Positions 1-64,000 of a DNA stretch of 64,000 bases are shown here, piece after piece (the stretch's first letter is position 1; each line of letters starts with the position of its first letter). The notes under the pieces are model-generated. The model searched no databases. It was not told the origin of the DNA and saw nothing but the letters and a program-made list of their open reading frames with translations. A program made the translations under genes and the position numbers. Source of the stretch: Selenobaculum gibii (GTDB taxonomy: Bacteria > Bacillota > Negativicutes > ICN-92133); the NCBI RefSeq assembly GCF_030273445.1, contig NZ_CP120678.1, positions 1 to 64,000 of the forward strand. The letters are read 5' to 3'.

Positions 1-2
1 GC

Positions 3-743
3 CGTAAATATCGAAATATAGATGTTCTACTTGTCGATGATATACAATTTTTATCTAATAAAGAACGAACTCAAGAAGAATTTTTCCACACGTTTAATAC
101 ATTACATGATGCAAATAAGCAAATTATTATTTCAAGCGATCGCCCACCTCGCGAAATTCAGACACTTGAAGATCGTCTTCGGTCCCGCTTTGAATGGGGA
201 CTAATTACAGATATTCAAGCACCAGATTTAGAAACACGTATTGCAATTTTAAGAAAAAAAGCACAGATCGAAAATTTAAATGTGCCAAATGATGTTATTG
301 TTTATATTGCAAGTCGTATTGACAACAATATTCGTGAATTAGAAGGTGCTTTGACAAGAGTTGTTGCTTATGCATCCCTAATGAATCAACCAATTAATAA
401 TGAATTGGCAACTGAAGCATTAAAAGATATCTTTTCAACGACAAAAACTAAAGAAATTACGCTCGAATTAATTCAAGAAATTGTGGCCTCTTACTTCAAA
501 ATTAAATTGGATGATTTATTTGCAAAAAAAAGGACGCGAAATTTAGCTTTTCCGCGTCAAATTGCTATGTATCTTTGTCGTGAGCTTACGGATACTTCAC
601 TACCTAGAATTGGCGAAATGTTTGGTGGGCGTGATCATACGACAGTTATCCACGCACATGATAAAATTGCGCGTGAACGTAACGAAGATATGAAGCTGAA
701 TAATACGATCAAAGATCTTATTAAGAGAATAGAAAGTATGTAG
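3..743 (+). CDS. dnaA: Chromosomal replication initiator DnaA (3' part, 5' end outside window)
   Basis: This is the last 246 codons of DnaA, the AAA+ protein that opens the origin; the start lies before the window. The frame opens with [17 protein letters not shown], the Walker B strand of domain III. It is followed by the sensor I segment IIISSDRPP and the arginine-finger segment [13 protein letters not shown]. Domain IV ends with the DNA-binding signature [15 protein letters not shown] at about 60 bases before the stop. It sits directly upstream of the origin and dnaN, as in most Firmicutes. The reading frame is open from base 3, so only the truncation by the window edge is unusual. Confidence 0.97.
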
Positions 744-989
744 TGTATAAGTCTGTGTATAACTAATAGAAAAAACTGTAGATGAATTGTGGGTAACTAA
801 ATCCACAATTTTTTCTGTGATTATGTGGATAACTATGTATTTATTTATCGACATATTATTCACATTCAAATCTTAATAACTTTATACCTTCCACATAGTT
901 ATACACATATCAACACTCCCTACTACTATTACGACTATCTTTTATAAAAAATACTTTTATTAGTCATATAATACCAAGGAGGTCTATCA
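742..989. other. oriC: Replication origin oriC (DnaA-box cluster) between dnaA and dnaN
   Basis: The 246-bp gap between dnaA and dnaN holds several matches to TTATNCACA. On the minus strand there are boxes at 754-762 (TTATACACA) and 824-832 (perfect TTATCCACA), with weaker ones at 742-750 and 788-796. On the plus strand there are boxes at 856-864 (TTATTCACA) and 899-907 (TTATACACA). The rest is very AT-rich. Location and boxes together make this the initiation region; whether a second cluster lies upstream of dnaA cannot be seen here. Confidence 0.85.
899..950 (+). promoter_or_regulatory. Basal unwinding element: DnaA box, GC-rich spacer, DnaA-trios
   Basis: The last DnaA box (899-907) is followed by a short C-rich stretch (CACTCCC, 914-920). 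Next come tandem triplets TAC TAC TAT TAC GAC TAT (921-938), then an AT run. This is the order described for the Bacillus subtilis unwinding element, in which DnaA spreads from the box onto single-stranded trios. It fixes the likely opening point at about 921-955, just upstream of dnaN. Confidence 0.7.
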
Positions 990-2102
990 ATGAAATTCTC
1001 ATGTACAAAGGAACAACTTGTTCATGCTGTAAATATTGTACAAAAAGCTGTATCAAATAAACCGCAAATGCCTATATTATCAGGGATTTATTTAAATGCT
1101 GAAAATAATATGATAGAATTACAAGCTACAGATTATGAATTAGGAATCATCTGTAAAATTGAAGCAAACGTTGAAAAAGCGGGAGCTATAGTACTTTCGG
1201 GGAGATATTTTCAAGATGTAGTAAAAAAACTACCTGGCGAAACAGTAGAGATTGTAACAAATAAAGAAGAACATACAATGAAAATTACTTCAAATTCGGC
1301 ACAATTTAATTTATTAAGTTTACCAGCTTCAGAATTTCCTGTATTAAAACCATTAAATGCAACGACAAGCTTTAAAATTCGTGATAATATTTTTCGTGAA
1401 TTAATAAAAAAGACAGTATTTGCTTGTTCGGCCGATGAAGCTCGTCCCATATTTACAGGTTGTTTACTAAATGTAAATAATAGTGATGTAGTTATGGCAG
1501 CAACAAATACGCATAGATTATCGGTAAAAAAAGAATATCTTGATGATTTTACGGGAAATGTAAAAATAATTATTCCTTCAAAAATTTTAAATGAATTGGC
1601 GAGGATTATGGTAGCAGAAGTTCCTTCGGATATTAGAATTGATTGCGCATATGGACAGATTAGCTTTACCTTTGATAATGTTTACATAATATCAAGGTTA
1701 ATCGAGGGACAATTCCCTGACTATGAACGTGTTATACCGCCTGATTTTGCGACGAATATTACTTTAAATACTGATGAATTTTCAGCTGCAGTGGAACGTG
1801 TTTCATTGATTTCAAGAGTGAGTGATTATAATATCATCCGCTTGACATTTAAGGAAAATTCGGTTGTTATTTCCTCTAATAATCCCGATATTGGGAAAGC
1901 AGAAGAATCCGTTCCAGCAATTATAGAAGGAAATGATTTAGATATATCTTTTAATGCAAAATACGTAACTGATATTTTAAAAAATATTGATAGTGAAAAA
2001 ATTTATTTTTCACTTAATACACCTCTAAGTCCAGCGAGTATAAAGCCTTGTGATGATGAAACGTATACTTATATCATTACTCCGGTGAGAACAACAGCTT
2101 AA
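990..2102 (+). CDS. dnaN: DNA polymerase III beta subunit (sliding clamp)
   Basis: This is the ring-shaped processivity clamp of replication. The 370-residue length is normal for the family. The start MKFSCTKEQLVHAVNIVQKAVSNK is typical, and the three clamp domains are present, ending with the C-terminal segment YIITPVRTTA (family C-termini usually end in MPM/MPVR-like residues). The ATG at 990 follows an excellent ribosome site, AAGGAGG, at 976-982. It is first in the dnaN-yaaA-recF-dciA-remB-gyrB run, whose genes are separated by 0-30 bases and are probably co-transcribed. Confidence 0.97.
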   Translation: MKFSCTKEQLVHAVNIVQKAVSNKPQMPILSGIYLNAENNMIELQATDYELGIICKIEANVEKAGAIVLSGRYFQDVVKKLPGETVEIVTNKEEHTMKITSNSAQFNLLSLPASEFPVLKPLNATTSFKIRDNIFRELIKKTVFACSADEARPIFTGCLLNVNNSDVVMAATNTHRLSVKKEYLDDFTGNVKIIIPSKILNELARIMVAEVPSDIRIDCAYGQISFTFDNVYIISRLIEGQFPDYERVIPPDFATNITLNTDEFSAAVERVSLISRVSDYNIIRLTFKENSVVISSNNPDIGKAEESVPAIIEGNDLDISFNAKYVTDILKNIDSEKIYFSLNTPLSPASIKPCDDETYTYIITPVRTTA

Positions 2103-2128
2103 TTTTTAGTTCTGAAAAGAGGAATAAA

Positions 2129-2353
2129 ATGGAAAAAATTCAAATAAAAACTGATGATATACAATTGGATCAATTATTAAAGCTAGCTTCCATTGTAGAA
2201 TCTGGTGGACAAGTTAAATATATGATTGCTGATGAACTAATTAAATTAAACGGAAACATTGTAACTGAAAGAAGAAGAAAAATTAAACCAGGAGACATTG
2301 TTGAAGTTGATGGGGTTGGTAAGTTAAGTGTGATTAAATTAAAAGGTGAATAA
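2129..2353 (+). CDS. yaaA: S4-domain RNA-binding protein YaaA/RlbA
   Basis: This 74-residue protein is made almost entirely of an S4 RNA-binding fold; the segment IKLNGNIVTERRRKIKPGDIVEVDG is the recognisable core. In Firmicutes this gene always sits between dnaN and recF. The B. subtilis homologue has been linked to the late 50S ribosomal subunit; the exact role is not clear. The ATG at 2129 has GAGGA just upstream, and recF starts 3 bases after the stop, which implies translational coupling. Confidence 0.88.
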   Translation: MEKIQIKTDDIQLDQLLKLASIVESGGQVKYMIADELIKLNGNIVTERRRKIKPGDIVEVDGVGKLSVIKLKGE

Positions 2354-2356
2354 ACG

Positions 2357-3454
2357 ATGCGAATAAAAAAAATTAGTTTGCATAACTATAGAAATTATTC
2401 GCAGTTATCACTCGATTTGTCACATAATCTCAATATATTTTTAGGTGAAAATGCACAAGGAAAAACGAATATCATCGAAGCGATTTATTACGCTGCAATA
2501 GGTTCATCACATCGGACATCAAATGATAATGAATTGATCTGTTGGGAAAAAGAAAGTGCAAAAATTTATCTATGTTTTGAAAGAATGTCTGTAGAAAATG
2601 AATTAGAATTTAATTTTCCCGTCGGTAAAAGACGGGAAATTTCTTATAATGGACATAAGATAAAGCCAAAGGAATTGATAGGGACAATTAATGTTGTTTT
2701 ATTTTCACCAGAAGATTTATATTTGATTAAAGGTGCACCAGCGGCTCGGAGAAAGTTTCTTGATACAGAAATCTCTCAGGCAAATCCATCTTATTATTCT
2801 TTGCTTAGTCAATATAATCGTGTTATTGCTCAAAGAAATGTTTTATTAAAAAAGATAAAAGAAAATCAAGCAAAAAATGATTTATTAGAATTGTGGAATC
2901 AGCAATTATCAGAACTTGCAACAAAAATTGTAAAGCAGAGAATTTATTCGTTAAAAAAACTTAATATGTTGGCAAATCTTATGCATAGAAGGATTTCAAC
3001 GAATAAAGAAAATTTAGAAATAGGTTATATTTTTAATGGCGAGGAAAATTTTTTACCGTCAGATTTAAATACATGGTATAATAATAAATTAGCAGAGGTA
3101 CAGGCTATTGATATTAGACGTGGCTTTACTAGCGTTGGACCTCATCGAGATGACATTATTTTAAAGGTTAATGGAATTAATTTACGCTCTTTTGGTTCAC
3201 AAGGCCAGCAACGTACAGGGGTATTGGCATTAAAATTGGCTGAGTTAGAGTTTATAAAGTCGGAAACTGGTGAATACCCTGTTTTATTGTTAGATGATGT
3301 AATGAGTGAACTAGATGTAAATAGGAGAAATCAATTATTACTCTTTATTCGTGAAAGAATCCAGACTTTTATTACAGCGACGGATCGCAGTTACTTTCCG
3401 AAAGAAAATGTGGGAAAATACTACAAGGTAAGTGCAGGAAGCGTTATGGAGTGA
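2357..3454 (+). CDS. recF: DNA replication and repair protein RecF
   Basis: RecF is an SMC-like ATPase that helps load RecA at gapped DNA. The 365-residue length is usual. Visible motifs are the N-terminal MRIKKISLHNYRNY, Walker A GENAQGKTN at about residue 30, the signature region FGSQGQQRTGVLALKLAE, and Walker B with the D-loop VLLLDDVMSELD at about residue 310. It lies in its standard place after yaaA. The stop overlaps the ribosome site of the next gene. Confidence 0.96.
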   Translation: MRIKKISLHNYRNYSQLSLDLSHNLNIFLGENAQGKTNIIEAIYYAAIGSSHRTSNDNELICWEKESAKIYLCFERMSVENELEFNFPVGKRREISYNGHKIKPKELIGTINVVLFSPEDLYLIKGAPAARRKFLDTEISQANPSYYSLLSQYNRVIAQRNVLLKKIKENQAKNDLLELWNQQLSELATKIVKQRIYSLKKLNMLANLMHRRISTNKENLEIGYIFNGEENFLPSDLNTWYNNKLAEVQAIDIRRGFTSVGPHRDDIILKVNGINLRSFGSQGQQRTGVLALKLAELEFIKSETGEYPVLLLDDVMSELDVNRRNQLLLFIRERIQTFITATDRSYFPKENVGKYYKVSAGSVME

Positions 3455-3458
3455 TTTT

Positions 3459-4361
3459 TTGGATATAATAAAGGATATACTTTATAAAACAATACAAAAT
3501 CTTAGTATAAATAAAAAATTTAAAGCACAAATGGCGATTGCTCATTGGGAGGAAATTGTTGGTAAAGATATAGCTGCGCAAACTAATCCTCAAATGATGG
3601 ATTTTGGCATTTTAAACATCGCTGTTAAAAATTCAGTATGGGCGCATCATTTAATGATGATGAAAATGGAACTGCTGCATAAGATTAATGAATTTATTGG
3701 AGAACCAATTGTGCGTGATATTCGATTTAATCAGCGATATACTGCAATAAATAGACCTATATCTGCAGATAAAAATGAACCTGATTTTGGTAGAGCATTA
3801 AAAAGGATTTACTTAACTGAGAATGAAGTAAATCAGGCTGATATTATGGTACGTGATGTAGAAAATGATGAACTTAAGTCCAAATTAAAACGGTTGGTAA
3901 GCCGACATCTTGCAAGCAAAAAGCTAAAACTTACACATAAGTGGCATAAATGTGGAAAATGTAATTCTTTATGTGATGAAAAGGATAGGCTGTGTCATGT
4001 TTGTAATTTGCAGGAAAAAAAACAAAGGTATTCAGATATTCGATCAATATTATTAGAAGTTCCTTGGGCGACGTATGGTGAAGTATATAAACATGTTCCT
4101 TGCAGTAATGCAGAATATATTGATGCAAAAGTTACTTTACTTAACGTAATTGCGCAAAGAATAGAAGATGAGGTAAGAGATCGAATGGATGTATTGACAT
4201 TGGTAATGTTATTTACCGGTGCAAAATATGATAAAGTCAATGAAAAAATCATTGAGAAAACTATGTATAAATTTCGTAGTTGGGATAAAAAATTTAGCGG
4301 AAAAATGAATGGGAAGAAGAAGGTCAGGGGGAATCAATATGTTTCTACATCTGGGATCTGA
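3459..4361 (+). CDS. DciA-like (DUF721) protein with a zinc-ribbon and C-terminal extension
   Basis: Residues about 1-95 match the DUF721/DciA fold (KAQMAIAHWEEIVGKDIAAQTNPQ, then LNIAVKNSVWAHHLMMMKMELL). In many bacteria this fold loads the replicative helicase. The protein is unusually long at about 300 residues. A second half contains CxxC...CxxC (KCGKCNSLC, then LCHVCN at about 165-185), likely a zinc ribbon, and then a helical tail. TTG at 3459 is preferred because GGAG lies 9 bases upstream, just after recF. A GTG at 3432 would overlap recF. The end overlaps remB by 23 bases. Confidence 0.75.
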   Translation: MDIIKDILYKTIQNLSINKKFKAQMAIAHWEEIVGKDIAAQTNPQMMDFGILNIAVKNSVWAHHLMMMKMELLHKINEFIGEPIVRDIRFNQRYTAINRPISADKNEPDFGRALKRIYLTENEVNQADIMVRDVENDELKSKLKRLVSRHLASKKLKLTHKWHKCGKCNSLCDEKDRLCHVCNLQEKKQRYSDIRSILLEVPWATYGEVYKHVPCSNAEYIDAKVTLLNVIAQRIEDEVRDRMDVLTLVMLFTGAKYDKVNEKIIEKTMYKFRSWDKKFSGKMNGKKKVRGNQYVSTSGI

Positions 4362-4590
4362 TACTGTTGTTGCACTCGAAGACGTGATATCCATTAATGA
4401 TTATAAATTGTCTCGTTCAGTAATTAATCGCGATTTTATCCAGCAAATGAAAGATACAAATTCAATTATTGATATCTCAGGAAATCAGCCTAAAAGTTTT
4501 ATTGTGACAAAATATAAAGTCTATTTGTCAGCGATTTCGTCTATGACTTTAAGAAAACGCGCAGATAATTTATTTTATAACGAAGCTTAA
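4339..4590 (+). CDS. remB: RemB/YaaB-like extracellular matrix regulator (DUF370)
   Basis: This small protein of 83 residues starts MFLHLGSDTVVALEDVISINDY and ends TLRKRADN, which is the DUF370 pattern. In B. subtilis the homologue between recF and gyrB (YaaB/RemB) affects biofilm-matrix gene expression; the paralogue RemA is a DNA-binding protein. ATG 4339 is chosen because AGGGGGA lies 8 bases before it. It sits inside the replication operon, directly ahead of gyrB. Confidence 0.85.
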   Translation: MFLHLGSDTVVALEDVISINDYKLSRSVINRDFIQQMKDTNSIIDISGNQPKSFIVTKYKVYLSAISSMTLRKRADNLFYNEA

Positions 4591-4601
4591 CAGTAAAATA
4601 G

Positions 4602-6536
<1,935 letters not shown>

Positions 6537-6546
6537 TAAAATATAA

Positions 6547-6590
6547 AAAGAACTGCTTTCATGATATAAGTGAAAGCAGTTCTTTTTATA
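6547..6590 (+). terminator. Rho-independent terminator after gyrB
   Basis: A 15-bp stem (6547-6561 with 6571-6585, arms AAAGAACTGCTTTCA / TGAAAGCAGTTCTTT) with a 9-base loop and a T-run. It ends the dnaN-gyrB transcript. Confidence 0.9.
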
Positions 6591-6779
6591 TGGAAAATAA
6601 TATTTATTATTTTGGTATAAAATGACGATATAATAATTAAGTATGGCTAATTATAAGGATGTAAAAAGAGCAAAGGAAGCGATTAGATGATGATTCAATC
6701 CTCTACGAAGAATTTTTTAGTAGAAAATTCTAACTTGTTTTTTGAATATCGTATTGATTTTAAGGAGTTGATATTTAGA

Positions 6780-7540
6780 AAGTAAAAAAAGAATTACTAA
6801 GGATAATTAAAAATACATTGGTTACTCCAGTATTTCAACCAATTGTAAATTTAAAAAATGGAGAAATCTTTGGTTATGAAGCGTTTAGTAGAGTCTAGAA
6901 AGATGATTTTTTAGAAAAAACTGATATAGGCTTAATTAATGGAATACATAAAGAGAGAATAAAAAAATTCTATTGTGAAAGCAATGGTTAACTTTTCTCA
7001 GGATACAAATAAAAAAATTATAGCCGAAGATATTAAAGAAAAATCGGATTTAGATGTTCTCATTTCTTAGGGGATTGAAATATGGACAAGGTTTTTATTT
7101 AGGAAAACCAAAGCAAAAGATTATTGATATTGAATGTCAAATAAAAAGAGAAATTTACAAATTTTTTGAGAAGAAAAAAGCAATGCATCGTAGGGATAAA
7201 TTAACTAATTCTATAGGTAAGATTGCAGAATTAGAATTATTTTATTGCTTTTTTTAATCTGACAATATAAATTTTGTTTGTGATACAATTATTGAGAGGT
7301 TTGATAAAGAAATCAGGGATTTTTATTCATTCGAACATCAGCAAAATGAATATGTAATTGCTAAAGGATGAGATGGACGGATTGGAAAGTTTTCTTTGAT
7401 TGCTTTTTCACTAGAAGTATCGAAAGTAAATAATAATTTTAGGTTGGATGGTAATAGAATTGCTAAAAAGCGGCAAAAATAAAAAAGTTATGCAAGGAAA
7501 ATCCTAAAAGTAATTTTGTAATAAAAAAATATGAGGAAGC
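6780..7540 (+). pseudogene. Decayed EAL-GGDEF c-di-GMP phosphodiesterase-type gene
   Basis: No intact ORF, but fragments can be read on the plus strand. At about 6791-6895 there is TPVFQPIVNLKNGEIFGYEAFSR, the start of an EAL domain, ended by TAG at 6896. From about 7020 there is IIAEDIKEKSDLDVLIS and, in a shifted frame (7069-7110), GLKYGQGFYLGKP, the end of the EAL domain. After a TAA at 7256, 7270-7480 reads CDTIIERFDKEIRDFY and SLIAFSLEVS, like the C-terminal GGDEF half of EAL-CBS-GGDEF proteins. Most of the EAL interior is deleted, and there are several stops and frameshifts. Confidence 0.75.
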
Positions 7541-7551
7541 ATGAGGCGAAT

Positions 7552-7580
7552 TTGACATTTTATTTATTTGATGATATTAT
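7552..7580 (+). promoter_or_regulatory. Sigma-A promoter of the Mn riboswitch / htpX transcript
   Basis: TTGACA at 7552-7557 and TATTAT at 7575-7580 with exactly 17 bases between. The predicted transcript start, near 7587, is about 15 bases before the riboswitch core. Confidence 0.8.
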
Positions 7581-7602
7581 AAAAGTAATTTAATATCTTT
7601 CC

Positions 7603-7690
7603 TACAAGGGGAGTAGCTGTACAATAGTGTCGTCATTACGAGCAATTGCTCCGGTGCTATTGGCAAAAAAATTTGCAAGCCAGACCTTGT
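7603..7690 (+). ncRNA. yybP-ykoY (Mn2+-sensing) riboswitch
   Basis: The family's hallmark elements are present in order: AAGGGGAGTAGC (7606-7617), GTCGTCATTACG (7628-7640), a small hairpin (GAGCAATTGCTC), CGGTGCTATTGGCAA (7652-7666) and CCAGACCTT (7680-7688). The first and last blocks form the L1/L3 docking site that binds Mn2+ in known members. The 3' end overlaps a terminator stem, so the likely mechanism is transcriptional, with metal binding freeing read-through. The downstream gene is htpX, not the more usual manganese exporter. Confidence 0.85.
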
Positions 7691-7725
7691 CTCAATCAAT
7701 GGAATGAGACTTGGTCTTTTTCTTT
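7682..7725 (+). terminator. Riboswitch expression-platform terminator
   Basis: Stem AGACC-TT-GTCTCA (7682-7694) with TGAGAC-TT-GGTCT (7705-7717), containing a symmetrical TT/TT mismatch, followed by a T-rich run. The left arm is the conserved CCAGACC end of the aptamer, so aptamer folding and termination compete. Confidence 0.8.
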
Positions 7726-7759
7726 AAGGGGAGCACAAGGAAGAAAAGAAAAAGCTATC

Positions 7760-7804
7760 ATGTTAAAAATTATTGGAATACAAGATTTAAATTGTGAATT
7801 TTAG
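7760..7804 (+). CDS. Possible 14-residue leader peptide ahead of htpX
   Basis: ATG at 7760 opens MLKIIGIQDLNCEF and stops with TAG at 7802-7804, which overlaps the htpX ribosome site TAGGAGG (7802-7808). A weak ribosome site (AAGAAAAGAAAAAG) precedes it. Stop/RBS overlap could couple translation of htpX to this short frame, but chance cannot be excluded. Confidence 0.2.
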   Translation: MLKIIGIQDLNCEF

Positions 7805-7818
7805 GAGGTCTCACGTAA

Positions 7819-8670
7819 ATGAATACTTTAAAAACTACTGTCTTGATGGCAGCTTTAATGGGGGTATTAGTCGCTGTTGGTGGTGCTGTTGGCGGACAGT
7901 CAGGAGCTTCGATTATGTTGATTATTTCCCTGGTAATGAATTTGGGAAGTTTTTGGTTTAGTGATAAAATTGTTTTAAAAATGTACGATGCTCGTCCTGT
8001 AGATGAGGCAAATGCCCCTGATTTGTATCAAATGGTAAGAAAATTATCTCGTAATGCAAATATTCCAATGCCAAGAGTATATGTCATTAATTCAAATGTA
8101 CCGAATGCTTTTGCTACGGGGCGTAATCCCGAAAATGGTGTAGTTGCTGTTACTACAGGGATTATGCAAGCGCTAAAGTATGAAGAGCTTGAAGGTGTAG
8201 TTGCACATGAATTGGCACATATTAAAAATCGCGATACTTTAATTAGTACAGTAGTTGCATCTATTGCCGGTGTTATTTCCTGGATTGGTACAATGGCACA
8301 ATGGGCAGCTATTTTTGGCGGACGCAGTGATGATGAAGAAGGTGGTGGAATTGGAGGTTTGATTTTTACGATTATTATTGCTCCTTTAGCAGCTACGATT
8401 ATTCAAATGGGAATTTCACGTTCTCGCGAATATCAAGCTGATGAATCTGGTGGTAATATTTGTGGAAATCCACTTGCATTAGCGAGTGCATTAACTAAAA
8501 TTGAACATTATGCTAAATTTGGCACAATGGAGCAGGCAACACCAGCTACCTCTCATATGTTTATTATCAATCCGCTTAGTGGTGCAGGAAAGAGTATCAT
8601 GAATTTATTTAGTACACATCCTGCGACAGCTGATCGCATTGCAAAACTACAAGCGCAAGCAAGAAGATAG
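7819..8670 (+). CDS. htpX: HtpX-like membrane zinc metalloprotease (M48)
   Basis: This 283-residue membrane protease degrades damaged membrane proteins in characterised homologues. Two N-terminal membrane helices (residues about 5-25 and 28-48) are followed by the zinc site HELAH at 130-134. Two further hydrophobic segments lie at about 145-165 and 175-200, and then the third-ligand region SREYQADESG at about 205. The C-terminal LFSTHPATADRIAKL is typical. AGGAGG lies 10 bases before ATG 7819. The upstream Mn riboswitch suggests expression under manganese or membrane stress. Confidence 0.93.
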   Translation: MNTLKTTVLMAALMGVLVAVGGAVGGQSGASIMLIISLVMNLGSFWFSDKIVLKMYDARPVDEANAPDLYQMVRKLSRNANIPMPRVYVINSNVPNAFATGRNPENGVVAVTTGIMQALKYEELEGVVAHELAHIKNRDTLISTVVASIAGVISWIGTMAQWAAIFGGRSDDEEGGGIGGLIFTIIIAPLAATIIQMGISRSREYQADESGGNICGNPLALASALTKIEHYAKFGTMEQATPATSHMFIINPLSGAGKSIMNLFSTHPATADRIAKLQAQARR

Positions 8671-8698
8671 TTTTAAATTTTAGTCTAAAATAAAAATA

Positions 8699-8742
8699 TA
8701 AGGCGAAGTTCAAGTGAATTCACTTGAACTTCGCCTTAATTA
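8699..8742. terminator. Bidirectional terminator (40-bp perfect palindrome)
   Basis: A perfect inverted repeat covers 8699-8738 with an EcoRI-like centre (GAATTC). It lies between convergent htpX and the guanylate-kinase-like gene and can serve both strands. Confidence 0.85.
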
Positions 8743-8804
8743 TTTTATCCATGGTAAAATAAGGTTTAGATGATAGTTGAATATATTTTTGAGACAAAAA
8801 ATTA

Positions 8805-9341
8805 TCAGCAACGATTTATAATCGCTAAAATTTGTCGAATTGATGTATCTACATCAAGTACATTTTTTACGATATGATCGCAAATTTTCCAGTTATCAAA
8901 TTCTCCATTGGCTTCTGCATATTCTAATTGTTTTTTTATATTTGCATTGGTTTCGCCGCGCTTTAACATTCTTTCTACCATAGTTACGTAATCTACCATA
9001 ATATAAATAGACTCAATTCGATGGCTTAGAAGTTTTTTTAATTGTTTAAGACCATTTTTATCAACGAGAACAAAATTTATTTTGTTTTCTTGCATTTTAT
9101 TTAAGAGTTCATTTTTTTCAATGCCATAATAATTGCCTTGGTAAGTGGATTTTTCTACTAAATCTAGTTTTAAAAAATTTTCTTTACTCACGAATTTATA
9201 TTCGATATTGTTTGTCTCACTATCTGTAATTTTTCGTGTAGTATGACTTACAATGGAAGAAAAGCCACGATTTCTAAGTATTTTTAATAACGTCGACTTT
9301 CCAGCTGCATGAGGACCAAGTATTGCGTAAATTTTCGTCAT
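8805..9341 (-). CDS. Guanylate-kinase-like P-loop kinase
   Basis: This 178-residue protein starts MTKIYAILGPHAAGKSTLLK with a P-loop, followed by SIVSHTTRK, the GMP-binding region seen in guanylate kinases (usually SxTTRxPR). The substrate-side pattern YYGIEKNEL also fits (usually YGTS). The PRPGE part is replaced by KITDSE, so this is a diverged paralogue rather than the housekeeping enzyme. AGGTATGAGCT precedes the start. It is followed on the same strand by nothing obvious before the palindromic terminator. Confidence 0.75.
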   Translation of the reverse strand: MTKIYAILGPHAAGKSTLLKILRNRGFSSIVSHTTRKITDSETNNIEYKFVSKENFLKLDLVEKSTYQGNYYGIEKNELLNKMQENKINFVLVDKNGLKQLKKLLSHRIESIYIMVDYVTMVERMLKRGETNANIKKQLEYAEANGEFDNWKICDHIVKNVLDVDTSIRQILAIINRC

Positions 9342-9449
9342 AGCTCATACCTCCACTCGCAATTAAAGCAATATTTAATTTTACTGTATTATAAAATAAT
9401 AAATTTTTCAATAGGTCTATACTATCATTTTGTAATAATATAGAAAAAT

Positions 9450-9824
9450 CTAAAATAAACGGGCAATAATAATACCACAAAGTGTAGCACCAAATCCAAT
9501 TAACATATTCGCCATAATATTTATAAATCCATAAAGGTATTGTTCAGATAATAAAAGTTTTATAGATTCATAACTAAACGAAGAAAATGTCGTTAAACCT
9601 CCTAAAAATCCAATAGTAATAAAAAATTTCCAAGCTGGATTCATCACAAAGCGCTCTGTAAAAAACGTCATAAAAAGACCGATAACCAGACAGCCAATAA
9701 CATTTGCAAAAAGTGTTCCATACGGAAAATGAAAACCAAATTTATTTAATGCTAAAGTTCCAATAAGATAGCGAGTAACAGATCCAGCTGCTCCTCCAAT
9801 GGCAATAATTAAATAATCGTTCAT
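9450..9824 (-). CDS. fluC: Fluoride channel FluC/CrcB
   Basis: This 124-residue protein has four hydrophobic segments and the FluC signatures GGAAGSVTRYLIG (residues about 10-22), GTLFANVIGC (about 36-45, with the conserved Asn) and GFLGGLTTFSSFSYE (about 73-87, the Phe-box region). It exports fluoride as a dual-topology dimer, and a single gene suffices. No fluoride riboswitch is visible in the 68 bases between it and the divergent gene. Confidence 0.92.
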   Translation of the reverse strand: MNDYLIIAIGGAAGSVTRYLIGTLALNKFGFHFPYGTLFANVIGCLVIGLFMTFFTERFVMNPAWKFFITIGFLGGLTTFSSFSYESIKLLLSEQYLYGFINIMANMLIGFGATLCGIIIARLF

Positions 9825-9901
9825 AAAAAAACTCCTAAAATAAAATAATCACAAATAAAGTGAAACATTCATAATATAATGAAAAATGGCAGGTGATAGA
9901 T

Positions 9902-10192
9902 ATGGCAATTGCGAAGGATACCCATGATATTTTAGATGTATTTGTTATAGAAAATTTTTCAAAAATAGCTAATTTTCAAGAAAATATAGTTGTTCCGCAA
10001 GGACTTCAAGATTTTATCACAGTAGAGACTGTAGATCATATTCGAGATTTGAATTTTCCTAGAGATGTTAGAGAATTATTAGAAAATTACATCTTAGTTA
10101 AAAAATTAGATTTCTTATCAAGTGTACCTCAGGCCTCAAGTACATCCCAACCTTCCAATATAAATCAATCCGAGAGAGTATTTACTTCTTAA
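9902..10192 (+). CDS. Hypothetical 96-residue protein
   Basis: The product is not recognised. It is acidic and soluble-looking, with a probably folded part (DTHDILDVFVIENFSKIANF...DFITVETVDHIRDLNFPRDVRELLENYILVKK described by segments) and a low-complexity Ser/Gln/Asn tail (SSTSQPSNINQS). ATG 9902 is chosen because GGCAGGTGAT lies just upstream; a GTG at 9893 falls inside that ribosome site. It is divergent from fluC and followed by its own terminator. Its codon use resembles its neighbours, so it is probably a real gene. Confidence 0.6.
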   Translation: MAIAKDTHDILDVFVIENFSKIANFQENIVVPQGLQDFITVETVDHIRDLNFPRDVRELLENYILVKKLDFLSSVPQASSTSQPSNINQSERVFTS

Positions 10193-10217
10193 GAGATAGA
10201 GTATCGGAAAAAATGAA

Positions 10218-10257
10218 AATAATCTCAAGATAAATAACAATCTTGAGATTATTTTTC
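10218..10257. terminator. Terminator with T-runs usable on both strands
   Basis: Stem AATAATCTCAAGA (10218-10230) with TCTTGAGATTATT (10241-10253), followed by TTTTT on the plus strand and by ATTTTCATTTTTT on the minus strand. It ends the 9902 gene and, read leftwards, would end the candidate RNA at 10353-10218. Confidence 0.8.
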
Positions 10258-10353
10258 TGATAAATACAAAAGCGAGAGCTTTTTCCGATCAGCCCTCGCT
10301 TTTGCCGCCTCTATACCCTTTGCCATCTACTACAAAAAGTAGTAGTTTCCCCG
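10218..10353 (-). ncRNA. Candidate structured small RNA (unassigned)
   Basis: Read on the minus strand there is a good promoter (-35 TTGCAA 10383-10388, 17 bases, -10 TATGCT 10360-10365) and no ORF. Downstream are two hairpins: CTACTAC-TTTTT-GTAGTAG (10345-10327) and AAAAGCGAG...CTCGCTTTT (10303-10268). Single-stranded-looking blocks GGGGAAAC and TGGCAAAGGG lie around the first hairpin, and the terminator at 10253-10218 closes the RNA at about 135 nt. The GGNAAAC-hairpin-GCAAAG arrangement recalls class I c-di-GMP (GEMM) aptamers, but the closing helix and receptor are not convincing. No gene follows on this strand before the terminator. Confidence 0.4.
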
Positions 10354-10359
10354 TAAATT

Positions 10360-10388
10360 AGCATACAACATTTAAGCTTAATTTGCAA
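10360..10388 (-). promoter_or_regulatory. Promoter of the candidate small RNA
   Basis: Minus-strand TTGCAA (10388-10383), a 17-base spacer, TATGCT (10365-10360). The predicted start is about 10353, at the beginning of the structured block. Confidence 0.5.
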
Positions 10389-10416
10389 GTATTTTATGAT
10401 TAAATTTAAAAACAAA

Positions 10417-10440
10417 AAAACTCGTCATTCGACGAGTTTT
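10417..10440 (-). terminator. Terminator after tRNA-Pro
   Basis: Stem AAAACTCGTC / GACGAGTTTT with a 4-base loop, flanked by A/T runs on both sides. It lies 38 bases downstream of the tRNA on the minus strand. Confidence 0.8.
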
Positions 10441-10477
10441 TATCTTATTCATTTCTAAAAGAAATGTAAAATTTAAA

Positions 10478-10554
10478 TGGTCGGAGCAGCAGGATTCGAA
10501 CCTGCGACCCCCTGGTCCCAAGCCAGGTGCTCTACCAAACTGAGCCATGCCCCG
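10478..10554 (-). tRNA. tRNA-Pro (anticodon UGG)
   Basis: The minus strand folds into a full cloverleaf. The acceptor is CGGGGCA with TGCTCCG, the D arm carries GCTCAGTTTGGTAGAGC, the anticodon stem is CCTGG/CCAGG around CTTGGGA (anticodon TGG), and the T arm is GCAGGTTCGAATCCTGC. The CCA end is genomically encoded (10478-10480). Length is 77 nt. Confidence 0.97.
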
Positions 10555-10630
10555 TTGCCTTTGCAGAAGTTATCTTCCGTGTCAACAAGATATATTATAT
10601 AAAATATATAATATAATGTCAATACTTTTT

Positions 10631-12127
10631 TTAATCTTCCCAATCTAAACTTCTTTTGACTGCTTTATGCCAGCCAGCACAGTATTTTTCGACTATTTCT
10701 TGATCCATTTGTGGGGTAAAACGACGATCTAAGAGCCATTTACTCTCTAAATCATCAGTATTGTTCCAGATTCCAACGGCAAGACCTGCAAGATAAGCAG
10801 ATCCAAGAGCGGTCGTCTCAATAATTTTGGTCCTATCAATAGGAACGCCAAGAATATCAGCTTGGAACTGCATTAAAATATCGTTTGCTGATGCTCCACC
10901 ATCCACATTTAAAGATTTTAATTTCATACCAGAATCTTGTTCCATTGCATTTAATATGTCTTTTGTTTGGTAAGCGATGGATTCAAGTGTAGCACGAATG
11001 ATATGCGCGTTTGTTGATCCTCTGGTTAGGCCCAAAATTGCTCCGCGAGCTTTGCTATTCCAGTAGGGTGCGCCTAAACCGACAAATGCTGGAACCATAT
11101 AAACGCCTTCAGAATTTTTCACTTTTTTTGCAAAATATGCTGAATCACTTGCAGAATCAATAAGATGCATGCTGTCCCTAAGCCATTGAATAGCTGCACC
11201 AGCGGAAAAAACACTACCTTCAAGAGCGTAGGTTACCTTGCCATTAAGGCCCCAAGCAATTGTTGTAAGTAATCCACATTTTGAATGATAAACTTCACTC
11301 CCTGTATTCATTAATAGAAAGCAGCCTGTACCATAGGTATTCTTTGCCATAGCTGGTTTAAAACAAGCTTGTCCGAACATGGCTGCTTGTTGATCTCCTG
11401 CCGCACCACTAATTGGAATTTTTGCATTTGATAATGCGGGCAATGAAGTATAGCCATAAATATGACTGGAAGGATACACTTTCGGAAGTATAGAACGTGG
11501 AATATTGAATTCTTTAAGTAATTCCTCATCCCAAGCTAGTGTACGAATATTATAAAGTAAAGTACGTGATGCATTAGAATAATCGGTAACATGGACTTTT
11601 CCACCTGTCAAATTCCAGATAAGCCATGTATCTATTGTGCCAAATAAAAGATCACCATTTTCTGCTCTACTACGTGCATGTGGAATATTATCTAAAATCC
11701 ATTTAATTTTTGTTGCTGAGAAGTAAGGATCAATAACGAGTCCTGTTTTATGTTTAATTGTATCGGCTAATTTTTTTTGACGCAGTTCTTCACAAATAGA
11801 TTCCGTTTGTCTAGATTGCCAAACAATTGCATTATAAACAGGTTTTCCGGTATTTTTATCCCAAATAACTGTAGTTTCCCGTTGATTTGTTATACCAATT
11901 GCTGAAATGTCCTCCGCGGTTAAACCAGCTTTTAATATTGCTTCAACAACGATACCAATTTGTGTACTCCAAATTATTTCAGCATCTTGCTCTACCCAAC
12001 CAGGACGTGGGAAAATTTGTGGAATTTCCTTTTGGGCTATAGCAATAATGTTAGATTGTTGGTCAAAAATAATTGCTCTCGAGCTAGTTGTTCCTTGGTC
12101 AATAGCAAGTATATATTTATTTTGCAT
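10631..12127 (-). CDS. glpK: Glycerol kinase
   Basis: This enzyme phosphorylates glycerol to glycerol 3-phosphate with ATP (498 residues, the family's usual length). Motifs are the N-terminal ATP loop [13 protein letters not shown] (about residues 8-20), the FGGY signatures [16 protein letters not shown] at about 245 and [22 protein letters not shown] at about 408, and the family segment [23 protein letters not shown] precedes the ATG. It stands alone, with no glpF or glpD beside it and no catabolite site that I can identify with certainty. Confidence 0.96.
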
Positions 12128-12325
12128 GAATTGCCTCCTTATGATTTATAAATTAGGCGTTCTTGTGCCCTTTGGTTATAGCTTTCAGTCAGAGAAGCTG
12201 GGAGTCTTAAAGCGATTTAGTCATCGAATAAAAAATAGTAGATTTAAATCATCAGCTTTCTCATGTATAGCATTTTCTTCTATGGAATTTTTATGTACTT
12301 ATTTATTGAATAATTTCTTTTTTAT

Positions 12326-12399
12326 ATAGACTTTACCACTTAATTGCGTTATACTGCTAGTGTTAACTGTACACCTATGCTTGGTTTACGGTTAACGAA
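12326..12399 (+). promoter_or_regulatory. Promoter and BirA operator of the biotin operon
   Basis: Promoter: TAGACT (12326-12331), 17 bases, TATACT (12349-12354). Directly downstream lies a BirA-type inverted repeat, GTGTTAACT (12360-12368) and GGTTTACGG (12383-12391) with 14 bases between, close to the TTGTTAACC-N14-GGTTAACAA consensus. A third half-site, GGTTAACGA (12390-12398), overlaps the right arm. Binding over the start region would block transcription when biotin is plentiful. The rest of 12128-12325, between glpK and this promoter, holds no gene that I can support. Confidence 0.75.
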
Positions 12400-12434
12400 T
12401 AATTTTAAAATTTAAGTTTGGGAGCGTTGTATAG

Positions 12435-13421
12435 ATGAATGGCATTAGTTTAATTGTAAAATTAGGCGAAAAGGTTTTAAATGGTGAAGATATTTCAAGG
12501 GAAGAAGCTGAATCTCTAGGGAAAATTGAGGAGGAAGATGTTGCTTTTTTATTATCAATGGCAGATAAGATACGCAGTAAATTTATTGGTAAAGAAGTAG
12601 ATTTATGTGCAATCGTTAATGGGCGGTCAGGACGGTGCAGTGAAAATTGTAAATATTGTGCACAATCAAAATATCACAATACAAATGTAGCCGTATATCC
12701 GTTTTTATCGGTTGAGGAGATTCTAGCAAAAGCAAAAGAAGCTGAAATGGGTGGTGCAAATCGTTTTGCAATTGTGACAAGTGGTAAAGGAATGGAAGGA
12801 GATCAAGAATTCCCTAAAATTCTTGCAGCATTTCGTCGTATTTTAACAGAAACGAATTTGAAAGTTTGCTGTTCTTTAGGAGCGTTGACAATGGAAACAG
12901 CAAGAGCATTAAAAGATGCGGGTGTATCTAGATATCATCATAATATTGAAACGAGTAGAAATAATTATAAAAATATTTGTACAACACATACCTATGAAGA
13001 TCGATTAAAAACGATTGAAATTGCCCATCAAGCTGGGCTTGAAGTATGTTCAGGCGGAATTCTTGGCATGAATGAAACTTTATCAGATCGAATTTCTATG
13101 GCTTTTGATTTAAGACAAGCTGGTGTACATTCTGTACCGTTAAATATTTTGAACCCAATTAAAGGAACTGCCTTTGAGCATCAACCACCATTATCGCCAT
13201 TAGAAATTTTAAAATCTGTTGCAATTTTTCGGTTTATTTTACCTAAATGCGGAATTCGGACTGCTGGAGGGCGTGAAGTCAATTTAAGGGATTTGCAAGG
13301 GACCGCATTGCTGAGTGGAATTAGTGGAATGCTTGTCGGTGGATATTTAACAACGGGCGGAAGAAAGTATCAAGATGATTTAAAAATGATTGCAGACTTG
13401 GGAAGAAAGGCAGCTAAATAA
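12435..13421 (+). CDS. bioB: Biotin synthase (radical SAM)
   Basis: This enzyme inserts sulfur into dethiobiotin, the last step of biotin synthesis. The radical-SAM 4Fe-4S motif CSENCKYC is at residues 68-75. YHHNIETSR, LNPIKGT and the 2Fe-2S arginine region RTAGGRE are present. The length of 328 residues is normal. It is the first gene of the operon behind the BirA operator. The stop is one base before the start of the next gene, so translation is coupled. Confidence 0.97.
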   Translation: MNGISLIVKLGEKVLNGEDISREEAESLGKIEEEDVAFLLSMADKIRSKFIGKEVDLCAIVNGRSGRCSENCKYCAQSKYHNTNVAVYPFLSVEEILAKAKEAEMGGANRFAIVTSGKGMEGDQEFPKILAAFRRILTETNLKVCCSLGALTMETARALKDAGVSRYHHNIETSRNNYKNICTTHTYEDRLKTIEIAHQAGLEVCSGGILGMNETLSDRISMAFDLRQAGVHSVPLNILNPIKGTAFEHQPPLSPLEILKSVAIFRFILPKCGIRTAGGREVNLRDLQGTALLSGISGMLVGGYLTTGGRKYQDDLKMIADLGRKAAK

Positions 13422-13422
13422 T

Positions 13423-13908
13423 ATGCGGGCAAGAGAGATGACTGAAATTGCACTATTAACGGGACTCATTACACTTAGTGGTGCATTTAAGATTCCAAGT
13501 TTATTTCCCGGGACAGAATTTCAATTATCTGCGCCAATTGCAGTAGCTATTTGCGTTGTTTTTGGTTTTAAAAAATATATTATCGCAGGTGTTTTATCAA
13601 GTCTCATAGGTTTGATGCTTGGTACACAAAATGTATTCAATGTTGCAGTTGCTTTTGTTTTTCGCTTGGTTGTTGGTGCAGTTTTAGCTTTGGGCGGCAG
13701 AAATTTTTGGACGATTGCCATTGCCGGGCCTATTGGTACGACGATTGCGAGACTTAGTTTGAGTTTGATTATTGGAAAAGCGGCAACAGCATTACTCATT
13801 GCAGCGGTGCCGGGCATGATATTTACGGCAATTTGTGCAATGCCACTGGTGAAGCTTTTAGAAAGAGTATACCCAAGTAAGGAAAAGAGGACTGCTCATG
13901 TTATATAG
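13423..13908 (+). CDS. Biotin-operon membrane protein, ECF S-component-like
   Basis: This 161-residue, strongly hydrophobic protein has about five membrane segments. The start MRAREMTEIALLTGLITLSGAFKI is followed by GTEFQLSAPIAVAICVVFGFKKYI and GPIGTTIARL. The layout resembles small substrate-binding S components of ECF transporters, and its position between bioB and bioW points to biotin or a biotin precursor such as pimelate. It is not a clear BioY, as the usual BioY motifs are not evident. ATG 13423 follows GGAAGAAAGG and lies 1 base after bioB. Confidence 0.65.
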   Translation: MRAREMTEIALLTGLITLSGAFKIPSLFPGTEFQLSAPIAVAICVVFGFKKYIIAGVLSSLIGLMLGTQNVFNVAVAFVFRLVVGAVLALGGRNFWTIAIAGPIGTTIARLSLSLIIGKAATALLIAAVPGMIFTAICAMPLVKLLERVYPSKEKRTAHVI

Positions 13909-14653
13909 TATAAAAATGCGCGCAGCACAAGGTGGCGATCATAAATTAGGTGGGCAACATATTTCAGGTGCAGAACGAATTTTAGCGGAAGAAAATTTAA
14001 AAAAAATGGCTGAAGCGATGATTGAACGTGCGTTATTGCATAGTCGGGGTAAAGCAGATTTTATTAACTTAAAAATTGAAGCGATAAGGCCTCAGGATAT
14101 TGAGCGAATAAAATTGCTGCCTATATTTACACATGAGGTAGATACGATTCAAGAAGGACGAAAAAGCGCAATACAGATACTAAAAGAAAGTGGAGTTTCT
14201 ACGCAAGCTATTTTGGCTGGTCTGCATTTATTAGAAGAATTAAAGACGAGTATGCGGGGCGCCATGATTGTTGATGCAGTAAGTGGAAAAAGATTAGATC
14301 AGCTGACGATGCGCGGAGTTCGTGTGTCTAAGATGGACATGGATGATGAAGAAGATTTTTTATTGTGGCTCAATCGTCAAAATTTAACGGATGTTCATGT
14401 GCGTGAAGCTGTTGTTTTAGCGGCAAAAGTAGTTGCCCATCAAGATGTTACCGCCGAACTATGTTGGTCTGATGATCCTGAATATGTAACGGGCTATGTG
14501 GCAAATAAAACGGGCTATCATCGGATAACAAAACTAAAGGAATATGGAAGTTTCATCGGCGGTAGAATTTTCTTTGTAAAGCCTGATGCAGCTATTGAAG
14601 AAGTGATAGATTATTTACAAAATCAGCCGGTATTAGCAGTAGGGCGAGGGTAA
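13898..14653 (+). CDS. bioW: 6-carboxyhexanoate-CoA ligase (pimeloyl-CoA synthetase)
   Basis: BioW activates pimelate to pimeloyl-CoA, the entry step of biotin synthesis in many Firmicutes. The start MLYSIKMRAAQGGDHKLGGQHISGAERI is the family's signature, and the C-terminal YVTGYVANKTGYHRI...GGRIFFV pattern also fits. The length of 251 residues is usual. It overlaps the previous gene by 11 bases. Its presence means that the organism uses free pimelate rather than the BioC/BioH route. Confidence 0.95.
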   Translation: MLYSIKMRAAQGGDHKLGGQHISGAERILAEENLKKMAEAMIERALLHSRGKADFINLKIEAIRPQDIERIKLLPIFTHEVDTIQEGRKSAIQILKESGVSTQAILAGLHLLEELKTSMRGAMIVDAVSGKRLDQLTMRGVRVSKMDMDDEEDFLLWLNRQNLTDVHVREAVVLAAKVVAHQDVTAELCWSDDPEYVTGYVANKTGYHRITKLKEYGSFIGGRIFFVKPDAAIEEVIDYLQNQPVLAVGRG

Positions 14654-14657
14654 TAGA

Positions 14658-15824
14658 ATGAATTTTAAAATGGAGTTAGCAGTATTAAAAGAAAAAGGTT
14701 TATTTCGTGAAAATCAGACCTATGTACCAATCGATGGAGCTTATGTATTCGCTGCGGGCAAAAAGTGCTTAATGCTTGCTTCGAATAATTATTTGGGTAT
14801 GACGCATGAAAGTGAAGTAAGGCAGGCAGCGATAAAAGCAATTGAAGCGTATGGAACGGGAGCAGGGGGCGCGAGATTAACGACGGGAAGTCACCCGCTT
14901 TATGAAGAGTTGGAAGCTAATTTAGCTCAATTTAAAGGAACGGAAGCGGCAATTACTTTTAATACAGGCTATATGGCGAATGTAGGGACAATTAGTGCAA
15001 TAATGAATAAAAACGATGTGATTTTTAGCGATGCACTAAATCATGCCAGCATTATTGATGGATGTCGATTATCTGGGGCAAAACGCGTAATTTTTCCTCA
15101 TTCAGATATGCAAGTATTGAAAGGTTTATTGGAGTCGACAAAGTGTGCAGGAAAGAGGTTAATCGTTGTCGATGGTGTCTTTAGTATGGATGGTGATATT
15201 GCACCATTGTCTCAGCTAGTAGAATTGGCGAAACTGTATGATTGTTTACTTATGGTAGATGACGCTCATGCGACAGGGATACTTGGAAATGGACATGGTA
15301 CAGCCGCGCATTTTGGTTTAACAGATCAAGTAGATATACAGATGGGGACATTAAGTAAGGCTTTAGGTTCAGAAGGAGCCTATGTCGCGGGAAAAAAAAT
15401 TTTAATTGATTATTTAATTAATAAAGCGCGTAGTTACATTTTTTCTACTGCTTTATCACCGGCGGATATTGGGGCGGCGAATGCAGCAGTAAAGATTTTA
15501 ATGCAAAGTATTCGTTTGCCAGAAAAAGTTTTGGCGAATGCAGATTTTATGCGTAGAGAGTTAAAAATGCAGGGGATTGAAGTTGGCGGTGAGATTACGC
15601 CTATTCTCCCAATTCCAATCGGCGCGGCAGACCTTGCCGTCAAAGTTGCAAATCATCTTAAAGAAAAAGGGATTATTTTATCAGTAATTCGGCCACCTAC
15701 TGTATCAGTTGGTGAGAGTAGGCTTAGACTTACCGTGAATGCAAAACATAGTCAAAGTGATTTAAAGCAGGCAGCCGTTACGATTGCTGAGACAATTAAA
15801 GAAATAAAGGGATGGAAAAGATGA
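14658..15824 (+). CDS. bioF: 8-amino-7-oxononanoate synthase
   Basis: This PLP enzyme condenses pimeloyl-CoA with L-alanine. The 388-residue protein shows NNYLGMTHESEV, GTGAGGARLTTGSHPLYEELE, the aspartate strand LLMVDDAHATGILG at about residues 195-208, and the PLP-lysine segment MGTLSKALGSEGAYVAG at about 230. It starts 4 bases after bioW and overlaps bioD by 4 bases (ATGA). Confidence 0.96.
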   Translation: MNFKMELAVLKEKGLFRENQTYVPIDGAYVFAAGKKCLMLASNNYLGMTHESEVRQAAIKAIEAYGTGAGGARLTTGSHPLYEELEANLAQFKGTEAAITFNTGYMANVGTISAIMNKNDVIFSDALNHASIIDGCRLSGAKRVIFPHSDMQVLKGLLESTKCAGKRLIVVDGVFSMDGDIAPLSQLVELAKLYDCLLMVDDAHATGILGNGHGTAAHFGLTDQVDIQMGTLSKALGSEGAYVAGKKILIDYLINKARSYIFSTALSPADIGAANAAVKILMQSIRLPEKVLANADFMRRELKMQGIEVGGEITPILPIPIGAADLAVKVANHLKEKGIILSVIRPPTVSVGESRLRLTVNAKHSQSDLKQAAVTIAETIKEIKGWKR

Positions 15825-16552
15825 GAGGTTTATTTATTACTGCTACAGATACAGATATCGGTAAGACAATGATTACAGGAGCGATTGCAGCTGCAATGAA
15901 AGCGCGAGGCATCCACGTTGGCGTGTTTAAACCGTTAGCATCTGGTGCCATACGTAATGAAGCTGGATTTTTATTAGCGGAAGATGCTACTTTTTTGATG
16001 AAAGCTGCAGGAATAGGAGAAGAGCTAAGACAGGAAGTGAATGCAGTAGCACTAGAACCTGCCTTAACACCAGCAGTAGCTGCTAAGATCAGTAACGTTT
16101 GTATTGATATCCCTAAAATTTTAACCGATTTAAAACAAGCAATGAAAAAATATGAGTTTGTTTTAGTTGAAGGGGTTGGTGGACTTATTTCACCGTTATG
16201 GGAAGATTATTTACTTGCGGATATGATGAAAGAATTGAATTTTCCGGCTTTATTAGTTTCAAAACCTCGTCTTGGGGCAATCAATCATACGGTGCTTAGT
16301 TATTCTTATGCAATGCAGCATAAAATCCGTTTAGATGGTGTCGTTATTAATCGTTTTGAGGCGAGTCGGGCAGGCGTTTTAGAAGAAAGTAATATTCATT
16401 ATATAGAGAAGATAACGAATCTTCCTGTCGTAGGTAGATTTCCGTTGTTAAAACAGGCAAATTCTCTTAATGTAGAAGATTTAGCGGGACTTGCAGAATT
16501 GACGCTCAATATTGATAAGATTATAGCGATTGGAGAGAGTTATAATGAATGA
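15821..16552 (+). CDS. bioD: Dethiobiotin synthetase
   Basis: This ATP- and CO2-dependent enzyme closes the ureido ring of dethiobiotin. The P-loop-like start MRGLFITATDTDIGKTMITG is at residues 1-20, KPLASGA is at about 37, and EGVGGLISPLW is at about 118. The length is 243 residues. ATG 15821 is chosen because it forms an ATGA overlap with bioF and gives the family's usual N-terminus; an in-frame ATG at 15812 would add three residues. Confidence 0.95.
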   Translation: MRGLFITATDTDIGKTMITGAIAAAMKARGIHVGVFKPLASGAIRNEAGFLLAEDATFLMKAAGIGEELRQEVNAVALEPALTPAVAAKISNVCIDIPKILTDLKQAMKKYEFVLVEGVGGLISPLWEDYLLADMMKELNFPALLVSKPRLGAINHTVLSYSYAMQHKIRLDGVVINRFEASRAGVLEESNIHYIEKITNLPVVGRFPLLKQANSLNVEDLAGLAELTLNIDKIIAIGESYNE

Positions 16553-17921
16553 ATTTTTAAAGAAAGATAAAGCATACATATGGCATCCGTTTACGCAAAT
16601 GAAAGGCTGGCTGGAAAGCGATCAAATGGTGATTACTGAAGCAAAAGGTATCAAGCTGATTGATACGGAAGGAAAAGAATATTACGATGGTGTATCCTCA
16701 CTTTGGGTAAATATTCATGGTCATCGTCATCCCAAGATTGATCAGGCAATCATTGACCAATTGGGAAAAGTTGCGCATTCTACGGCGCTTGGGCTAGCAA
16801 ATGTGCCAGCAAGTGAATTTGCCCAAATCCTAGTGGAAGTTTCGCCAGAAGGGTTAAATAAAGTATTCTATTCTGACGATGGCTCAACGGCGGTAGAAGT
16901 CGCACTAAAAATGGCATTTCAATATTGGCAGCATAAAGGCAAACCAAATAAAAATAAATTTATTGCTCTTAATCAATCGTATCATGGGGATACGGTAGGT
17001 TCGGTAAGTGTGGGTGGAATAGATTTATTTCATCGCGTGTTTAAGCCTTTATTATTTGAGCCTTATCATATTCCATCGCCGTCGTGTTATCATTGTCAAT
17101 TAACGCAAAAAGAAGAATGCCATATGCAATGCGTGGAAGTTTTAGAAAAGGTATTAAAAGAGCATCATGATAAAATTGCCGGACTTGTGATTGAGCCGCT
17201 TGTACAAGCGGCGGCGGGTATGCTTATGGCACCAGCGGGATACTTAAAACGCGTACGCGAATTGACAAAAAAATATGATGTGCTTTTAATTGCAGATGAA
17301 GTTGCAACAGGTTTTGGTCGTACTGGGCGAATGTTTGCTTGTGACAATGAATGTGTAAGCCCTGATTTAATGTGTATATCTAAAGGAATTACCGGGGGAT
17401 ATATGCCACTTGCGGCGACGCTAACGACGGATGAAATTTATCATGCATTTTTAGGCGATATGAAAGATAAAAAGACGTTCTATCATGGACATTCTTATAC
17501 GGCAAATCAATTAGCCTGTGCTGCAGGTATTGCCAGTCTTGAAATATTTAAAGAAGAAAAGACGATAGAAAGAATGCAGGAAAAGATTTATCTGATTCGT
17601 GAAAGATTAGAGAAAATCGGCGAGATGGTACATGTTGGTGAAGCACGGCAACGGGGAATGATGATTGGTATTGAATTAATGAACGATAAAGAAAATGGGG
17701 TGCCTTATGCCTGGGAAGATTGTATGGGCGCTGTCGTTTGTATGAAAGCGCGTGAACATGGTTTATTCATTCGTCCAGTTGGGGATGTAGTTGTATTTAT
17801 GCCACCGCTTTGTTCGACGGTAGAAGAAATTAATAAAATGCTTGATATCATTGAAATTTCTATTCATGAAATTACCGATTTAGGTGAAACGGCACAAGAG
17901 GGCGGCGGCGCACACTTTTAA
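16545..17921 (+). CDS. bioA: Adenosylmethionine-8-amino-7-oxononanoate aminotransferase
   Basis: This PLP aminotransferase makes 7,8-diaminononanoate. The start KKDKAYIWHPFTQMKGW is diagnostic of BioA. It is followed by FYSDDGSTAVEVALKMAFQYW, YHGDTVGSVSVGG, LLIADEVATGFGRTG and the lysine segment DLMCISKGITGGYMPLAATL. It has 458 residues. ATG 16545 overlaps the bioD end by 8 bases, with GGAGAG upstream. It is last in the operon, followed by a strong terminator. The gene order B-(membrane)-W-F-D-A gives a complete pathway from pimelate. Confidence 0.96.
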   Translation: MNEFLKKDKAYIWHPFTQMKGWLESDQMVITEAKGIKLIDTEGKEYYDGVSSLWVNIHGHRHPKIDQAIIDQLGKVAHSTALGLANVPASEFAQILVEVSPEGLNKVFYSDDGSTAVEVALKMAFQYWQHKGKPNKNKFIALNQSYHGDTVGSVSVGGIDLFHRVFKPLLFEPYHIPSPSCYHCQLTQKEECHMQCVEVLEKVLKEHHDKIAGLVIEPLVQAAAGMLMAPAGYLKRVRELTKKYDVLLIADEVATGFGRTGRMFACDNECVSPDLMCISKGITGGYMPLAATLTTDEIYHAFLGDMKDKKTFYHGHSYTANQLACAAGIASLEIFKEEKTIERMQEKIYLIRERLEKIGEMVHVGEARQRGMMIGIELMNDKENGVPYAWEDCMGAVVCMKAREHGLFIRPVGDVVVFMPPLCSTVEEINKMLDIIEISIHEITDLGETAQEGGGAHF

Positions 17922-17960
17922 AAAAAGCTATCCAGAAGTATTTCTGGATAGCTTTTTGTC
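17922..17960 (+). terminator. Terminator of the biotin operon
   Basis: 16-bp stem (17922-17937 with 17942-17957), 4-base loop and T-run. The following stretch up to 18164 holds no gene that I can support; a 67-codon frame across the terminator has no ribosome site. Confidence 0.92.
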
Positions 17961-18164
17961 AGTCAAACTAGGTAGAAACTCTGTGGAGATTGATGGAGAT
18001 GCAAGGAACTCATTAGCCATTTGGTTTAATCGCGGATTGGCATGGATAGGGACATTCGCTAAGACAAGGGGATTAATGTTACAATAATAGCGTAAAGTTA
18101 GTGCTTTACAAATAAAAAACAGCTTATATTTTATAGTTGTTTATATAGTAAGGGGTTAGATATT

Positions 18165-18515
18165 ATGCTGCAGTGGTGCGCGCTTTTTATAGCAATCATT
18201 ACTGAAGTAGCAGGCACAACGATGTTAAAATTCGTTGGGGAAAATGTATCCGTATTGAATTACGGTGTATTATTATTCATGGTAGGTCTTTCTTATTTTT
18301 TCTTAGCGAAAGCTGTTACTAAAATTCCGCTTAGTGTTGCTTATGCGACGTGGGAGGGGTTAGGACTTGTCGCGGTTACCGGTATTGGTTGTCTTTTATT
18401 TAATGAAGTTATGTCAATGAAAAAAATTGCCGGAATAGGGGCAATTCTTGTCGGTATTATATTGCTGAAATATGGTATGTCAGACACAAAGAAATGTGGT
18501 GATTTGAATGAATGA
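18165..18515 (+). CDS. SMR-family transporter subunit, MdtJ-like
   Basis: This four-helix membrane protein of 116 residues belongs to the small multidrug resistance family. The first helix carries the essential glutamate in IITEVAGTTMLKF. The segment IPLSVAYATWEGLGLVAVTGIGCLLFNE and the end MKKIAGIGAILVGIILLK match MdtJ (which has ALGVAYALWEGIG). Paired with the next gene it should form a heterodimer; E. coli MdtJI exports spermidine. AAGGGG precedes ATG 18165. The genes overlap by 8 bases. Confidence 0.85.
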   Translation: MLQWCALFIAIITEVAGTTMLKFVGENVSVLNYGVLLFMVGLSYFFLAKAVTKIPLSVAYATWEGLGLVAVTGIGCLLFNEVMSMKKIAGIGAILVGIILLKYGMSDTKKCGDLNE

Positions 18516-18828
18516 GGGATTCTTATTCTTAATCGGCTCAATTTTGTGTGACGTTGTTGCAAATATTTGTTTAAAAAAATCACAAGGATTTAAGTATAAA
18601 TTGTGGGGTGCAGGTGCAGTACTATTAATTATTATTGCATTTATTGCTCTAGCGCAGGCTATAAAGACAATGGATTTGAGTATTGCTTATGCTCTATGGG
18701 GGGCATTGGGATTGTTATTAACAACAGGGCTTGATATTACACTTTATGGTGTTAGGCTGAATGCTGTTGGAATTGCCGGTGTTTTATGTATGGTAACAGG
18801 TGTTGCCCTAATGAAGAGTATTGCCTAA
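18508..18828 (+). CDS. SMR-family transporter subunit, MdtI-like
   Basis: This 106-residue partner of the previous gene has four hydrophobic helices. Helix 1 reads SILCDVVANICLKKSQGF, with Asp where most SMR proteins have the coupling Glu. AQAIKTMDLSIAYALWGALG is very close to MdtI. In asymmetric SMR pairs one subunit often departs from the consensus, so the Asp fits a heterodimer. The overlap with the upstream gene supports co-translation. Confidence 0.82.
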   Translation: MNEGFLFLIGSILCDVVANICLKKSQGFKYKLWGAGAVLLIIIAFIALAQAIKTMDLSIAYALWGALGLLLTTGLDITLYGVRLNAVGIAGVLCMVTGVALMKSIA

Positions 18829-18885
18829 GAGCAGTAAGCCTTGTTATAATATCCTTGTATAATTACGAAAAAGAGAGGTTTACGA

Positions 18886-19317
18886 ATGAAAAAAGCGATT
18901 ATTGAAATGGCAGATGGTAATATTGAAATTGAATTATTTGAAAAAGAGGCACCTGGTACAGTTGCAAATTTTGTAAAATTAATCAATGAAGGTTTTTATA
19001 ATGGATTAACATTCCATCGCGTAATTCCTGAATTCGTAGCACAAGGGGGATGTCCTAATGGTAATGGAACAGGCGGCCCAGGCTACACAATTCCATGTGA
19101 AACAGAAGGTAATCCGCATATTCATGATCGTGGTGCATTATCTATGGCGCATCGTGGAAAAGATACAGGCGGAAGTCAATTTTTTATCGTATATGAAGCA
19201 CAACCACATTTAGATGGTGTTCATACTGTATTTGGTCAAGTGATAAAAGGAATGGATGTTGTTGATCATATTCGTCAAGGTGCAGTAATGCAAAATGTTA
19301 CTGTAGTTGAAGAATAA
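18886..19317 (+). CDS. Cyclophilin-type peptidyl-prolyl cis-trans isomerase
   Basis: This cytoplasmic cyclophilin of 143 residues (no signal peptide) catalyses proline isomerisation. Active-site segments are [25 protein letters not shown] (about residues 45-70), [21 protein letters not shown] (about 85-105) and [25 protein letters not shown] lies 10 bases before ATG 18886. It stands alone, with its own TATAAT-like promoter element in the short gap upstream. Confidence 0.95.
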
Positions 19318-19387
19318 AAAATCTAGCGTGCTTAACGACTATGCACATCTAGTTAGTTAGCAACTATTTTATTTCTATCCGAATCTT

Positions 19388-19424
19388 AGAGGTATTGCAA
19401 TATTGCAACACCTCTATTTTTGTT
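19388..19424 (+). terminator. Weak terminator between ppi and the TSUP gene
   Basis: AGAGGTATTGCAA / TTGCAACACCTCT hairpin (19388-19415) followed by ATTTTTGTT. It has one mismatch pair. It lies just ahead of the ribosome site of the next gene, so it might also affect that gene's expression. Confidence 0.65.
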
Positions 19425-19437
19425 AGAAGGTGAATTT

Positions 19438-20205
19438 ATGTTTGAAGAACTTAGTAGCGAGATGCTTATCTTTTTAATTGGAGCAGGCTTTATCGCATCA
19501 TTTATTGACTCTGTTGTTGGTGGAGGAGGCCTTATTTCAGTACCATCATTGATGATGACGGGGTTGTCGCCAGTCGTTGTATTGGGGACGAATAAAATGG
19601 CGGCATTTATGGGCAGTATTACGAGTACAGTGGCTTTTATGCGATCAGGGAAAATTGATTTGAAATTAATAAAATACTTATTTCCACTATCTGTTATTGG
19701 TTCAGCGTTAGGTGTATTTACAGTGCGAATGATTCCGCCGGATTTTTTAAAACCTATTGTCGTGGGAATGTTAGTCATCGTTACAATTTATAGCTTGATG
19801 AAGAAGGACTGGGGGGAAAACTCTACTTATCATGGGATGAATCAAAAAACAGCAATACTTAGTGGTGGTGTAGCTTTTGTATTGGGGTTTTATGATGGTT
19901 TTTTTGGCCCGGGAGCAGGTTCTTTTTTATTGTTTGCTTTTTTATGTATTGGTTTTGACTTTATTATGGCAGCGGGGAATGCCAGAGCTTTAAATTTTGG
20001 CAGTAACATTTCGGCAATGATTGTGTTTACATCTTTAGGTCTAGTGAATTATGCTTATGCTTTACCAATGGGAATAGGAATGATTTTTGGAGCAATTGCA
20101 GGAACAAAAATGGCAATAGTAAAAGGGGCATCTTATGTCCGCCCTTTATTCATTTTTATGACGGTTATTTTAATTGGAAAACAGCTGTTTGATATTTTTA
20201 AATAA
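19438..20205 (+). CDS. TSUP (TauE/SafE) family membrane transporter
   Basis: This 255-residue protein has about eight hydrophobic helices and the TSUP repeats: GAGFIASFIDSVVGGGGLISVPSL near the N-terminus, GTNKMAAFMGS, and the second-half repeat FYDGFFGPGAGSFLLFAF followed by ARALNFGSNISAM. The family moves sulfonates, sulfite or other small organic anions across the inner membrane; the substrate cannot be told here. AGAAGGTG precedes ATG 19438. Confidence 0.9.
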   Translation: MFEELSSEMLIFLIGAGFIASFIDSVVGGGGLISVPSLMMTGLSPVVVLGTNKMAAFMGSITSTVAFMRSGKIDLKLIKYLFPLSVIGSALGVFTVRMIPPDFLKPIVVGMLVIVTIYSLMKKDWGENSTYHGMNQKTAILSGGVAFVLGFYDGFFGPGAGSFLLFAFLCIGFDFIMAAGNARALNFGSNISAMIVFTSLGLVNYAYALPMGIGMIFGAIAGTKMAIVKGASYVRPLFIFMTVILIGKQLFDIFK

Positions 20206-20327
20206 TAGAAAGATAGATAAATAATAAATAAAAGATATATTTGTTTAATTATGTCGACATATGATATGATGAGTGTAAACTTGTTTACTTATATTAAGTG
20301 AAGATAAAAGAGGTGGTGGCGGCAGTG

Positions 20328-21242
20328 GTGCATGGAATTATTGATATTGGCTCTAATACGATTAGGCTAGCTATTTATGATATTAAAGGTAAGCAGCTTG
20401 AGATGCTGTTAAAAAAGAAATTTATGACAGGGCTTGCTGGTTACATTAAAGATGACGTAATGATAGAAGAAGGAATTGTTGCAGCATGTGAAGCTATTCA
20501 TGATTTTAAGCGTTTATTGAAAAATTTTAATATTGACAATATAGCTGCTTTTGCTACTGCCGCCTTAAGAAATGTAAAAAATAGTAAAGAAGCTATTATT
20601 GAGATAGAGAGGATGACAGGAATTACTGTCGATTTAATCTCTGGAGAAGAAGAAGCTTTTTTAGATTTTGTTGGAGCAACGCAAGCGACGGTAATTCAAG
20701 ATGGCATCTTAATTGATATTGGTGGAGGAAGTACGGAACTCGTTATTTATCAGGGGGATGACATTAAGTCAATGGTAAGCCTGCCTATCGGTTCTTTGAA
20801 TATGTATAAAAATTATGTACAAAATATTTTTCCAATTGAAAAAGATGAAAGTAATATAAGACAAGCAGTATTAGATGAATTGGGAAAAATAAAGGCGCAG
20901 GTGTATGGAAGGCAAGAATATATCTGCGGTGTAGGCGGAACGATGCGCGCTACGGTAAAATTGTATAATGAAATTTTTGACTTAGAAGTTGATAATGTTG
21001 AGTTGAGTATTGATAAACTTAAAGAAATGGTTGAATCCCTTACTCTTGGAAGAAATGAAGTTGGAATGCCAACGAATGATAATCTTGATTTAATGCTAAA
21101 AATTGTTCCGGAGCGTATTCGGACGATTATGCCAGGCGTAATTATTTTGCTAACATTAGCAGATTTTTTTGAAAGTGACCATTTATATATAAGTTCGTCT
21201 GGTGTACGTGAAGGGTATATTTATGCTAAAATTGTAAAATAA
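20328..21242 (+). CDS. Ppx/GppA-family phosphatase
   Basis: This member of the exopolyphosphatase / guanosine pentaphosphatase family (304 residues) matches the short N-terminal-domain type. GIIDIGSNTIRLAIYD at the start is phosphate loop 1, FATAALRNVKN and LISGEEEAFLDF follow, and DIGGGSTELVIY is phosphate loop 2. CGVGGTMRA is also present. The start is uncertain: GTG 20328 gives the family N-terminus and has AGAGGTGG about 12 bases upstream, while GTG 20325 is equally possible. It may act on polyphosphate or (p)ppGpp. Confidence 0.88.
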   Translation: MHGIIDIGSNTIRLAIYDIKGKQLEMLLKKKFMTGLAGYIKDDVMIEEGIVAACEAIHDFKRLLKNFNIDNIAAFATAALRNVKNSKEAIIEIERMTGITVDLISGEEEAFLDFVGATQATVIQDGILIDIGGGSTELVIYQGDDIKSMVSLPIGSLNMYKNYVQNIFPIEKDESNIRQAVLDELGKIKAQVYGRQEYICGVGGTMRATVKLYNEIFDLEVDNVELSIDKLKEMVESLTLGRNEVGMPTNDNLDLMLKIVPERIRTIMPGVIILLTLADFFESDHLYISSSGVREGYIYAKIVK

Positions 21243-21290
21243 AAAAGAGATGGCATCTAGCAAAAGAAGTTAGTATGCTATCTCTTTTTT
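21241..21290. terminator. Terminator between the convergent Ppx/GppA gene and ytaF
   Basis: Imperfect 16-bp stem (21241-21256 with 21275-21290) with A and T runs at its ends, so it can act on both strands. Confidence 0.75.
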
Positions 21291-21362
21291 ATTGGAAGAG
21301 GAATTTAGTGAGAAGTGTTTAAAATCCAAATGGAGTAAAAATCCCCGTTGAATCAGCCTTAT

Positions 21363-21986
21363 TTATAAAATTCGTAAAATCCCCATTAAAATCAAAACAA
21401 TTCCTGGAATATAAGCTGTTCTTTTTTGCCAAGTGTCTTTAGCAATTTTGCCAGCGAAAATAATACCGAACCAAACAAGACTAATTTGAATTACGCTTAA
21501 AGTGATAGGAACATAGCAAGGTGAAGTCGTCATTAATCCAATTGCAAAAGCAGCTGTCATATTATCAATACCTAGAGCAAAACCAAGCAGTATAGCTTCA
21601 CGCGTATTTAAGATTAATGAATGGTCAACATCTGCACACTCAGGTTTTTTCATAATATTGATAACTAAGCAGCCAATCGGAATTGTAATTTTAAATTTAT
21701 CTGAAGTTTTATCAGTTAAATCGGAAATATATTCTTTGAGTAGGTTAATTGTTCCAAGCAGGATTAACAATAAAGCACTGATTGAAGTTGCAAAAATAGG
21801 GTTAATGAAGTGACCGAGGTAAAGTGAAGAATAAATTGCAATAGTTGTACAAAATAAATTGACTAAACCAATAGTAAGTAAGGACGCATAGGGAATTTTA
21901 ATTTTCTTTATTCCATATGCCATACCAGCAAAAAAACCATCAATACTTACGGTAATACCAATTAGAATAAGGTATGAAAAATCCAT
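21363..21986 (-). CDS. ytaF: YtaF-like sporulation membrane protein (MntP-related)
   Basis: This 207-residue membrane protein has two repeats of three helices each. Repeat 1 contains ITVSIDGFFAGMAYGIKKIKIP and repeat 2 contains FALGIDNMTAAFAIGLM, the paired D-containing motifs of the MntP/YtaF superfamily. The middle loop (SDLTDKTSDKFKI...KPECADVDHSLIL) is typical of YtaF, which is known as a sporulation membrane protein in Bacillus. ATG 21986 has GGAGG 8 bases upstream. It supports a spore-forming host. Confidence 0.8.
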   Translation of the reverse strand: MDFSYLILIGITVSIDGFFAGMAYGIKKIKIPYASLLTIGLVNLFCTTIAIYSSLYLGHFINPIFATSISALLLILLGTINLLKEYISDLTDKTSDKFKITIPIGCLVINIMKKPECADVDHSLILNTREAILLGFALGIDNMTAAFAIGLMTTSPCYVPITLSVIQISLVWFGIIFAGKIAKDTWQKRTAYIPGIVLILMGILRIL

Positions 21987-22125
21987 AGAAGTAACCTCCA
22001 TAGTGGTGTTCTTACAAACAATATATGGAGGTAGTGCAGGAGAGGTTACTTAAAGTTTATCTTATTGATATATGCAGAAAATTTTTATTTATGAATGCTT
22101 TACGATTAAATTTTTATTAAATAGA

Positions 22126-22155
22126 AAAGAGACCGTTATTTAACAGTCTCTTTTC
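22126..22155 (-). terminator. Terminator after the Tat phosphoesterase
   Basis: Stem AAAAGAGAC / GTCTCTTTT flanked by A/T. It lies in the 307-bp stretch 21987-22293, where no other feature is visible apart from the ytaF upstream region, which holds two GGAGG-type motifs. Confidence 0.75.
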
Positions 22156-22293
22156 ATTATTTTTTATTTATAATGGAGATGGAAAATATTATAAATAAAA
22201 AAACTTATATCAATATTTACTCATAACGATGATCCAGCTTGTAAATTATCGCTTTGTGTTAAAGTAAAAGTAGTAATAATTGCAATTCAGAGA

Positions 22294-23310
22294 TTATCTT
22301 CTTGTAACTTTGATTGCTCTATCTAAGTCGGTTAAGAATTTTTGATTGGTATGATCATAAGTCCTAAATTCTACTCTGTCAGAATATAAATATAATGATC
22401 TTGTCCAAAGTGCAGGGTATGCACCACCATCATCACTATCACTACGTTGATATCCTGTGCCGAGTAATGCGGGATTATGCATATTTTGGACTTTATTAAC
22501 ATCGTAAGTATAGATCTTTTCATTGCAAGAGCTTTGATTATATACACCAAGATGTAAATGTCCAGATACCCAAATCATAACTTGTGGGTTAGCTTTTAAG
22601 ATATCTCTGACATCATCTATTGGCTGCGCCATAAATTTTGGATTTTTAGGCCAGTTTCTGCCATTATTATCCCATGTACCCTCTAATGAACCGTGGAAAA
22701 ATATAATTGTTGGCTTGTCGCGATTCATTTCTAAATCTGCGGACAACCAAGCTAGCTGCTCTACGGACATTTCGGTCAGATGAATTGTATCCAAAGAATC
22801 TGGGGAAAGATATACTAAATGATAATCTCCTACATCCTTTGAGAAATACAAAGCGTTCATATTAAAATATCTGCGGAAACGTTCTAATTTAAATGCCCGT
22901 TCTTTTGGCCCTGCTTGATATTTTCCGCCCTCGTTTGTTCCGTCAGAGTAGAGATAATCATGATTGCCAGTAAGTACATAGCGTTTCTTTTTACAATGGC
23001 TCATCAGCTCAACGGCTGCTTTTAATTCCTTTTCGTCGCCAACTTCATGACAAAGATCGCCTGTTACCACTACATGGTCAACGTCATTCCAAGAATTAAT
23101 ATCTTGAAGAGCGGCAATTTTTAATTTATCTTTTGAACTTGGAACATGTACGTCTGTTAATACTACAATTCTTTTATAATCTTCTCCCGCAGCAGCACCA
23201 ACGTGTGTAGGTTTAAAAATATTACTAAACATAAAACTGGACACTACGCCAGCTGATATGCCTAAAAACTTTCGACGGCTGATATCATTTTGCCAGATTT
23301 TTTTATCCAT
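22294..23310 (-). CDS. Tat-exported calcineurin-like metallophosphoesterase
   Basis: The N-terminus carries a twin-arginine signal, ISRRKFLGISAGVVSSFMFS, with cleavage probably near GAAAG, so the protein is folded before export. The two-metal phosphoesterase motifs follow in order: LTDVHV (about residue 52), VTGDLCHE (about 80), LTGNHDY (about 113), FFHGSLE (about 205) and WVSGHLHLG (about 248). It has 338 residues. The substrate is unknown. It lies downstream of the three porins on the same strand with a 49-base gap, suggesting a shared periplasmic role such as phosphate scavenging (inference). Confidence 0.88.
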   Translation of the reverse strand: MDKKIWQNDISRRKFLGISAGVVSSFMFSNIFKPTHVGAAAGEDYKRIVVLTDVHVPSSKDKLKIAALQDINSWNDVDHVVVTGDLCHEVGDEKELKAAVELMSHCKKKRYVLTGNHDYLYSDGTNEGGKYQAGPKERAFKLERFRRYFNMNALYFSKDVGDYHLVYLSPDSLDTIHLTEMSVEQLAWLSADLEMNRDKPTIIFFHGSLEGTWDNNGRNWPKNPKFMAQPIDDVRDILKANPQVMIWVSGHLHLGVYNQSSCNEKIYTYDVNKVQNMHNPALLGTGYQRSDSDDGGAYPALWTRSLYLYSDRVEFRTYDHTNQKFLTDLDRAIKVTRR

Positions 23311-23359
23311 CCGAAAATCCCCCTATTAATAATGCATTTAAAGCAATTGTGATTTAAGA

Positions 23360-24589
23360 TTAGAAATACCAGATAAGATTAATTCTCGAATAGGCAGGTG
23401 CGCTATCGCCGGTTTTCCAACTGCCATAATCATCACTACTATAATCTTTCATTGCCTTTCTACCTATAGACTGATATAGTGCAATTTTCATATCGCGGCG
23501 CAATATATACTCGCCCCATAGAATAAATGTGTTCGTACCAAGCTGGTCACGAAGTCCTAGGCTTACCGTATTTACACCGTTTAATGCAGTCGCGTATATG
23601 TTTCCTGGTTCAATTCTTTCGTAATCTAACCCAATTGTATAGCTTCCAGGAATTGCGCGGTCAGCACCTTTGTATTTTAAACGAACAAAGATGCCTTCTG
23701 CATCTTGTGCTAAATTCTTTGAATAGTCAGCGGCGATAGAAAGATCTTTTGCTAGGTTTCGTTTAAATCCGATACCGCGCATTTTAAAATCATTGCGCTC
23801 TTTGGCTTCAACCTCATCAAGCATCCAACCGTATAAGGTAGTACCATCGCCTAAGGCTTGTTTACCGTAAATCAAGTAACATCTTTCCAAGCCTTTATGT
23901 TTCTCTGACCAAGAAGCATTTAAGTTATTCCAATATTTATCGTAAGTATCAACTGCATCCCAATTACCATAAGCAATGCTTAAATTTTCTTCGTTCCCAA
24001 AGCTTACTTTTACTCCATCAAAGTAACCAGAACTATTACTATCGGCCCAATATTTAGTAGCACCTATATTGTGCCCCATGCGTCCGACCGTCAAGCTGTT
24101 GTCGCCTAAAAAATTTCTCTTTTTTAGGAATAAATTTGATAGTGCATGGTTATCAGATCCACTAAAATCATCATAACGTTCATCACCAGCGCTAAAATCA
24201 GGCAGTCCAGCTGTATTTCGGCTCGTTAATCCAAATCCGTTATCTGACATTGCGTCATATTTTGCTTGTACTACCAGATCATCACTAATATTATATCTGA
24301 CTTTGAAGCCAACACTTTCAGTGATTGTACTATGCTTGCCAATATGTTGGTCAATTAACTTTATGCGCATATCACCGCTGACTTTTAAAGCTTTATCATC
24401 TTTTGTTTCTTCTTGGCGAATTTCTTCTTTATCTTGCTTTAAATTGGATAGTTCCTCACGTAAATATGCAACGCGATTTTTTAGCTGTTGGTACTCAACA
24501 TCGCTCGTATCGGGTTCTGCTGCAAATACTGTACCAGCAAAACCTAAACTTAACGTTACTGACAATGTAGCTGCTAGATATTTTTTCAT
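23360..24589 (-). CDS. Outer-membrane porin (paralogue 1 of 3)
   Basis: A 409-residue beta-barrel protein with a classic signal peptide (MKKYLAATLSVTLSLGFAGTVFAAEP). A short coiled coil follows (QLKNRVAYLREELSNLKQDKEE, about residues 33-55), and then alternating amphipathic strands to a C-terminal aromatic (RINLIWYF). It lacks the SLH domain that usually anchors Negativicute porins to the cell wall. Shared phrases with the next two genes (SDNGFGLTSR, YDDFSGSDN, DSNSSGYFDGVKVSFG) show that they are paralogues. It forms part of a three-porin row with a phosphoesterase. Confidence 0.82.
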   Translation of the reverse strand: MKKYLAATLSVTLSLGFAGTVFAAEPDTSDVEYQQLKNRVAYLREELSNLKQDKEEIRQEETKDDKALKVSGDMRIKLIDQHIGKHSTITESVGFKVRYNISDDLVVQAKYDAMSDNGFGLTSRNTAGLPDFSAGDERYDDFSGSDNHALSNLFLKKRNFLGDNSLTVGRMGHNIGATKYWADSNSSGYFDGVKVSFGNEENLSIAYGNWDAVDTYDKYWNNLNASWSEKHKGLERCYLIYGKQALGDGTTLYGWMLDEVEAKERNDFKMRGIGFKRNLAKDLSIAADYSKNLAQDAEGIFVRLKYKGADRAIPGSYTIGLDYERIEPGNIYATALNGVNTVSLGLRDQLGTNTFILWGEYILRRDMKIALYQSIGRKAMKDYSSDDYGSWKTGDSAPAYSRINLIWYF

Positions 24590-24620
24590 TTATTTCACTC
24601 CAAAACTATATTTATCTTAA

Positions 24621-25913
24621 TTAAAATTTCGTTGAAAGGGAGATTGAAGTATAATCATCAGCTTTTTCACCAGTTTCTGTATATTTTGTTGCAAATGATC
24701 TCTTCGCTTCTACCAATAAATCATATCCAGGTGCCCATTGGAATCCAATAACCGGACCTTTAATGCCGTCTTCGGCTAATGTCATATCACTGGAAAGTTT
24801 GTTTCCTGCAAGGATAGAGTAGTACTCTGTTCCTTTATTATTTTCTCTTGTGTAAGCTGCATCAATGTGTCTATAGTCTAAGTTTACTCCAAAGGAGCCA
24901 GGTTTTTCGATGTCAGCACCTTTATAGCGTAAACTTAAATAGTAAGCATTTTGATGATCATCAAAAGCTCGGTTTTGCATAAAGTCTCCGAGTAAGTTTA
25001 CATTATCAGTAATCTCCGTTTTAACACCAAGTCCCCAGAGTTCATGACCACCACTCCACTCTGCTTCTGTCGGTTTAGTTGAATTTGATGTCATCAATGC
25101 ATTGGCTCTCGCACTGCCGACTTCTTTTAAATACATTGTGTAGAAGTCGGTTTTATCACTGATTGGAAATTTGGCATTTAAGAAGAAAGCATCTTCAATT
25201 CCTTTAGTGAAATAATATGGTGTTGCAGAGTCTCCATTAGGATAAGTCGCGGATGTCCCACCCGTAACATACTCTGGATATTCCATTGCTGCACCAAAAT
25301 TAGCAAAACCAACAGTGATCCGTTTATCATCGGTAAAATCAAATTTTATCCCATCAATTCCGCCAGATGCCTCAGCATCTGACCAGAACCCAGTTGCTCC
25401 AAAGGTTTGTCCAAAACGACCAGCAGTAATAGCTTTTGCTCCTAAGGCATCATACATTTCTATGTAAGCATCTGAAATCCAGTTATTGTCTGAGCCGGAG
25501 AAATCTGCATAGCGATAAGATCCATTAGCGCTGTATAAATTGTCTGCACGATTTGAAGTTAAACCAAATTCATTGTCGTCCATCACGTTCCAACGCATAT
25601 GAAAATTCATATCATCACCAACAGGATGATCCATCGTGATTCTGAATCGTTCCGTTGTTTTAGAACTGGAACCTAAATTGGAGTATTTAAATCTCGCATC
25701 GCCTTTAAACTCCCAAAGTTTGTCTCTTTTTTCTTTTTTCTCTTGGAATTTATCCTTATTTTGCTCTACTTTAAGTAATTTACTTAATTCGGCAATTTCT
25801 GTTTTTAATGCGTTAATTTCTTCTTGTGTCGGTGCAGCAAAAGCTGAATTTGCAAAATTCAAAGAAATAGCCGCAGTTAGAGCCATAATGAAGCATTTAT
25901 TGCTTTTTTTCAT
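24621..25913 (-). CDS. Outer-membrane porin (paralogue 2 of 3)
   Basis: A 430-residue protein with a signal peptide ending SAFAAPT and a coiled coil EEINALKTEIAELSKLLKVEQ (about residues 30-51). Its barrel shows DDNEFGLTSNRADN, YADFSGSDNNWISDAYIEM, AITAGRFGQTFGATGFWSDAEASGGIDG and a C-terminal TSISLSTKF. The end in Phe is the usual signal for BAM-dependent insertion. It is closest to the upstream paralogue. A short AT-rich gap of 31 bases separates it from paralogue 1. Confidence 0.85.
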   Translation of the reverse strand: MKKSNKCFIMALTAAISLNFANSAFAAPTQEEINALKTEIAELSKLLKVEQNKDKFQEKKEKRDKLWEFKGDARFKYSNLGSSSKTTERFRITMDHPVGDDMNFHMRWNVMDDNEFGLTSNRADNLYSANGSYRYADFSGSDNNWISDAYIEMYDALGAKAITAGRFGQTFGATGFWSDAEASGGIDGIKFDFTDDKRITVGFANFGAAMEYPEYVTGGTSATYPNGDSATPYYFTKGIEDAFFLNAKFPISDKTDFYTMYLKEVGSARANALMTSNSTKPTEAEWSGGHELWGLGVKTEITDNVNLLGDFMQNRAFDDHQNAYYLSLRYKGADIEKPGSFGVNLDYRHIDAAYTRENNKGTEYYSILAGNKLSSDMTLAEDGIKGPVIGFQWAPGYDLLVEAKRSFATKYTETGEKADDYTSISLSTKF

Positions 25914-26004
25914 TTTATATTTCCTCCCATAATCTAACGCGTATATACTACATAATTAAAAGAATCGTTTTTAAATAAAGTCTCTTTATTCTCAACGCTG
26001 TATT

Positions 26005-27471
26005 TTAGAAACGCGCAGATAATGAGACAAATGTATAATTAGAGGCATCTTCTGTTTTTAAATCCGAATGTGCGGTGTAGTTCCCACCAACTTTTCCATA
26101 ATCGTAGTCATAGAAGCTTTGTTTATTGTTAAATGCATGCATACCTTGTAGCATAATATCTTTGGTTATCATATATTGGAATCCGATGACAGGTCCTTTA
26201 ATACCATCGCTAACTAAAGTATTATCGCTAGATGAATAAGGGTTGTATAGCATTGAATTTAAAGAATAGTACGCTCCAGCGGTCATATTAGAACGGGTTG
26301 CAGCATCGATATCACGATAGTCAAGATTCATACCAAAAGAACCTTGGTCACCCCATTTTGCGCCTTTGTAGCGTAGACTGAGATATAATGCTTTTTGGTC
26401 ATCATACTCTTGGCGTACATATCGGCCTTCCTCAGCACTTCCTACTTTATTTCCTCCCCAAGTACCGTTTGCCATATAGATGCTGTGGTTTGCAGCATTC
26501 ACCATATAATCCCCAACAAAAGTGAAGTTTTTGTCTAGTTTAGCTGTAACTCCGACGCCTCTTAGATCGTAATCGCTAGGCATTTCATCGTAATAAGGGA
26601 TATAAGCATCACCAGTGGTATGGCGTGTAGAATCTCCCTCTTTTTCTTTTAGCATCATCCCATGTAACGTTACAGCATTACCTATTGGAATTGTTGCGTT
26701 TAGAAAATAAGCTTCTTCAAGTGGCTTGACTAGATAAGCATCGCCAAGGTAGTCGTTGGTTTGTACATTTTTACTTGTAAAATCAGGGTAATCAAGATTA
26801 GCACCAAAATTGGCATAACCAATTGTAACTTTTGCTTTATTACCAAAAGTCATTTTTATTCCATCAATACCACCATACGCATCTTCGTCGGCCCAAAAAC
26901 CAGTTGCTCCAAAGGTTTGTCCGAAGCGACCCACAACAATTTCATTAGCGCCAAAACTATCTTTTACTTTTAAATACGCATCAGATACCCAGCCGCTATC
27001 CGTTGCACCTAAATCTGGATAAACCGTTTTTGCGACAGAGTGGTTTGTATTGTTTGTATTGATTTTATGAGCAAAATGGTCGGATAAGCCAAATTCATTG
27101 TCTTCCATCATCGACCATCGCGTATAAAAACTCATTTTTTCATTGATATCATTATTGACTGATAAGCGGGCACGTTCTTTCCATTTACCGCCAGCTTCAC
27201 TGTTTTCCCATTTTACACGAATATCTCCAGAGATATTCCATTTGTCTAACTTGTTATCAGCCTCTTTTTTTTGCTCAACCGTTTTATCCTGTTCCATTTG
27301 TAAAGAGTTTTCTAGTTCAGCCAGTTGACGTTCTAAGGTTGCTAGTTCTTCTTCTAATGTTGGTACTGTTGTTATACTTTCGGCCGCCAAAGCTGTTCCA
27401 GATAATTCAAGTGCAATAAGTCCAGCTAATGCTAAGCTGCAACACTTTTTTAACTTTCTATTTTTTTTCAT
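26005..27471 (-). CDS. Outer-membrane porin (paralogue 3 of 3)
   Basis: The longest copy at 488 residues: signal peptide ending ALAAES, coiled coil ELATLERQLAELENSLQME (about 40-60), then a barrel with EDNEFGLSDHFAHK, GWVSDAYLKVKDSFGANEIV, GRFGQTFGATGFWADEDAYGGIDG and C-terminal FVSLSARF. Shared barrel phrases with paralogue 2 point to gene duplication. It is first in the row on the minus strand, so the promoter is expected in the long AT-rich region at 27472 and beyond. Confidence 0.85.
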   Translation of the reverse strand: MKKNRKLKKCCSLALAGLIALELSGTALAAESITTVPTLEEELATLERQLAELENSLQMEQDKTVEQKKEADNKLDKWNISGDIRVKWENSEAGGKWKERARLSVNNDINEKMSFYTRWSMMEDNEFGLSDHFAHKINTNNTNHSVAKTVYPDLGATDSGWVSDAYLKVKDSFGANEIVVGRFGQTFGATGFWADEDAYGGIDGIKMTFGNKAKVTIGYANFGANLDYPDFTSKNVQTNDYLGDAYLVKPLEEAYFLNATIPIGNAVTLHGMMLKEKEGDSTRHTTGDAYIPYYDEMPSDYDLRGVGVTAKLDKNFTFVGDYMVNAANHSIYMANGTWGGNKVGSAEEGRYVRQEYDDQKALYLSLRYKGAKWGDQGSFGMNLDYRDIDAATRSNMTAGAYYSLNSMLYNPYSSSDNTLVSDGIKGPVIGFQYMITKDIMLQGMHAFNNKQSFYDYDYGKVGGNYTAHSDLKTEDASNYTFVSLSARF

Positions 27472-27893
27472 CTTAATTTACCAGCCCTTCTTTATCCGTT
27501 GTAAAATTTATATCATATTGAGAATGCGCTTTTGCTTCAAATGTTATTTATAGAGCTTATCTTAGAAAATTTTTATTCATAAAAGCTATCTGAAATATAA
27601 TCATTTTGTTTTTGTGATTTGGGTGTTAGATATAGACGATCAATAAAAAGATAAGAATTAAAAAGCGAATAATATCTATATTTTATAGCAGGACTATCTT
27701 TCATCAAAAAGAAGCTTTTAAAAATAAATAAGAGTAAAACAGAAAAATTATTTAGTTTTAGAAGTAAAATATTAACTGAAGAAAACTAATAAGAATCTTT
27801 TAAGAGCGAAAACATGCATTAGAAGAATTATTTCTGATGCATTTTATTTTAATAAGCAATTCTCAATTTAATTTCAGAGGCATAGAGGCATAT

Positions 27894-28039
27894 ATGTATA
27901 AAATTTTTTTATCACTTCTTTTCTTTTTCTTTTTATAATGAGTAATATTTTAAATTATTTATTGGCATGTCATTTTGATTTGTTATTCATTATTAAATTA
28001 AATATAAATTTTAAAGTTGAATTTCGTTATAACGCATGA
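27894..28039 (+). CDS. Two overlapping short hydrophobic frames before an orphan terminator
   Basis: ATG 27894 opens a 14-residue frame, MYKIFLSLLFFFFL. Its TAA overlaps ATG 27938 (TAATG), which opens a 33-residue frame beginning MSNILNYLLACHFDLLFIIK and stopping at 28037-28039. A strong terminator begins 5 bases later. The coupled layout and terminator hint at a small transcript, but the ribosome site (AGAGGC) is weak and the region is AT-rich, so chance is likely. Confidence 0.2.
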
Positions 28040-28043
28040 TATA

Positions 28044-28100
28044 AAATTGCAAAATTCCCCGGATAAATACATATATCCGAGGAATTTTGCAATTTTTTTT
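28044..28100 (+). terminator. Strong orphan terminator
   Basis: About 20-bp stem (AATTGCAAAATTCCCCGGATA with TATCCGAGGAATTTTGCAATT), an 8-base loop and a nine-T run at 28092 onwards. No normal gene precedes it on the plus strand, so it marks either a small transcript or protection of the gyrA promoter. Confidence 0.8.
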
Positions 28101-28670
28101 TAGAGGAAATGCCTAATAAATACAGCTCCTTTTAGATTCTCTTTTAATAAGAGAATATTATTTCTACGACATGTCTATTCTCGTGTCATAAACTTTGCTA
28201 TTTAAATTTCGACAAAATGTTACATTGTTCTACAAGAATATTATAGGGAAATTTATCTGTTTACGAATATCAGATAAATTCCGAATTTACAGTAGGATAT
28301 TTAATCATTTTTTAATATTTAATAGCTTTAAATTTGAAATTATAGTAAATAAATACTAAAAAAAGCCTTGGCAATACGGATAACCTACTAAAAAAATAGT
28401 TAAAGTAATGTATTATTAATGTTATGACAAAATATCGATAAATACATAGAAATCAATGAAGTTAAGTATAATGTTGATTCTATTGACTTTTTAGTCAAAT
28501 ATTTTAACCACTGGAATAAAAAGTAATACAAAAAGAAGTGTTTGTAAGAATTTTATTACGTGCTAATTTTAATTTAGTCGTAATTTAAAAATAAATAAAT
28601 TGTCTATTTTAAGAAAAAAATAAAAAAAAATTGCAAAACTCTCGAAAAATCTAGTATCGTATAGAATTCA

Positions 28671-28699
28671 TTGAATTGGAAAGAATAAAATGATATAAT
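28671..28699 (+). promoter_or_regulatory. gyrA promoter
   Basis: TTGAAT (28671-28676), 17 bases, TATAAT (28694-28699). The transcript would start near 28706 and carry a leader of about 165 bases. This shows that gyrA is transcribed on its own, apart from gyrB. Confidence 0.7.
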
Positions 28700-28870
28700 A
28701 TGATGTTAGTATTTACTTTTAAGAAAATTATTTTTTACATAGATAAACAGTGTCTGAAAAGCAGACGAAAAAATCCAAAGGCTTGCAAGAGATTCCTTCT
28801 ATTGAATAATGCAAAAGTTTTGACTTATTGCCAGTGGATAAATGAAATTTGAATATTTTGAGGTGAGATT

Positions 28871-31306
28871 GTGGATTTTGGTTTAGGTAAAGTTTTACCA
28901 GTGCGTATTGAAGACGAAATGCGTAATTCTTATATTGATTATGCAATGAGCGTTATTGTTATGCGTGCTTTACCGGATGTACGTGATGGTTTAAAGCCTG
29001 TTCATCGTCGTATTTTGTATGCAATGCATGAAGCAGGAATGGCCCCAAACAAGCCGTATAAAAAATCGGCACGTATTGTTGGGGAAGTATTAGGTAAATA
29101 TCATCCGCATGGTGACAGCTCGGTTTATGAAGCCACTGTACGGATGGCACAAGATTTTTCTACGCGTTATTTACTTGTAGATGGGCATGGTAACTTTGGT
29201 TCGATTGACGGTGACTCTGCGGCGGCAATGCGTTATACAGAAGTACGTATGTCTCGTGTTGCAGAACTGATGTTAGCTGATTTAGAAAAAGAGACAGTTG
29301 ATTTTGTACCAAACTACGATGAATCTTTAAAAGAGCCTTCGGTATTGCCATCAAAAATTCCTAATTTATTAGTAAATGGTTCTGCTGGTATTGCTGTCGG
29401 CATGGCAACGAATATACCTCCGCATAACCTTGGCGAAGTCATTGATGGCGTATTGATGATGATTGATAATTCAGAGGTAACAATTAATGAATTAATGACT
29501 GCGATTAAAGGCCCAGATTTTCCAACGGGGGGCTTAATCTTAGGAACAGAAGGAATTTTTTCTGCGTATAATACTGGTCGCGGTGTTGTGAAAATGCGTG
29601 CACAGGCACGTATTGAAATAATGTCGAATGGCAAGCCGCGGATTGTTGTAACAGAGATTCCATATCAGGTGAATAAAGCGCGTTTAGTTGAAAAAATTGC
29701 AGAATTAGTGCGCGATAAATCTATTGAAGGCATTACGGATTTACGTGATGAAAGTGACCGTAAAGGGATGCGTATCGTAATTGAACTTCGTCGTGATTCT
29801 AATCCAGATGTAATTTTGAATCAATTATATAAACATACGCAAATGCAGGAAAGCTTTGGGGTTATTATGCTGGCGCTTGTAGATGGCAGACCGCGTGTTT
29901 TGAATTTGCGTGAAGTTATTTACTATTATTTAGAGCATCAAAAAGAAGTAATTACAAGAAGAACTCAATATGAACTTGCAAAAGCAAAAGCAAGGGCTCA
30001 TATTTTAGAAGGTTTACGCATTGCACTCGATCATATTGATCAAGTAATTGCGACAATCCGTCAATCTCAAACGACAGATATTGCGCGTAATGCGTTAATG
30101 GAAAGTTTTGATTTATCGGAAAAGCAAGCACAAGCAATTCTAGATTTACGGTTACAACGTTTAACTGGACTTGAACGTGAAAAAATTGATGAAGAATATA
30201 AAAACTTACTTGAAACAATTGCTTGGTTAGAATCCGTTCTCGCAGATGGACAAAAAGTATTGAATATTATCAAAGAAGAACTGACTGAAATTAAACGTAA
30301 ATTTGGTGATGGGCGTCGTACTGCAATTACCATTGATACATCAAAGATTGACATGGAAGATTTGATTGCACAAGAAGATATCGTTATTACGCTTACACAT
30401 GGCAATTATATTAAGCGTTTACCAGTCGATACATATCGTAGTCAAAAACGTGGTGGTCGTGGTGTTGCCGGCATGGGAACGAAAGAAGAAGATTTTGTAG
30501 AGCATCTGTTTGTTACAACAACGCATCATAATATTATGTTCTTTACTTCCCGCGGAAAAGTATATCGCTTAAAAGGCTATGAAATTCCGGAAGCCGGACG
30601 CACGGCGAAGGGTACGGCAATTATTAATTTATTGCCGTTAGATGCGGATGAAAAGATTACTGCTGTAATTCCAATTAGACAATTCTCACCTGGTAAATTC
30701 TTGTTTATGGCAACGAAAAAGGGAATTGTTAAGAAAACGGAATTAATGGAATACGATACAGCTCGTAAAGGTGGATTAATCGCAATTTCACTTGATGAAG
30801 ATGATGAATTAATCGGTGTAAAATTCACCAATGGCGAACAGCACTTAATTATCGGCACGCGAGATGGCATGGCAATTACATTCGCTGAAACAGATGTAAG
30901 ATCTATGGGAAGGACAGCTCGTGGTGTGATTGGAATCCGCTTAAATAAAGTCGATGAAGTCGTTGGCATGGATAAAATTAAGCGTGATGCTGAAGTCTTA
31001 ACTGTAACGGAAGAAGGTTATGGTAAGCGGACATCTACGGATGAGTATCGTGCACAAGGGCGCGGTGGTAAAGGTATTATCAACATGAAGGTTACAGAAA
31101 AAACTGGACGGGTTATTGGAATCAAAGTTGTAAAGCCAGGACAAGAATTGATTCTAATTTCTACAGAAGGCATTGTTATCCGTATGGATGTGGATGATAT
31201 CTCTGTAATTAGTCGTAATACACAAGGGGTTACATTGATGAAAACTGCTGAAAATGATAAAGTTGCATCGCTTGCGGCAGTAGAAAAAAAATCAGGAAAT
31301 GAATAA
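28871..31306 (+). CDS. gyrA: DNA gyrase subunit A
   Basis: This is the DNA-cutting subunit of gyrase (811 residues). The start [30 protein letters not shown] is typical. The quinolone-resistance region [19 protein letters not shown] has Ser at the key position. The catalytic Tyr is in [12 protein letters not shown]. The C-terminal beta-pinwheel has repeats such as [14 protein letters not shown] (the GyrA box). GTG 28871 is the start, with GAGGTGAG 8 bases upstream. It lies 22 kb from gyrB. Confidence 0.98.
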
Positions 31307-31317
31307 TTGATTAATGA

Positions 31318-31352
31318 AGATCACACGAGAGAAAATCCGTGTGATCTTTTTT
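31318..31352 (+). terminator. Terminator after gyrA
   Basis: Stem AGATCACACG (31318-31327) with CGTGTGATCT (31338-31347), followed by a T-run. Confidence 0.88.
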
Positions 31353-31511
31353 GCTGTTACAGACCAAGAAGTATACAGAATATTTTATGGGTAAATCAAT
31401 ATTCATTTGATATACTTAAAAAATAAATTTTAAGAAAATAAAAATAATTGGCTTCGAGTGAATTTTATGGCAGAAAAGCAATCATACTGCAAATGATTAT
31501 GGATTTTATAC

Positions 31512-31584
31512 TTATTTTTTATTTAGTTTACCAACTTCACCTGCTCTAGCCGCTTCAATAGATGCATCTATTGCCAATAAATTT
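31512..31584 (-). pseudogene. Remnant of a methyl-accepting chemotaxis protein
   Basis: Minus-strand translation reads NLLAIDASIEAARAGEVGK and then a stop at 31514-31512. This is the highly conserved hairpin tip of the chemoreceptor signalling domain (usually NLLALNAAIEAARAGE). Nothing else of the gene can be found on either side. The rest of the gap 31353-31797 holds no gene, only AT-rich sequence with a possible TATAAT near 31634. Confidence 0.7.
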
Positions 31585-31797
31585 CTTCATCTATTTATGT
31601 TTTTTTATAGGTTAATATAGAAATGTTTGGTATAATAAAAATATTGTGAGTATAAAACTGAAGAAAAATTTTTACTTTTTCGATTGTGATTTTAAAATGT
31701 GTTATTTTTATAAAAATGAATATCATATTGCTAAAGAATAGATATTTTCAGCTGATTGAAACATGGAGAAGTATATGTGGGAGTTTGATGCAAGGTC

Positions 31798-33849
31798 ATG
31801 GAAATGAAAAAGATGATAGAACCTGTTTTTTCAGTATTGGTTGTTGACGATACTTTGTTATATAGAACTATGGCAGAAAATATTTTAACAGCAGATGGTT
31901 ATCGCGTATATTGTATTGAATCGGGATTAGGCGCGATTAACTTGTTGAAAACAATAAAGCCTACGATTATTTTACTAGATATAGAAATGAAGAAGATGGA
32001 TGGCTATGAAACGTTTTCTGTAATTCGAAATTGTCCAGAAACAGCGGACATCCCAATTATTTTTATTACATCGAAAACAAAGCCTGAATATGAACTAAAA
32101 GCTTTCCAATTGGGAGCCGCTGATTATATTTCAAAACCATTTATTCCTGAAATTATGCTTAAACGTATTGACCGCGTTATACAGCTTGATTTACTGCAAA
32201 AAAAATTAGAACAGCAAGTAAAGGTAAAAGGGGAACAATTAGAAAAGATTTCTCTGCAAGCAATTTCTACGGTTGCTGCAACTGTAGATGCAAAAGGGCG
32301 TTATACGAGAGGCCATTCTGTCCGCGTAGCTAAAATTGCTGTAAGAATTGCTGAGATATTAGGATGGAAGCAGGAAAAAATAATAGAACTAAAACATATT
32401 GCTTTACTCCATGATATAGGAAAGATTGGCATTAGTGATTTAATTTTAAATAAACCAACAAAATTAACAGATGAGGAATATGAAATTGTTAAAAATCATA
32501 CTGCGATCGGTTGTGAAATATTAAAGGATATTACAGTAATAAAAAATATTTGCGATGGTGCGAAGTGGCATCATGAATGGTATGATGGAAATGGATATCC
32601 CGATGGGATTGCGGGAGAAAATATTCCTTTGACGGCCCGAATTATTGGAATCGCAGATGCCTATGATGCGATGGCATCAAGAAGATCTTATCGTAGTAGC
32701 CTGCCAAATCAATTTATCGTTTCCGAATTAACAAAGTATCGTGGAACACAGTTTGATCCTGATTTAGTAGATATTATGTTAATGTTGATTGAAGATGGAT
32801 TGGATGTAAAAGCAAGTGAACATCCGGTTTTTATTGCGGGAAATTTAGCAAGTGAAAGTCAGGCGCTATTATATCAAGTGTATAATAAGTCGGTAGAAGA
32901 AAATAGAAAAGCATTGGGGCTCGATGCACTTACGCAAGTGTACAATCGAAGATTTTTTGAATTTGAAGTAAATCATGCACTTGGTCAAGGTTATACAGGT
33001 ATTTTTATGATGCTTGATATTGATAACTATAAGCAAGTGAATGATACTTATGGTCATGTGGTGGGGGATAAACTCTTAATTTTATTGGCAGAGGTTTTTC
33101 GCAATGTATTGAGTGCGGAAGATTATGTTGGAAGGATGGGAGGAGATGAATTCGTTATCTTCCTTAATAATTCTTTTTCAGAAGATTATGTTGATACCAT
33201 AGTAAATGAAATTTCTAAAAATTTTAATGAAGAAAAATCAGAAGTAGATTATTTGAATATATGCTCATTATCCATTGGCATTGCCGTTGCAGAAAAAAGT
33301 ACAAATAAAATATCCTTTGCAAACTTGTATCGTCAGGCGGATATTGCTTTATATTCGGCAAAACAACTAGGTAAGAATAGACATGCCTACTATCATGCGA
33401 TTTTGCAGGATATCAAAAAGATTACGTTAAAAAATATTGAGCAGGATATATTATCATTTAAAAAATATGTATTTGCAAAAGAACATAATCAAAGTATATT
33501 AACTCCGCCAGAAAGGTATGAGTTAGCTTATCAAATCATTAAACGAATTTTGTCAAAGCAAAAAAACTGCCGTGTTGATATAATTATTTTAGCGATTTCA
33601 AGTGATAGTTATGTCGATCAAAAAAATATTATTAAAGAATCAAAGCAATCATTGAAAGTTGCAATTCATAAATCGTTGCGAGCAAGTGATTTTGATCTAG
33701 AGTTTGGTGAAAATCAATTCATGGTAATTCTAGCAAACGCTTCTGATGCAGTTTGTGATCGTGTAGCAGCGCGTGTGATTAAACAACATAGAATGGAAAG
33801 TGATGAAGTTGTAGAGGTACTTTATCGCAAAGCAGAAATTATATGGTAA
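31798..33849 (+). CDS. Response regulator with HD-GYP and GGDEF domains
   Basis: This 683-residue cytoplasmic signalling protein combines a receiver (residues 10-130, phospho-acceptor Asp61 in ILLDIEM), an HD-GYP c-di-GMP phosphodiesterase (about 150-340: HDIGKIG, HHEWYDGNGYPDG), a GGDEF diguanylate cyclase (about 370-540, intact GRMGGDEF, no RxxD inhibition site) and a divergent C-terminal GGDEF-like segment (about 570-680, FDLEFGENQFMVIL). It can in principle both make and break c-di-GMP. The start at 31798 has AAGG close by; a start at 31804 or 31813 is possible. Confidence 0.9.
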   Translation: MEMKKMIEPVFSVLVVDDTLLYRTMAENILTADGYRVYCIESGLGAINLLKTIKPTIILLDIEMKKMDGYETFSVIRNCPETADIPIIFITSKTKPEYELKAFQLGAADYISKPFIPEIMLKRIDRVIQLDLLQKKLEQQVKVKGEQLEKISLQAISTVAATVDAKGRYTRGHSVRVAKIAVRIAEILGWKQEKIIELKHIALLHDIGKIGISDLILNKPTKLTDEEYEIVKNHTAIGCEILKDITVIKNICDGAKWHHEWYDGNGYPDGIAGENIPLTARIIGIADAYDAMASRRSYRSSLPNQFIVSELTKYRGTQFDPDLVDIMLMLIEDGLDVKASEHPVFIAGNLASESQALLYQVYNKSVEENRKALGLDALTQVYNRRFFEFEVNHALGQGYTGIFMMLDIDNYKQVNDTYGHVVGDKLLILLAEVFRNVLSAEDYVGRMGGDEFVIFLNNSFSEDYVDTIVNEISKNFNEEKSEVDYLNICSLSIGIAVAEKSTNKISFANLYRQADIALYSAKQLGKNRHAYYHAILQDIKKITLKNIEQDILSFKKYVFAKEHNQSILTPPERYELAYQIIKRILSKQKNCRVDIIILAISSDSYVDQKNIIKESKQSLKVAIHKSLRASDFDLEFGENQFMVILANASDAVCDRVAARVIKQHRMESDEVVEVLYRKAEIIW

Positions 33850-34064
33850 GCTTGATAAGAGAAAAAAGGATTTAATTTTCCACTCTTATTGAGCTTATTT
33901 TTTTGTCTACTTTATCTCAATTCTAGTCGCTAGATTTTCTTCTGAAACGCTCATGTTTATGTTAGAATAGACAAATAGATAAACAAGTCTGTTTTAAGAG
34001 GAGTTTTAACTTTCACTGAAAGCAGCGGCGGCAGTATATTCTCGGTTTTTCAAATCAAAGAAAA

Positions 34065-34406
34065 ATGGCGGCATTAGAGATGGAAAAGACGAACTTAAGT
34101 GCAGAAATCACACGCTGGAAGAAGCAAATAAAACTTGTCCGTGAAAAAATGACAACACACCAGAAAAGACGATCTTCTTTAGATTATCTAGAAAGCTTTG
34201 ATACTTTCACAGCACTTGATGTTAGTGCGATTTTGCAGAAGTTACAGAAAAAACAAGGCGATTATACTGAAATAGAAAAAGCAAATGAGCTTTTATATTG
34301 CTTGCAGAAAAAATTAGCGGAGGCAGAACAGCAATATAAAAAGTGTCAGGAAAAAATTGCGCTAGCTCGTGATAATCGTAGTCTTGCGGGGATCCAAAGT
34401 ATGTAA
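34065..34406 (+). CDS. Hypothetical coiled-coil protein
   Basis: 113 residues, highly charged and almost entirely helical/coiled coil (EMEKTNLSAEITRWKKQIKLVREK ... KLAEAEQQYKKCQEKIALAR). Not recognised; FliJ-like chaperones look similar, but no flagellar gene is near. There is no ribosome site before ATG 34065. A good AAGAGGAG lies at 33995-34002 but in-frame stops follow it (TGA at 34017), so the 5' end may be damaged by a frameshift. Confidence 0.45.
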   Translation: MAALEMEKTNLSAEITRWKKQIKLVREKMTTHQKRRSSLDYLESFDTFTALDVSAILQKLQKKQGDYTEIEKANELLYCLQKKLAEAEQQYKKCQEKIALARDNRSLAGIQSM

Positions 34407-34646
34407 TAAAAATGCATTACCTTATTTTATCCTCCGCTCTGGTTTAATATTTGCAGAGTAGAGTAAAGCGAGTTTAATCTTTTAAAGTGGTCTTTTTGCA
34501 ATCTAGCGATTTTCTGTATATAGTCATACTTGAGATAGGGTAAATAAGACAAGTAAAGATGACTATATTCTTGAAGTAATTTTGAATAGGGAAAAAGAAA
34601 GAAGTATGATATAATACTAAAAAAATAAGTAAGGGATGTGAAAATA

Positions 34647-34982
34647 GTGAAGAAAGTAATTTTATCTTTATTGGTTATTTTATGTATGGTGAGTACGATT
34701 GGGATTGCAAAATCGGCAAACTATGTAGCAAGTGATGTTGCAACGATAAAAATACAGCAAATAGATGATCAAAAAGTAATGTTAGAAGGAACGATAGTAA
34801 GTTATTCTGGCGATGAAAGATTTGTTTTTCAAGATGCGACGGGTGAAATTGTAATGGAAATAGATAATGATGAATATCGTAATCCACACGATATCATAGG
34901 TGCACATATTCGCTCTTACTGTGAAGTTGAAGTAAAGGTATATGGTACATCTGTAGAAGCGGATCGAGTTGAAATTCTATAA
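34647..34982 (+). CDS. Secreted BOF (YgiW/YdeI-like) OB-fold protein, copy 1
   Basis: 111 residues with a signal peptide ending SIGIAKSA-like (start GTG 34647, with AAGGGA 10 bases upstream). The mature part has the BOF pattern of the YgiW/YdeI stress-tolerance family: VMLEGTIVSY, RFVFQDATGEIVMEID, and a closing VKVYGTSVEADRVEIL. It is likely periplasmic. Two paralogues lie 3.7 and 4.2 kb downstream (38380, 38857). A TATAAT-type -10 is seen at about 34610. The role is unknown; family members bind small ligands or signals. Confidence 0.8.
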   Translation: MKKVILSLLVILCMVSTIGIAKSANYVASDVATIKIQQIDDQKVMLEGTIVSYSGDERFVFQDATGEIVMEIDNDEYRNPHDIIGAHIRSYCEVEVKVYGTSVEADRVEIL

Positions 34983-35000
34983 ATTTTTTATATGCAAATA

Positions 35001-35044
35001 AAAAGATGATGTTTTAATCGCTTTGTTAAAACATCATCTTTTTT
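35001..35044. terminator. Bidirectional terminator between BOF copy 1 and oadB
   Basis: 16-bp stem (35001-35016 with 35027-35042) with A/T runs outside. It serves two convergent genes. Confidence 0.9.
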
Positions 35045-35048
35045 ATCG

Positions 35049-36182
35049 TTATTTTGCACCAAGAAAAGCAAGAAGAATACCGCCAGAAATTGCTGTGCCA
35101 AATACACCAGCAAGGTTTGGCCCCATTGCATGCATGATAAGAAAATTGTATTTATTTTCTTGCAGTCCAACGACGTGAGAAACCCGGGCGGCTATCGGTA
35201 CCGATGCAATGCCGGCAGAACCAATGAGTGGATTAATCTTGCCTCTACTGATTTTGTTCATAATACGGGCACCAATAACGCCAGAAGCTGTACCGAAGAC
35301 GAAGGCGATAAGCCCTAAGACGATAATGAGAAGCGTATCCCAGGTTAAGAAGGAATTTGCATCCATTGTTGAGCCGATGGCGACTGTTAAAACTAATGTT
35401 ACTATATTTAATAGTGTATTTGATGCTGTTTCTGCTAATCGGTCCACGCATAAACATTCTCTAAGTAGATTACCAAGCATAAGCATTGTAATAAGCGGTG
35501 CAACAGGCGGTAAAAATAAATTTACGATAATGGCGATAACGATGGGAAAAACGATTTTTTCCAAACGAGAAACGTAACGTGGTTGTTGCATAATGATGTT
35601 ACGTTCTTCCTTTGTAGTCAGCAAGCGCATAATTGGCGGCTGAATCAGTGGCATAAGTGCCATATAAGAATATGCTGCAACCGAAATTTGTGGCAATAAA
35701 TGCGGGGCGAGTTTCATCGTAACGTAAATTGCCATTGGCCCATCGGCTCCGCCAATAATACCGATTGCCGAAGCTTCGGCAAGTGAAAATCCTAATAATT
35801 TAGCGCCAATTAAAGAAACGAAGATTCCTAGATGGGCAGCTGCGCCAAGAATGACTAAACTAGGATTGGCTATCATCGGGCCAAAATCAGTCATTGCCCC
35901 AATTCCAAGAAAAATTAGAGGCGGAATAATCAATAATTCTACGCCTTGATATGCATAATGAAATAATCCTCCGGGTTTTGTTAAATCTGAACCAGGAACA
36001 TTTGCGACGATACATGCTAACCCAATGCCAACCAATAAAAATGGCTCGTATTTTTTGATGATTCCTAAATAAAGAAGAATTCCGCCCACGATAATCATTA
36101 CGATATTACCCCACCATAGATCAAGTAAACCGGTTTGATTTAATAATTCTGCCATTAATGTTGAGAACTGCTCATACATCAT
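35049..36182 (-). CDS. oadB: Sodium ion-translocating decarboxylase beta subunit
   Basis: This integral membrane subunit of Na+ pumps couples carboxyl-biotin decarboxylation (oxaloacetate, methylmalonyl-CoA or glutaconyl-CoA) to Na+ export. The 377-residue protein has about nine helices and the hallmark GIIGGADGPMAIYVTMKLAP with the conserved Asp, plus PLIGSAGIASVPIAARVSHVVG and HAMGPNLAGVFGTAISGG. ATG 36182 follows GGGGGA. No alpha subunit or biotin carrier is encoded nearby, so the rest of the complex is elsewhere. Confidence 0.93.
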   Translation of the reverse strand: MMYEQFSTLMAELLNQTGLLDLWWGNIVMIIVGGILLYLGIIKKYEPFLLVGIGLACIVANVPGSDLTKPGGLFHYAYQGVELLIIPPLIFLGIGAMTDFGPMIANPSLVILGAAAHLGIFVSLIGAKLLGFSLAEASAIGIIGGADGPMAIYVTMKLAPHLLPQISVAAYSYMALMPLIQPPIMRLLTTKEERNIIMQQPRYVSRLEKIVFPIVIAIIVNLFLPPVAPLITMLMLGNLLRECLCVDRLAETASNTLLNIVTLVLTVAIGSTMDANSFLTWDTLLIIVLGLIAFVFGTASGVIGARIMNKISRGKINPLIGSAGIASVPIAARVSHVVGLQENKYNFLIMHAMGPNLAGVFGTAISGGILLAFLGAK

Positions 36183-36206
36183 TAAGTCCCCCAATCAATA
36201 TGATAT

Positions 36207-36350
36207 TTATTTATCCTCTTCTACTTCTCCTAACTTATTTAAATAAGGGAATAAATATAAAACACCACCGATAAAAGCAATAAATATAAAACTGAGGAAA
36301 AAATCAATCACACTTAATAAAGCTGCTCCTTGTAATGTATCGGGAATCAT
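36207..36350 (-). CDS. Small membrane subunit of the decarboxylase (OadG/MmdE-like)
   Basis: A 47-residue frame starts at ATG 36350 with GAGAGGTG 6 bases upstream. It has one membrane helix (VIDFFLSFIFIAFIGGVLYLF) and an acidic, charged tail (NKLGEVEEDK). It lies 24 bases upstream of oadB on the same strand. Small single-helix subunits (gamma/delta/epsilon) stabilise such Na+ pumps; position and topology make that the best guess. There is no sequence motif to separate the classes. Confidence 0.65.
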   Translation of the reverse strand: MIPDTLQGAALLSVIDFFLSFIFIAFIGGVLYLFPYLNKLGEVEEDK

Positions 36351-36363
36351 AAAAAACACCTCT

Positions 36364-36789
36364 CTAAATTTTTTGATTCGTTAGAAAACGGGTCCGTTGC
36401 CGAGCTTTTTTTAGTAGAGCTTCTTGCTCTACAACGGAGCGCCGATGCATTCCATAACCAACTTCACCCTGTTCATCCCAAGCGTCAATTTTCATTACAA
36501 TTTCATGCTCACCAAGTTCAATAATAGAAGTTTTTACGGTAATAGTCATTCCAAGACTTGTTGCTGCAGTATGGGTAAACTCAGTAGAGTGACCGATACT
36601 GATAAATCCTTCCGGTAAATACGGATCTACGGTTTCAACGGCGGCTTTAATTACCATACCGATACAGGCTGGTGTCGCTAACAATTCATTTAGCTCCTTT
36701 GAATAGTTACCAGCGGTATCTGATTTTTGAACAACGTGACGAATAATAGAGTTTTGACCGATTGAGAAAATTTTTCTTATATCTAACAT
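36364..36789 (-). CDS. Hotdog-fold thioesterase (FlK-like)
   Basis: 141 residues. The pattern VVQKSDTAGNYSKELNELLATPACIGMVIKAAVE (Thr and Glu of the catalytic site) and SIGHSTEFTHTAATSLG (His region) matches the fluoroacetyl-CoA thioesterase-like family, here probably acting on a short acyl-CoA. GYGMHRRSVV near the C-terminus is also typical. ATG 36789 is chosen because GGGAGGGATG precedes it. It lies 13 bases upstream of the small subunit gene, so it may be co-transcribed with the decarboxylase genes. Confidence 0.85.
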   Translation of the reverse strand: MLDIRKIFSIGQNSIIRHVVQKSDTAGNYSKELNELLATPACIGMVIKAAVETVDPYLPEGFISIGHSTEFTHTAATSLGMTITVKTSIIELGEHEIVMKIDAWDEQGEVGYGMHRRSVVEQEALLKKARQRTRFLTNQKI

Positions 36790-36984
36790 ACTCATCCCTC
36801 CCAATATTTTATATATAGCTATATATAATTGACTTTTTAAAATATTCTGAAAATATTCTCTTTTCTTCATTGTAGCCGAATAGTTTTCAAAAGTGAAATA
36901 TCAATAAATCATAATATTCATGCATGATGGTTATGGTTGGATGATAATCCGGATATAGGAAAATTTACATATGCGTTTTAAAGG

Positions 36985-37715
36985 AAATATTTATGATTTT
37001 GTACGAGTTTATTCGTTTTAAATTTTGCTATTTAATTTATTCTGTTCATTTTCATATGCAAGTGAAGCTGTAGATGAATCAAAGGTGGTACGGGTAGGCT
37101 TATTGAATTATTCCACATTCATGGAAGAAAAAAATTATTCTCTATGATACAATGTTAGAATGTATTCAAGCAGTAAATGGTGGAAAAGCGGATGTTACTG
37201 AATAGTAAGCTTGAAGTGATAAGTGAGTTAGATAAAGGCAGTACTTTTTGGGTTGATGTTAACTTCAAGGTTGTGGATAAAAATATAGAATATGTTAGCA
37301 AAGAAAATACAGTGCAACATATTCCGGATTATAAGGGAAAACGTGTTTTAATTGTTGAAGATAATGATTTGAATGCGGAGATTATAGGAAGCGTTTTAGG
37401 ACTGACAAAAGCCACGCTTGACTATGCAGTAAATGGTCAAGAAGCTTGTATTTTATTTGAGTTGTCGCTGTATCATTACTATGATGCAGTTTTTATGGAT
37501 ATTATGATGCCTATTATGGATGGATATACAGCGACAATGTATATTAGAAATTTAGCATGCCCAGATGCAAAAAGTATTTTGATTATCGCATTGTCTGCTA
37601 ACGCTTTTGAAGATGATAAGAAAAGATCGCTCATTGTGGAATGAATGAACATTGCGTAAAACCAATCGAAAAGTAGGGGTTATTTAACGCATTAAATAAA
37701 TACTTAAAATAAAAA
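36985..37715 (+). pseudogene. Decayed hybrid sensor histidine kinase
   Basis: Fragments of one gene remain. 37028-37146 reads CSFSYASEAVDESKVVRVGLLNYS, a secretion signal end and start of a solute-binding (SBP3) sensor domain, then TGA. About 37144-37200 reads YDTMLECIQAVNGGKAD. From 37198 the ATPase tail LEVISELDKGSTFWVDVNF joins a receiver domain (VLIVEDNDLNAEI, MDIMMPIMDG) that breaks at 37643 and continues out of frame as GMNEHCVKPIEK. The HisKA and most of the ATPase domain are deleted. Confidence 0.75.
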
Positions 37716-37754
37716 CAAACATGTCAGTTCATTCTGACATGTTTGTTTTTATTA
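37711..37754. terminator. Terminator between the kinase remnant and desulfoferrodoxin
   Basis: 17-bp stem AAAAACAAACATGTCAG (37711-37727) with CTGACATGTTTGTTTTT (37734-37750). It works in both directions. Confidence 0.9.
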
Positions 37755-37757
37755 GTA

Positions 37758-38162
37758 TTATTTAGCTACATTTGATTTCCATAATCCGTGAATGTTGCAA
37801 TAAGCATAGACATCTATATTTGTTGCTCCGCAAATGCAGAAAGTTGCTTCAGGAGCTTGTCCTGGTTTTAAATTTACACGCTGGATTGTATCACCGTACA
37901 CTACGCTAATCCATTCAATATAATGCGCTTCAATCATCGGATGTTCTGCACTGCCAACTTTAACGGAAAGTTTGTTTTCGTCAACAAAGGTTGCAACAGG
38001 CAGGTGCTTTTCAGTAGATGCTTCTACTGTATTTGGTGCTAATAAATCCATTTCTTTACCGCAACAGATTGTTTTTGCTGATGCAGGGCGAGTTCCGTTA
38101 TTTAGCACTTCAACAACATGACCGCAAATAGAACATTTGTAAATTTTTAACTCATTAGACAT
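37758..38162 (-). CDS. dfx: Desulfoferrodoxin (superoxide reductase)
   Basis: This non-haem iron enzyme of anaerobes reduces superoxide to peroxide without making oxygen (134 residues). The N-terminal desulforedoxin-type centre has YKCSICG and CCGKEM. The active-site Fe ligands are in EKHLPV, SAEHPMIEAHYIEW and the C-terminal YCNIHGLWK (Cys and His). ATG 38162 has AAGGAGG 8 bases upstream; the TTG two codons before is not needed. It is monocistronic. It marks the host as an oxygen-exposed anaerobe. Confidence 0.95.
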   Translation of the reverse strand: MSNELKIYKCSICGHVVEVLNNGTRPASAKTICCGKEMDLLAPNTVEASTEKHLPVATFVDENKLSVKVGSAEHPMIEAHYIEWISVVYGDTIQRVNLKPGQAPEATFCICGATNIDVYAYCNIHGLWKSNVAK

Positions 38163-38379
38163 AAACAAAGCCTCCTTAAAATTTTAAAAAATTGATAATG
38201 GTTTTTAAATAATAATTTGTTTGTACTCAACAGTATATATTAGGCAAAAAATATCCAAATCCTTCTTTTAAAAAGAAATATTTTCTCACATGCTTTTAGC
38301 AAATATGATATAATATAAATAAAGAAAAGAACTTGATTATAGGTGCCTAATATTAGTTCCAATGAGGGAGATGGCAGGT

Positions 38380-38712
38380 ATGAAAAAGTTTGGGTTGATT
38401 TTATTGATAATGATTTTTTTCTCGAGTGCAGTTGTTTTTGCAAATGCTACGGATTATATTGCCAGCAATATTGCAGCGGTTAAAAGTCAGAGAATTGATG
38501 GTCAGAGTGTTGTATTAGAAGGGCAGATTATTGGGTGTCATGACGATGGAAAGATGGCTTTTCGCGATAAGACAGGGGATATTTCCGTGGAGATCAGCGA
38601 TGACGCTTACGATGGTCGTGATATAATGAATGTCCCAGTCCAAATTTATGGTCAAGTTTGTGCCGATTTTTATACAATTAAAATCTATGTTGTTGATATA
38701 GAATTTTTATAA
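38380..38712 (+). CDS. Secreted BOF (YgiW/YdeI-like) OB-fold protein, copy 2
   Basis: 110 residues from ATG 38380 (GAGGGAG upstream), with a signal peptide MKKFGLILLIMIFFSSAVVFANA. The mature part shares the family pattern with copy 1: YIASNIAAVKSQRIDGQSVVLEGQIIGCHDDGKMAFRDKTGDISVEISDD by segments. It lies 145 bases upstream of copy 3, separated by a terminator, so each copy probably has its own promoter (a TATAATAT is seen at about 38310). Confidence 0.8.
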   Translation: MKKFGLILLIMIFFSSAVVFANATDYIASNIAAVKSQRIDGQSVVLEGQIIGCHDDGKMAFRDKTGDISVEISDDAYDGRDIMNVPVQIYGQVCADFYTIKIYVVDIEFL

Positions 38713-38725
38713 AGTAAGATAATAA

Positions 38726-38778
38726 AAATGGAGGATAAAAGTAATTAAAAATAGATTACTTGATACTCCATTTTTTAC
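38726..38778 (+). terminator. Possible terminator between BOF copies 2 and 3
   Basis: AAAATGGAG (38727-38735) pairs with CTCCATTTT (38767-38775) around an AT-rich loop that holds a smaller AAGTAAT / ATTACTT stem, followed by TTTT. Confidence 0.65.
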
Positions 38779-38856
38779 TTATTTTTACGATAAATTTATT
38801 GACCTTATTGTAAAGTTTTGTTATTGTAAAGGAGAAGTTCTAGAGAGGGTGATGGA

Positions 38857-39234
38857 ATGAAAAAAATAAGTTTGTTAGTTACTCTGTTGATTTGTTTATG
38901 TGCTAGTACGGTATTTGCTTACTCATCTACATATTATCCAGAAGATGTAGCGACGGTAATGGAGAACAGTATGGATGGTGACAAAGTTATTTTTATTGGA
39001 AAATTAACCTGCGAAAATGAGAAGAATGAGACTGTAGAATTAAAAGATGCAGATGAAATTAGTCGGGCGAATTTGATGTTAAAAGATGAAACTGGTCAGA
39101 TACGTGCTGAAATTGATGCGGCAAAAGTTCGGCTATATAAGGTGGAATTAAATAAAACTATGCGCTTCTTTGGTCAATATGTAAATGTTGGCAATATTGA
39201 AAAGTTTGTAATTCAAAGAGTAGAAACTATATAA
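38857..39234 (+). CDS. Secreted BOF-like OB-fold protein, copy 3 (diverged)
   Basis: 125 residues with signal peptide MKKISLLVTLLICLCASTVFAYS. The mature start YYPEDVATVMENSMDGDKVIFIGKL matches the first BOF strand. It differs from the other copies by an insertion (CENEKNETVELKDADEISRAN) before LMLKDETGQIRAEID. ATG 38857 has AGAGAGGGTGATGG upstream. Three copies in 4.6 kb show local duplication and divergence. Confidence 0.75.
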   Translation: MKKISLLVTLLICLCASTVFAYSSTYYPEDVATVMENSMDGDKVIFIGKLTCENEKNETVELKDADEISRANLMLKDETGQIRAEIDAAKVRLYKVELNKTMRFFGQYVNVGNIEKFVIQRVETI

Positions 39235-39248
39235 AATGCACTTATTTA

Positions 39249-39292
39249 TACCCTAAGGAATAAAGACAAGGCTCTTTTCTTTAGGGTATTTT
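39249..39292 (+). terminator. Terminator after BOF copy 3
   Basis: TACCCTAAGGA / TTTAGGGTA hairpin with T-rich downstream sequence. The short stretch from here to 39444 has no supported gene. Confidence 0.7.
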
Positions 39293-39444
39293 GTTTACAA
39301 AAATAAAAAAATTGGATGAAACTAAGATTTATAGTAATAAATTTGTAATTTCCCCAAAGGATTTTTATCCAATAAAGTTGAATTTTAAATTATTCATAGT
39401 GCTTAATTTTCAGCAAAATATTTTACAGCCAGAAGGATGGGTGC

Positions 39445-41127
39445 ATGGTGAAAACAATGGATTGGGAGCTGCCATTGATTAATAGTTTGAAGAATATCAG
39501 TATGTATATTATTAATAAAGGCACGTATGAAATTTTATATGTTAGTGATAATTTAAAACAATTTTTTTATGATCGTGGAAATGGGTGTACCTGTTATTCA
39601 TTTGCAGGTTATGAAAAAATATGTAAAAATTGTCCGGTATTAAAGGAAACTGATGAGCCAATTATAGATTCAGTGATACATAGTGAAATCCTTCATACGG
39701 ATTTAAACATGACAGTTGTTTCAATTTTGTGGAGAGGCGTGACTCCCGCCTATGCGCTTATATTTAGTAAAATTACTCCATTTGGAGCTGAGAACGGACA
39801 GATAAAGTTTTTTGATACATATGACCGCCTGACGGGAATATATAATAAAGAAGCATTTTATAAAGCGACACGGAAACTTTTATTTAACAATTTAACGGGA
39901 GATTATTTTATTATTTTACTTAATATCAATAATTTTAAAGTGATCAATGATTTATATGGAATTGAAGCGGGAGATGAATTATTGCGTTTTATTGCAAATA
40001 AGTTTGCGGAAATCGTGAAGAAAACATCGGACTTGCCCTTTAGTGGAACGTACGGGCGGATAGGATCGGATGTTTTTGCAATGTGTTTAATAGATGAAGA
40101 AAATAAAATAGATAAAGTTGCACATCTAATTAAAGAAAGTCTGGATAGTTACCCGCTAGCGATAAAAATATCGCCTTCTTGCGGGGTGTTTAAGATTGAG
40201 GATAAAGATTTACCGATAGAAATTATGTGTGATCGGGCGGATTTAGCGCTACAGAGTGTTAAAAATAAATTTATTCAGCTTTATGCAGTGTATAACGATA
40301 ATATGCGAAATATTATTTTAGAAGAACAAGAAATTTTAAATGATATGCATACGGCGATAGAAGAAAATCAGTTTACAATTTTTTTGCAGCCTAAATATAA
40401 TATGCTTTTAGACTCCATTGTTGGAGCAGAAGCTTTAGTTCGTTGGAATCATCCGACGAAGGGGATGATTCCTCCCTATAAATTTATTCCTTTGTTTGAG
40501 CGGAATGGATTTATTTTAAAGATGGATGAGTATGTATGGGAATTGGCTTGCAAAACACTTAGGAGATGGATCGATGAAGGAAAAACCCCTCTCCCTATAT
40601 CTGTAAATATTTCGCGTATGCATTTTTATAACCCTAACCTTTGCAATATTTTTATTAATTTAGCAGAGAAGTATCAAATTCCGCCGAAACTGTTAGAGCT
40701 CGAATTAACAGAAAGTGCATATACGGAAAATCCTCAACAGCTTTATGCCGTTATGGAACATCTACGCTCCTATGGATTTGTATTTTCAATGGATGATTTT
40801 GGAAGTGGGTATTCATCTTTAAATATGCTAAAAGATGTTGCGATTGATGTGTTAAAGATTGATTTGAATTTTTTAAGAAATTCAAATCAATCAGAGCGGG
40901 GGCAGAAGATTTTGCAAGCGACAATTCGCATGGCACAGAGCCTTGATTTACCGGTTATTGCTGAGGGGGTAGAAACTAGAGAACATGTTGATTTTTTATT
41001 GCGTTCTGGCTGTATGTTTGCGCAAGGATATTGCTTTTCAAAACCAGTCCCAATAGAAGAATATGAACAAAAAGTTTCTGAAAGTCAAATAAAATCAAGA
41101 AAGGCAAAAAAGCAGGAGCATCTTTAA
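39445..41127 (+). CDS. c-di-GMP phosphodiesterase (degenerate GGDEF + EAL)
   Basis: 560 residues. The N-terminal part (1-115) is a PAS-like sensor with a cysteine cluster (GCTCYSFAGYEKICKNCPVL). The GGDEF domain (about 130-280) is degenerate, with GRIGSDVFAM in place of GGDEF, so it is probably regulatory. The EAL domain (about 300-550) keeps every catalytic residue: EALVRW, SVNISRMHF, LELELTES, MDDFGSGYSSL, LKIDLNF and AEGVET. It should hydrolyse c-di-GMP. AGAAGGATGG precedes ATG 39445. The kinase gene follows 29 bases later. Confidence 0.9.
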   Translation: MVKTMDWELPLINSLKNISMYIINKGTYEILYVSDNLKQFFYDRGNGCTCYSFAGYEKICKNCPVLKETDEPIIDSVIHSEILHTDLNMTVVSILWRGVTPAYALIFSKITPFGAENGQIKFFDTYDRLTGIYNKEAFYKATRKLLFNNLTGDYFIILLNINNFKVINDLYGIEAGDELLRFIANKFAEIVKKTSDLPFSGTYGRIGSDVFAMCLIDEENKIDKVAHLIKESLDSYPLAIKISPSCGVFKIEDKDLPIEIMCDRADLALQSVKNKFIQLYAVYNDNMRNIILEEQEILNDMHTAIEENQFTIFLQPKYNMLLDSIVGAEALVRWNHPTKGMIPPYKFIPLFERNGFILKMDEYVWELACKTLRRWIDEGKTPLPISVNISRMHFYNPNLCNIFINLAEKYQIPPKLLELELTESAYTENPQQLYAVMEHLRSYGFVFSMDDFGSGYSSLNMLKDVAIDVLKIDLNFLRNSNQSERGQKILQATIRMAQSLDLPVIAEGVETREHVDFLLRSGCMFAQGYCFSKPVPIEEYEQKVSESQIKSRKAKKQEHL

Positions 41128-41156
41128 TTGTATGGCATTTAAAAGGTGGTGAATCT

Positions 41157-44100
41157 ATGGAACTATATAGAAAAGATACGATAACATCGAAAGATATTCA
41201 AGTGATTGAATCTAAGTTGCTGGGAAAAATTCGGCAGGCTATTGATGGAGGTGTCGTTGCTTTTTATACAAAACCTGGATTGCCGCTTTGCTATTTGGGC
41301 GGTAACATGTTAGCGCTGCTTGGATACAGAAGTTATGAAGAGTTTGTAGAACGGACTCAAAAGCAGATAGCAGATATATTTTTGCCTAGTGACTATCGCT
41401 TATTCAAAGCGACATTAAGAAATCATAGTGAAGAAAAGGATGCCTTTTCTTTGGAGCATCGCTTAGTAAAACAAGATGGAAATATTATATGGGTGAAAAG
41501 CTATATTGAAAGTTTTTTTGATAAAGACGGACAAATTGTCGTCGTTCTTGTATGTATGTTGATTCAAGATAAAAAAGTATATGAAGAGCAAAGTGTTGAA
41601 TTGTCTTTATATAAAGAGGGGTCTAAAGGAGGAACTTTTCGCGCTTTACTAGATCAGGATTTTACAATTTTATCGGCAAATGATTTATTTTATAAGATTT
41701 GCGGGTATACGAGGCAAGAATTTGATATAGAATTAGAAAATAAAGCAAAAAAAATTATTTGCTCAGAGGATTTTGCTACTATTATGCGTAAAATTGATAA
41801 AGCAATTTTACGCAATAAAGCAGAGCTTACTTGGGAGATGCGGATTATAAAACGCTCAGGTGAGATTTGCTGGATTTTTATCAGTGGCCGCTTACTGGAG
41901 GAAAAAGGATATTTCCTTTTGGAAGGTTTTGCGATGGATTGTACTGAACGCAAACAGGCGGAAATTGCAATCCGGTTAAGTGAAGAACGCTATAGAATTG
42001 CTTTAGATCGAACGAATACTTATGTTTGGGATTATGATTTCATTCAAAGATGCATTATTCAAACAAAACGATCAATGGAGATTAATGGGCTTCCAGAAGT
42101 GATTGAAAATGTGCCGCAGAGTTTAATTGAAATTGATCACGTGCATCCTGATAGCGTTAAAGCTTTTTTAGATTTATACAAAAGGCTTCATGAAGGGGAA
42201 AGTTATGTAAATGCTATCTATAGAACAAAAGATTCTAATGGCGAATACTGGTGGGAAAAGGTAAGTTATACGGTTATTTTTGATGAAGAGGGAAATCCAT
42301 TACGTGCAATTGGCGTATCAGAAGATGTATCCATTCGTGAAGAGTCAGAAAATAGATATCGACGTGAATTGGCTTATCGAGATGTGATAACGCCGAATTT
42401 ATATGTGTCCTATAGGGTAAATTTATCAAAGGGGTCTGTTAAGCCTTATAAAATAAACATAAAGAAAAATAATGAGATTGTATTTGTACATACCTATGAA
42501 CAGTTGATAGGGGCAGAAATAAGAAGAATCCCTGATCGGGTGGAGCAAGAAAAATGTTATGCAATTTTGAGCCATCACGAGTTAATAAGAGCCTTTAAAG
42601 AAGGTAAAGAGGCAGTTTTTGCAGAATATCATCGCAAAGATTCTCAAAATTATGTGGTTTGGGTGAGAGTAAGTGCTAAGCTTACTACGGAACCCAATAC
42701 GGGTGATTGTATTGCTTTTATTTATATTCATAATATTGATGAATATAAGCGGGCCGAACTTGAGCAGAAAAATTTGATTCAGCGGTATGAAAATGAAATT
42801 CGAATGTCTTATGATGCTGTATTCGAAATTGATTATAAACGTGAAACTGTACATTCACTAGCATTTGAAAGTGGGAGTATAAAAAAAATTCAGATTGGTG
42901 ATGGATCATTTGCGGTAGCAAAGAAAACTTGGTTTGATCATTGTCGTCCGGGAGCGGCTCGTGATGAATGCGTCAGAATTTCAAATGAAGAAACATTGAC
43001 AGAAATTTTTAAGTCTGGTTGTCATGAAATTAGTTATACTCTAGAGCGATTGGATAATAAGACCAATGAATATTTATGGTATACGTATTGGCTTAGAAAA
43101 GTAGAGTGGGAAGAGCATGGCGAGAAAATTGCAATGCTGTACATGAAAAATGTGGATTTGGAAAGACGTCGCCAAGAAGAGCATAATAAAGTGCTGAATG
43201 TAGCATTAGACAGTGCAGAACGTGCAAATAAGGCAAAAAGTGAATTTTTATCGCGGATGTCACATGATATTCGAACGCCGATGAATGCGATTATGGGAAT
43301 GGCTACTATAGCGAAAGAATGTCTGCATTCACCAGAAAAAGTCGCAGAATGTTTAAACAAAATTGATTTATCTGCGAAATATTTGTTATCTTTGCTCAAT
43401 GATGTACTTGATGTAGCAAAGATTGAGAGTGGAAAAATGGTGATTCATAAAAAGGAATTTTCACTCAAAAAGTTTTTAGATGATTTGCATAACTTATGTA
43501 AGGATAAAGCCACTGAAAAAAATATTGATTTTAAAATTGATATAGCACCAGAAATTAATCATAAACTGGAAGGGGATGTACTGCATTTAAATCAAATTCT
43601 AATTAATTTGCTGAGTAATGCGTTTCAATATACGAATATTGGAGGAAAAGTGGAGTTAGAAATTAGGCAGTTAGAAAGAACTACGATTTCTACCATTTTG
43701 CAATTTACCGTTAGAGATGATGGGATTGGGATAAAGCCCGAGTTTATGGAGAAAATTTTCTTACCATTTGAGCAGGATACAGAACGTACTGACCCCAAAA
43801 GAATGGGAACTGGATTAGGTTTGTCCATTGTACATAGTCTAGTTAATTTAATGGATGGCGTTATCACTGTGGATAGCAAGGTTGGTTTAGGCAGTAATTT
43901 TACAGTGAAGATTCCGTTTGGATTAGCAAAACGAAGATATTTGATGTCCTTGGAAGAAGAGGATGATATGCTGCCAATAATAAAGCGGAAATATTTCTTT
44001 AATAATGAAAGAATTTTATTGGTGGAGGACAATGACATTAATCAAGAGATTATAGAAGTCTTTTTGGAAGAAGTAAATTTAAATACGGAAATCGCTGTAA

Positions 44101-44384
44101 ATGGGAAGGAAGCAGTAGATAAATTTGCTGGTTCCCCTATCGGTTATTATAGTTTAATTCTTATGGACATCAGAATGCCAATTATGGACGGGCGTGAGGC
44201 TACGAAATTTATTCGAAAAATGGATAGAGCGGATGCCTGCCGAATTCCAATCGTAGCGCTTTCGGCAGATGCTTTTTCAGAAGATGTTAGATATTCAGAG
44301 CGCATTGGAATGAATGATTATATTGTAAAACCAGTAAATAAAGATTTTTTATTTAGTGTATTGGATAAATATTTAGTTAAATGA
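41157..44384 (+). CDS. Multi-PAS hybrid sensor histidine kinase
   Basis: 1075 residues with no membrane segment, so it is a cytoplasmic sensor. At least four PAS-type modules fill residues 1-680 (clear examples at about 40-135, 160-275, 280-400 and 410-540). Then come HisKA with phospho-acceptor His at about residue 703 (SRMSHDIRTPMNAIMGM), the ATPase (NQILINLLSNAFQYT, DDGIGI, GTGLGLSIV) and a C-terminal receiver (LVEDNDINQEI, LMDIRMPIMDG). AAAGGTGG precedes ATG 41157. The gene lies just after the EAL gene and may control c-di-GMP output. Confidence 0.92.
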   Translation: MELYRKDTITSKDIQVIESKLLGKIRQAIDGGVVAFYTKPGLPLCYLGGNMLALLGYRSYEEFVERTQKQIADIFLPSDYRLFKATLRNHSEEKDAFSLEHRLVKQDGNIIWVKSYIESFFDKDGQIVVVLVCMLIQDKKVYEEQSVELSLYKEGSKGGTFRALLDQDFTILSANDLFYKICGYTRQEFDIELENKAKKIICSEDFATIMRKIDKAILRNKAELTWEMRIIKRSGEICWIFISGRLLEEKGYFLLEGFAMDCTERKQAEIAIRLSEERYRIALDRTNTYVWDYDFIQRCIIQTKRSMEINGLPEVIENVPQSLIEIDHVHPDSVKAFLDLYKRLHEGESYVNAIYRTKDSNGEYWWEKVSYTVIFDEEGNPLRAIGVSEDVSIREESENRYRRELAYRDVITPNLYVSYRVNLSKGSVKPYKINIKKNNEIVFVHTYEQLIGAEIRRIPDRVEQEKCYAILSHHELIRAFKEGKEAVFAEYHRKDSQNYVVWVRVSAKLTTEPNTGDCIAFIYIHNIDEYKRAELEQKNLIQRYENEIRMSYDAVFEIDYKRETVHSLAFESGSIKKIQIGDGSFAVAKKTWFDHCRPGAARDECVRISNEETLTEIFKSGCHEISYTLERLDNKTNEYLWYTYWLRKVEWEEHGEKIAMLYMKNVDLERRRQEEHNKVLNVALDSAERANKAKSEFLSRMSHDIRTPMNAIMGMATIAKECLHSPEKVAECLNKIDLSAKYLLSLLNDVLDVAKIESGKMVIHKKEFSLKKFLDDLHNLCKDKATEKNIDFKIDIAPEINHKLEGDVLHLNQILINLLSNAFQYTNIGGKVELEIRQLERTTISTILQFTVRDDGIGIKPEFMEKIFLPFEQDTERTDPKRMGTGLGLSIVHSLVNLMDGVITVDSKVGLGSNFTVKIPFGLAKRRYLMSLEEEDDMLPIIKRKYFFNNERILLVEDNDINQEIIEVFLEEVNLNTEIAVNGKEAVDKFAGSPIGYYSLILMDIRMPIMDGREATKFIRKMDRADACRIPIVALSADAFSEDVRYSERIGMNDYIVKPVNKDFLFSVLDKYLVK

Positions 44385-44391
44385 TGAAATG

Positions 44392-44424
44392 AAAAACTGG
44401 CTGAAAATCAGCCAGTTTTTTTAT
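44392..44424. terminator. Terminator between the kinase and fbp
   Basis: Stem AAAAACTGGCTGA (44392-44404) with TCAGCCAGTTTTT (44408-44420), a 3-base loop and a T-run. It lies between convergent genes. Confidence 0.9.
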
Positions 44425-44425
44425 T

Positions 44426-46321
44426 TTATTCTTGGGGCGTCAATACGCCGGTTTTATAAGCATTTAATAGCTCTTCTAAATCGCTAAGCTGTATTTTGAT
44501 TTCTTCGCCTAGATCTGTATCATTGACCATAATTCGCGTTTGCATTTGTTCAATAATTTTTGATTTTGATTCAATATCTTCATTTTTTTCTAAAGATTTT
44601 TGGCTATTGCTAAAAGGTTGATGGGACATCAGTCTAAGACCATAGGAATTGTAAATTAACGTGTAGCCGGCAATACCCGTTGTTTTTTGATAAGCACGGC
44701 AAAAACCACCATCGATTACGATTGCTTTGCCATTTCCTCTGACGGGATTTTCTCCATTGATAACTTTTACGGGTACATGTCCGTTGATAATATGCCCTCG
44801 CTTCGTTGATAAATTAAATTCTTTTAGAATCATGTCGCAGGTTTTTTCTGAATTTGAGTAGTGATAGTAAGGGTTTTTTGGTTCTGCCCATGAAAATGGG
44901 TCATCGACAATGTCGCGTTCAAAAGTTTTTATTTTTCTTCCTGATAAAGGCGATTTGCTTCCGCACCATAAATACCACATAAAGTCTAGATTTTTTTGTT
45001 GCTTTATGCCAAAATACGCTTCGCGAGCTTTTTTATCAGCATAATCCATATAGGATTTGCCGAAATAGGTTTTACCATCAAATGTAATATTGGCAAAATC
45101 ACCATTTTCGTCAAGGGGAATACAACCATGAAAAAGTAAGTTTTGATTATAACAGCGATACATACTACCTTTTTTGTAAAGAAATCTAATATGTTTATGG
45201 AGCTTCTCACTCTCTTGAAAAGTAATGCGCAAATCCCGCATAATTTGTGCTTCTTCCTCTGTTAAAATGTATGGTGATAACTGACTTAGTGTCGGAAAGT
45301 AGGCGCTTTTTAGCGGCAAAATTTTTCCGTCAATTGTGATAGAAGAGGTGTTGCGGTCAATTTTGTGAAGTAAAAGGCGGTCCTCCATCTTAAATTCGGG
45401 GTTGCGATAAATTAATTGCCCTTCTAGTTTAAATAAAATCATCGAAATCGCTTTTTTTGAAGCACTTATCGAATTTTCGTCAGGGTAAATTTTGGCTGCG
45501 AATAAGGATAATGGGCGAAGGCTAATTGCATAGCCTTTCTCCAATACATCCATATTGCGATAAGATAAGCTGTTGCGAATTACGGTGGCAATACAAGCTT
45601 CGCTGCCAGCTGCCGCACCCATCCAGAGAATATCATGGTTGCCCCATTCAATATCTAGGGAATGATGCTCAATGAGCATATCAATAATTGCATCTGGGCG
45701 CATTCCACGATCGAAAATATCACCAACAATATGCAAGTGATCCACCGCTAATCTTTTTATCATTTTAGAAAAAGCGATGATAAAGTCATTAGCACTCTTA
45801 ATCGAAATTAAAGTATCAACAATTTTTTTATGATAAGAAAGTTGGTTGACGTGCTCTTTTGGCTGCGCATGCAGCAATTCATCAAGAATATATCGATATA
45901 CTTTTGGCATTGCCTTGCGTACTTTAGATCGAGTGTATTTAGATGCTACAAATTTGGCTAATTTGATAAGGCGATAAATTGTTATTTCATACCATTCAGC
46001 GGTTAGAAATTCTTTTTCTTGTAGTGTTTCTAATTTTTCTTTTGGATAATAAATTAGTGTACAAAATTCGGCGCATTGCTCTGCGGTTAAAGTTCTTGCA
46101 AACAAAAAATCAACTTTTTCACGAATAACACCAGAGCAATTATTTAAAATATGATAAAAGGCTTCATATTCACCATGCAAATCACTCATAAAATGTTCAG
46201 TTCCTTTTGGAAGGTCTAAGATTGCTTGCAAATGAATGATCTCAGCATACACTTCTTGAATTGTAGGATATTTCTCAGATAGTAAGTAAAGATATTTATA
46301 TTTTTGCTGACTGTAATTCAT
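44426..46321 (-). CDS. fbp: Fructose-1,6-bisphosphatase class III
   Basis: This gluconeogenic enzyme is of the large Firmicute type (631 residues). It is a metallophosphoesterase-fold protein with FMSDLHGEYEAFYHILNN (about 42-60), HIVGDIFDRGMRPD (about 195-208), EWGNHDILWMGAA (about 225) and NGHVPVKVINGENPV near residue 520. ATG 46321 has GGGAGG 8 bases upstream; a TTG two codons earlier is unlikely. It is monocistronic. Confidence 0.96.
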   Translation of the reverse strand: MNYSQQKYKYLYLLSEKYPTIQEVYAEIIHLQAILDLPKGTEHFMSDLHGEYEAFYHILNNCSGVIREKVDFLFARTLTAEQCAEFCTLIYYPKEKLETLQEKEFLTAEWYEITIYRLIKLAKFVASKYTRSKVRKAMPKVYRYILDELLHAQPKEHVNQLSYHKKIVDTLISIKSANDFIIAFSKMIKRLAVDHLHIVGDIFDRGMRPDAIIDMLIEHHSLDIEWGNHDILWMGAAAGSEACIATVIRNSLSYRNMDVLEKGYAISLRPLSLFAAKIYPDENSISASKKAISMILFKLEGQLIYRNPEFKMEDRLLLHKIDRNTSSITIDGKILPLKSAYFPTLSQLSPYILTEEEAQIMRDLRITFQESEKLHKHIRFLYKKGSMYRCYNQNLLFHGCIPLDENGDFANITFDGKTYFGKSYMDYADKKAREAYFGIKQQKNLDFMWYLWCGSKSPLSGRKIKTFERDIVDDPFSWAEPKNPYYHYSNSEKTCDMILKEFNLSTKRGHIINGHVPVKVINGENPVRGNGKAIVIDGGFCRAYQKTTGIAGYTLIYNSYGLRLMSHQPFSNSQKSLEKNEDIESKSKIIEQMQTRIMVNDTDLGEEIKIQLSDLEELLNAYKTGVLTPQE

Positions 46322-46577
46322 AAGCAAATCCTCCCATAGGCATAGTATATAAAGTTTTCGTTTTGCATAAAGAAAAATCCTGTTCAGTAAGAAATAAATA
46401 TAAATTTCACCAATATTTTCTAGGAAAATTTAAATGGGAATTATATAGTTCAACAAAAAAACAAAAACTTTTACTTATTTATGTATAATTTTGGAGGTTA
46501 TTTCTGTTTTTTTGGCGAAATAGAATCATTTGGAATAAAGAAAGTCTTTTGGCAGAAAAAATGTTTGGGGTGGTACA

Positions 46578-48482
46578 ATGCCAGAAAAGCGGAAAATCAT
46601 GAAGGATTATATGCAGGGCAAGACACTAAATGAACTTTTCATTCAAAATGTGATTACAGAGCGTTATTATCAAAAAGAAGCAGTTTTTGCAGCTTGTGAT
46701 AATCTTAGGCGAGGACGCAGAAAAAGTCTCTTGGTCATGGCGTCCGGAACGGGAAAAACGAAAACCGCGATAAGCTTAAGTGATATATTTATGCGGAGCG
46801 GATTGGTGAAAAATATTTTATTTTTAACGGACAATACGGTTTTAGTTACGCAAGCAAAAGAGGAGTTTAAGCGGTATTTACCAGAAATATTATTGGGTGA
46901 ATCGATGAATGAAATGGAAACGGAGAAGTGTAATGTCATTTTTTCCAATTATTCTGATCTATTCAATATTACTTGTAAAGCGCAGATCGACTTAATTATT
47001 ATTGATGAAATTCATCGAAGTGTTTTAAAAAATTATCATGAATTTTTTGAGGAATTCTCTTCAATTATTGTTGGATTTACTTCAACACCAAGGCTATATA
47101 TTGATCAAAAGATATATGATTTCTTTGAAGTAGAATCAGGAATGCCAACCTATGCATATGAGTATGAAACAGCAGTTTATAAAGATGGTGTGTTAGTTCC
47201 GTATTACAATATAGAAACAATGACAAATTTTTCGGATGAAACTACTGTATATGATGATTTAAGTATAGAGGAGCAAGCAAAATATGAGGATGATTTTATA
47301 GGAATCACAGCAAAAATAGGACGGACTCTTTCGCCTTATTTAAAGCAATATCTTTTTAACCAACCTAAAGTTGATATGGTTTTAAAGGAATTAATGAAAA
47401 AGGGAATTAAATTTGCGACAAAGGATTGTTTAGGTAAAACAATTATCTTTGCACAAAATAAAGAACATGCGCAATACATAGTCGAGAGATTTAATGTCAT
47501 TTACCCAGAGTATAGAGGGGATTTTGCAAAATGTATTTCTTTTAATGATACAAATGCACAGGCAATCGTTAACGATTTTAAACAAGTCGCGAAAGAACCG
47601 CATATTATTGTATCGTCGGATATGATGGATACGGGAATTGATGTGTCCGAAGTGGTAAATCTAGTATTTTTTAAAAAAGTATACTCAAAAACTCGGTTTT
47701 GGCAGATGGTAGGGCGAGGTGCCCGGAACTGTAAAGGATTGGCTTGTCTGGATGACCAGTCAGGCGCATACGTGAATAAACGATATTTTTATATCTTTGA
47801 TTACTTACGAAACTTTGAATTTTTTCGTGCGCATAAGGAGCTTATCGAAAATGGAGAAATAGAATCTTTAGCGGAAACAATTTTTTGTAATCGTGTGCGT
47901 TTAATTCAAGCGTTACAGACAAAAAAATTTATTGGTACAGATTATCAGGCCTGGCGTAATACATTAATTGATGTTGTGTATCAACAGATACAAACTTTAA
48001 AGAAAGAATTATCAAAGGCTAAATTGCAGATGCGTCATGTTGAGCAATATAAAGACCGTGATGCATTTTCCCGTATATCTGAACAGGATAAATATTCGTT
48101 AATTCATTTAATTGCACCGCTTGTTTCTATGAATGATACGGATGAAGCGGCAAAAAGATTTGATTGTCTTATGTATAGTATGATGATTGCCCAATTGGAG
48201 AATGAAACGGATTTTGAGCAATATAAGAATAGATTGATACGGATATGTACACAGTTATTGGTTCATTGTAGTGAGAGTATGGCAGTAAGAAAAAAGATAC
48301 CTTTACTTAAAGATGTTGCTGCAGAAGAGTTTTGGGTCAAGGTTGATGTTTTAACAATGGAATGTATACGGGGGGATATACGGGATTTGGTCAATTACCT
48401 TGTAATCTATGATGAAGAGAAAGTAGCTTTTTTCAATCCGACGAAAAGAAAGAGTAAAAGTAAAAGCAAAGTATTTCTATAA
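46578..48482 (+). CDS. Orphan type I restriction HsdR-like SF2 helicase lacking the nuclease domain
   Basis: 634 residues. It begins almost at the helicase: RYYQKEAVFAACDNLRRGRRKSLLVMASGTGKTKTAISL (Q-like motif and Walker A, about 30-65), IIIDEIHRSV (DExH, about 140), GFTSTPR (motif III), and the second RecA domain with SSDMMDTGIDVSEVVNLVFF and RFWQMVGRGARNC (motif VI). The order matches EcoEI-type HsdR subunits, but the N-terminal nuclease domain is missing and there is no hsdM or hsdS nearby. The C-terminal third is helical and ends in a Lys/Ser tail. GGGGTGG precedes ATG 46578. Confidence 0.75.
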   Translation: MPEKRKIMKDYMQGKTLNELFIQNVITERYYQKEAVFAACDNLRRGRRKSLLVMASGTGKTKTAISLSDIFMRSGLVKNILFLTDNTVLVTQAKEEFKRYLPEILLGESMNEMETEKCNVIFSNYSDLFNITCKAQIDLIIIDEIHRSVLKNYHEFFEEFSSIIVGFTSTPRLYIDQKIYDFFEVESGMPTYAYEYETAVYKDGVLVPYYNIETMTNFSDETTVYDDLSIEEQAKYEDDFIGITAKIGRTLSPYLKQYLFNQPKVDMVLKELMKKGIKFATKDCLGKTIIFAQNKEHAQYIVERFNVIYPEYRGDFAKCISFNDTNAQAIVNDFKQVAKEPHIIVSSDMMDTGIDVSEVVNLVFFKKVYSKTRFWQMVGRGARNCKGLACLDDQSGAYVNKRYFYIFDYLRNFEFFRAHKELIENGEIESLAETIFCNRVRLIQALQTKKFIGTDYQAWRNTLIDVVYQQIQTLKKELSKAKLQMRHVEQYKDRDAFSRISEQDKYSLIHLIAPLVSMNDTDEAAKRFDCLMYSMMIAQLENETDFEQYKNRLIRICTQLLVHCSESMAVRKKIPLLKDVAAEEFWVKVDVLTMECIRGDIRDLVNYLVIYDEEKVAFFNPTKRKSKSKSKVFL

Positions 48483-48520
48483 CGTTTTATTTTCAAAAAA
48501 TAAAACTATAGTATAAAATA

Positions 48521-48583
48521 AAAATCATTTCATTAGCAATTTGATGGGTAAGCCATATCAATTGCAATGAAATGATTTTTTTA
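48521..48583. terminator. Long terminator hairpin after the helicase
   Basis: Stem of about 22 bp, AAATCATTTCATTAGCAATTTGAT with ATCAATTGCAATGAAATGATTT (one bulge), followed by a seven-T run. It sits 64 bases before the end of the feoB 3' part on the other strand. Confidence 0.88.
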
Positions 48584-48646
48584 TTAAACAAACAGGTATA
48601 AACATGACATTATCATATCTATACACGTTTGTTTCTTAATATTCAG

Positions 48647-49502
48647 TTATACGAAAAGCCCGAAAGTACGTGCAAGGAATGTTGTGATTAAGCATAAAAT
48701 TAAGCCAAGGATTGTTGGAAGAAGAAAAGCAATTGCCGTCCATTTTTTACTGCCAGTTTCTTTGTGAATTGTTAACAATGTTGTGCTGCATGGATAATGC
48801 AGTAGGCAAAGCAGCATTGTATTAATTGCAGTCAATAGTGTCCAGTGATTATTAAGAAATACTTCTTTTAATGTGGCAAGGTTCTCAATCTCAACCATTT
48901 GCCCTGTAGAAAGGTAGGCCATTAACATGATTGGAACAACGATTTCATTTGCCGGCAAGCCGAGAATAAAAGCGAGGAGGATTACGCCATCTACACCAAG
49001 ATAATAAGCTGGAGCATCTAGGAGGTGGGTAAGATAACTTAACAGAGTTGTGTCACCGAGAGGAATATTGGCAACAAGCCAAATCACTGCACCGGCTGGA
49101 GCAGCCATATAAATTGCACGCTTTAACACGAAAAATGTACGATCAATGATAGAACGGTAAATAACAGCACCTACTTGTGGCAGACGATAGGGTGGTAGCT
49201 CAAGAATATTAGAAGAGGGGGTTCCTTTGAGTAAAGTTTTGGATAAAAACCATGCCGTGAAAAAAGTCGTAGCGATGCCTAATAAGACGATAGACGTAAT
49301 GCTCAATGTTGTAACTAAAGAATTATAATTTTCGACAAAACAAGAAGAAACAAATAAAGTTGAGAGTAAAATCAACGTTGGAAATCTACCATTGCATGGT
49401 GCAAAATTATTGGTTAATATTGCAATTAATCGTTCACGTGGTGAGTCAATGATGCGACAGGCAATAACGCCAGCGGCATTACAGCCAAACCCCATGCACA
49501 TG
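48647..49502 (-). CDS. feoB: feoB, 3' part (separated from its 5' part by the element)
   Basis: This segment encodes the last 282 residues of FeoB, the ferrous-iron membrane GTPase transporter. From the core it reads MCMGFGCNAAGVIACRIIDSPRERLIAILTNNFAPCNGRFP by segments, the conserved middle of the transport domain. The remaining helices follow, including GLPANEIVVPIML and HYPCSTTLLTIHKETGSKKWTA. The frame can be extended upstream to an ATG at 49534, but the added residues (MQPFSSSGGS) come from element DNA and no ribosome site is present. So it is not an independent gene. Joined at the core to 54018-52940, it restores full-length FeoB. Confidence 0.9.
49494..49502. repeat. Left attachment core (junction of feoB 3' part and element)
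   Basis: ATGCACATG. Host side (left): ...CCAAACCCC, the FeoB MGFGCNAAG codons on the minus strand. Element side (right): CATGAGCCCCCACTGG. The base before (C) and the base after (C) both differ from those of the right core (T and G), so the repeat is exactly 9 bp. Confidence 0.85.
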
Positions 49503-49576
49503 CATGAGCCCCCACTGGATGAAAATGGTTGCATAACAGAAGGTATTTAAACATAACCATACGGTGAGGTGATTGT

Positions 49577-49723
49577 ATGAAGGAGAACACTTTTATTTAC
49601 CAATGGGAAGATTCGGAAGATATTTATATGGTAGAGGTAGTTTATCGAGATGGAAAGTCACTCCTGGATTTATTAGAAAAATTCATTTTGTCGTCATTAG
49701 AAGAGGATGGAGTACTGTTTTAA
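49577..49723 (+). CDS. 48-residue acidic protein coupled to the recombinase (candidate directionality factor)
   Basis: ATG 49577 has GAGGTGAT 5 bases upstream and opens MKENTFIYQWEDSEDIYMVE, continuing with VVYRDGKSLLDLLEKFILSSLEEDGVLF. The TAA at 49721-49723 overlaps the recombinase ATG (TAATG), so the two are translated together. The protein is acidic and looks folded rather than random. No family is recognised. Small proteins encoded next to serine integrases often control excision; that role is inferred from position only. Confidence 0.65.
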   Translation: MKENTFIYQWEDSEDIYMVEVVYRDGKSLLDLLEKFILSSLEEDGVLF

Positions 49724-51357
49724 TGGAAATCCAATATCGGGCAGCGTTATATATGCGGCTATCGAAGGAGGATCAAGTTGCTGGAGAAAGTGGCAGTATT
49801 CTTACGCAACGAAGGATTCTCAATGAGTACGCAAAAGAGAATGGCTTTGTTATCTATCGTGAATATGTAGATGATGGCTGCTCAGGAACAAATTTTGAGC
49901 GAATAGGATTTAAGCAAATGCTTGCAGATATTTCATTAAAAAAAGTAAATTTAGTGATTGTAAAGGATTTATCGCGATTTGGCAGAGATTATATTGGTGC
50001 AGGAGAGTACTTAGAAAAGATATTTCCCTTACAATCGGTGCGAGTGATTGCAATTAATGATGGTTTTGATTCGTTGAAAAAGTTATCTTATCAGATGTTA
50101 GCGATAAAAAATGTATTTAATGAAATGTATGCGCGTGATATTTCTGATAAAATTACGACGGCATTAAAAGCCAAAATGCAATCGGGTGCTTATATTGGAA
50201 ATTTTGCACCCTATGGCTATCAAAAGGATTCTCATAATAAAAATAAACTTGTTGTAAATGAAGAGACTGCACCCATTGTTAAACAAATTTTTCATTGGGC
50301 AACACAGGGGTTAAATCCAAAAAGAATTGCAGAGAAATTAAATAGCAAGCAGATATTAGCACCACTGGCGTATCGGAATTTTTATCATACAAAAAGAAAA
50401 ATAAATGATGAAATCTGTAAGCAGGGCTGGAATGCGGCAACAATTGGAAAAATATTAAAAAATCCTGTCTATCTTGGGCATTTGGTGCAGGGAAAAACCA
50501 GAAAGGTATCGTTTAAATTAAAGCAGCTTGTCCCTGTAGATTGTGCAGAATGGATTATTGTAAAAAATACACATGCAGCGCTTGTTAGTGCAGAAGATTT
50601 TGAGCTCATCATGCAGATGCGGCGCAATCGCACTTGCCATAGACAAGGCAGTTTTTCAAATTTATTTTCAGGTGTTGCATTTTGCAAAGCGTGTGGACGA
50701 AGGATGTCATCAGTAGGTTCGCGGAAAAAAGATTCACCGATAAATTTGGCTTGTGGAGCGTATAAAGCTGGAGGAATAAAAGTTTGCAGTAACCATTTTA
50801 TCGAATATCGTGTACTTTATGATATTGTTTTACAATCATTAAATAAAGAATTGATACTATATGAAATAGAATGGTCATCCTTAGTAAGCCGTATAAAAGA
50901 AAAATGCAGGAAGAAGATAGAAGGTGTTTCCGAAGATAGACAAGTACAGCGATTGCAAAAGCGCAGTAGAGAGCTAGATGCTTTAATTAGTAAATTATAT
51001 GAAGACTATAGTCGAGGTTTTTTAACCGAGGTGCGATTGCGAAAAATGGTTATGCAATATGAAATGAAGTATAGAGACATTCAAGATGTGCTGCAATTAA
51101 GAAATCATGCGGAGAATATTCCTAAAGATGCGGATGCTTCAACAAGGGTAGACGAAAAAATTTTGGAGTATATAAAAAGATGGAAACAGCTGTCGGCGCT
51201 ATCTCCAAGGATGATTGCAAATTTTATTCATTCTATAGAAATTGGTCAGGGCAGTTATGAAATAATAAATGGCAAGCGAAGAAAAGAACAAAAAATTTAT
51301 CTTCAATTTCAATTTGAAAAAAGAACTGAAGCAAACACTTCGTTTGATGCTTTTTAA
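49723..51357 (+). CDS. Large serine recombinase (site-specific integrase/excisionase)
   Basis: 544 residues from ATG 49723. The resolvase catalytic domain (1-150) starts RAALYMRLSKED with the nucleophile Ser14, and shows VIVKDLSRFGRDYIGAGEYLEKIFP. The recombinase domain (about 160-290) has APYGYQKDSHNKNKLVVNEETAPIVKQIF and a zinc-ribbon GVAFCKACGRRM...CGAYKAGGIKVCSNH (about 310-350). A long coiled coil (about 390-470) follows, typical of synapsis control. All parts are intact. A longer frame from 49573 overlaps the small gene and is rejected as the start. It presumably acts on the two ATGCACATG sites. Confidence 0.93.
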   Translation: MEIQYRAALYMRLSKEDQVAGESGSILTQRRILNEYAKENGFVIYREYVDDGCSGTNFERIGFKQMLADISLKKVNLVIVKDLSRFGRDYIGAGEYLEKIFPLQSVRVIAINDGFDSLKKLSYQMLAIKNVFNEMYARDISDKITTALKAKMQSGAYIGNFAPYGYQKDSHNKNKLVVNEETAPIVKQIFHWATQGLNPKRIAEKLNSKQILAPLAYRNFYHTKRKINDEICKQGWNAATIGKILKNPVYLGHLVQGKTRKVSFKLKQLVPVDCAEWIIVKNTHAALVSAEDFELIMQMRRNRTCHRQGSFSNLFSGVAFCKACGRRMSSVGSRKKDSPINLACGAYKAGGIKVCSNHFIEYRVLYDIVLQSLNKELILYEIEWSSLVSRIKEKCRKKIEGVSEDRQVQRLQKRSRELDALISKLYEDYSRGFLTEVRLRKMVMQYEMKYRDIQDVLQLRNHAENIPKDADASTRVDEKILEYIKRWKQLSALSPRMIANFIHSIEIGQGSYEIINGKRRKEQKIYLQFQFEKRTEANTSFDAF

Positions 51358-51463
51358 TAAATGTTTATGAGTTCTGATGTGAATCGATTATGCTATAATG
51401 AGAATAAAGTAGACTTGAACATTGCATGATATAAGAAAATTACAAAATTAAGAGGTGGAGAAG

Positions 51464-51820
51464 ATGAAGTTTATTTGTTATCCTAAATGCACAACTTGTA
51501 AAAGGGCAGAAGATTATTTAAAAGGGCAGGGGATTTCGTTTACGAAGCGTGATATTAAGGAAGAGAACCCGAACTTTGCTGAACTGGAAGCATGGTATAA
51601 AGTAAGTGGACTACCGCTAAAACGTTTTTTTAATACGAGTGGATTGAAATATAAAGAATTATCGCTTAAGGATAAATTGCCGCATATGACAGAAATCGAG
51701 CAGCTCAAACTGCTGGCGACAGATGGAATGCTTGTAAAACGACCAATTTTAGTGAGCGATAAATTTGTCCTTGTGGGATTTAAAGAAAAAGAGTGGGAAG
51801 AAAAACTAGACCAGAAATAA
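51464..51820 (+). CDS. ArsC/Spx-family thioredoxin-like protein
   Basis: 118 residues. The redox site YPKCTTCKRAEDYL (CxxC, residues about 5-18) and KRPILVSDKFVLVGFKEKEWEEKL near the end are typical of the ArsC/YffB/Spx group. RDIKEENP and LPLKRFFNTSG also fit. It could be a reductase or a redox-responsive regulator; Spx itself has a CxxC, but the C-terminal RPI region is shared by all. ATG 51464 has AGAGGTGGAG upstream, and TATAAT at 51395-51400 suggests its own promoter. It is cargo of the element. Confidence 0.85.
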   Translation: MKFICYPKCTTCKRAEDYLKGQGISFTKRDIKEENPNFAELEAWYKVSGLPLKRFFNTSGLKYKELSLKDKLPHMTEIEQLKLLATDGMLVKRPILVSDKFVLVGFKEKEWEEKLDQK

Positions 51821-51938
51821 GTAAATTAGGCTTAAGAATCGAATAAGAGTAGAAGGGGCGATAATCGGAGAATTAAATTCAAAAAAATTCTGTAAAAATA
51901 TTTAAATTATTAGAGCATTATACTAGTTTTTAAATAAA

Positions 51939-51982
51939 TAAAACCGGAGTATATCGAGGGGGGATATACTCCGGTTTTTCAA
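51939..51982. terminator. Bidirectional terminator between arsC-like and hsp20
   Basis: 16-bp stem AAAACCGGAGTATATC (51940-51955) with GATATACTCCGGTTTT (51963-51978), with A/T runs on both sides. Confidence 0.92.
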
Positions 51983-52432
51983 TCAGTCAATCTGAATAGA
52001 TTGATATGGTTTTTGTGTATCCTTTTGTTTTGGTAACTGTACATGTAAAATGCCATCTTGGAATGTTGCTTGAATTTTATCCCTATCGATGTTATCAATG
52101 TAGAAGCTTCTTTGGACTTTGCCAACATGGCGTTCGCGGTAAATGTAATTATTTTCTTTTGTTTCGTTTTCTTCATTGCGATTTGCACTGATTGTCAAGT
52201 AATTTTGGTTATAATCTAACGTAATTTCCTCTTTTTTTACGCCTGGTAATTCAGCAGTTAATTCATAGGTGGCACCCATATCTTTGACATCAACTTTAAA
52301 ACTGCTAAAAGATGAGTTAAAGTTATGCATTAGTCCAAACGGCTGTTCAAACATTTTAGTGAATAAACGGTCGAAAGCATCTCCTCTTTTAGCAATATTA
52401 CCAGAACCATGGAACGGTACTAAATCAAACAT
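51983..52432 (-). CDS. Small heat-shock protein (Hsp20 / alpha-crystallin)
   Basis: This 149-residue ATP-independent holdase has the alpha-crystallin domain from about 45 to 140: FKVDVKDMGATYELTAELPGVKKEEITLDY, IYRERHVGKVQRSFYID (the RSF motif) and GILHVQLPK (the I-x-V-like strand). The N-terminus is MFDLVPFHGSGNIAKRGDAFDRLF. GGGAGTGAG precedes ATG 52432. It is inside the feoB element and has a structured 5' leader. Confidence 0.95.
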   Translation of the reverse strand: MFDLVPFHGSGNIAKRGDAFDRLFTKMFEQPFGLMHNFNSSFSSFKVDVKDMGATYELTAELPGVKKEEITLDYNQNYLTISANRNEENETKENNYIYRERHVGKVQRSFYIDNIDRDKIQATFQDGILHVQLPKQKDTQKPYQSIQID

Positions 52433-52462
52433 ACTCTCACTCCCATTATTTAATTATTTTTT

Positions 52463-52508
52463 AAGAAAGTGTATAGATGCTCTTGCATCGATCTTTATAC
52501 GCTTTCTT
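52463..52508 (-). promoter_or_regulatory. Hairpin at the start of the hsp20 mRNA
   Basis: AAGAAAG-TGTATA-GATGC (52463-52480) pairs with GCATC-GATCTT-TATAC-GCTTTCTT (52484-52508) with small internal loops. It covers nearly the first 45 nt of the message predicted from the promoter at 52517-52544. It could stabilise the RNA, act as a thermosensor, or as DNA bind a repressor. Confidence 0.5.
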
Positions 52509-52516
52509 TAATTCTT

Positions 52517-52544
52517 ATTATATGCATAAAAGTCAAAAAGTCAA
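52517..52544 (-). promoter_or_regulatory. hsp20 promoter
   Basis: Minus strand TTGACT (52544-52539), 16 bases, TATAAT (52522-52517). Three TTGAC words in a row (TTTGACCTATTGACTTTTTGACTT on the minus strand, with 8-9 base spacing) overlap the -35 and might be a regulator site. Confidence 0.7.
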
Positions 52545-52607
52545 TAGGTCAAAAGAACAAAATCATAAAATAATTATTAGAATTATTAGAAAATTCCAAT
52601 AATATGA

Positions 52608-52636
52608 TTGAATTTGTCGTTTATTTATGATAAAAT
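52608..52636 (+). promoter_or_regulatory. Promoter of the short transcript next to the right core
   Basis: TTGAAT (52608-52613), 17 bases, TAAAAT (52631-52636). It is divergent from the hsp20 promoter. The transcript would start near 52643 and end at the terminator at 52911. Confidence 0.6.
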
Positions 52637-52670
52637 ATAGACAAATAAAAGATACAGCAATCAAAGAAAG

Positions 52671-52830
52671 AGTTGATTCCAATGTACAAGATAGTGAAGC
52701 AACAGAGAATTTGAGAAGTAAAGGGATGAGTCCAATGTATCAGGTAGTTCAAGTAACATAAGCTTAAGTAGAAGGGAAATGAGTCCAATGTAGAATGCAA
52801 GCAACAGAAGAAGAAAATAGATACATAGGA
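52671..52830 (+). repeat. Three degenerate tandem 53-bp repeats
   Basis: The word TCCAATGTA recurs at 52678, 52731 and 52784, with an exact period of 53 bases. Flanking parts such as AAGCAACA/AAGTAACA and AAGGGA are also repeated. Each copy carries a purine-rich ribosome-site-like stretch followed by ATG, opening MYKIVKQQRI, MYQVVQVT and a start-stop respectively. This may be a triplicated leader or the remains of a small gene. Confidence 0.6.
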
Positions 52831-52838
52831 GGGGTTAG

Positions 52839-52911
52839 ATGGATTTAGATGAGATTAGTTTAAAATAAGACAGTCTATTATTGAAAGAATAATAGACTGT
52901 CTTATTTTTTG
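52839..52911 (+). other. Nine-residue ORF with perfect ribosome site, then terminator
   Basis: TAGGAGGGG (52827-52835) lies 3 bases before ATG 52839, which reads MDLDEISLK and stops at 52866-52868. It overlaps a strong terminator (arms 52863-52882 and 52888-52907, then TTTTTT). It ends the short transcript starting near 52643. It may be a truncated gene whose remainder was lost at the element's edge, or a tiny peptide. Confidence 0.45.
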
Positions 52912-52917
52912 TCTTAA

Positions 52918-54018
52918 TTATTGCATACAGAAAATGCTTATGCACATGGTTAGTACCTGTTTGCCAGAAGCATGACATTTCCTGAATGCATTGTCGAGAT
53001 TAAAGGCGACACGTGGCAGATACCCGAGATCTTCGAGGAGAGTGAATAGTGGAAAAAAGATAGCCATTGGTGGGAGCATGACAGAGACAACCCATGCGAG
53101 TGAGCGATACATACCCAAAATTAAAACTCCATGTAGCCAAGCAGGCGCATTCATTGCAATGAATAAATCGGTTAAAGTGTCTTCAAAGCTAAACAATATG
53201 TTGCTGAGTAATTCTGAAGGATAATTTGCACCTTCTATTGTCAACCAGAAAACGCCACAAAGCATAAAAAACATGATAGGGTAGCCAAATAACCTAGAGG
53301 TCAAGATATCATCAAGGCGATATTCCCAATTCTTTTTTTGTTCAATAGGTTTTGTTACGACTTTGCGACATATCATTTCTGCTTTCGCATAAATTTGAGT
53401 GATTTTATCTTCCACATCTGTTGTTGTTTCTATCTGCGCAGGAGGATAGTCAGGTTTCTTGTTCTTAGAAATAGAAAAGATAGCTTCTTTTAATTGATTT
53501 AGTCCGCGTCCGGTGCGAGCAGTCGTCCCGATAACAGGGATGGATAATTCTTTACTTAATTCATCTAGATTTACGGTAATGTTTTTTCTTCTGGCCTCAT
53601 CAAGTAAATTTACACAAAGCACCACATTGGGGGTTATTTCAAGGATTTGCAAGGCTAAATTAAGGTTTCGCTCTAGACAGGAAGCATCGACGACGATAAG
53701 TGTTACATCGGGATTTCCGTGAGAAATAAAATCACGTGTGATTTCTTCTTCACTGCTATGTGCGCTTAATGAGTAGGTGCCAGGCAAATCTACTAAAAGA
53801 AATTCCTGACTTTCATGCGTAAATGTCCCCTGGGCATTATCTACCGTTTTTCCTGGCCAATTTCCAGTGTGTTGGCGAAGCCCGGTTAATGCATTGAATA
53901 TTGTACTTTTTCCTACATTCGGATTTCCAGCGAGTGCAATAACAAATTGATCGGGCGAAGCATCAATTTGGAATTGTTTTTTACGCTGGAGCGTATAATG
54001 TATTCGGGTGTCCTGCAT
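52918..54018 (-). CDS. feoB: feoB, 5' part (N-terminal GTPase and first membrane segments)
   Basis: The frame begins at ATG 54018 (AGGAGGAG upstream) and holds the G domain: GNPNVGKST (G1, about residue 31), the G2/switch region GNWPGKTVDNAQG, DLPGTYSLS (G3), NLLDEARR (G4) and the TTARTGRG (G5-like) segment. A helical region and the first transport helices follow, to FRKCHASGKQVLTMC at residue 359, where the core is met. Beyond the core the frame reads seven element-encoded residues (ISIFCMQ) and stops at 52918. Alone it lacks the second half of the channel and should not transport iron. The split occurs within the most conserved part. Confidence 0.92.
   Translation of the reverse strand: MQDTRIHYTLQRKKQFQIDASPDQFVIALAGNPNVGKSTIFNALTGLRQHTGNWPGKTVDNAQGTFTHESQEFLLVDLPGTYSLSAHSSEEEITRDFISHGNPDVTLIVVDASCLERNLNLALQILEITPNVVLCVNLLDEARRKNITVNLDELSKELSIPVIGTTARTGRGLNQLKEAIFSISKNKKPDYPPAQIETTTDVEDKITQIYAKAEMICRKVVTKPIEQKKNWEYRLDDILTSRLFGYPIMFFMLCGVFWLTIEGANYPSELLSNILFSFEDTLTDLFIAMNAPAWLHGVLILGMYRSLAWVVSVMLPPMAIFFPLFTLLEDLGYLPRVAFNLDNAFRKCHASGKQVLTMCISIFCMQ
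52940..52948. repeat. Right attachment core (junction of element and feoB 5' part)
   Basis: ATGCACATG. Element side (left): GCATACAGAAAATGCTT. Host side (right): GTTAGTACCTGTTTGCC, the FeoB GKQVLT codons on the minus strand. Confidence 0.85.
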
Positions 54019-54031
54019 TGGTTAACTCCTC

Positions 54032-54262
54032 CTACAATGTTACTTTAATTTGACTAGCATCTTCTTTTCGGATTGCAATTGTCGCCCCGCGAATTTTATA
54101 AGCAATCGGGCTACCGGATGGACTGTGACGAATACATTGAACTACTGTCCCCGGAATAACGCCTAAATCAAGAATTCGCCTTTTAAATAGCCCTTGTAGT
54201 TCAATTGTATTTATATAGCAAAACTGTCCGGCTGACAAAGTTGCTAAAGATTGTATTGCCAT
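54032..54262 (-). CDS. feoA: Ferrous iron transport protein A
   Basis: A 76-residue SH3-like cytoplasmic partner of FeoB. The sequence SAGQFCYINTIELQG...RRILDLGVIPGTVVQCIRHSP...YKIRGATIAIRKEDASQI is typical. It lies 13 bases upstream of feoB, with AGGAGGATAAT before ATG 54262. It is intact, so the operon is broken only within feoB. No certain Fur box is seen in the 365 bases upstream. Confidence 0.95.
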   Translation of the reverse strand: MAIQSLATLSAGQFCYINTIELQGLFKRRILDLGVIPGTVVQCIRHSPSGSPIAYKIRGATIAIRKEDASQIKVTL

Positions 54263-54488
54263 ATGATTATCCTCCTATTTTTAATTTGATAACAAGTCTG
54301 TTCCAGAAGATATTATCCTTCTACTGAAATCAGACAAGTAATATTTTTAGACCTTATTGGTCATCGGATAAAAAAGAAAACGGGTTTAGGTCTTCCTATG
54401 ATCTTCTATTTTTGAGTAGACCTTTGCTGTAAAATATGCAATTCAATTAAATTTGGTGTAATAAATCAGCGATTGAAATTTTCTCAAC

Positions 54489-54518
54489 TTATCCAGATAG
54501 TTATGCACATTATTCACA
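54489..54518 (+). promoter_or_regulatory. Cluster of three DnaA-box-like sites
   Basis: TTATCCAGA (54489-54497, one mismatch), TTATGCACA (54501-54509) and TTATTCACA (54510-54518) stand in the same orientation. The last two match TTATNCACA perfectly and abut. They lie in the 365-bp gap between feoA and a diguanylate cyclase gene, about 54 kb from the origin. They could make that gene DnaA-regulated or act as a DnaA sink. The rest of the gap 54263-54627 shows no gene. Confidence 0.55.
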
Positions 54519-54627
54519 GGTAGTTTGCAAAAGATTAGAAAAAAGAGAATATTAAAAAATAGTATATTTGAATAAATAATGGTACAATTAGAATGTTATA
54601 TCAAATTACTATGGAGGGTAGTAAGGA

Positions 54628-55548
54628 ATGGCAGATAAAAGTGTTATCTTAGTAATAGACGATAACATGTTAATATGTACAATTGTGAAAGATATCTTAA
54701 AAACAAAGTATGAAAATATCATAACAATACAGGATGCAAATAAGAGTGTAGCTGTTGCAAAAGAGATTCTGCCAGATTTAATTCTACTCGACGTAGTATT
54801 GATTAGCACGGATGGGTTCGAAATATGTCGCAGGTTAAAATCAAGTCCAGTAACTGAAAGTATTCCTGTTATGTTTGTGACAAGTGAAAGTGAAAGAAAA
54901 ATTATTTCTCGTTGTTTTGAAGTGGGTGCGGTAGATTATATCCGAAAACCATTTATTTCAGCTGAATTGATGGCGAGGGTAGCAGTTCATTTGGAAAGTA
55001 GAAAGCATAAGTTACAGCTGCAAAGTATGATTAGGGAAATGGCGGAAGTTCTTCGTCATGATGAGTTGACGAAATTGTACACACGAAGGATATTTATGCA
55101 GGAATTGCAAAGTTATTTTGAAATTCAGCATAAATTTGTTTTGGTAATTGCCGATATTGATAATTTTAAAAGAATTAATGATACATACGGTCATGTTATT
55201 GGTGATGCGATTTTGACACTGGTTGCAAAAGCATTAAAAGATAATTGCCGTCCCATAGATATTGCCGCAAGGTGGGGTGGTGAAGAGTTTATTATGCTGT
55301 TTCCTAGCTTAAATGAAGATTCAACTCGGCACATACTTGAATGTATGAGGAAGAGTATAAATGAAATTTGCTTAGAACATAAAGGTGAAATGATATCTGT
55401 AACAACAACATTCGGGTTTACAAATGTTGATTTTGATGTGGAGATGGAAAAAAGTATCGCGATGGCTGATAAGGCACTTTATTATGGGAAAAAACATGGT
55501 AAGAATCGCTGTATTATGTATGATAAATCTTTTGAATTCTTACCTTGA
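54628..55548 (+). CDS. Response regulator diguanylate cyclase (REC-GGDEF)
   Basis: 306 residues in the WspR/PleD style. The receiver (5-120) has the acidic pair VIDDN and phospho-acceptor Asp55 (ILLDVVL). The GGDEF domain (about 135-300) has DELTKLYTRRIF, the metal-site DIDNFKRINDTYGHVIGD, the active site RWGGEEF and an inhibitory RxxD site (RPID) five residues before it, so product feedback is expected. TGGAGGGT lies upstream of ATG 54628. The upstream gap carries the DnaA-box-like cluster. Confidence 0.93.
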   Translation: MADKSVILVIDDNMLICTIVKDILKTKYENIITIQDANKSVAVAKEILPDLILLDVVLISTDGFEICRRLKSSPVTESIPVMFVTSESERKIISRCFEVGAVDYIRKPFISAELMARVAVHLESRKHKLQLQSMIREMAEVLRHDELTKLYTRRIFMQELQSYFEIQHKFVLVIADIDNFKRINDTYGHVIGDAILTLVAKALKDNCRPIDIAARWGGEEFIMLFPSLNEDSTRHILECMRKSINEICLEHKGEMISVTTTFGFTNVDFDVEMEKSIAMADKALYYGKKHGKNRCIMYDKSFEFLP

Positions 55549-55568
55549 TTGTGAATGTAGGTGACTAT

Positions 55569-56225
55569 ATGATTACAGAAAGTGAATTGATTTTTCGTTT
55601 AACTTTAGCCTTATTTTTAGGCGGGCTAGTGGGCTATGAAAGACAAGCTCATCATAAATCAGCAGGCCTGAAAACGAATTCTTTAGTTTGCTTAGGTTCA
55701 TGTTTGATTATGATTTTATCGATTATGCTTTATCAGCATGTAGAAGGAAAAACAAACGCTGATCCAGCAAGGCTGGCGGCGCAAGTTGTTAGCGGTATAG
55801 GTTTTTTAGGCGCTGGTACGATTATGAAAGAGGGATTGACCGTTAAAGGGCTGACCACTGCAGCGTGTCTTTGGGTTGTTTCTGGCGTTGGGTTAGCTGT
55901 TGGCGCCGGTTATTATATAGCCGCATTTTTTACATCGGCATTAGTATTTTTCACTTTAGGGATTTTATCGCGTATAGATAAATTGTATGATAAAAATTTA
56001 GATGTTTCTGTTGAAGCGATGGATAAATCAGAATTGATTAATCAAATTGGTGTTGTACTAGAAGAATTAAAAATTGAATTTAGTGATGTAGCGATTAAAG
56101 ATCGAAATAATGGAATGATATTAGTGCAACTGGATGTACATAATTGTGATATTAAACATTCATTAAAAATAATTAGCCGACTAAAGGAAGTTGATGGCGT
56201 AGTTAACGTTACAATCAATACATAA
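55569..56225 (+). CDS. MgtC/SapB-family membrane protein
   Basis: 218 residues. Four or five helices in the first 140 residues contain LGGLVGYERQAHHKSAGLKTNSLVCLGSCL and VSGIGFLGAGTIMKEGLTVKGLTTAACLWVVSGVGLAVG, the MgtC core with the conserved R and D/N positions. A C-terminal ACT-like cytoplasmic domain (about 145-218, SRLKEVDGVVNVTINT) follows. ATG 55569 has AGGTGA upstream; it begins 21 bases after the previous gene. The family is linked to Mg2+ homeostasis and growth at low Mg2+. Confidence 0.9.
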   Translation: MITESELIFRLTLALFLGGLVGYERQAHHKSAGLKTNSLVCLGSCLIMILSIMLYQHVEGKTNADPARLAAQVVSGIGFLGAGTIMKEGLTVKGLTTAACLWVVSGVGLAVGAGYYIAAFFTSALVFFTLGILSRIDKLYDKNLDVSVEAMDKSELINQIGVVLEELKIEFSDVAIKDRNNGMILVQLDVHNCDIKHSLKIISRLKEVDGVVNVTINT

Positions 56226-56262
56226 AAAGAAACCTAAGACATTGTCTTAGGTTTCTTTTTAT
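56224..56262. terminator. Terminator between mgtC-like gene and fruA
   Basis: 17-bp perfect stem (56224-56240 with 56244-56260), 3-base loop, and A/T runs at both ends. It lies between convergent genes. Confidence 0.93.
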
Positions 56263-56281
56263 ATAAATAAGGAAGGGAGAA

Positions 56282-58153
56282 TTATTCAATTGGTTTCTTT
56301 AAGAGTGCTAAAATTATCATGCCGACAATTGCTCCGGCGGCAAGGGCAATTAAATAGTTCAATGGGCTGCCGATTACTGGGACAACAAAAAGACCACCGT
56401 GAGGGGCGCGAAGTGTACAGCCAAATAGCATGGATAATCCGCCTGCAACGCCTGCCCCGATAGCGCAAGCTGGAATTACTCTTGTTGGATCAGCGGCGGC
56501 AAATGGAATAGCACCTTCTGTGATAAAGGAAAATCCCATGATATAGTTGGTAAGACCAGATTTACGATCTTTTTCACTAAACCGATTTTTAAAGAATGTG
56601 CTGCAAAGCGCAATTGCGAGTGGAGGAACCATTCCGCCAGCCATTACAGCCGCCATAATATCAAACTGTCCGCTAGCAAGTGATGCAGTTCCAAAGACAT
56701 ACGAGGCTTTATTGATTGGACCGCCCATATCAATTGCCATCATAGCACCAAGAATAACACCTAAGAAAACTTTACTGCCAGATCCCATGGTATTTAGCGT
56801 ATTTGTCATCCAAGTATTAATCACGGATACAGGTGGATTGATGAGAAAGGTAATGATAGCACCGATTAGCAATACTCCAAGAACAGGATAGAGAAGTACA
56901 GGTTTGATGCCTTCTAAAGCTGGAGGCAGAGACCTAAATAGTTTCTTTAAGCCTAATACTAAATAACCAGCGATGAATCCAGCAAGCAGTGCGCCTAAAA
57001 ATCCTGATCCACCGCTATTGGCAAGCATACCGCCGACAAATCCGGCTGCAAGTCCTGGACGATCGGCAATACTCATTGCAATATATCCAGCTAAGACTGG
57101 AAGCATAAAGCCGAAAGCTGTCCCGCCAACATTTTTTAAAAATGCGGCAAATGGAGTATTGGAACCAAAGTTGGCCGGATTAATGGTATAGTCATCAAAT
57201 AAGAAGGCAAGGGCAATTAAAATTCCTCCGCCGATGACAAATGGCAGCATATGTGAAACACCGTTCATCAAATGTTTGTAGATTTGGCGCCCTAAACTTT
57301 CTGCTTTTTCATTCTCTGGTTGAAGTGTTTGTTCAGTAGCGTGAAAAACAGGTACATTTCCCGAAGTTGCTTTTTCTAGCAGATCTTTTGCTTTGTGTAT
57401 ACCATCAGCAACTTTTGTTTGAATTAGAGGCTTACCGTTAAATCGAGCCATTTCTACTTTTTTATCAGCGGCAACAATGATGCAACTTGCCTGCTTAATA
57501 TCTTCGGGGGTAAGTGAATTCTTTATTCCACCAGAACCATTTGTTTCTACTTTAATGCGTATACCCATTTCTTTAGCTTTCATTTCAAGGCTTTCTGCTG
57601 CCATAAAAGTATGAGCAATTCCGGTTGGACAGGCAGTGACTGCAAGGACATCATAGCCAGTAGATACTTCTTTCGCCGGTGCTTCTTCAGTAAATTTTTC
57701 GGTTTCTGCTTTGTTTATTAATTGTAAAAATTCCTCTGTTGATTTTGTATCAAGAAGTGATTGGCGAAAGTCGTTGTCCATAAGTAATGTGGCTAGACGG
57801 CTTAGAACTTCTACATGTAGATCATTTGCTGTATCAGGGGCTGCAATCATAAAGAAGAGATAGGCGGGTTGACCGTCAAGAGAGTTATAATCTACGCCAG
57901 ACTTAACCACCATTGCGGCAAGAGCAGCTTTTTTTACCGCACCAGATTTTGCATGAGGAATGGCGATTCCTTCGCCAATACCGGTAGTTCCAGTTTTTTC
58001 GCGTTCCAATACAGCAGTTTTATACACCTCTGTATCTAATAAAACGCCTGCTCTGTCCATTAGATTTACCAAAGTGTCAATCGCTTCGCTTTTCGAAGTG
58101 ATTTGTACATCTAAAGCGATTGCTTTTGGGGTTAATAAATCAATAATCCCCAT
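56282..58153 (-). CDS. fruA: PTS fructose transporter subunit IIABC
   Basis: 623 residues, imports and phosphorylates fructose to fructose 1-phosphate. Domain order A-B-C: EIIA (1-150) with active-site His67 in GEGIAIPHAKS; EIIB (about 165-265) with phospho-Cys175 in VTACPTGIAHTF; membrane EIIC (about 290-620) with MLPFVIGGGILIA, GGMLANSGGSGFLG, GGPINKASYVFG and the C-terminal APHGGLFVVP. It is last in the fruR-fruK-fruA operon on the minus strand, 113 bases after fruK. Confidence 0.95.
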   Translation of the reverse strand: MGIIDLLTPKAIALDVQITSKSEAIDTLVNLMDRAGVLLDTEVYKTAVLEREKTGTTGIGEGIAIPHAKSGAVKKAALAAMVVKSGVDYNSLDGQPAYLFFMIAAPDTANDLHVEVLSRLATLLMDNDFRQSLLDTKSTEEFLQLINKAETEKFTEEAPAKEVSTGYDVLAVTACPTGIAHTFMAAESLEMKAKEMGIRIKVETNGSGGIKNSLTPEDIKQASCIIVAADKKVEMARFNGKPLIQTKVADGIHKAKDLLEKATSGNVPVFHATEQTLQPENEKAESLGRQIYKHLMNGVSHMLPFVIGGGILIALAFLFDDYTINPANFGSNTPFAAFLKNVGGTAFGFMLPVLAGYIAMSIADRPGLAAGFVGGMLANSGGSGFLGALLAGFIAGYLVLGLKKLFRSLPPALEGIKPVLLYPVLGVLLIGAIITFLINPPVSVINTWMTNTLNTMGSGSKVFLGVILGAMMAIDMGGPINKASYVFGTASLASGQFDIMAAVMAGGMVPPLAIALCSTFFKNRFSEKDRKSGLTNYIMGFSFITEGAIPFAAADPTRVIPACAIGAGVAGGLSMLFGCTLRAPHGGLFVVPVIGSPLNYLIALAAGAIVGMIILALLKKPIE

Positions 58154-58266
58154 AATTTTCCCTCCTAATCATTTATTTAGGGGCTGTTTTAGTGGACGTT
58201 AAAACGCCTTCTGAAACGCCCTTGTTATTAAATGTCCTTATTTCATGGTAAATGTAATGTTCAACA

Positions 58267-59169
58267 TTATAATTGTTGCAATAATTTCATTACTTCCTCT
58301 TTTGTTGCCAACGCTTCCGAGAATGCACTTGCACTTCCAGTTGCTACGCCTATTTTAAATGCTTTTTCAATGTTGTTTGTCGTTAATAGACCAGCTAAGA
58401 ACCCAGCGACCATTGAATCACCGGCACCAACAGAATTTTTTACAATACCTTTAGGAACGGGACTTTTATAGATTTTGCCGTCAGAAGTAATCAAGATAGC
58501 CCCATCTCCTGCCATAGAGACCAGTACATTTTGGGCACCTTTCGCTTGTAACTTTTTTGCACAGGAGATAATTTCTTCATCAGTTGTTAATATTGTGTTA
58601 AAAATTTCACCGAGTTCATGATGATTAGGTTTAATTAAAAATGGTTTGTATTTTAAGACATTTAATAATAAATTACATGTGGCATCTACGACGATTTTTA
58701 TTGATTTATCTGCAAGATGTTCCATGATTTTTTCGTAGATGTCGCTTGGCAATGTGCTTGGAATGCTGCCGGCTAAGACTAATACATCCTCATGATGAAT
58801 TTGATTAAGTTTGTCGAAAAAAGCTTTTAGTGAAGTTTTATCGATTTCAGGGCCTTGCCCATTAATCTCACTTTCTACGTCAGCTTTTAATTTTACATTG
58901 ATACGGGATAATCCATCAGATAGATGAATGAAATCGGTTTTACAGCCGAAGGACTTTACTTGGCGTTCAATTTCGTCTCCAGTAAAGCCAGCAATAAAGC
59001 CCAACGTTATGCTATCTACGCCAAGGTTATGCAGTACGATGGATACGTTGATGCCTTTTCCTCCACCGAAAATACGCTCGTGTTTTGTTCGATTGACCGC
59101 TCCAGCGGTAAATGTATCCAGTTGGACGATATAATCTAGGGAGGGATTAAACGTTGCCGTGTAAATCAT
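58267..59169 (-). CDS. fruK: 1-phosphofructokinase
   Basis: This PfkB-family kinase of 300 residues converts fructose 1-phosphate to the 1,6-bisphosphate. Motifs are IYTATFNPSLDYIVQLD at the start, RIFGGGKGINVSIVLHNLGV (PfkB signature 1, about 35-55) and VKNSVGAGDSMVAGFLAGLL (signature 2 with catalytic Asp, about 245-265). ATG 59169 has GAGGTGG upstream and overlaps the end of fruR by 23 bases, so translation is coupled. Confidence 0.95.
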   Translation of the reverse strand: MIYTATFNPSLDYIVQLDTFTAGAVNRTKHERIFGGGKGINVSIVLHNLGVDSITLGFIAGFTGDEIERQVKSFGCKTDFIHLSDGLSRINVKLKADVESEINGQGPEIDKTSLKAFFDKLNQIHHEDVLVLAGSIPSTLPSDIYEKIMEHLADKSIKIVVDATCNLLLNVLKYKPFLIKPNHHELGEIFNTILTTDEEIISCAKKLQAKGAQNVLVSMAGDGAILITSDGKIYKSPVPKGIVKNSVGAGDSMVAGFLAGLLTTNNIEKAFKIGVATGSASAFSEALATKEEVMKLLQQL

Positions 59170-59917
59170 GATTTTCCACCTCAATAATATTGGTATAGTC
59201 GCGATATTTTTTATCTTTTAACTTGTCAGTAATAATCGTTGCACTAGACAAGTTGGCAAAAGTAATCGGCGCAATTTTATTAAATTTTGATGCATCAGCG
59301 AGAACGTAACATTTTTCACAGCGGAGGATTGCTTCATTTTTAACTGCGCCCTCGCTGACATCTGGCGTTGTGAAGCCAGCTTTAATACTGATGCAGTTTG
59401 TACCAAAAAAACCTTTGGTAAAGTTATATTTTTTGATGTTTTCAATTGTTTCACTGCCTACGATTGCCGCAGTAGTTGTTTTTACTCGTCCACTGACGAT
59501 ATAAGTAGTATATCCTTTAAAAGCAAGTTTCATTGCATGCCCCATGCCATTTGTCACGAAAGTTGCATGATTTACGTTAATAAAGTCAATCATCCATTCT
59601 GTTGTTGTGCCAGCATCAAGATAAACAAAATCATTTGGTCCTATTAATTTGGCGGCAAGTCGGGCAATTGCAATTTTAGATTCTTTATTAAGATCATTCT
59701 TAGTTAATACATCAGCTTCATCTGTACTGTAGTTTGTGTCAATTGATGTTGCGCCACCGTATACTTTATGTAATTTGCCACGGCTATGTAAAACGGTTAA
59801 ATCTCGTCGAATTGTAGATTCCGATGTTTTAAGCAATTTTGTTAATTCAGGAACTGTAATCGCTTTTCTTTCGGCAAGTATTGCTAGGATTGTTGTATAG
59901 CGTTCTTCAGTTAACAT
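59147..59917 (-). CDS. fruR: DeoR-family repressor of the fructose operon
   Basis: 256 residues. The N-terminal DeoR helix-turn-helix reads RYTTILAILAERKAITVPELTKLLKTSESTIRRDLTVLHSRGKLHKVYGG by segments (residues 5-55). A sugar-phosphate-binding DeoRC domain follows (FVYLDAGTTTEWMIDFI, FVTNGMGHAMKLAFKG, FFGTNCISIKAGFTTPD). It is first in the operon and should sense fructose 1-phosphate. ATG 59917 is chosen because AAGGAAG lies 9 bases upstream. Confidence 0.92.
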   Translation of the reverse strand: MLTEERYTTILAILAERKAITVPELTKLLKTSESTIRRDLTVLHSRGKLHKVYGGATSIDTNYSTDEADVLTKNDLNKESKIAIARLAAKLIGPNDFVYLDAGTTTEWMIDFINVNHATFVTNGMGHAMKLAFKGYTTYIVSGRVKTTTAAIVGSETIENIKKYNFTKGFFGTNCISIKAGFTTPDVSEGAVKNEAILRCEKCYVLADASKFNKIAPITFANLSSATIITDKLKDKKYRDYTNIIEVENHDLHGNV

Positions 59918-59943
59918 TTTCATCACTTCCTTTTGTTAGTATT

Positions 59944-60010
59944 ATTTTACAATCAAAAATAACCAAAGTCAATCAAAAATAACTAAACTCGATCAAGATT
60001 AATTATATTG
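59944..60010 (-). promoter_or_regulatory. fru operon promoter with three 20-bp operator repeats
   Basis: Minus-strand promoter: TTGACT (59972-59967), 17 bases, TAAAAT (59949-59944). Tandem 20-bp repeats cover it: AATCAAAAATAACCAAAGTC (59951-59970), AATCAAAAATAACTAAACTC (59971-59990) and a weaker GATCAAGATTAATTATATTG (59991-60010). They sit between -10 and upstream of -35, the right place for DeoR-type repression. Confidence 0.75.
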
Positions 60011-60174
60011 TTGCCAACTTAAGAAATATTATATAGGTTAATTTATCCCAAAAGTTGTTAAAGTATTTGTTCTATACCTATCATTACCATAGGCATTAGG
60101 TAAAGGCTTTTGTTATAATACGGTATGACTGAGAAGTCATAAATTTTAGAGAGTGAAATGGAAGGATGAACGAT

Positions 60175-61305
60175 ATGAATTTCACCAAGGTAAAACGATT
60201 TATGCCTATCATTATAGGTGTCGTTTTATTGGGTGCGTTTATCGGGTATCGAATTATTGATAATATTGCAGAAAATAAAATTAGAGCAAAAAATTTAGCA
60301 GAGAGTAATATAACATCGGTACAGACGGAGCCTGTAGGAAGACGAGATATCACGCCACAGATGATTTTTTCCGCAGGGCTTGAGCCTGTTTGGAGCGCAG
60401 ATATCTCAGCAAAGGTAGATGGAAGAATTGAAACGATGTATGTAAATGAAGGTGATCTTGTTAAGGCAGGCACCGTAGTTGCAACATTAGATGGCGGAGA
60501 TTTGGCGGGGCAGGTGATGCAGGCAGAAGGAAATCTTCTTGCTGCCGAGTCCAATTTTGAACAGGCCCAACTTGACTACAATCGTTATAGTGAACTGGCG
60601 AACGCTGGTGCGATTTCGATGCAGGTATTAGATAATGCACGTACGAAGCGCGATGCGGCATATGGGCAAGTACAAAATGCCAAAGGCTCTTTAGGGCTCG
60701 TAAAAGAAAAAGAAAAAAATTTAAATATTATTGTACCGCGTGATGGTGTTGTTACAAAACGCCATTTACAGGCTGGTGCGTTTGTTCGTAGTGGCACGCC
60801 GTTAATTACTGTAGCAGATACTGAAACTTTGCTTGCAAAAACGACTATCGGAGAATCTCAAGCTGCAGGATTAAAAGTTGGAACATCAGTAGAAGTGCAA
60901 ATTGACGCATTAGGTGGAAAAGCTGTAAATGGAATGATTACCATGATTTCTCCAGTTGCACAATTGCCAGCACGTACTTTTACGGCAGATGTTACGATTG
61001 ATAACAGTGAAGGAATTTTAAAAGGTGGAATGTTTGCTAAAGTTGAAATTCCTGTTGCGACCAAAGGTCAGGTTTTAGCTGTTCCAGAAAATTCAATTGT
61101 TTTACGTGAAGATCAGCCAAGTGTGTTTGTCATTGCTGAAGATGGTAGAGCTAATCAGCGCTTAATTCAAGTTGGTGGTACAGGTGGAGGATATGCAGAG
61201 GTTATTGAAGGATTAAATGAAGGGGAACAAGTGGTAACGGGTGGTCAGCATAAATTGCGTGATGGGATGAAAGTTTTGGTAGGAGCAGGCGGTGACGCAC
61301 AGTGA
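60175..61305 (+). CDS. RND efflux periplasmic adaptor (membrane fusion protein)
   Basis: 376 residues with an N-terminal membrane anchor (FMPIIIGVVLLGAFIGYRII). A lipoyl-like hairpin (SAKVDGRIETMYVNEGDLVKAGTVVATLDGGDL by segments) follows, then a coiled coil with LAAESNFEQAQLDYNRYSEL, the second lipoyl half VPRDGVVTKRHLQAGAFVRSGTPL, and a beta-barrel and membrane-proximal domain ending EGEQVVTGGQHKLRDGMKV. ATG 60175 has GGAAGG upstream. Its stop overlaps the pump start (GTGA). The host is diderm, so the adaptor should reach to an outer-membrane channel not seen here. Confidence 0.93.
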   Translation: MNFTKVKRFMPIIIGVVLLGAFIGYRIIDNIAENKIRAKNLAESNITSVQTEPVGRRDITPQMIFSAGLEPVWSADISAKVDGRIETMYVNEGDLVKAGTVVATLDGGDLAGQVMQAEGNLLAAESNFEQAQLDYNRYSELANAGAISMQVLDNARTKRDAAYGQVQNAKGSLGLVKEKEKNLNIIVPRDGVVTKRHLQAGAFVRSGTPLITVADTETLLAKTTIGESQAAGLKVGTSVEVQIDALGGKAVNGMITMISPVAQLPARTFTADVTIDNSEGILKGGMFAKVEIPVATKGQVLAVPENSIVLREDQPSVFVIAEDGRANQRLIQVGGTGGGYAEVIEGLNEGEQVVTGGQHKLRDGMKVLVGAGGDAQ

Positions 61306-64000
61306 ATATCATTTCTACACTCATAAAACGCCCAGTTTTTACACTGATGCTGGTATTGGTATTAGTCGTATTTGGTCTGCAAGCATTTCCGAAGCTTGGC
61401 GTTGATTTAAATCCGGATGTTGATTTACCGGTAGTGAGTATAACTGCAACGATGACAGGTGCTTCTCCACAGGAGATTGAGACGCTCTTAACAAAGCCAA
61501 TTGAAGATGCGGTGAGCTCTTTATCGGGAATTAAAACCTTATCATCGACTTCTCGTGAAGGTAGATCGCAGACAACGATTGAATTTGAGTATGGAACGGA
61601 TTCAAAATTAGCTGCGAATGAGGTGCGTGAAAAAGTTGCGGCAGCCCGTAAAAAACTACCGGATGATATTGATGAGCCGATTGTGCAGCGTTTTGATTTA
61701 TCTGCACAGGCAATTGGGATCTATAGTTTAACTTCAGATAAACGAAGTGTTGGGGAAATTAGAAAAATCGCCAATGACATTATCAAAGATGAACTTCAAC
61801 GTTTAGATGGAGTGGCAGAAGTCAATGTATATGGTGCTTCTGAGCGTGAAATACACATTGAAATTGATGCGAATAAGTTATCTGAATACAATTTGTCTAT
61901 TGGACAAATCATGAATGCAGTAAATAATCAGAATATCAATGCCCCGGGTGGTAGTGTAACAGAGAACGGGCGTAAGGTTTCCGTTCGTGCGATTGGTAAA
62001 TATAAATCCATTGAAGATATCAAAAATTTAGTTGTAGCAAATATAGATGGAAAAATGATTCGTCTCTATGATGTCGCTGAGGTAAAAGATGGTTGGGCAG
62101 AGGAAACCGTATCTGCCGATATCAATGCTTCCGCTGGAGTACTAATTGCTGTACAAAAACAATCGGGAACGAATACAGTGGCGGTTGCTGATAAAGTAAA
62201 GGCAAGAATGCAGGATATGCAAAAGGTATTGCCAGAGGATATAAAAATTAATATTGCAAAAGATGGATCGACTTTTATTAAAGACAGTGTAAGTGACGTC
62301 ATGATGTCCTTGGTTTTAGGGAGTATATTAGCAGTCTTGATTACCTATCTGTTTTTACAAAATGGACGTGCAACGCTCATTGGTGCATTAACAATTCCTA
62401 CTTCATTGATTGCAACTTTTTTCTTGATGCAGATAATGGATTTTACGCTGAATACGATGTCCTTGATGGCACTTAGCTTGGCGGTTGGGATTGTTATCGA
62501 TGATGCAATTGTTGTCGTCGAAAATATTTATCGGCATATGGAGGAAGGAAAGTCTGCCTTTGCTGCAGCACGTGATGCAACGAATCAATTGAGCATGGCA
62601 ATTATTGCGACTACATTAACGTTGCTCGCAGTCTTTGTACCCGTTGGGAGTATGAATGGTATCGTTGGACAATTTTTTAAGCAGTTTGGTCTTACGGTAT
62701 CTTTTGCTGTGGTCTTTTCTACGTTTGTTGCCTTTACACTAACGCCTATGCTAGCGGCATATTTTTTAAAGCCTACATTGATAGATTCCAACGAGAAAAA
62801 ATGGTGGCAAAAGTGGGTAGACAAAACATTAGCAGCGTTTGAAAAACAATATATAAAATGGCAAAACGCTTATAGCAGCATTATTGCTTGGGTGTTGGAT
62901 CAACCCAAAAAAGTATTAGTTATTGCGTTGTTATCCTTGCTTATTAATCCGCTACTCTTACCGTTTTTAGGTAAGGAGTTTCAACCATCTTATGATTCCG
63001 GAGAATTTACGATTGCATTAACGGCTCCAGCGGGAACTTCTCTGGAAAAAATGAAAGAGTTAATTTATCCGATTGAAGAAACAATAGAGCGTTTGCCAGA
63101 GAAAGAAATTTCTTATGCGATTATTGGGCAAAATGGAACGAATAAAGCATCTGTCGGTGTTAAGTTAGTATCATCTAATAAACGAGATCGCTCAATGAAT
63201 GAGATTATGGATGAACTTAGAACTGAGTTTGCTGGAAATGGCAATTTAAAAGTCATTGTTCAGACATCCCAAGGTATGGGAGGAGACTCTAGACCTGTAC
63301 AGTTAGCTTTGCAAGGTGATGATTTGGATCAGCTTACAAATTATGCACAAACTTTGGTAGAGCAGATTTCTGCTTTGCCAGGCAGTGCTGATGTGGATAT
63401 GTCCATTGACCAATCCGCGCCGGAAATTCAAGTGCGATTAGATGCGCTTCGCATGAAAGACGTAGGCTTAGATACTGCGCAAGTATCTTCTACTTTACAG
63501 ATGGCATTCATCGGAGTATCAACGCCGAATCAGTACAATGCAGGTGATAATGACTACGATATTCGTCTTCAGCTTTCTGAAAAGAATCGAATGAATATTC
63601 ATGATGTAGGCAATCTATTGATTGGTACAAATCAAAATACATTCATTCGTTTAGGCGATATTGCTAATATTGAATTATCTTCTGGGCCTACAGAAATTAA
63701 TCGTGAAAATCGCCAGCGTAAAATTACTGTATATGCGAATGCGATTGGTGTATCTGCTGGTGAATTGTCAAATCAGGCAGCACAGCTTGCAAAAGATCTG
63801 CATATGCCGCTTGGCTATAGTTACGGATTTGCCGGTGATGCGAAATCTATGCAAGAGACGTTTGGCGAAATGCTTACTGCACTTATCATGGGATGTGTAC
63901 TCATTTACATGATTCTTGCAGCTCAGTATGGAAGCTTTGTCCATCCATTTACGATTATGCTTTCCTTACCGTTTGCTGTCAGTGGTGCGATTGTTGGTTT
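61302..64000 (+). CDS. RND-family efflux pump, inner-membrane subunit (3' end outside window)
   Basis: The frame opens at GTG 61302 (overlapping the adaptor stop) and runs to the window edge, about 899 codons. It starts MNIISTLIKRPVFTLMLVLVLVVFGLQAFP. It shows the porter-domain entry DLPVVSITATMTGASPQEIETLLTKPIE, and the proton-relay helix LAVGIVIDDAIVVVENIYRHMEEG with the paired aspartates (about residues 395-418). A second half repeats the topology. It is the proton-driven exporter of drugs, metals or lipophilic compounds; the substrate is unknown. Confidence 0.94.
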   Translation, partial: MNIISTLIKRPVFTLMLVLVLVVFGLQAFPKLGVDLNPDVDLPVVSITATMTGASPQEIETLLTKPIEDAVSSLSGIKTLSSTSREGRSQTTIEFEYGTDSKLAANEVREKVAAARKKLPDDIDEPIVQRFDLSAQAIGIYSLTSDKRSVGEIRKIANDIIKDELQRLDGVAEVNVYGASEREIHIEIDANKLSEYNLSIGQIMNAVNNQNINAPGGSVTENGRKVSVRAIGKYKSIEDIKNLVVANIDGKMIRLYDVAEVKDGWAEETVSADINASAGVLIAVQKQSGTNTVAVADKVKARMQDMQKVLPEDIKINIAKDGSTFIKDSVSDVMMSLVLGSILAVLITYLFLQNGRATLIGALTIPTSLIATFFLMQIMDFTLNTMSLMALSLAVGIVIDDAIVVVENIYRHMEEGKSAFAAARDATNQLSMAIIATTLTLLAVFVPVGSMNGIVGQFFKQFGLTVSFAVVFSTFVAFTLTPMLAAYFLKPTLIDSNEKKWWQKWVDKTLAAFEKQYIKWQNAYSSIIAWVLDQPKKVLVIALLSLLINPLLLPFLGKEFQPSYDSGEFTIALTAPAGTSLEKMKELIYPIEETIERLPEKEISYAIIGQNGTNKASVGVKLVSSNKRDRSMNEIMDELRTEFAGNGNLKVIVQTSQGMGGDSRPVQLALQGDDLDQLTNYAQTLVEQISALPGSADVDMSIDQSAPEIQVRLDALRMKDVGLDTAQVSSTLQMAFIGVSTPNQYNAGDNDYDIRLQLSEKNRMNIHDVGNLLIGTNQNTFIRLGDIANIELSSGPTEINRENRQRKITVYANAIGVSAGELSNQAAQLAKDLHMPLGYSYGFAGDAKSMQETFGEMLTALIMGCVLIYMILAAQYGSFVHPFTIMLSLPFAVSGAIVG

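Follow-up and report, generated by a model that had tools for sequence, protein, structure and literature searches.

Known recombination directionality factors (RDFs) of gene-intervening elements are small proteins, namely SprB of SPbeta with 58 aa (PMC4191935), the acidic CD1234 of skinCd with 72 aa (PMC5025042), and GirX of gin with 42 aa (PMC5595907). These three proteins are mutually unrelated in sequence, and excision of SPbeta, skinCd or gin restores the split host gene (PMC4191935, PMC5025042, PMC5595907). The structure of the complex between the SPbeta integrase and SprB has been solved (PMC12412911; 9DXD). The RDF genes of SPbeta and skinCd are expressed separately from the integrase genes, which allows the timing of excision. 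A different picture has been drawn for TnpX and TndX, which reportedly integrate and excise alone, with no RDF needed (PMC5704250). For Tn4453, the genes listed at the two ends of the element are tnpX and tnpW (PMC6822371).

The element analyzed here lies in feoB and resembles SPbeta, skinCd and gin in its basic composition, that is, a split host gene, a large serine recombinase and a small protein (42-72 aa in those systems). None of the three known RDFs has been described as overlapping the recombinase gene, in contrast to the small protein of this element, and on the phage map sprB and the integrase gene are at opposite ends. The closest characterized recombinases are TndX (Tn5397), with about 36% identity over 97% of the length, and TnpX (Tn4451), whose catalytic domain ranks first among the PDB matches to the recombinase profile; unlike these two enzymes, the present recombinase targets feoB.

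The feoB element and its small upstream gene

Within the window (the whole stretch of 64,000 nucleotides that was analyzed), a 3.4-kb element interrupts feoB (48647-54018), with the two halves of the gene flanking the cores of the attachment site (Table 1). Because the halves outside the cores, rejoined at one core copy, encode an uninterrupted 641-aa FeoB, the element is a 3.4-kb insertion in feoB that consists of the small gene for the protein denoted P0001, a large serine recombinase gene, a gene of the Spx/ArsC family and an Hsp20 gene. Two further feoB genes are present in the genome, both uninterrupted, and therefore the loss of this feoB need not be lethal. The recombinase belongs to the TndX/TnpX type, as indicated by the Resolvase, Recombinase and zinc ribbon domains and by the residues that are conserved in its relatives.

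Table 1. Features of the element and of the interrupted feoB gene (window coordinates)
Feature	Position	Strand	Evidence
Split feoB, C-terminal half	48647..49502	-	
Left core of attachment site, 9 bp, ATGCACATG	49494..49502	.	
Shine-Dalgarno-like GAGGTGA 5' of the P0001 ATG	49566..49572	+	sequence
Small ORF P0001, 48 aa, acidic	49577..49723	+	sequence, profile, codon usage, AlphaFold2 model
TndX/TnpX-type large serine recombinase, 544 aa	49723..51357	+	Resolvase, Recombinase, Zn_ribbon_recom, weak DUF4368
Cargo: Spx/ArsC-family protein	51464..51820	+	
Cargo: Hsp20/Hsp18-type small heat-shock protein	51983..52432	-	
Perfect 21-bp inverted repeat followed by a T-run, terminator-like, right end of element	52862..52908	.	
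Right core of attachment site, 9 bp, ATGCACATG	52940..52948	.	
Split feoB, N-terminal half	52949..54018	-	

Two minor features were noticed near the ends of the element. Imperfect repeat copies with a 53-bp spacing are located close to the right end (52667-52792). The sequences TTGCATAACAGAA (49529-49541) and TTGCATACAGAA (52921-52932) would flank the core of the circular form, one on each side and no more than about 30 bp away, and are putative binding arms of attP.

An earlier note on this DNA had pointed out a 48-codon ORF with a ribosome site that begins 75 bp inside the left core, shares its stop with the recombinase start and is easily missed, and the sequence bears out each of these points. 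The P0001 gene begins with the ATG at 49577, with GAGGTGA ahead of it, and ends with TAA (49721-49723), the last base of which is the first base of the recombinase ATG (49723-49725), forming a TAATG junction with a 1-base overlap. In a mechanically compiled ORF list, the recombinase frame is prolonged to the TTG at 49573, yielding a 594-aa frame that masks both P0001 and the true recombinase start. The P0001 protein has a net charge of -8 and a computed pI of 3.7. A sigma-70 promoter scan 5' of P0001 found none, and the P0001 and recombinase genes comprise one apparent transcription unit.

The longer recombinase frame is open and no close homologue of P0001 was retrieved from either 380 genomes or viral contigs, as would be the case if P0001 were a chance, non-coding ORF and the recombinase truly began at TTG 49573, but several lines of evidence make this very improbable. 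Under a codon-usage model trained only on the long genes of the window, the P0001 frame has a log-odds score of +3.9, compared to -0.9 for the recombinase extension; of the open non-coding stretches of 144 nt in the window, only 2.8% score at least as high as P0001, and among true coding stretches the P0001 frame is in the 21st percentile and the rival frame in the 3.8th. The conserved recombinase residues start at residue 9-10 counted from the ATG at 49723, as in the relatives, so that the N-terminal extension is unneeded. In addition, the extension frame obtains no score against the small-protein family profile described below, which P0001 matches better than its own shuffled versions.

A family of small proteins encoded upstream of TndX/TnpX-type recombinases

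Searched as a single sequence, P0001 retrieved nothing convincing from 380 genomes of the same class (best E 0.02) or from viral contigs, and Pfam, NCBIfam and PHROGs contain no family for it. The TnpW model (PF14202) was not matched at E up to 1, nor was the DUF6870 model (PF21757), with P0001 falling short of the curated Pfam cut-off in both cases. No solved structure in the PDB matches P0001 by profile or by fold, and in a BFVD fold search the third match, 'Transposon-encoded protein', was not significant (E = 1.0).

Recombinases with about 28-44% identity were collected from 300 genomes of the same class, 398 of the same phylum and IMG/VR. The DNA 5' of these genes contains a recurrent small ORF on the same strand, whose product has an amphipathic helix at its C terminus, preceded by strand-like stretches. 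Some of these proteins match Pfam TnpW (4 of 50), some match DUF6870 (12 of 50) and most are unnamed; public records label them as TnpW family or as hypothetical, or give no annotation.

A first profile was built from 62 upstream proteins that were chosen by eye with P0001 in mind, P0001 itself being excluded. Against this profile P0001 scores 13.9 bits, compared to at most 6.9 bits for the other ORFs of the window, and none of 20,000 shuffled P0001 sequences reaches its score. The procedure was repeated free of this bias, with four Pfam-labelled seeds and automatic recruitment from 6,358 ORFs of 136 loci. At convergence, 84 of the 95 matches were located directly upstream of a recombinase; P0001 was not matched in the first iteration (seeds only), but in all later ones its score exceeded those of all 20,000 shuffled versions. 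In a stricter rerun without members of the feoB clade, a single shuffle out of 10,000 reached the P0001 score. The profile scores of P0001 are modest (9-14 bits).

Clustering of the recombinases at 70% identity resulted in 102 non-redundant clusters, in 77 of which a small same-strand ORF directly upstream matches one joint profile; among the remainder, several have a similar ORF, recognizable by eye and missed by the profile. Conversely, when the search started from the small proteins, 12 of the 17 profile matches in 300 genomes adjoined such a recombinase (that of the window included), whereas one of the other five contains internal stops and the rest are weak. The joint profile unites Pfam TnpW, DUF6870 and unnamed families, and P0001, which is encoded on the same strand as its recombinase and outscores its shuffles, is by this profile a member of this very divergent group. 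Both TnpW (in several loci) and DUF6870 proteins are encoded directly upstream of TndX-like or related recombinases.

The earlier note had considered that the peptide might lack conservation next to homologous recombinases or show substitution ratios typical of non-coding sequence. Neither is the case: a small ORF of the family recurs in the clusters counted above, and close pairs within the family mostly have dN/dS values of 0.01-0.37, indicative of purifying selection, as measured on relatives because P0001 itself has no close homologue. The divergence of the small proteins follows that of the recombinases (Mantel r 0.63, 0 of 2000 permutations), a correlation that would also follow from plain co-inheritance. 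Taken with the upstream position in so many independent clusters, this co-divergence supports the proposal of the same note that the small protein is a partner of the recombinase. P0001 is a genuine, conserved recombinase partner. The pI values across the family span 3.8 to 11.2, and because of this range, protein contact is favored over general DNA binding.

TndX is similar to the present recombinase also in having an upstream ORF of the family. This 46-aa ORF is found ahead of tndX in enterococcal plasmids (L064, 2734-2871), with a score of 38 bits against the first profile, in the training set of which it was included, and 33 bits against an independent profile. None of the five plasmid records in which it occurs annotates it, although the plasmid gene table consulted is known to be incomplete. 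Homology of the P0001 family to SprB was also considered and rejected, given that SprB scored no better on the family profile than many of its own shuffles and the hhalign probability was 0.1%; no sequence or fold link between the two was detected.

Recombinases that target the same site in feoB

The three closest recombinases are inserted at the same point of feoB: L065 with 44%, L145 with 39% and L066 with 36-38% identity. Their feoB junctions read CCATGTGCATGGG or differ by one base, and they represent a clade that targets the feoB motif TMCMGFG (L065, L145/L274 and L066/L177), found in another genome and in viral contigs. Each of the three has a small upstream ORF of its own, with a profile match that is clear for L065 (none of 10,000 shuffles reaches the score), moderate for L145 (35 of 10,000) and weak for L066 (288 of 10,000). 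The recombinase end that faces the C-terminal half of feoB is the 3' end in these three elements and the 5' end in the window. The module is thus flipped relative to the att site, yet the small ORF is always 5' of the recombinase gene, and because this holds in either orientation, the two genes behave as one module. The stretch beside L145 (L274) contains restriction-modification-like genes.

Predicted fold

AlphaFold2, supplied with the family alignment, models P0001 as a strand (residues 2-9), a second strand (16-23) and a helix (29-43), with a mean pLDDT of 82.9. A DUF6870 member modelled from its own alignment has an extra N-terminal helix followed by strand, strand and helix (mean pLDDT 83.7). 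The pTM values are low (0.39 and 0.53, respectively), as is usual for proteins so small. The predicted fold of P0001, a beta-hairpin with one helix, thus resembles the core predicted for DUF6870, which differs by about 35 additional N-terminal residues that include the extra helix. The suggestion in the earlier note that P0001 is a genuine folded protein is consistent with the model (mean pLDDT 83) as well as with codon usage, the family profile and purifying selection within the family.

No DNA-binding fold is evident in either model, which bears on the reading of P0001 as a leader or regulatory gene, with its translation coupled to recombinase expression or its product autoregulating that expression. 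Such a role would fit the TAATG overlap in the window and the placement of family members upstream of the recombinase. However, translational coupling, which had been taken for a key feature of the locus, does not generalize: the small ORFs of the relatives stop at a median distance of 127 nt from the conserved recombinase N-terminus, and the gap usually exceeds 100 nt. Because the gap is long while purifying selection acts on the amino acid sequences of the family, which a mere leader would not require, we consider this role improbable.

Possible functions of P0001

The evidence favors P0001 as a protein that cooperates with its recombinase and probably acts on it. Like the RDFs of other elements, it is a small protein encoded on the integrase's own element; its gene is flanked by the left core and the recombinase gene. 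Our best mechanistic guess, to which we give slightly less than even weight, is that it sets the direction of recombination. Direction control would be the most economical role because dissimilar small integrase-binding proteins exert it for SPbeta, skinCd and gin. In the scheme that we infer as the most likely with respect to binding, contact site and effect on direction, P0001, the dedicated partner of the adjoining TndX/TnpX-type serine recombinase, would bind this enzyme and bias or license attL x attR excision, which in this case would restore feoB. The contact would probably be with the C-terminal zinc/coiled-coil part of the enzyme, as it is for known RDFs. A comparison of the small protein with recombinase segments for charge complementarity produced nothing convincing (1 of 9 segments at p = 0.03).

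The main objection to an RDF role is the report that TnpX and TndX need no helper (PMC5704250). The apparent transcription unit shared by the P0001 and recombinase genes also counts against it, unlike the arrangement in SPbeta and skinCd. The main rival explanation is that P0001 governs the activity of the recombinase in both reactions, as an inhibitor, stabilizer or assembly helper, instead of switching direction. Such a protein would fit the reported self-sufficiency of TnpX and TndX as well as the constant co-expression expected of adjacent genes, and its conservation, co-divergence and genomic linkage would be no different from those of an RDF. The size and fold of P0001 are equally those of RDFs. 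We regard this explanation as less likely than direction control but more likely than a leader role.

Parts of the family already have separate names, TnpW and DUF6870, to which no function is attached. In a survey of mostly open-access literature, without bioRxiv, we found no published function for TnpW and no paper that joins TnpW with DUF6870 or proposes a cofactor role for them or for other small proteins encoded upstream of such recombinases. Somewhat more tentatively than the direction-setting role of P0001 itself, we propose that TnpW, DUF6870, P0001 and the unnamed upstream proteins could form one superfamily of dedicated direction or activity cofactors serving the whole TndX/TnpX branch of large serine recombinases. 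In that case, the superfamily would have been overlooked because the genes are tiny and often unannotated and because TnpX and TndX were thought to act alone.

A partner protein bears on how such elements excise, and its linkage to most of the related recombinases provides a ready list of gene pairs for testing and would add many combinations of recombinase and cofactor for genome engineering. The locus is also a warning that ORF calling can miss a small gene and assign a false N-terminus to the recombinase.

The same genome encodes another, different large serine recombinase (L004, G000:C1:306596-307867), which is preceded, 49 nt upstream, by a 49-aa ORF (MKKVKIQFENCNSSSEIEKFLPLILAEALMMKIKCDLEQSKSKPEEMMG) of similar layout. 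The upstream-partner arrangement may extend beyond the TndX branch.
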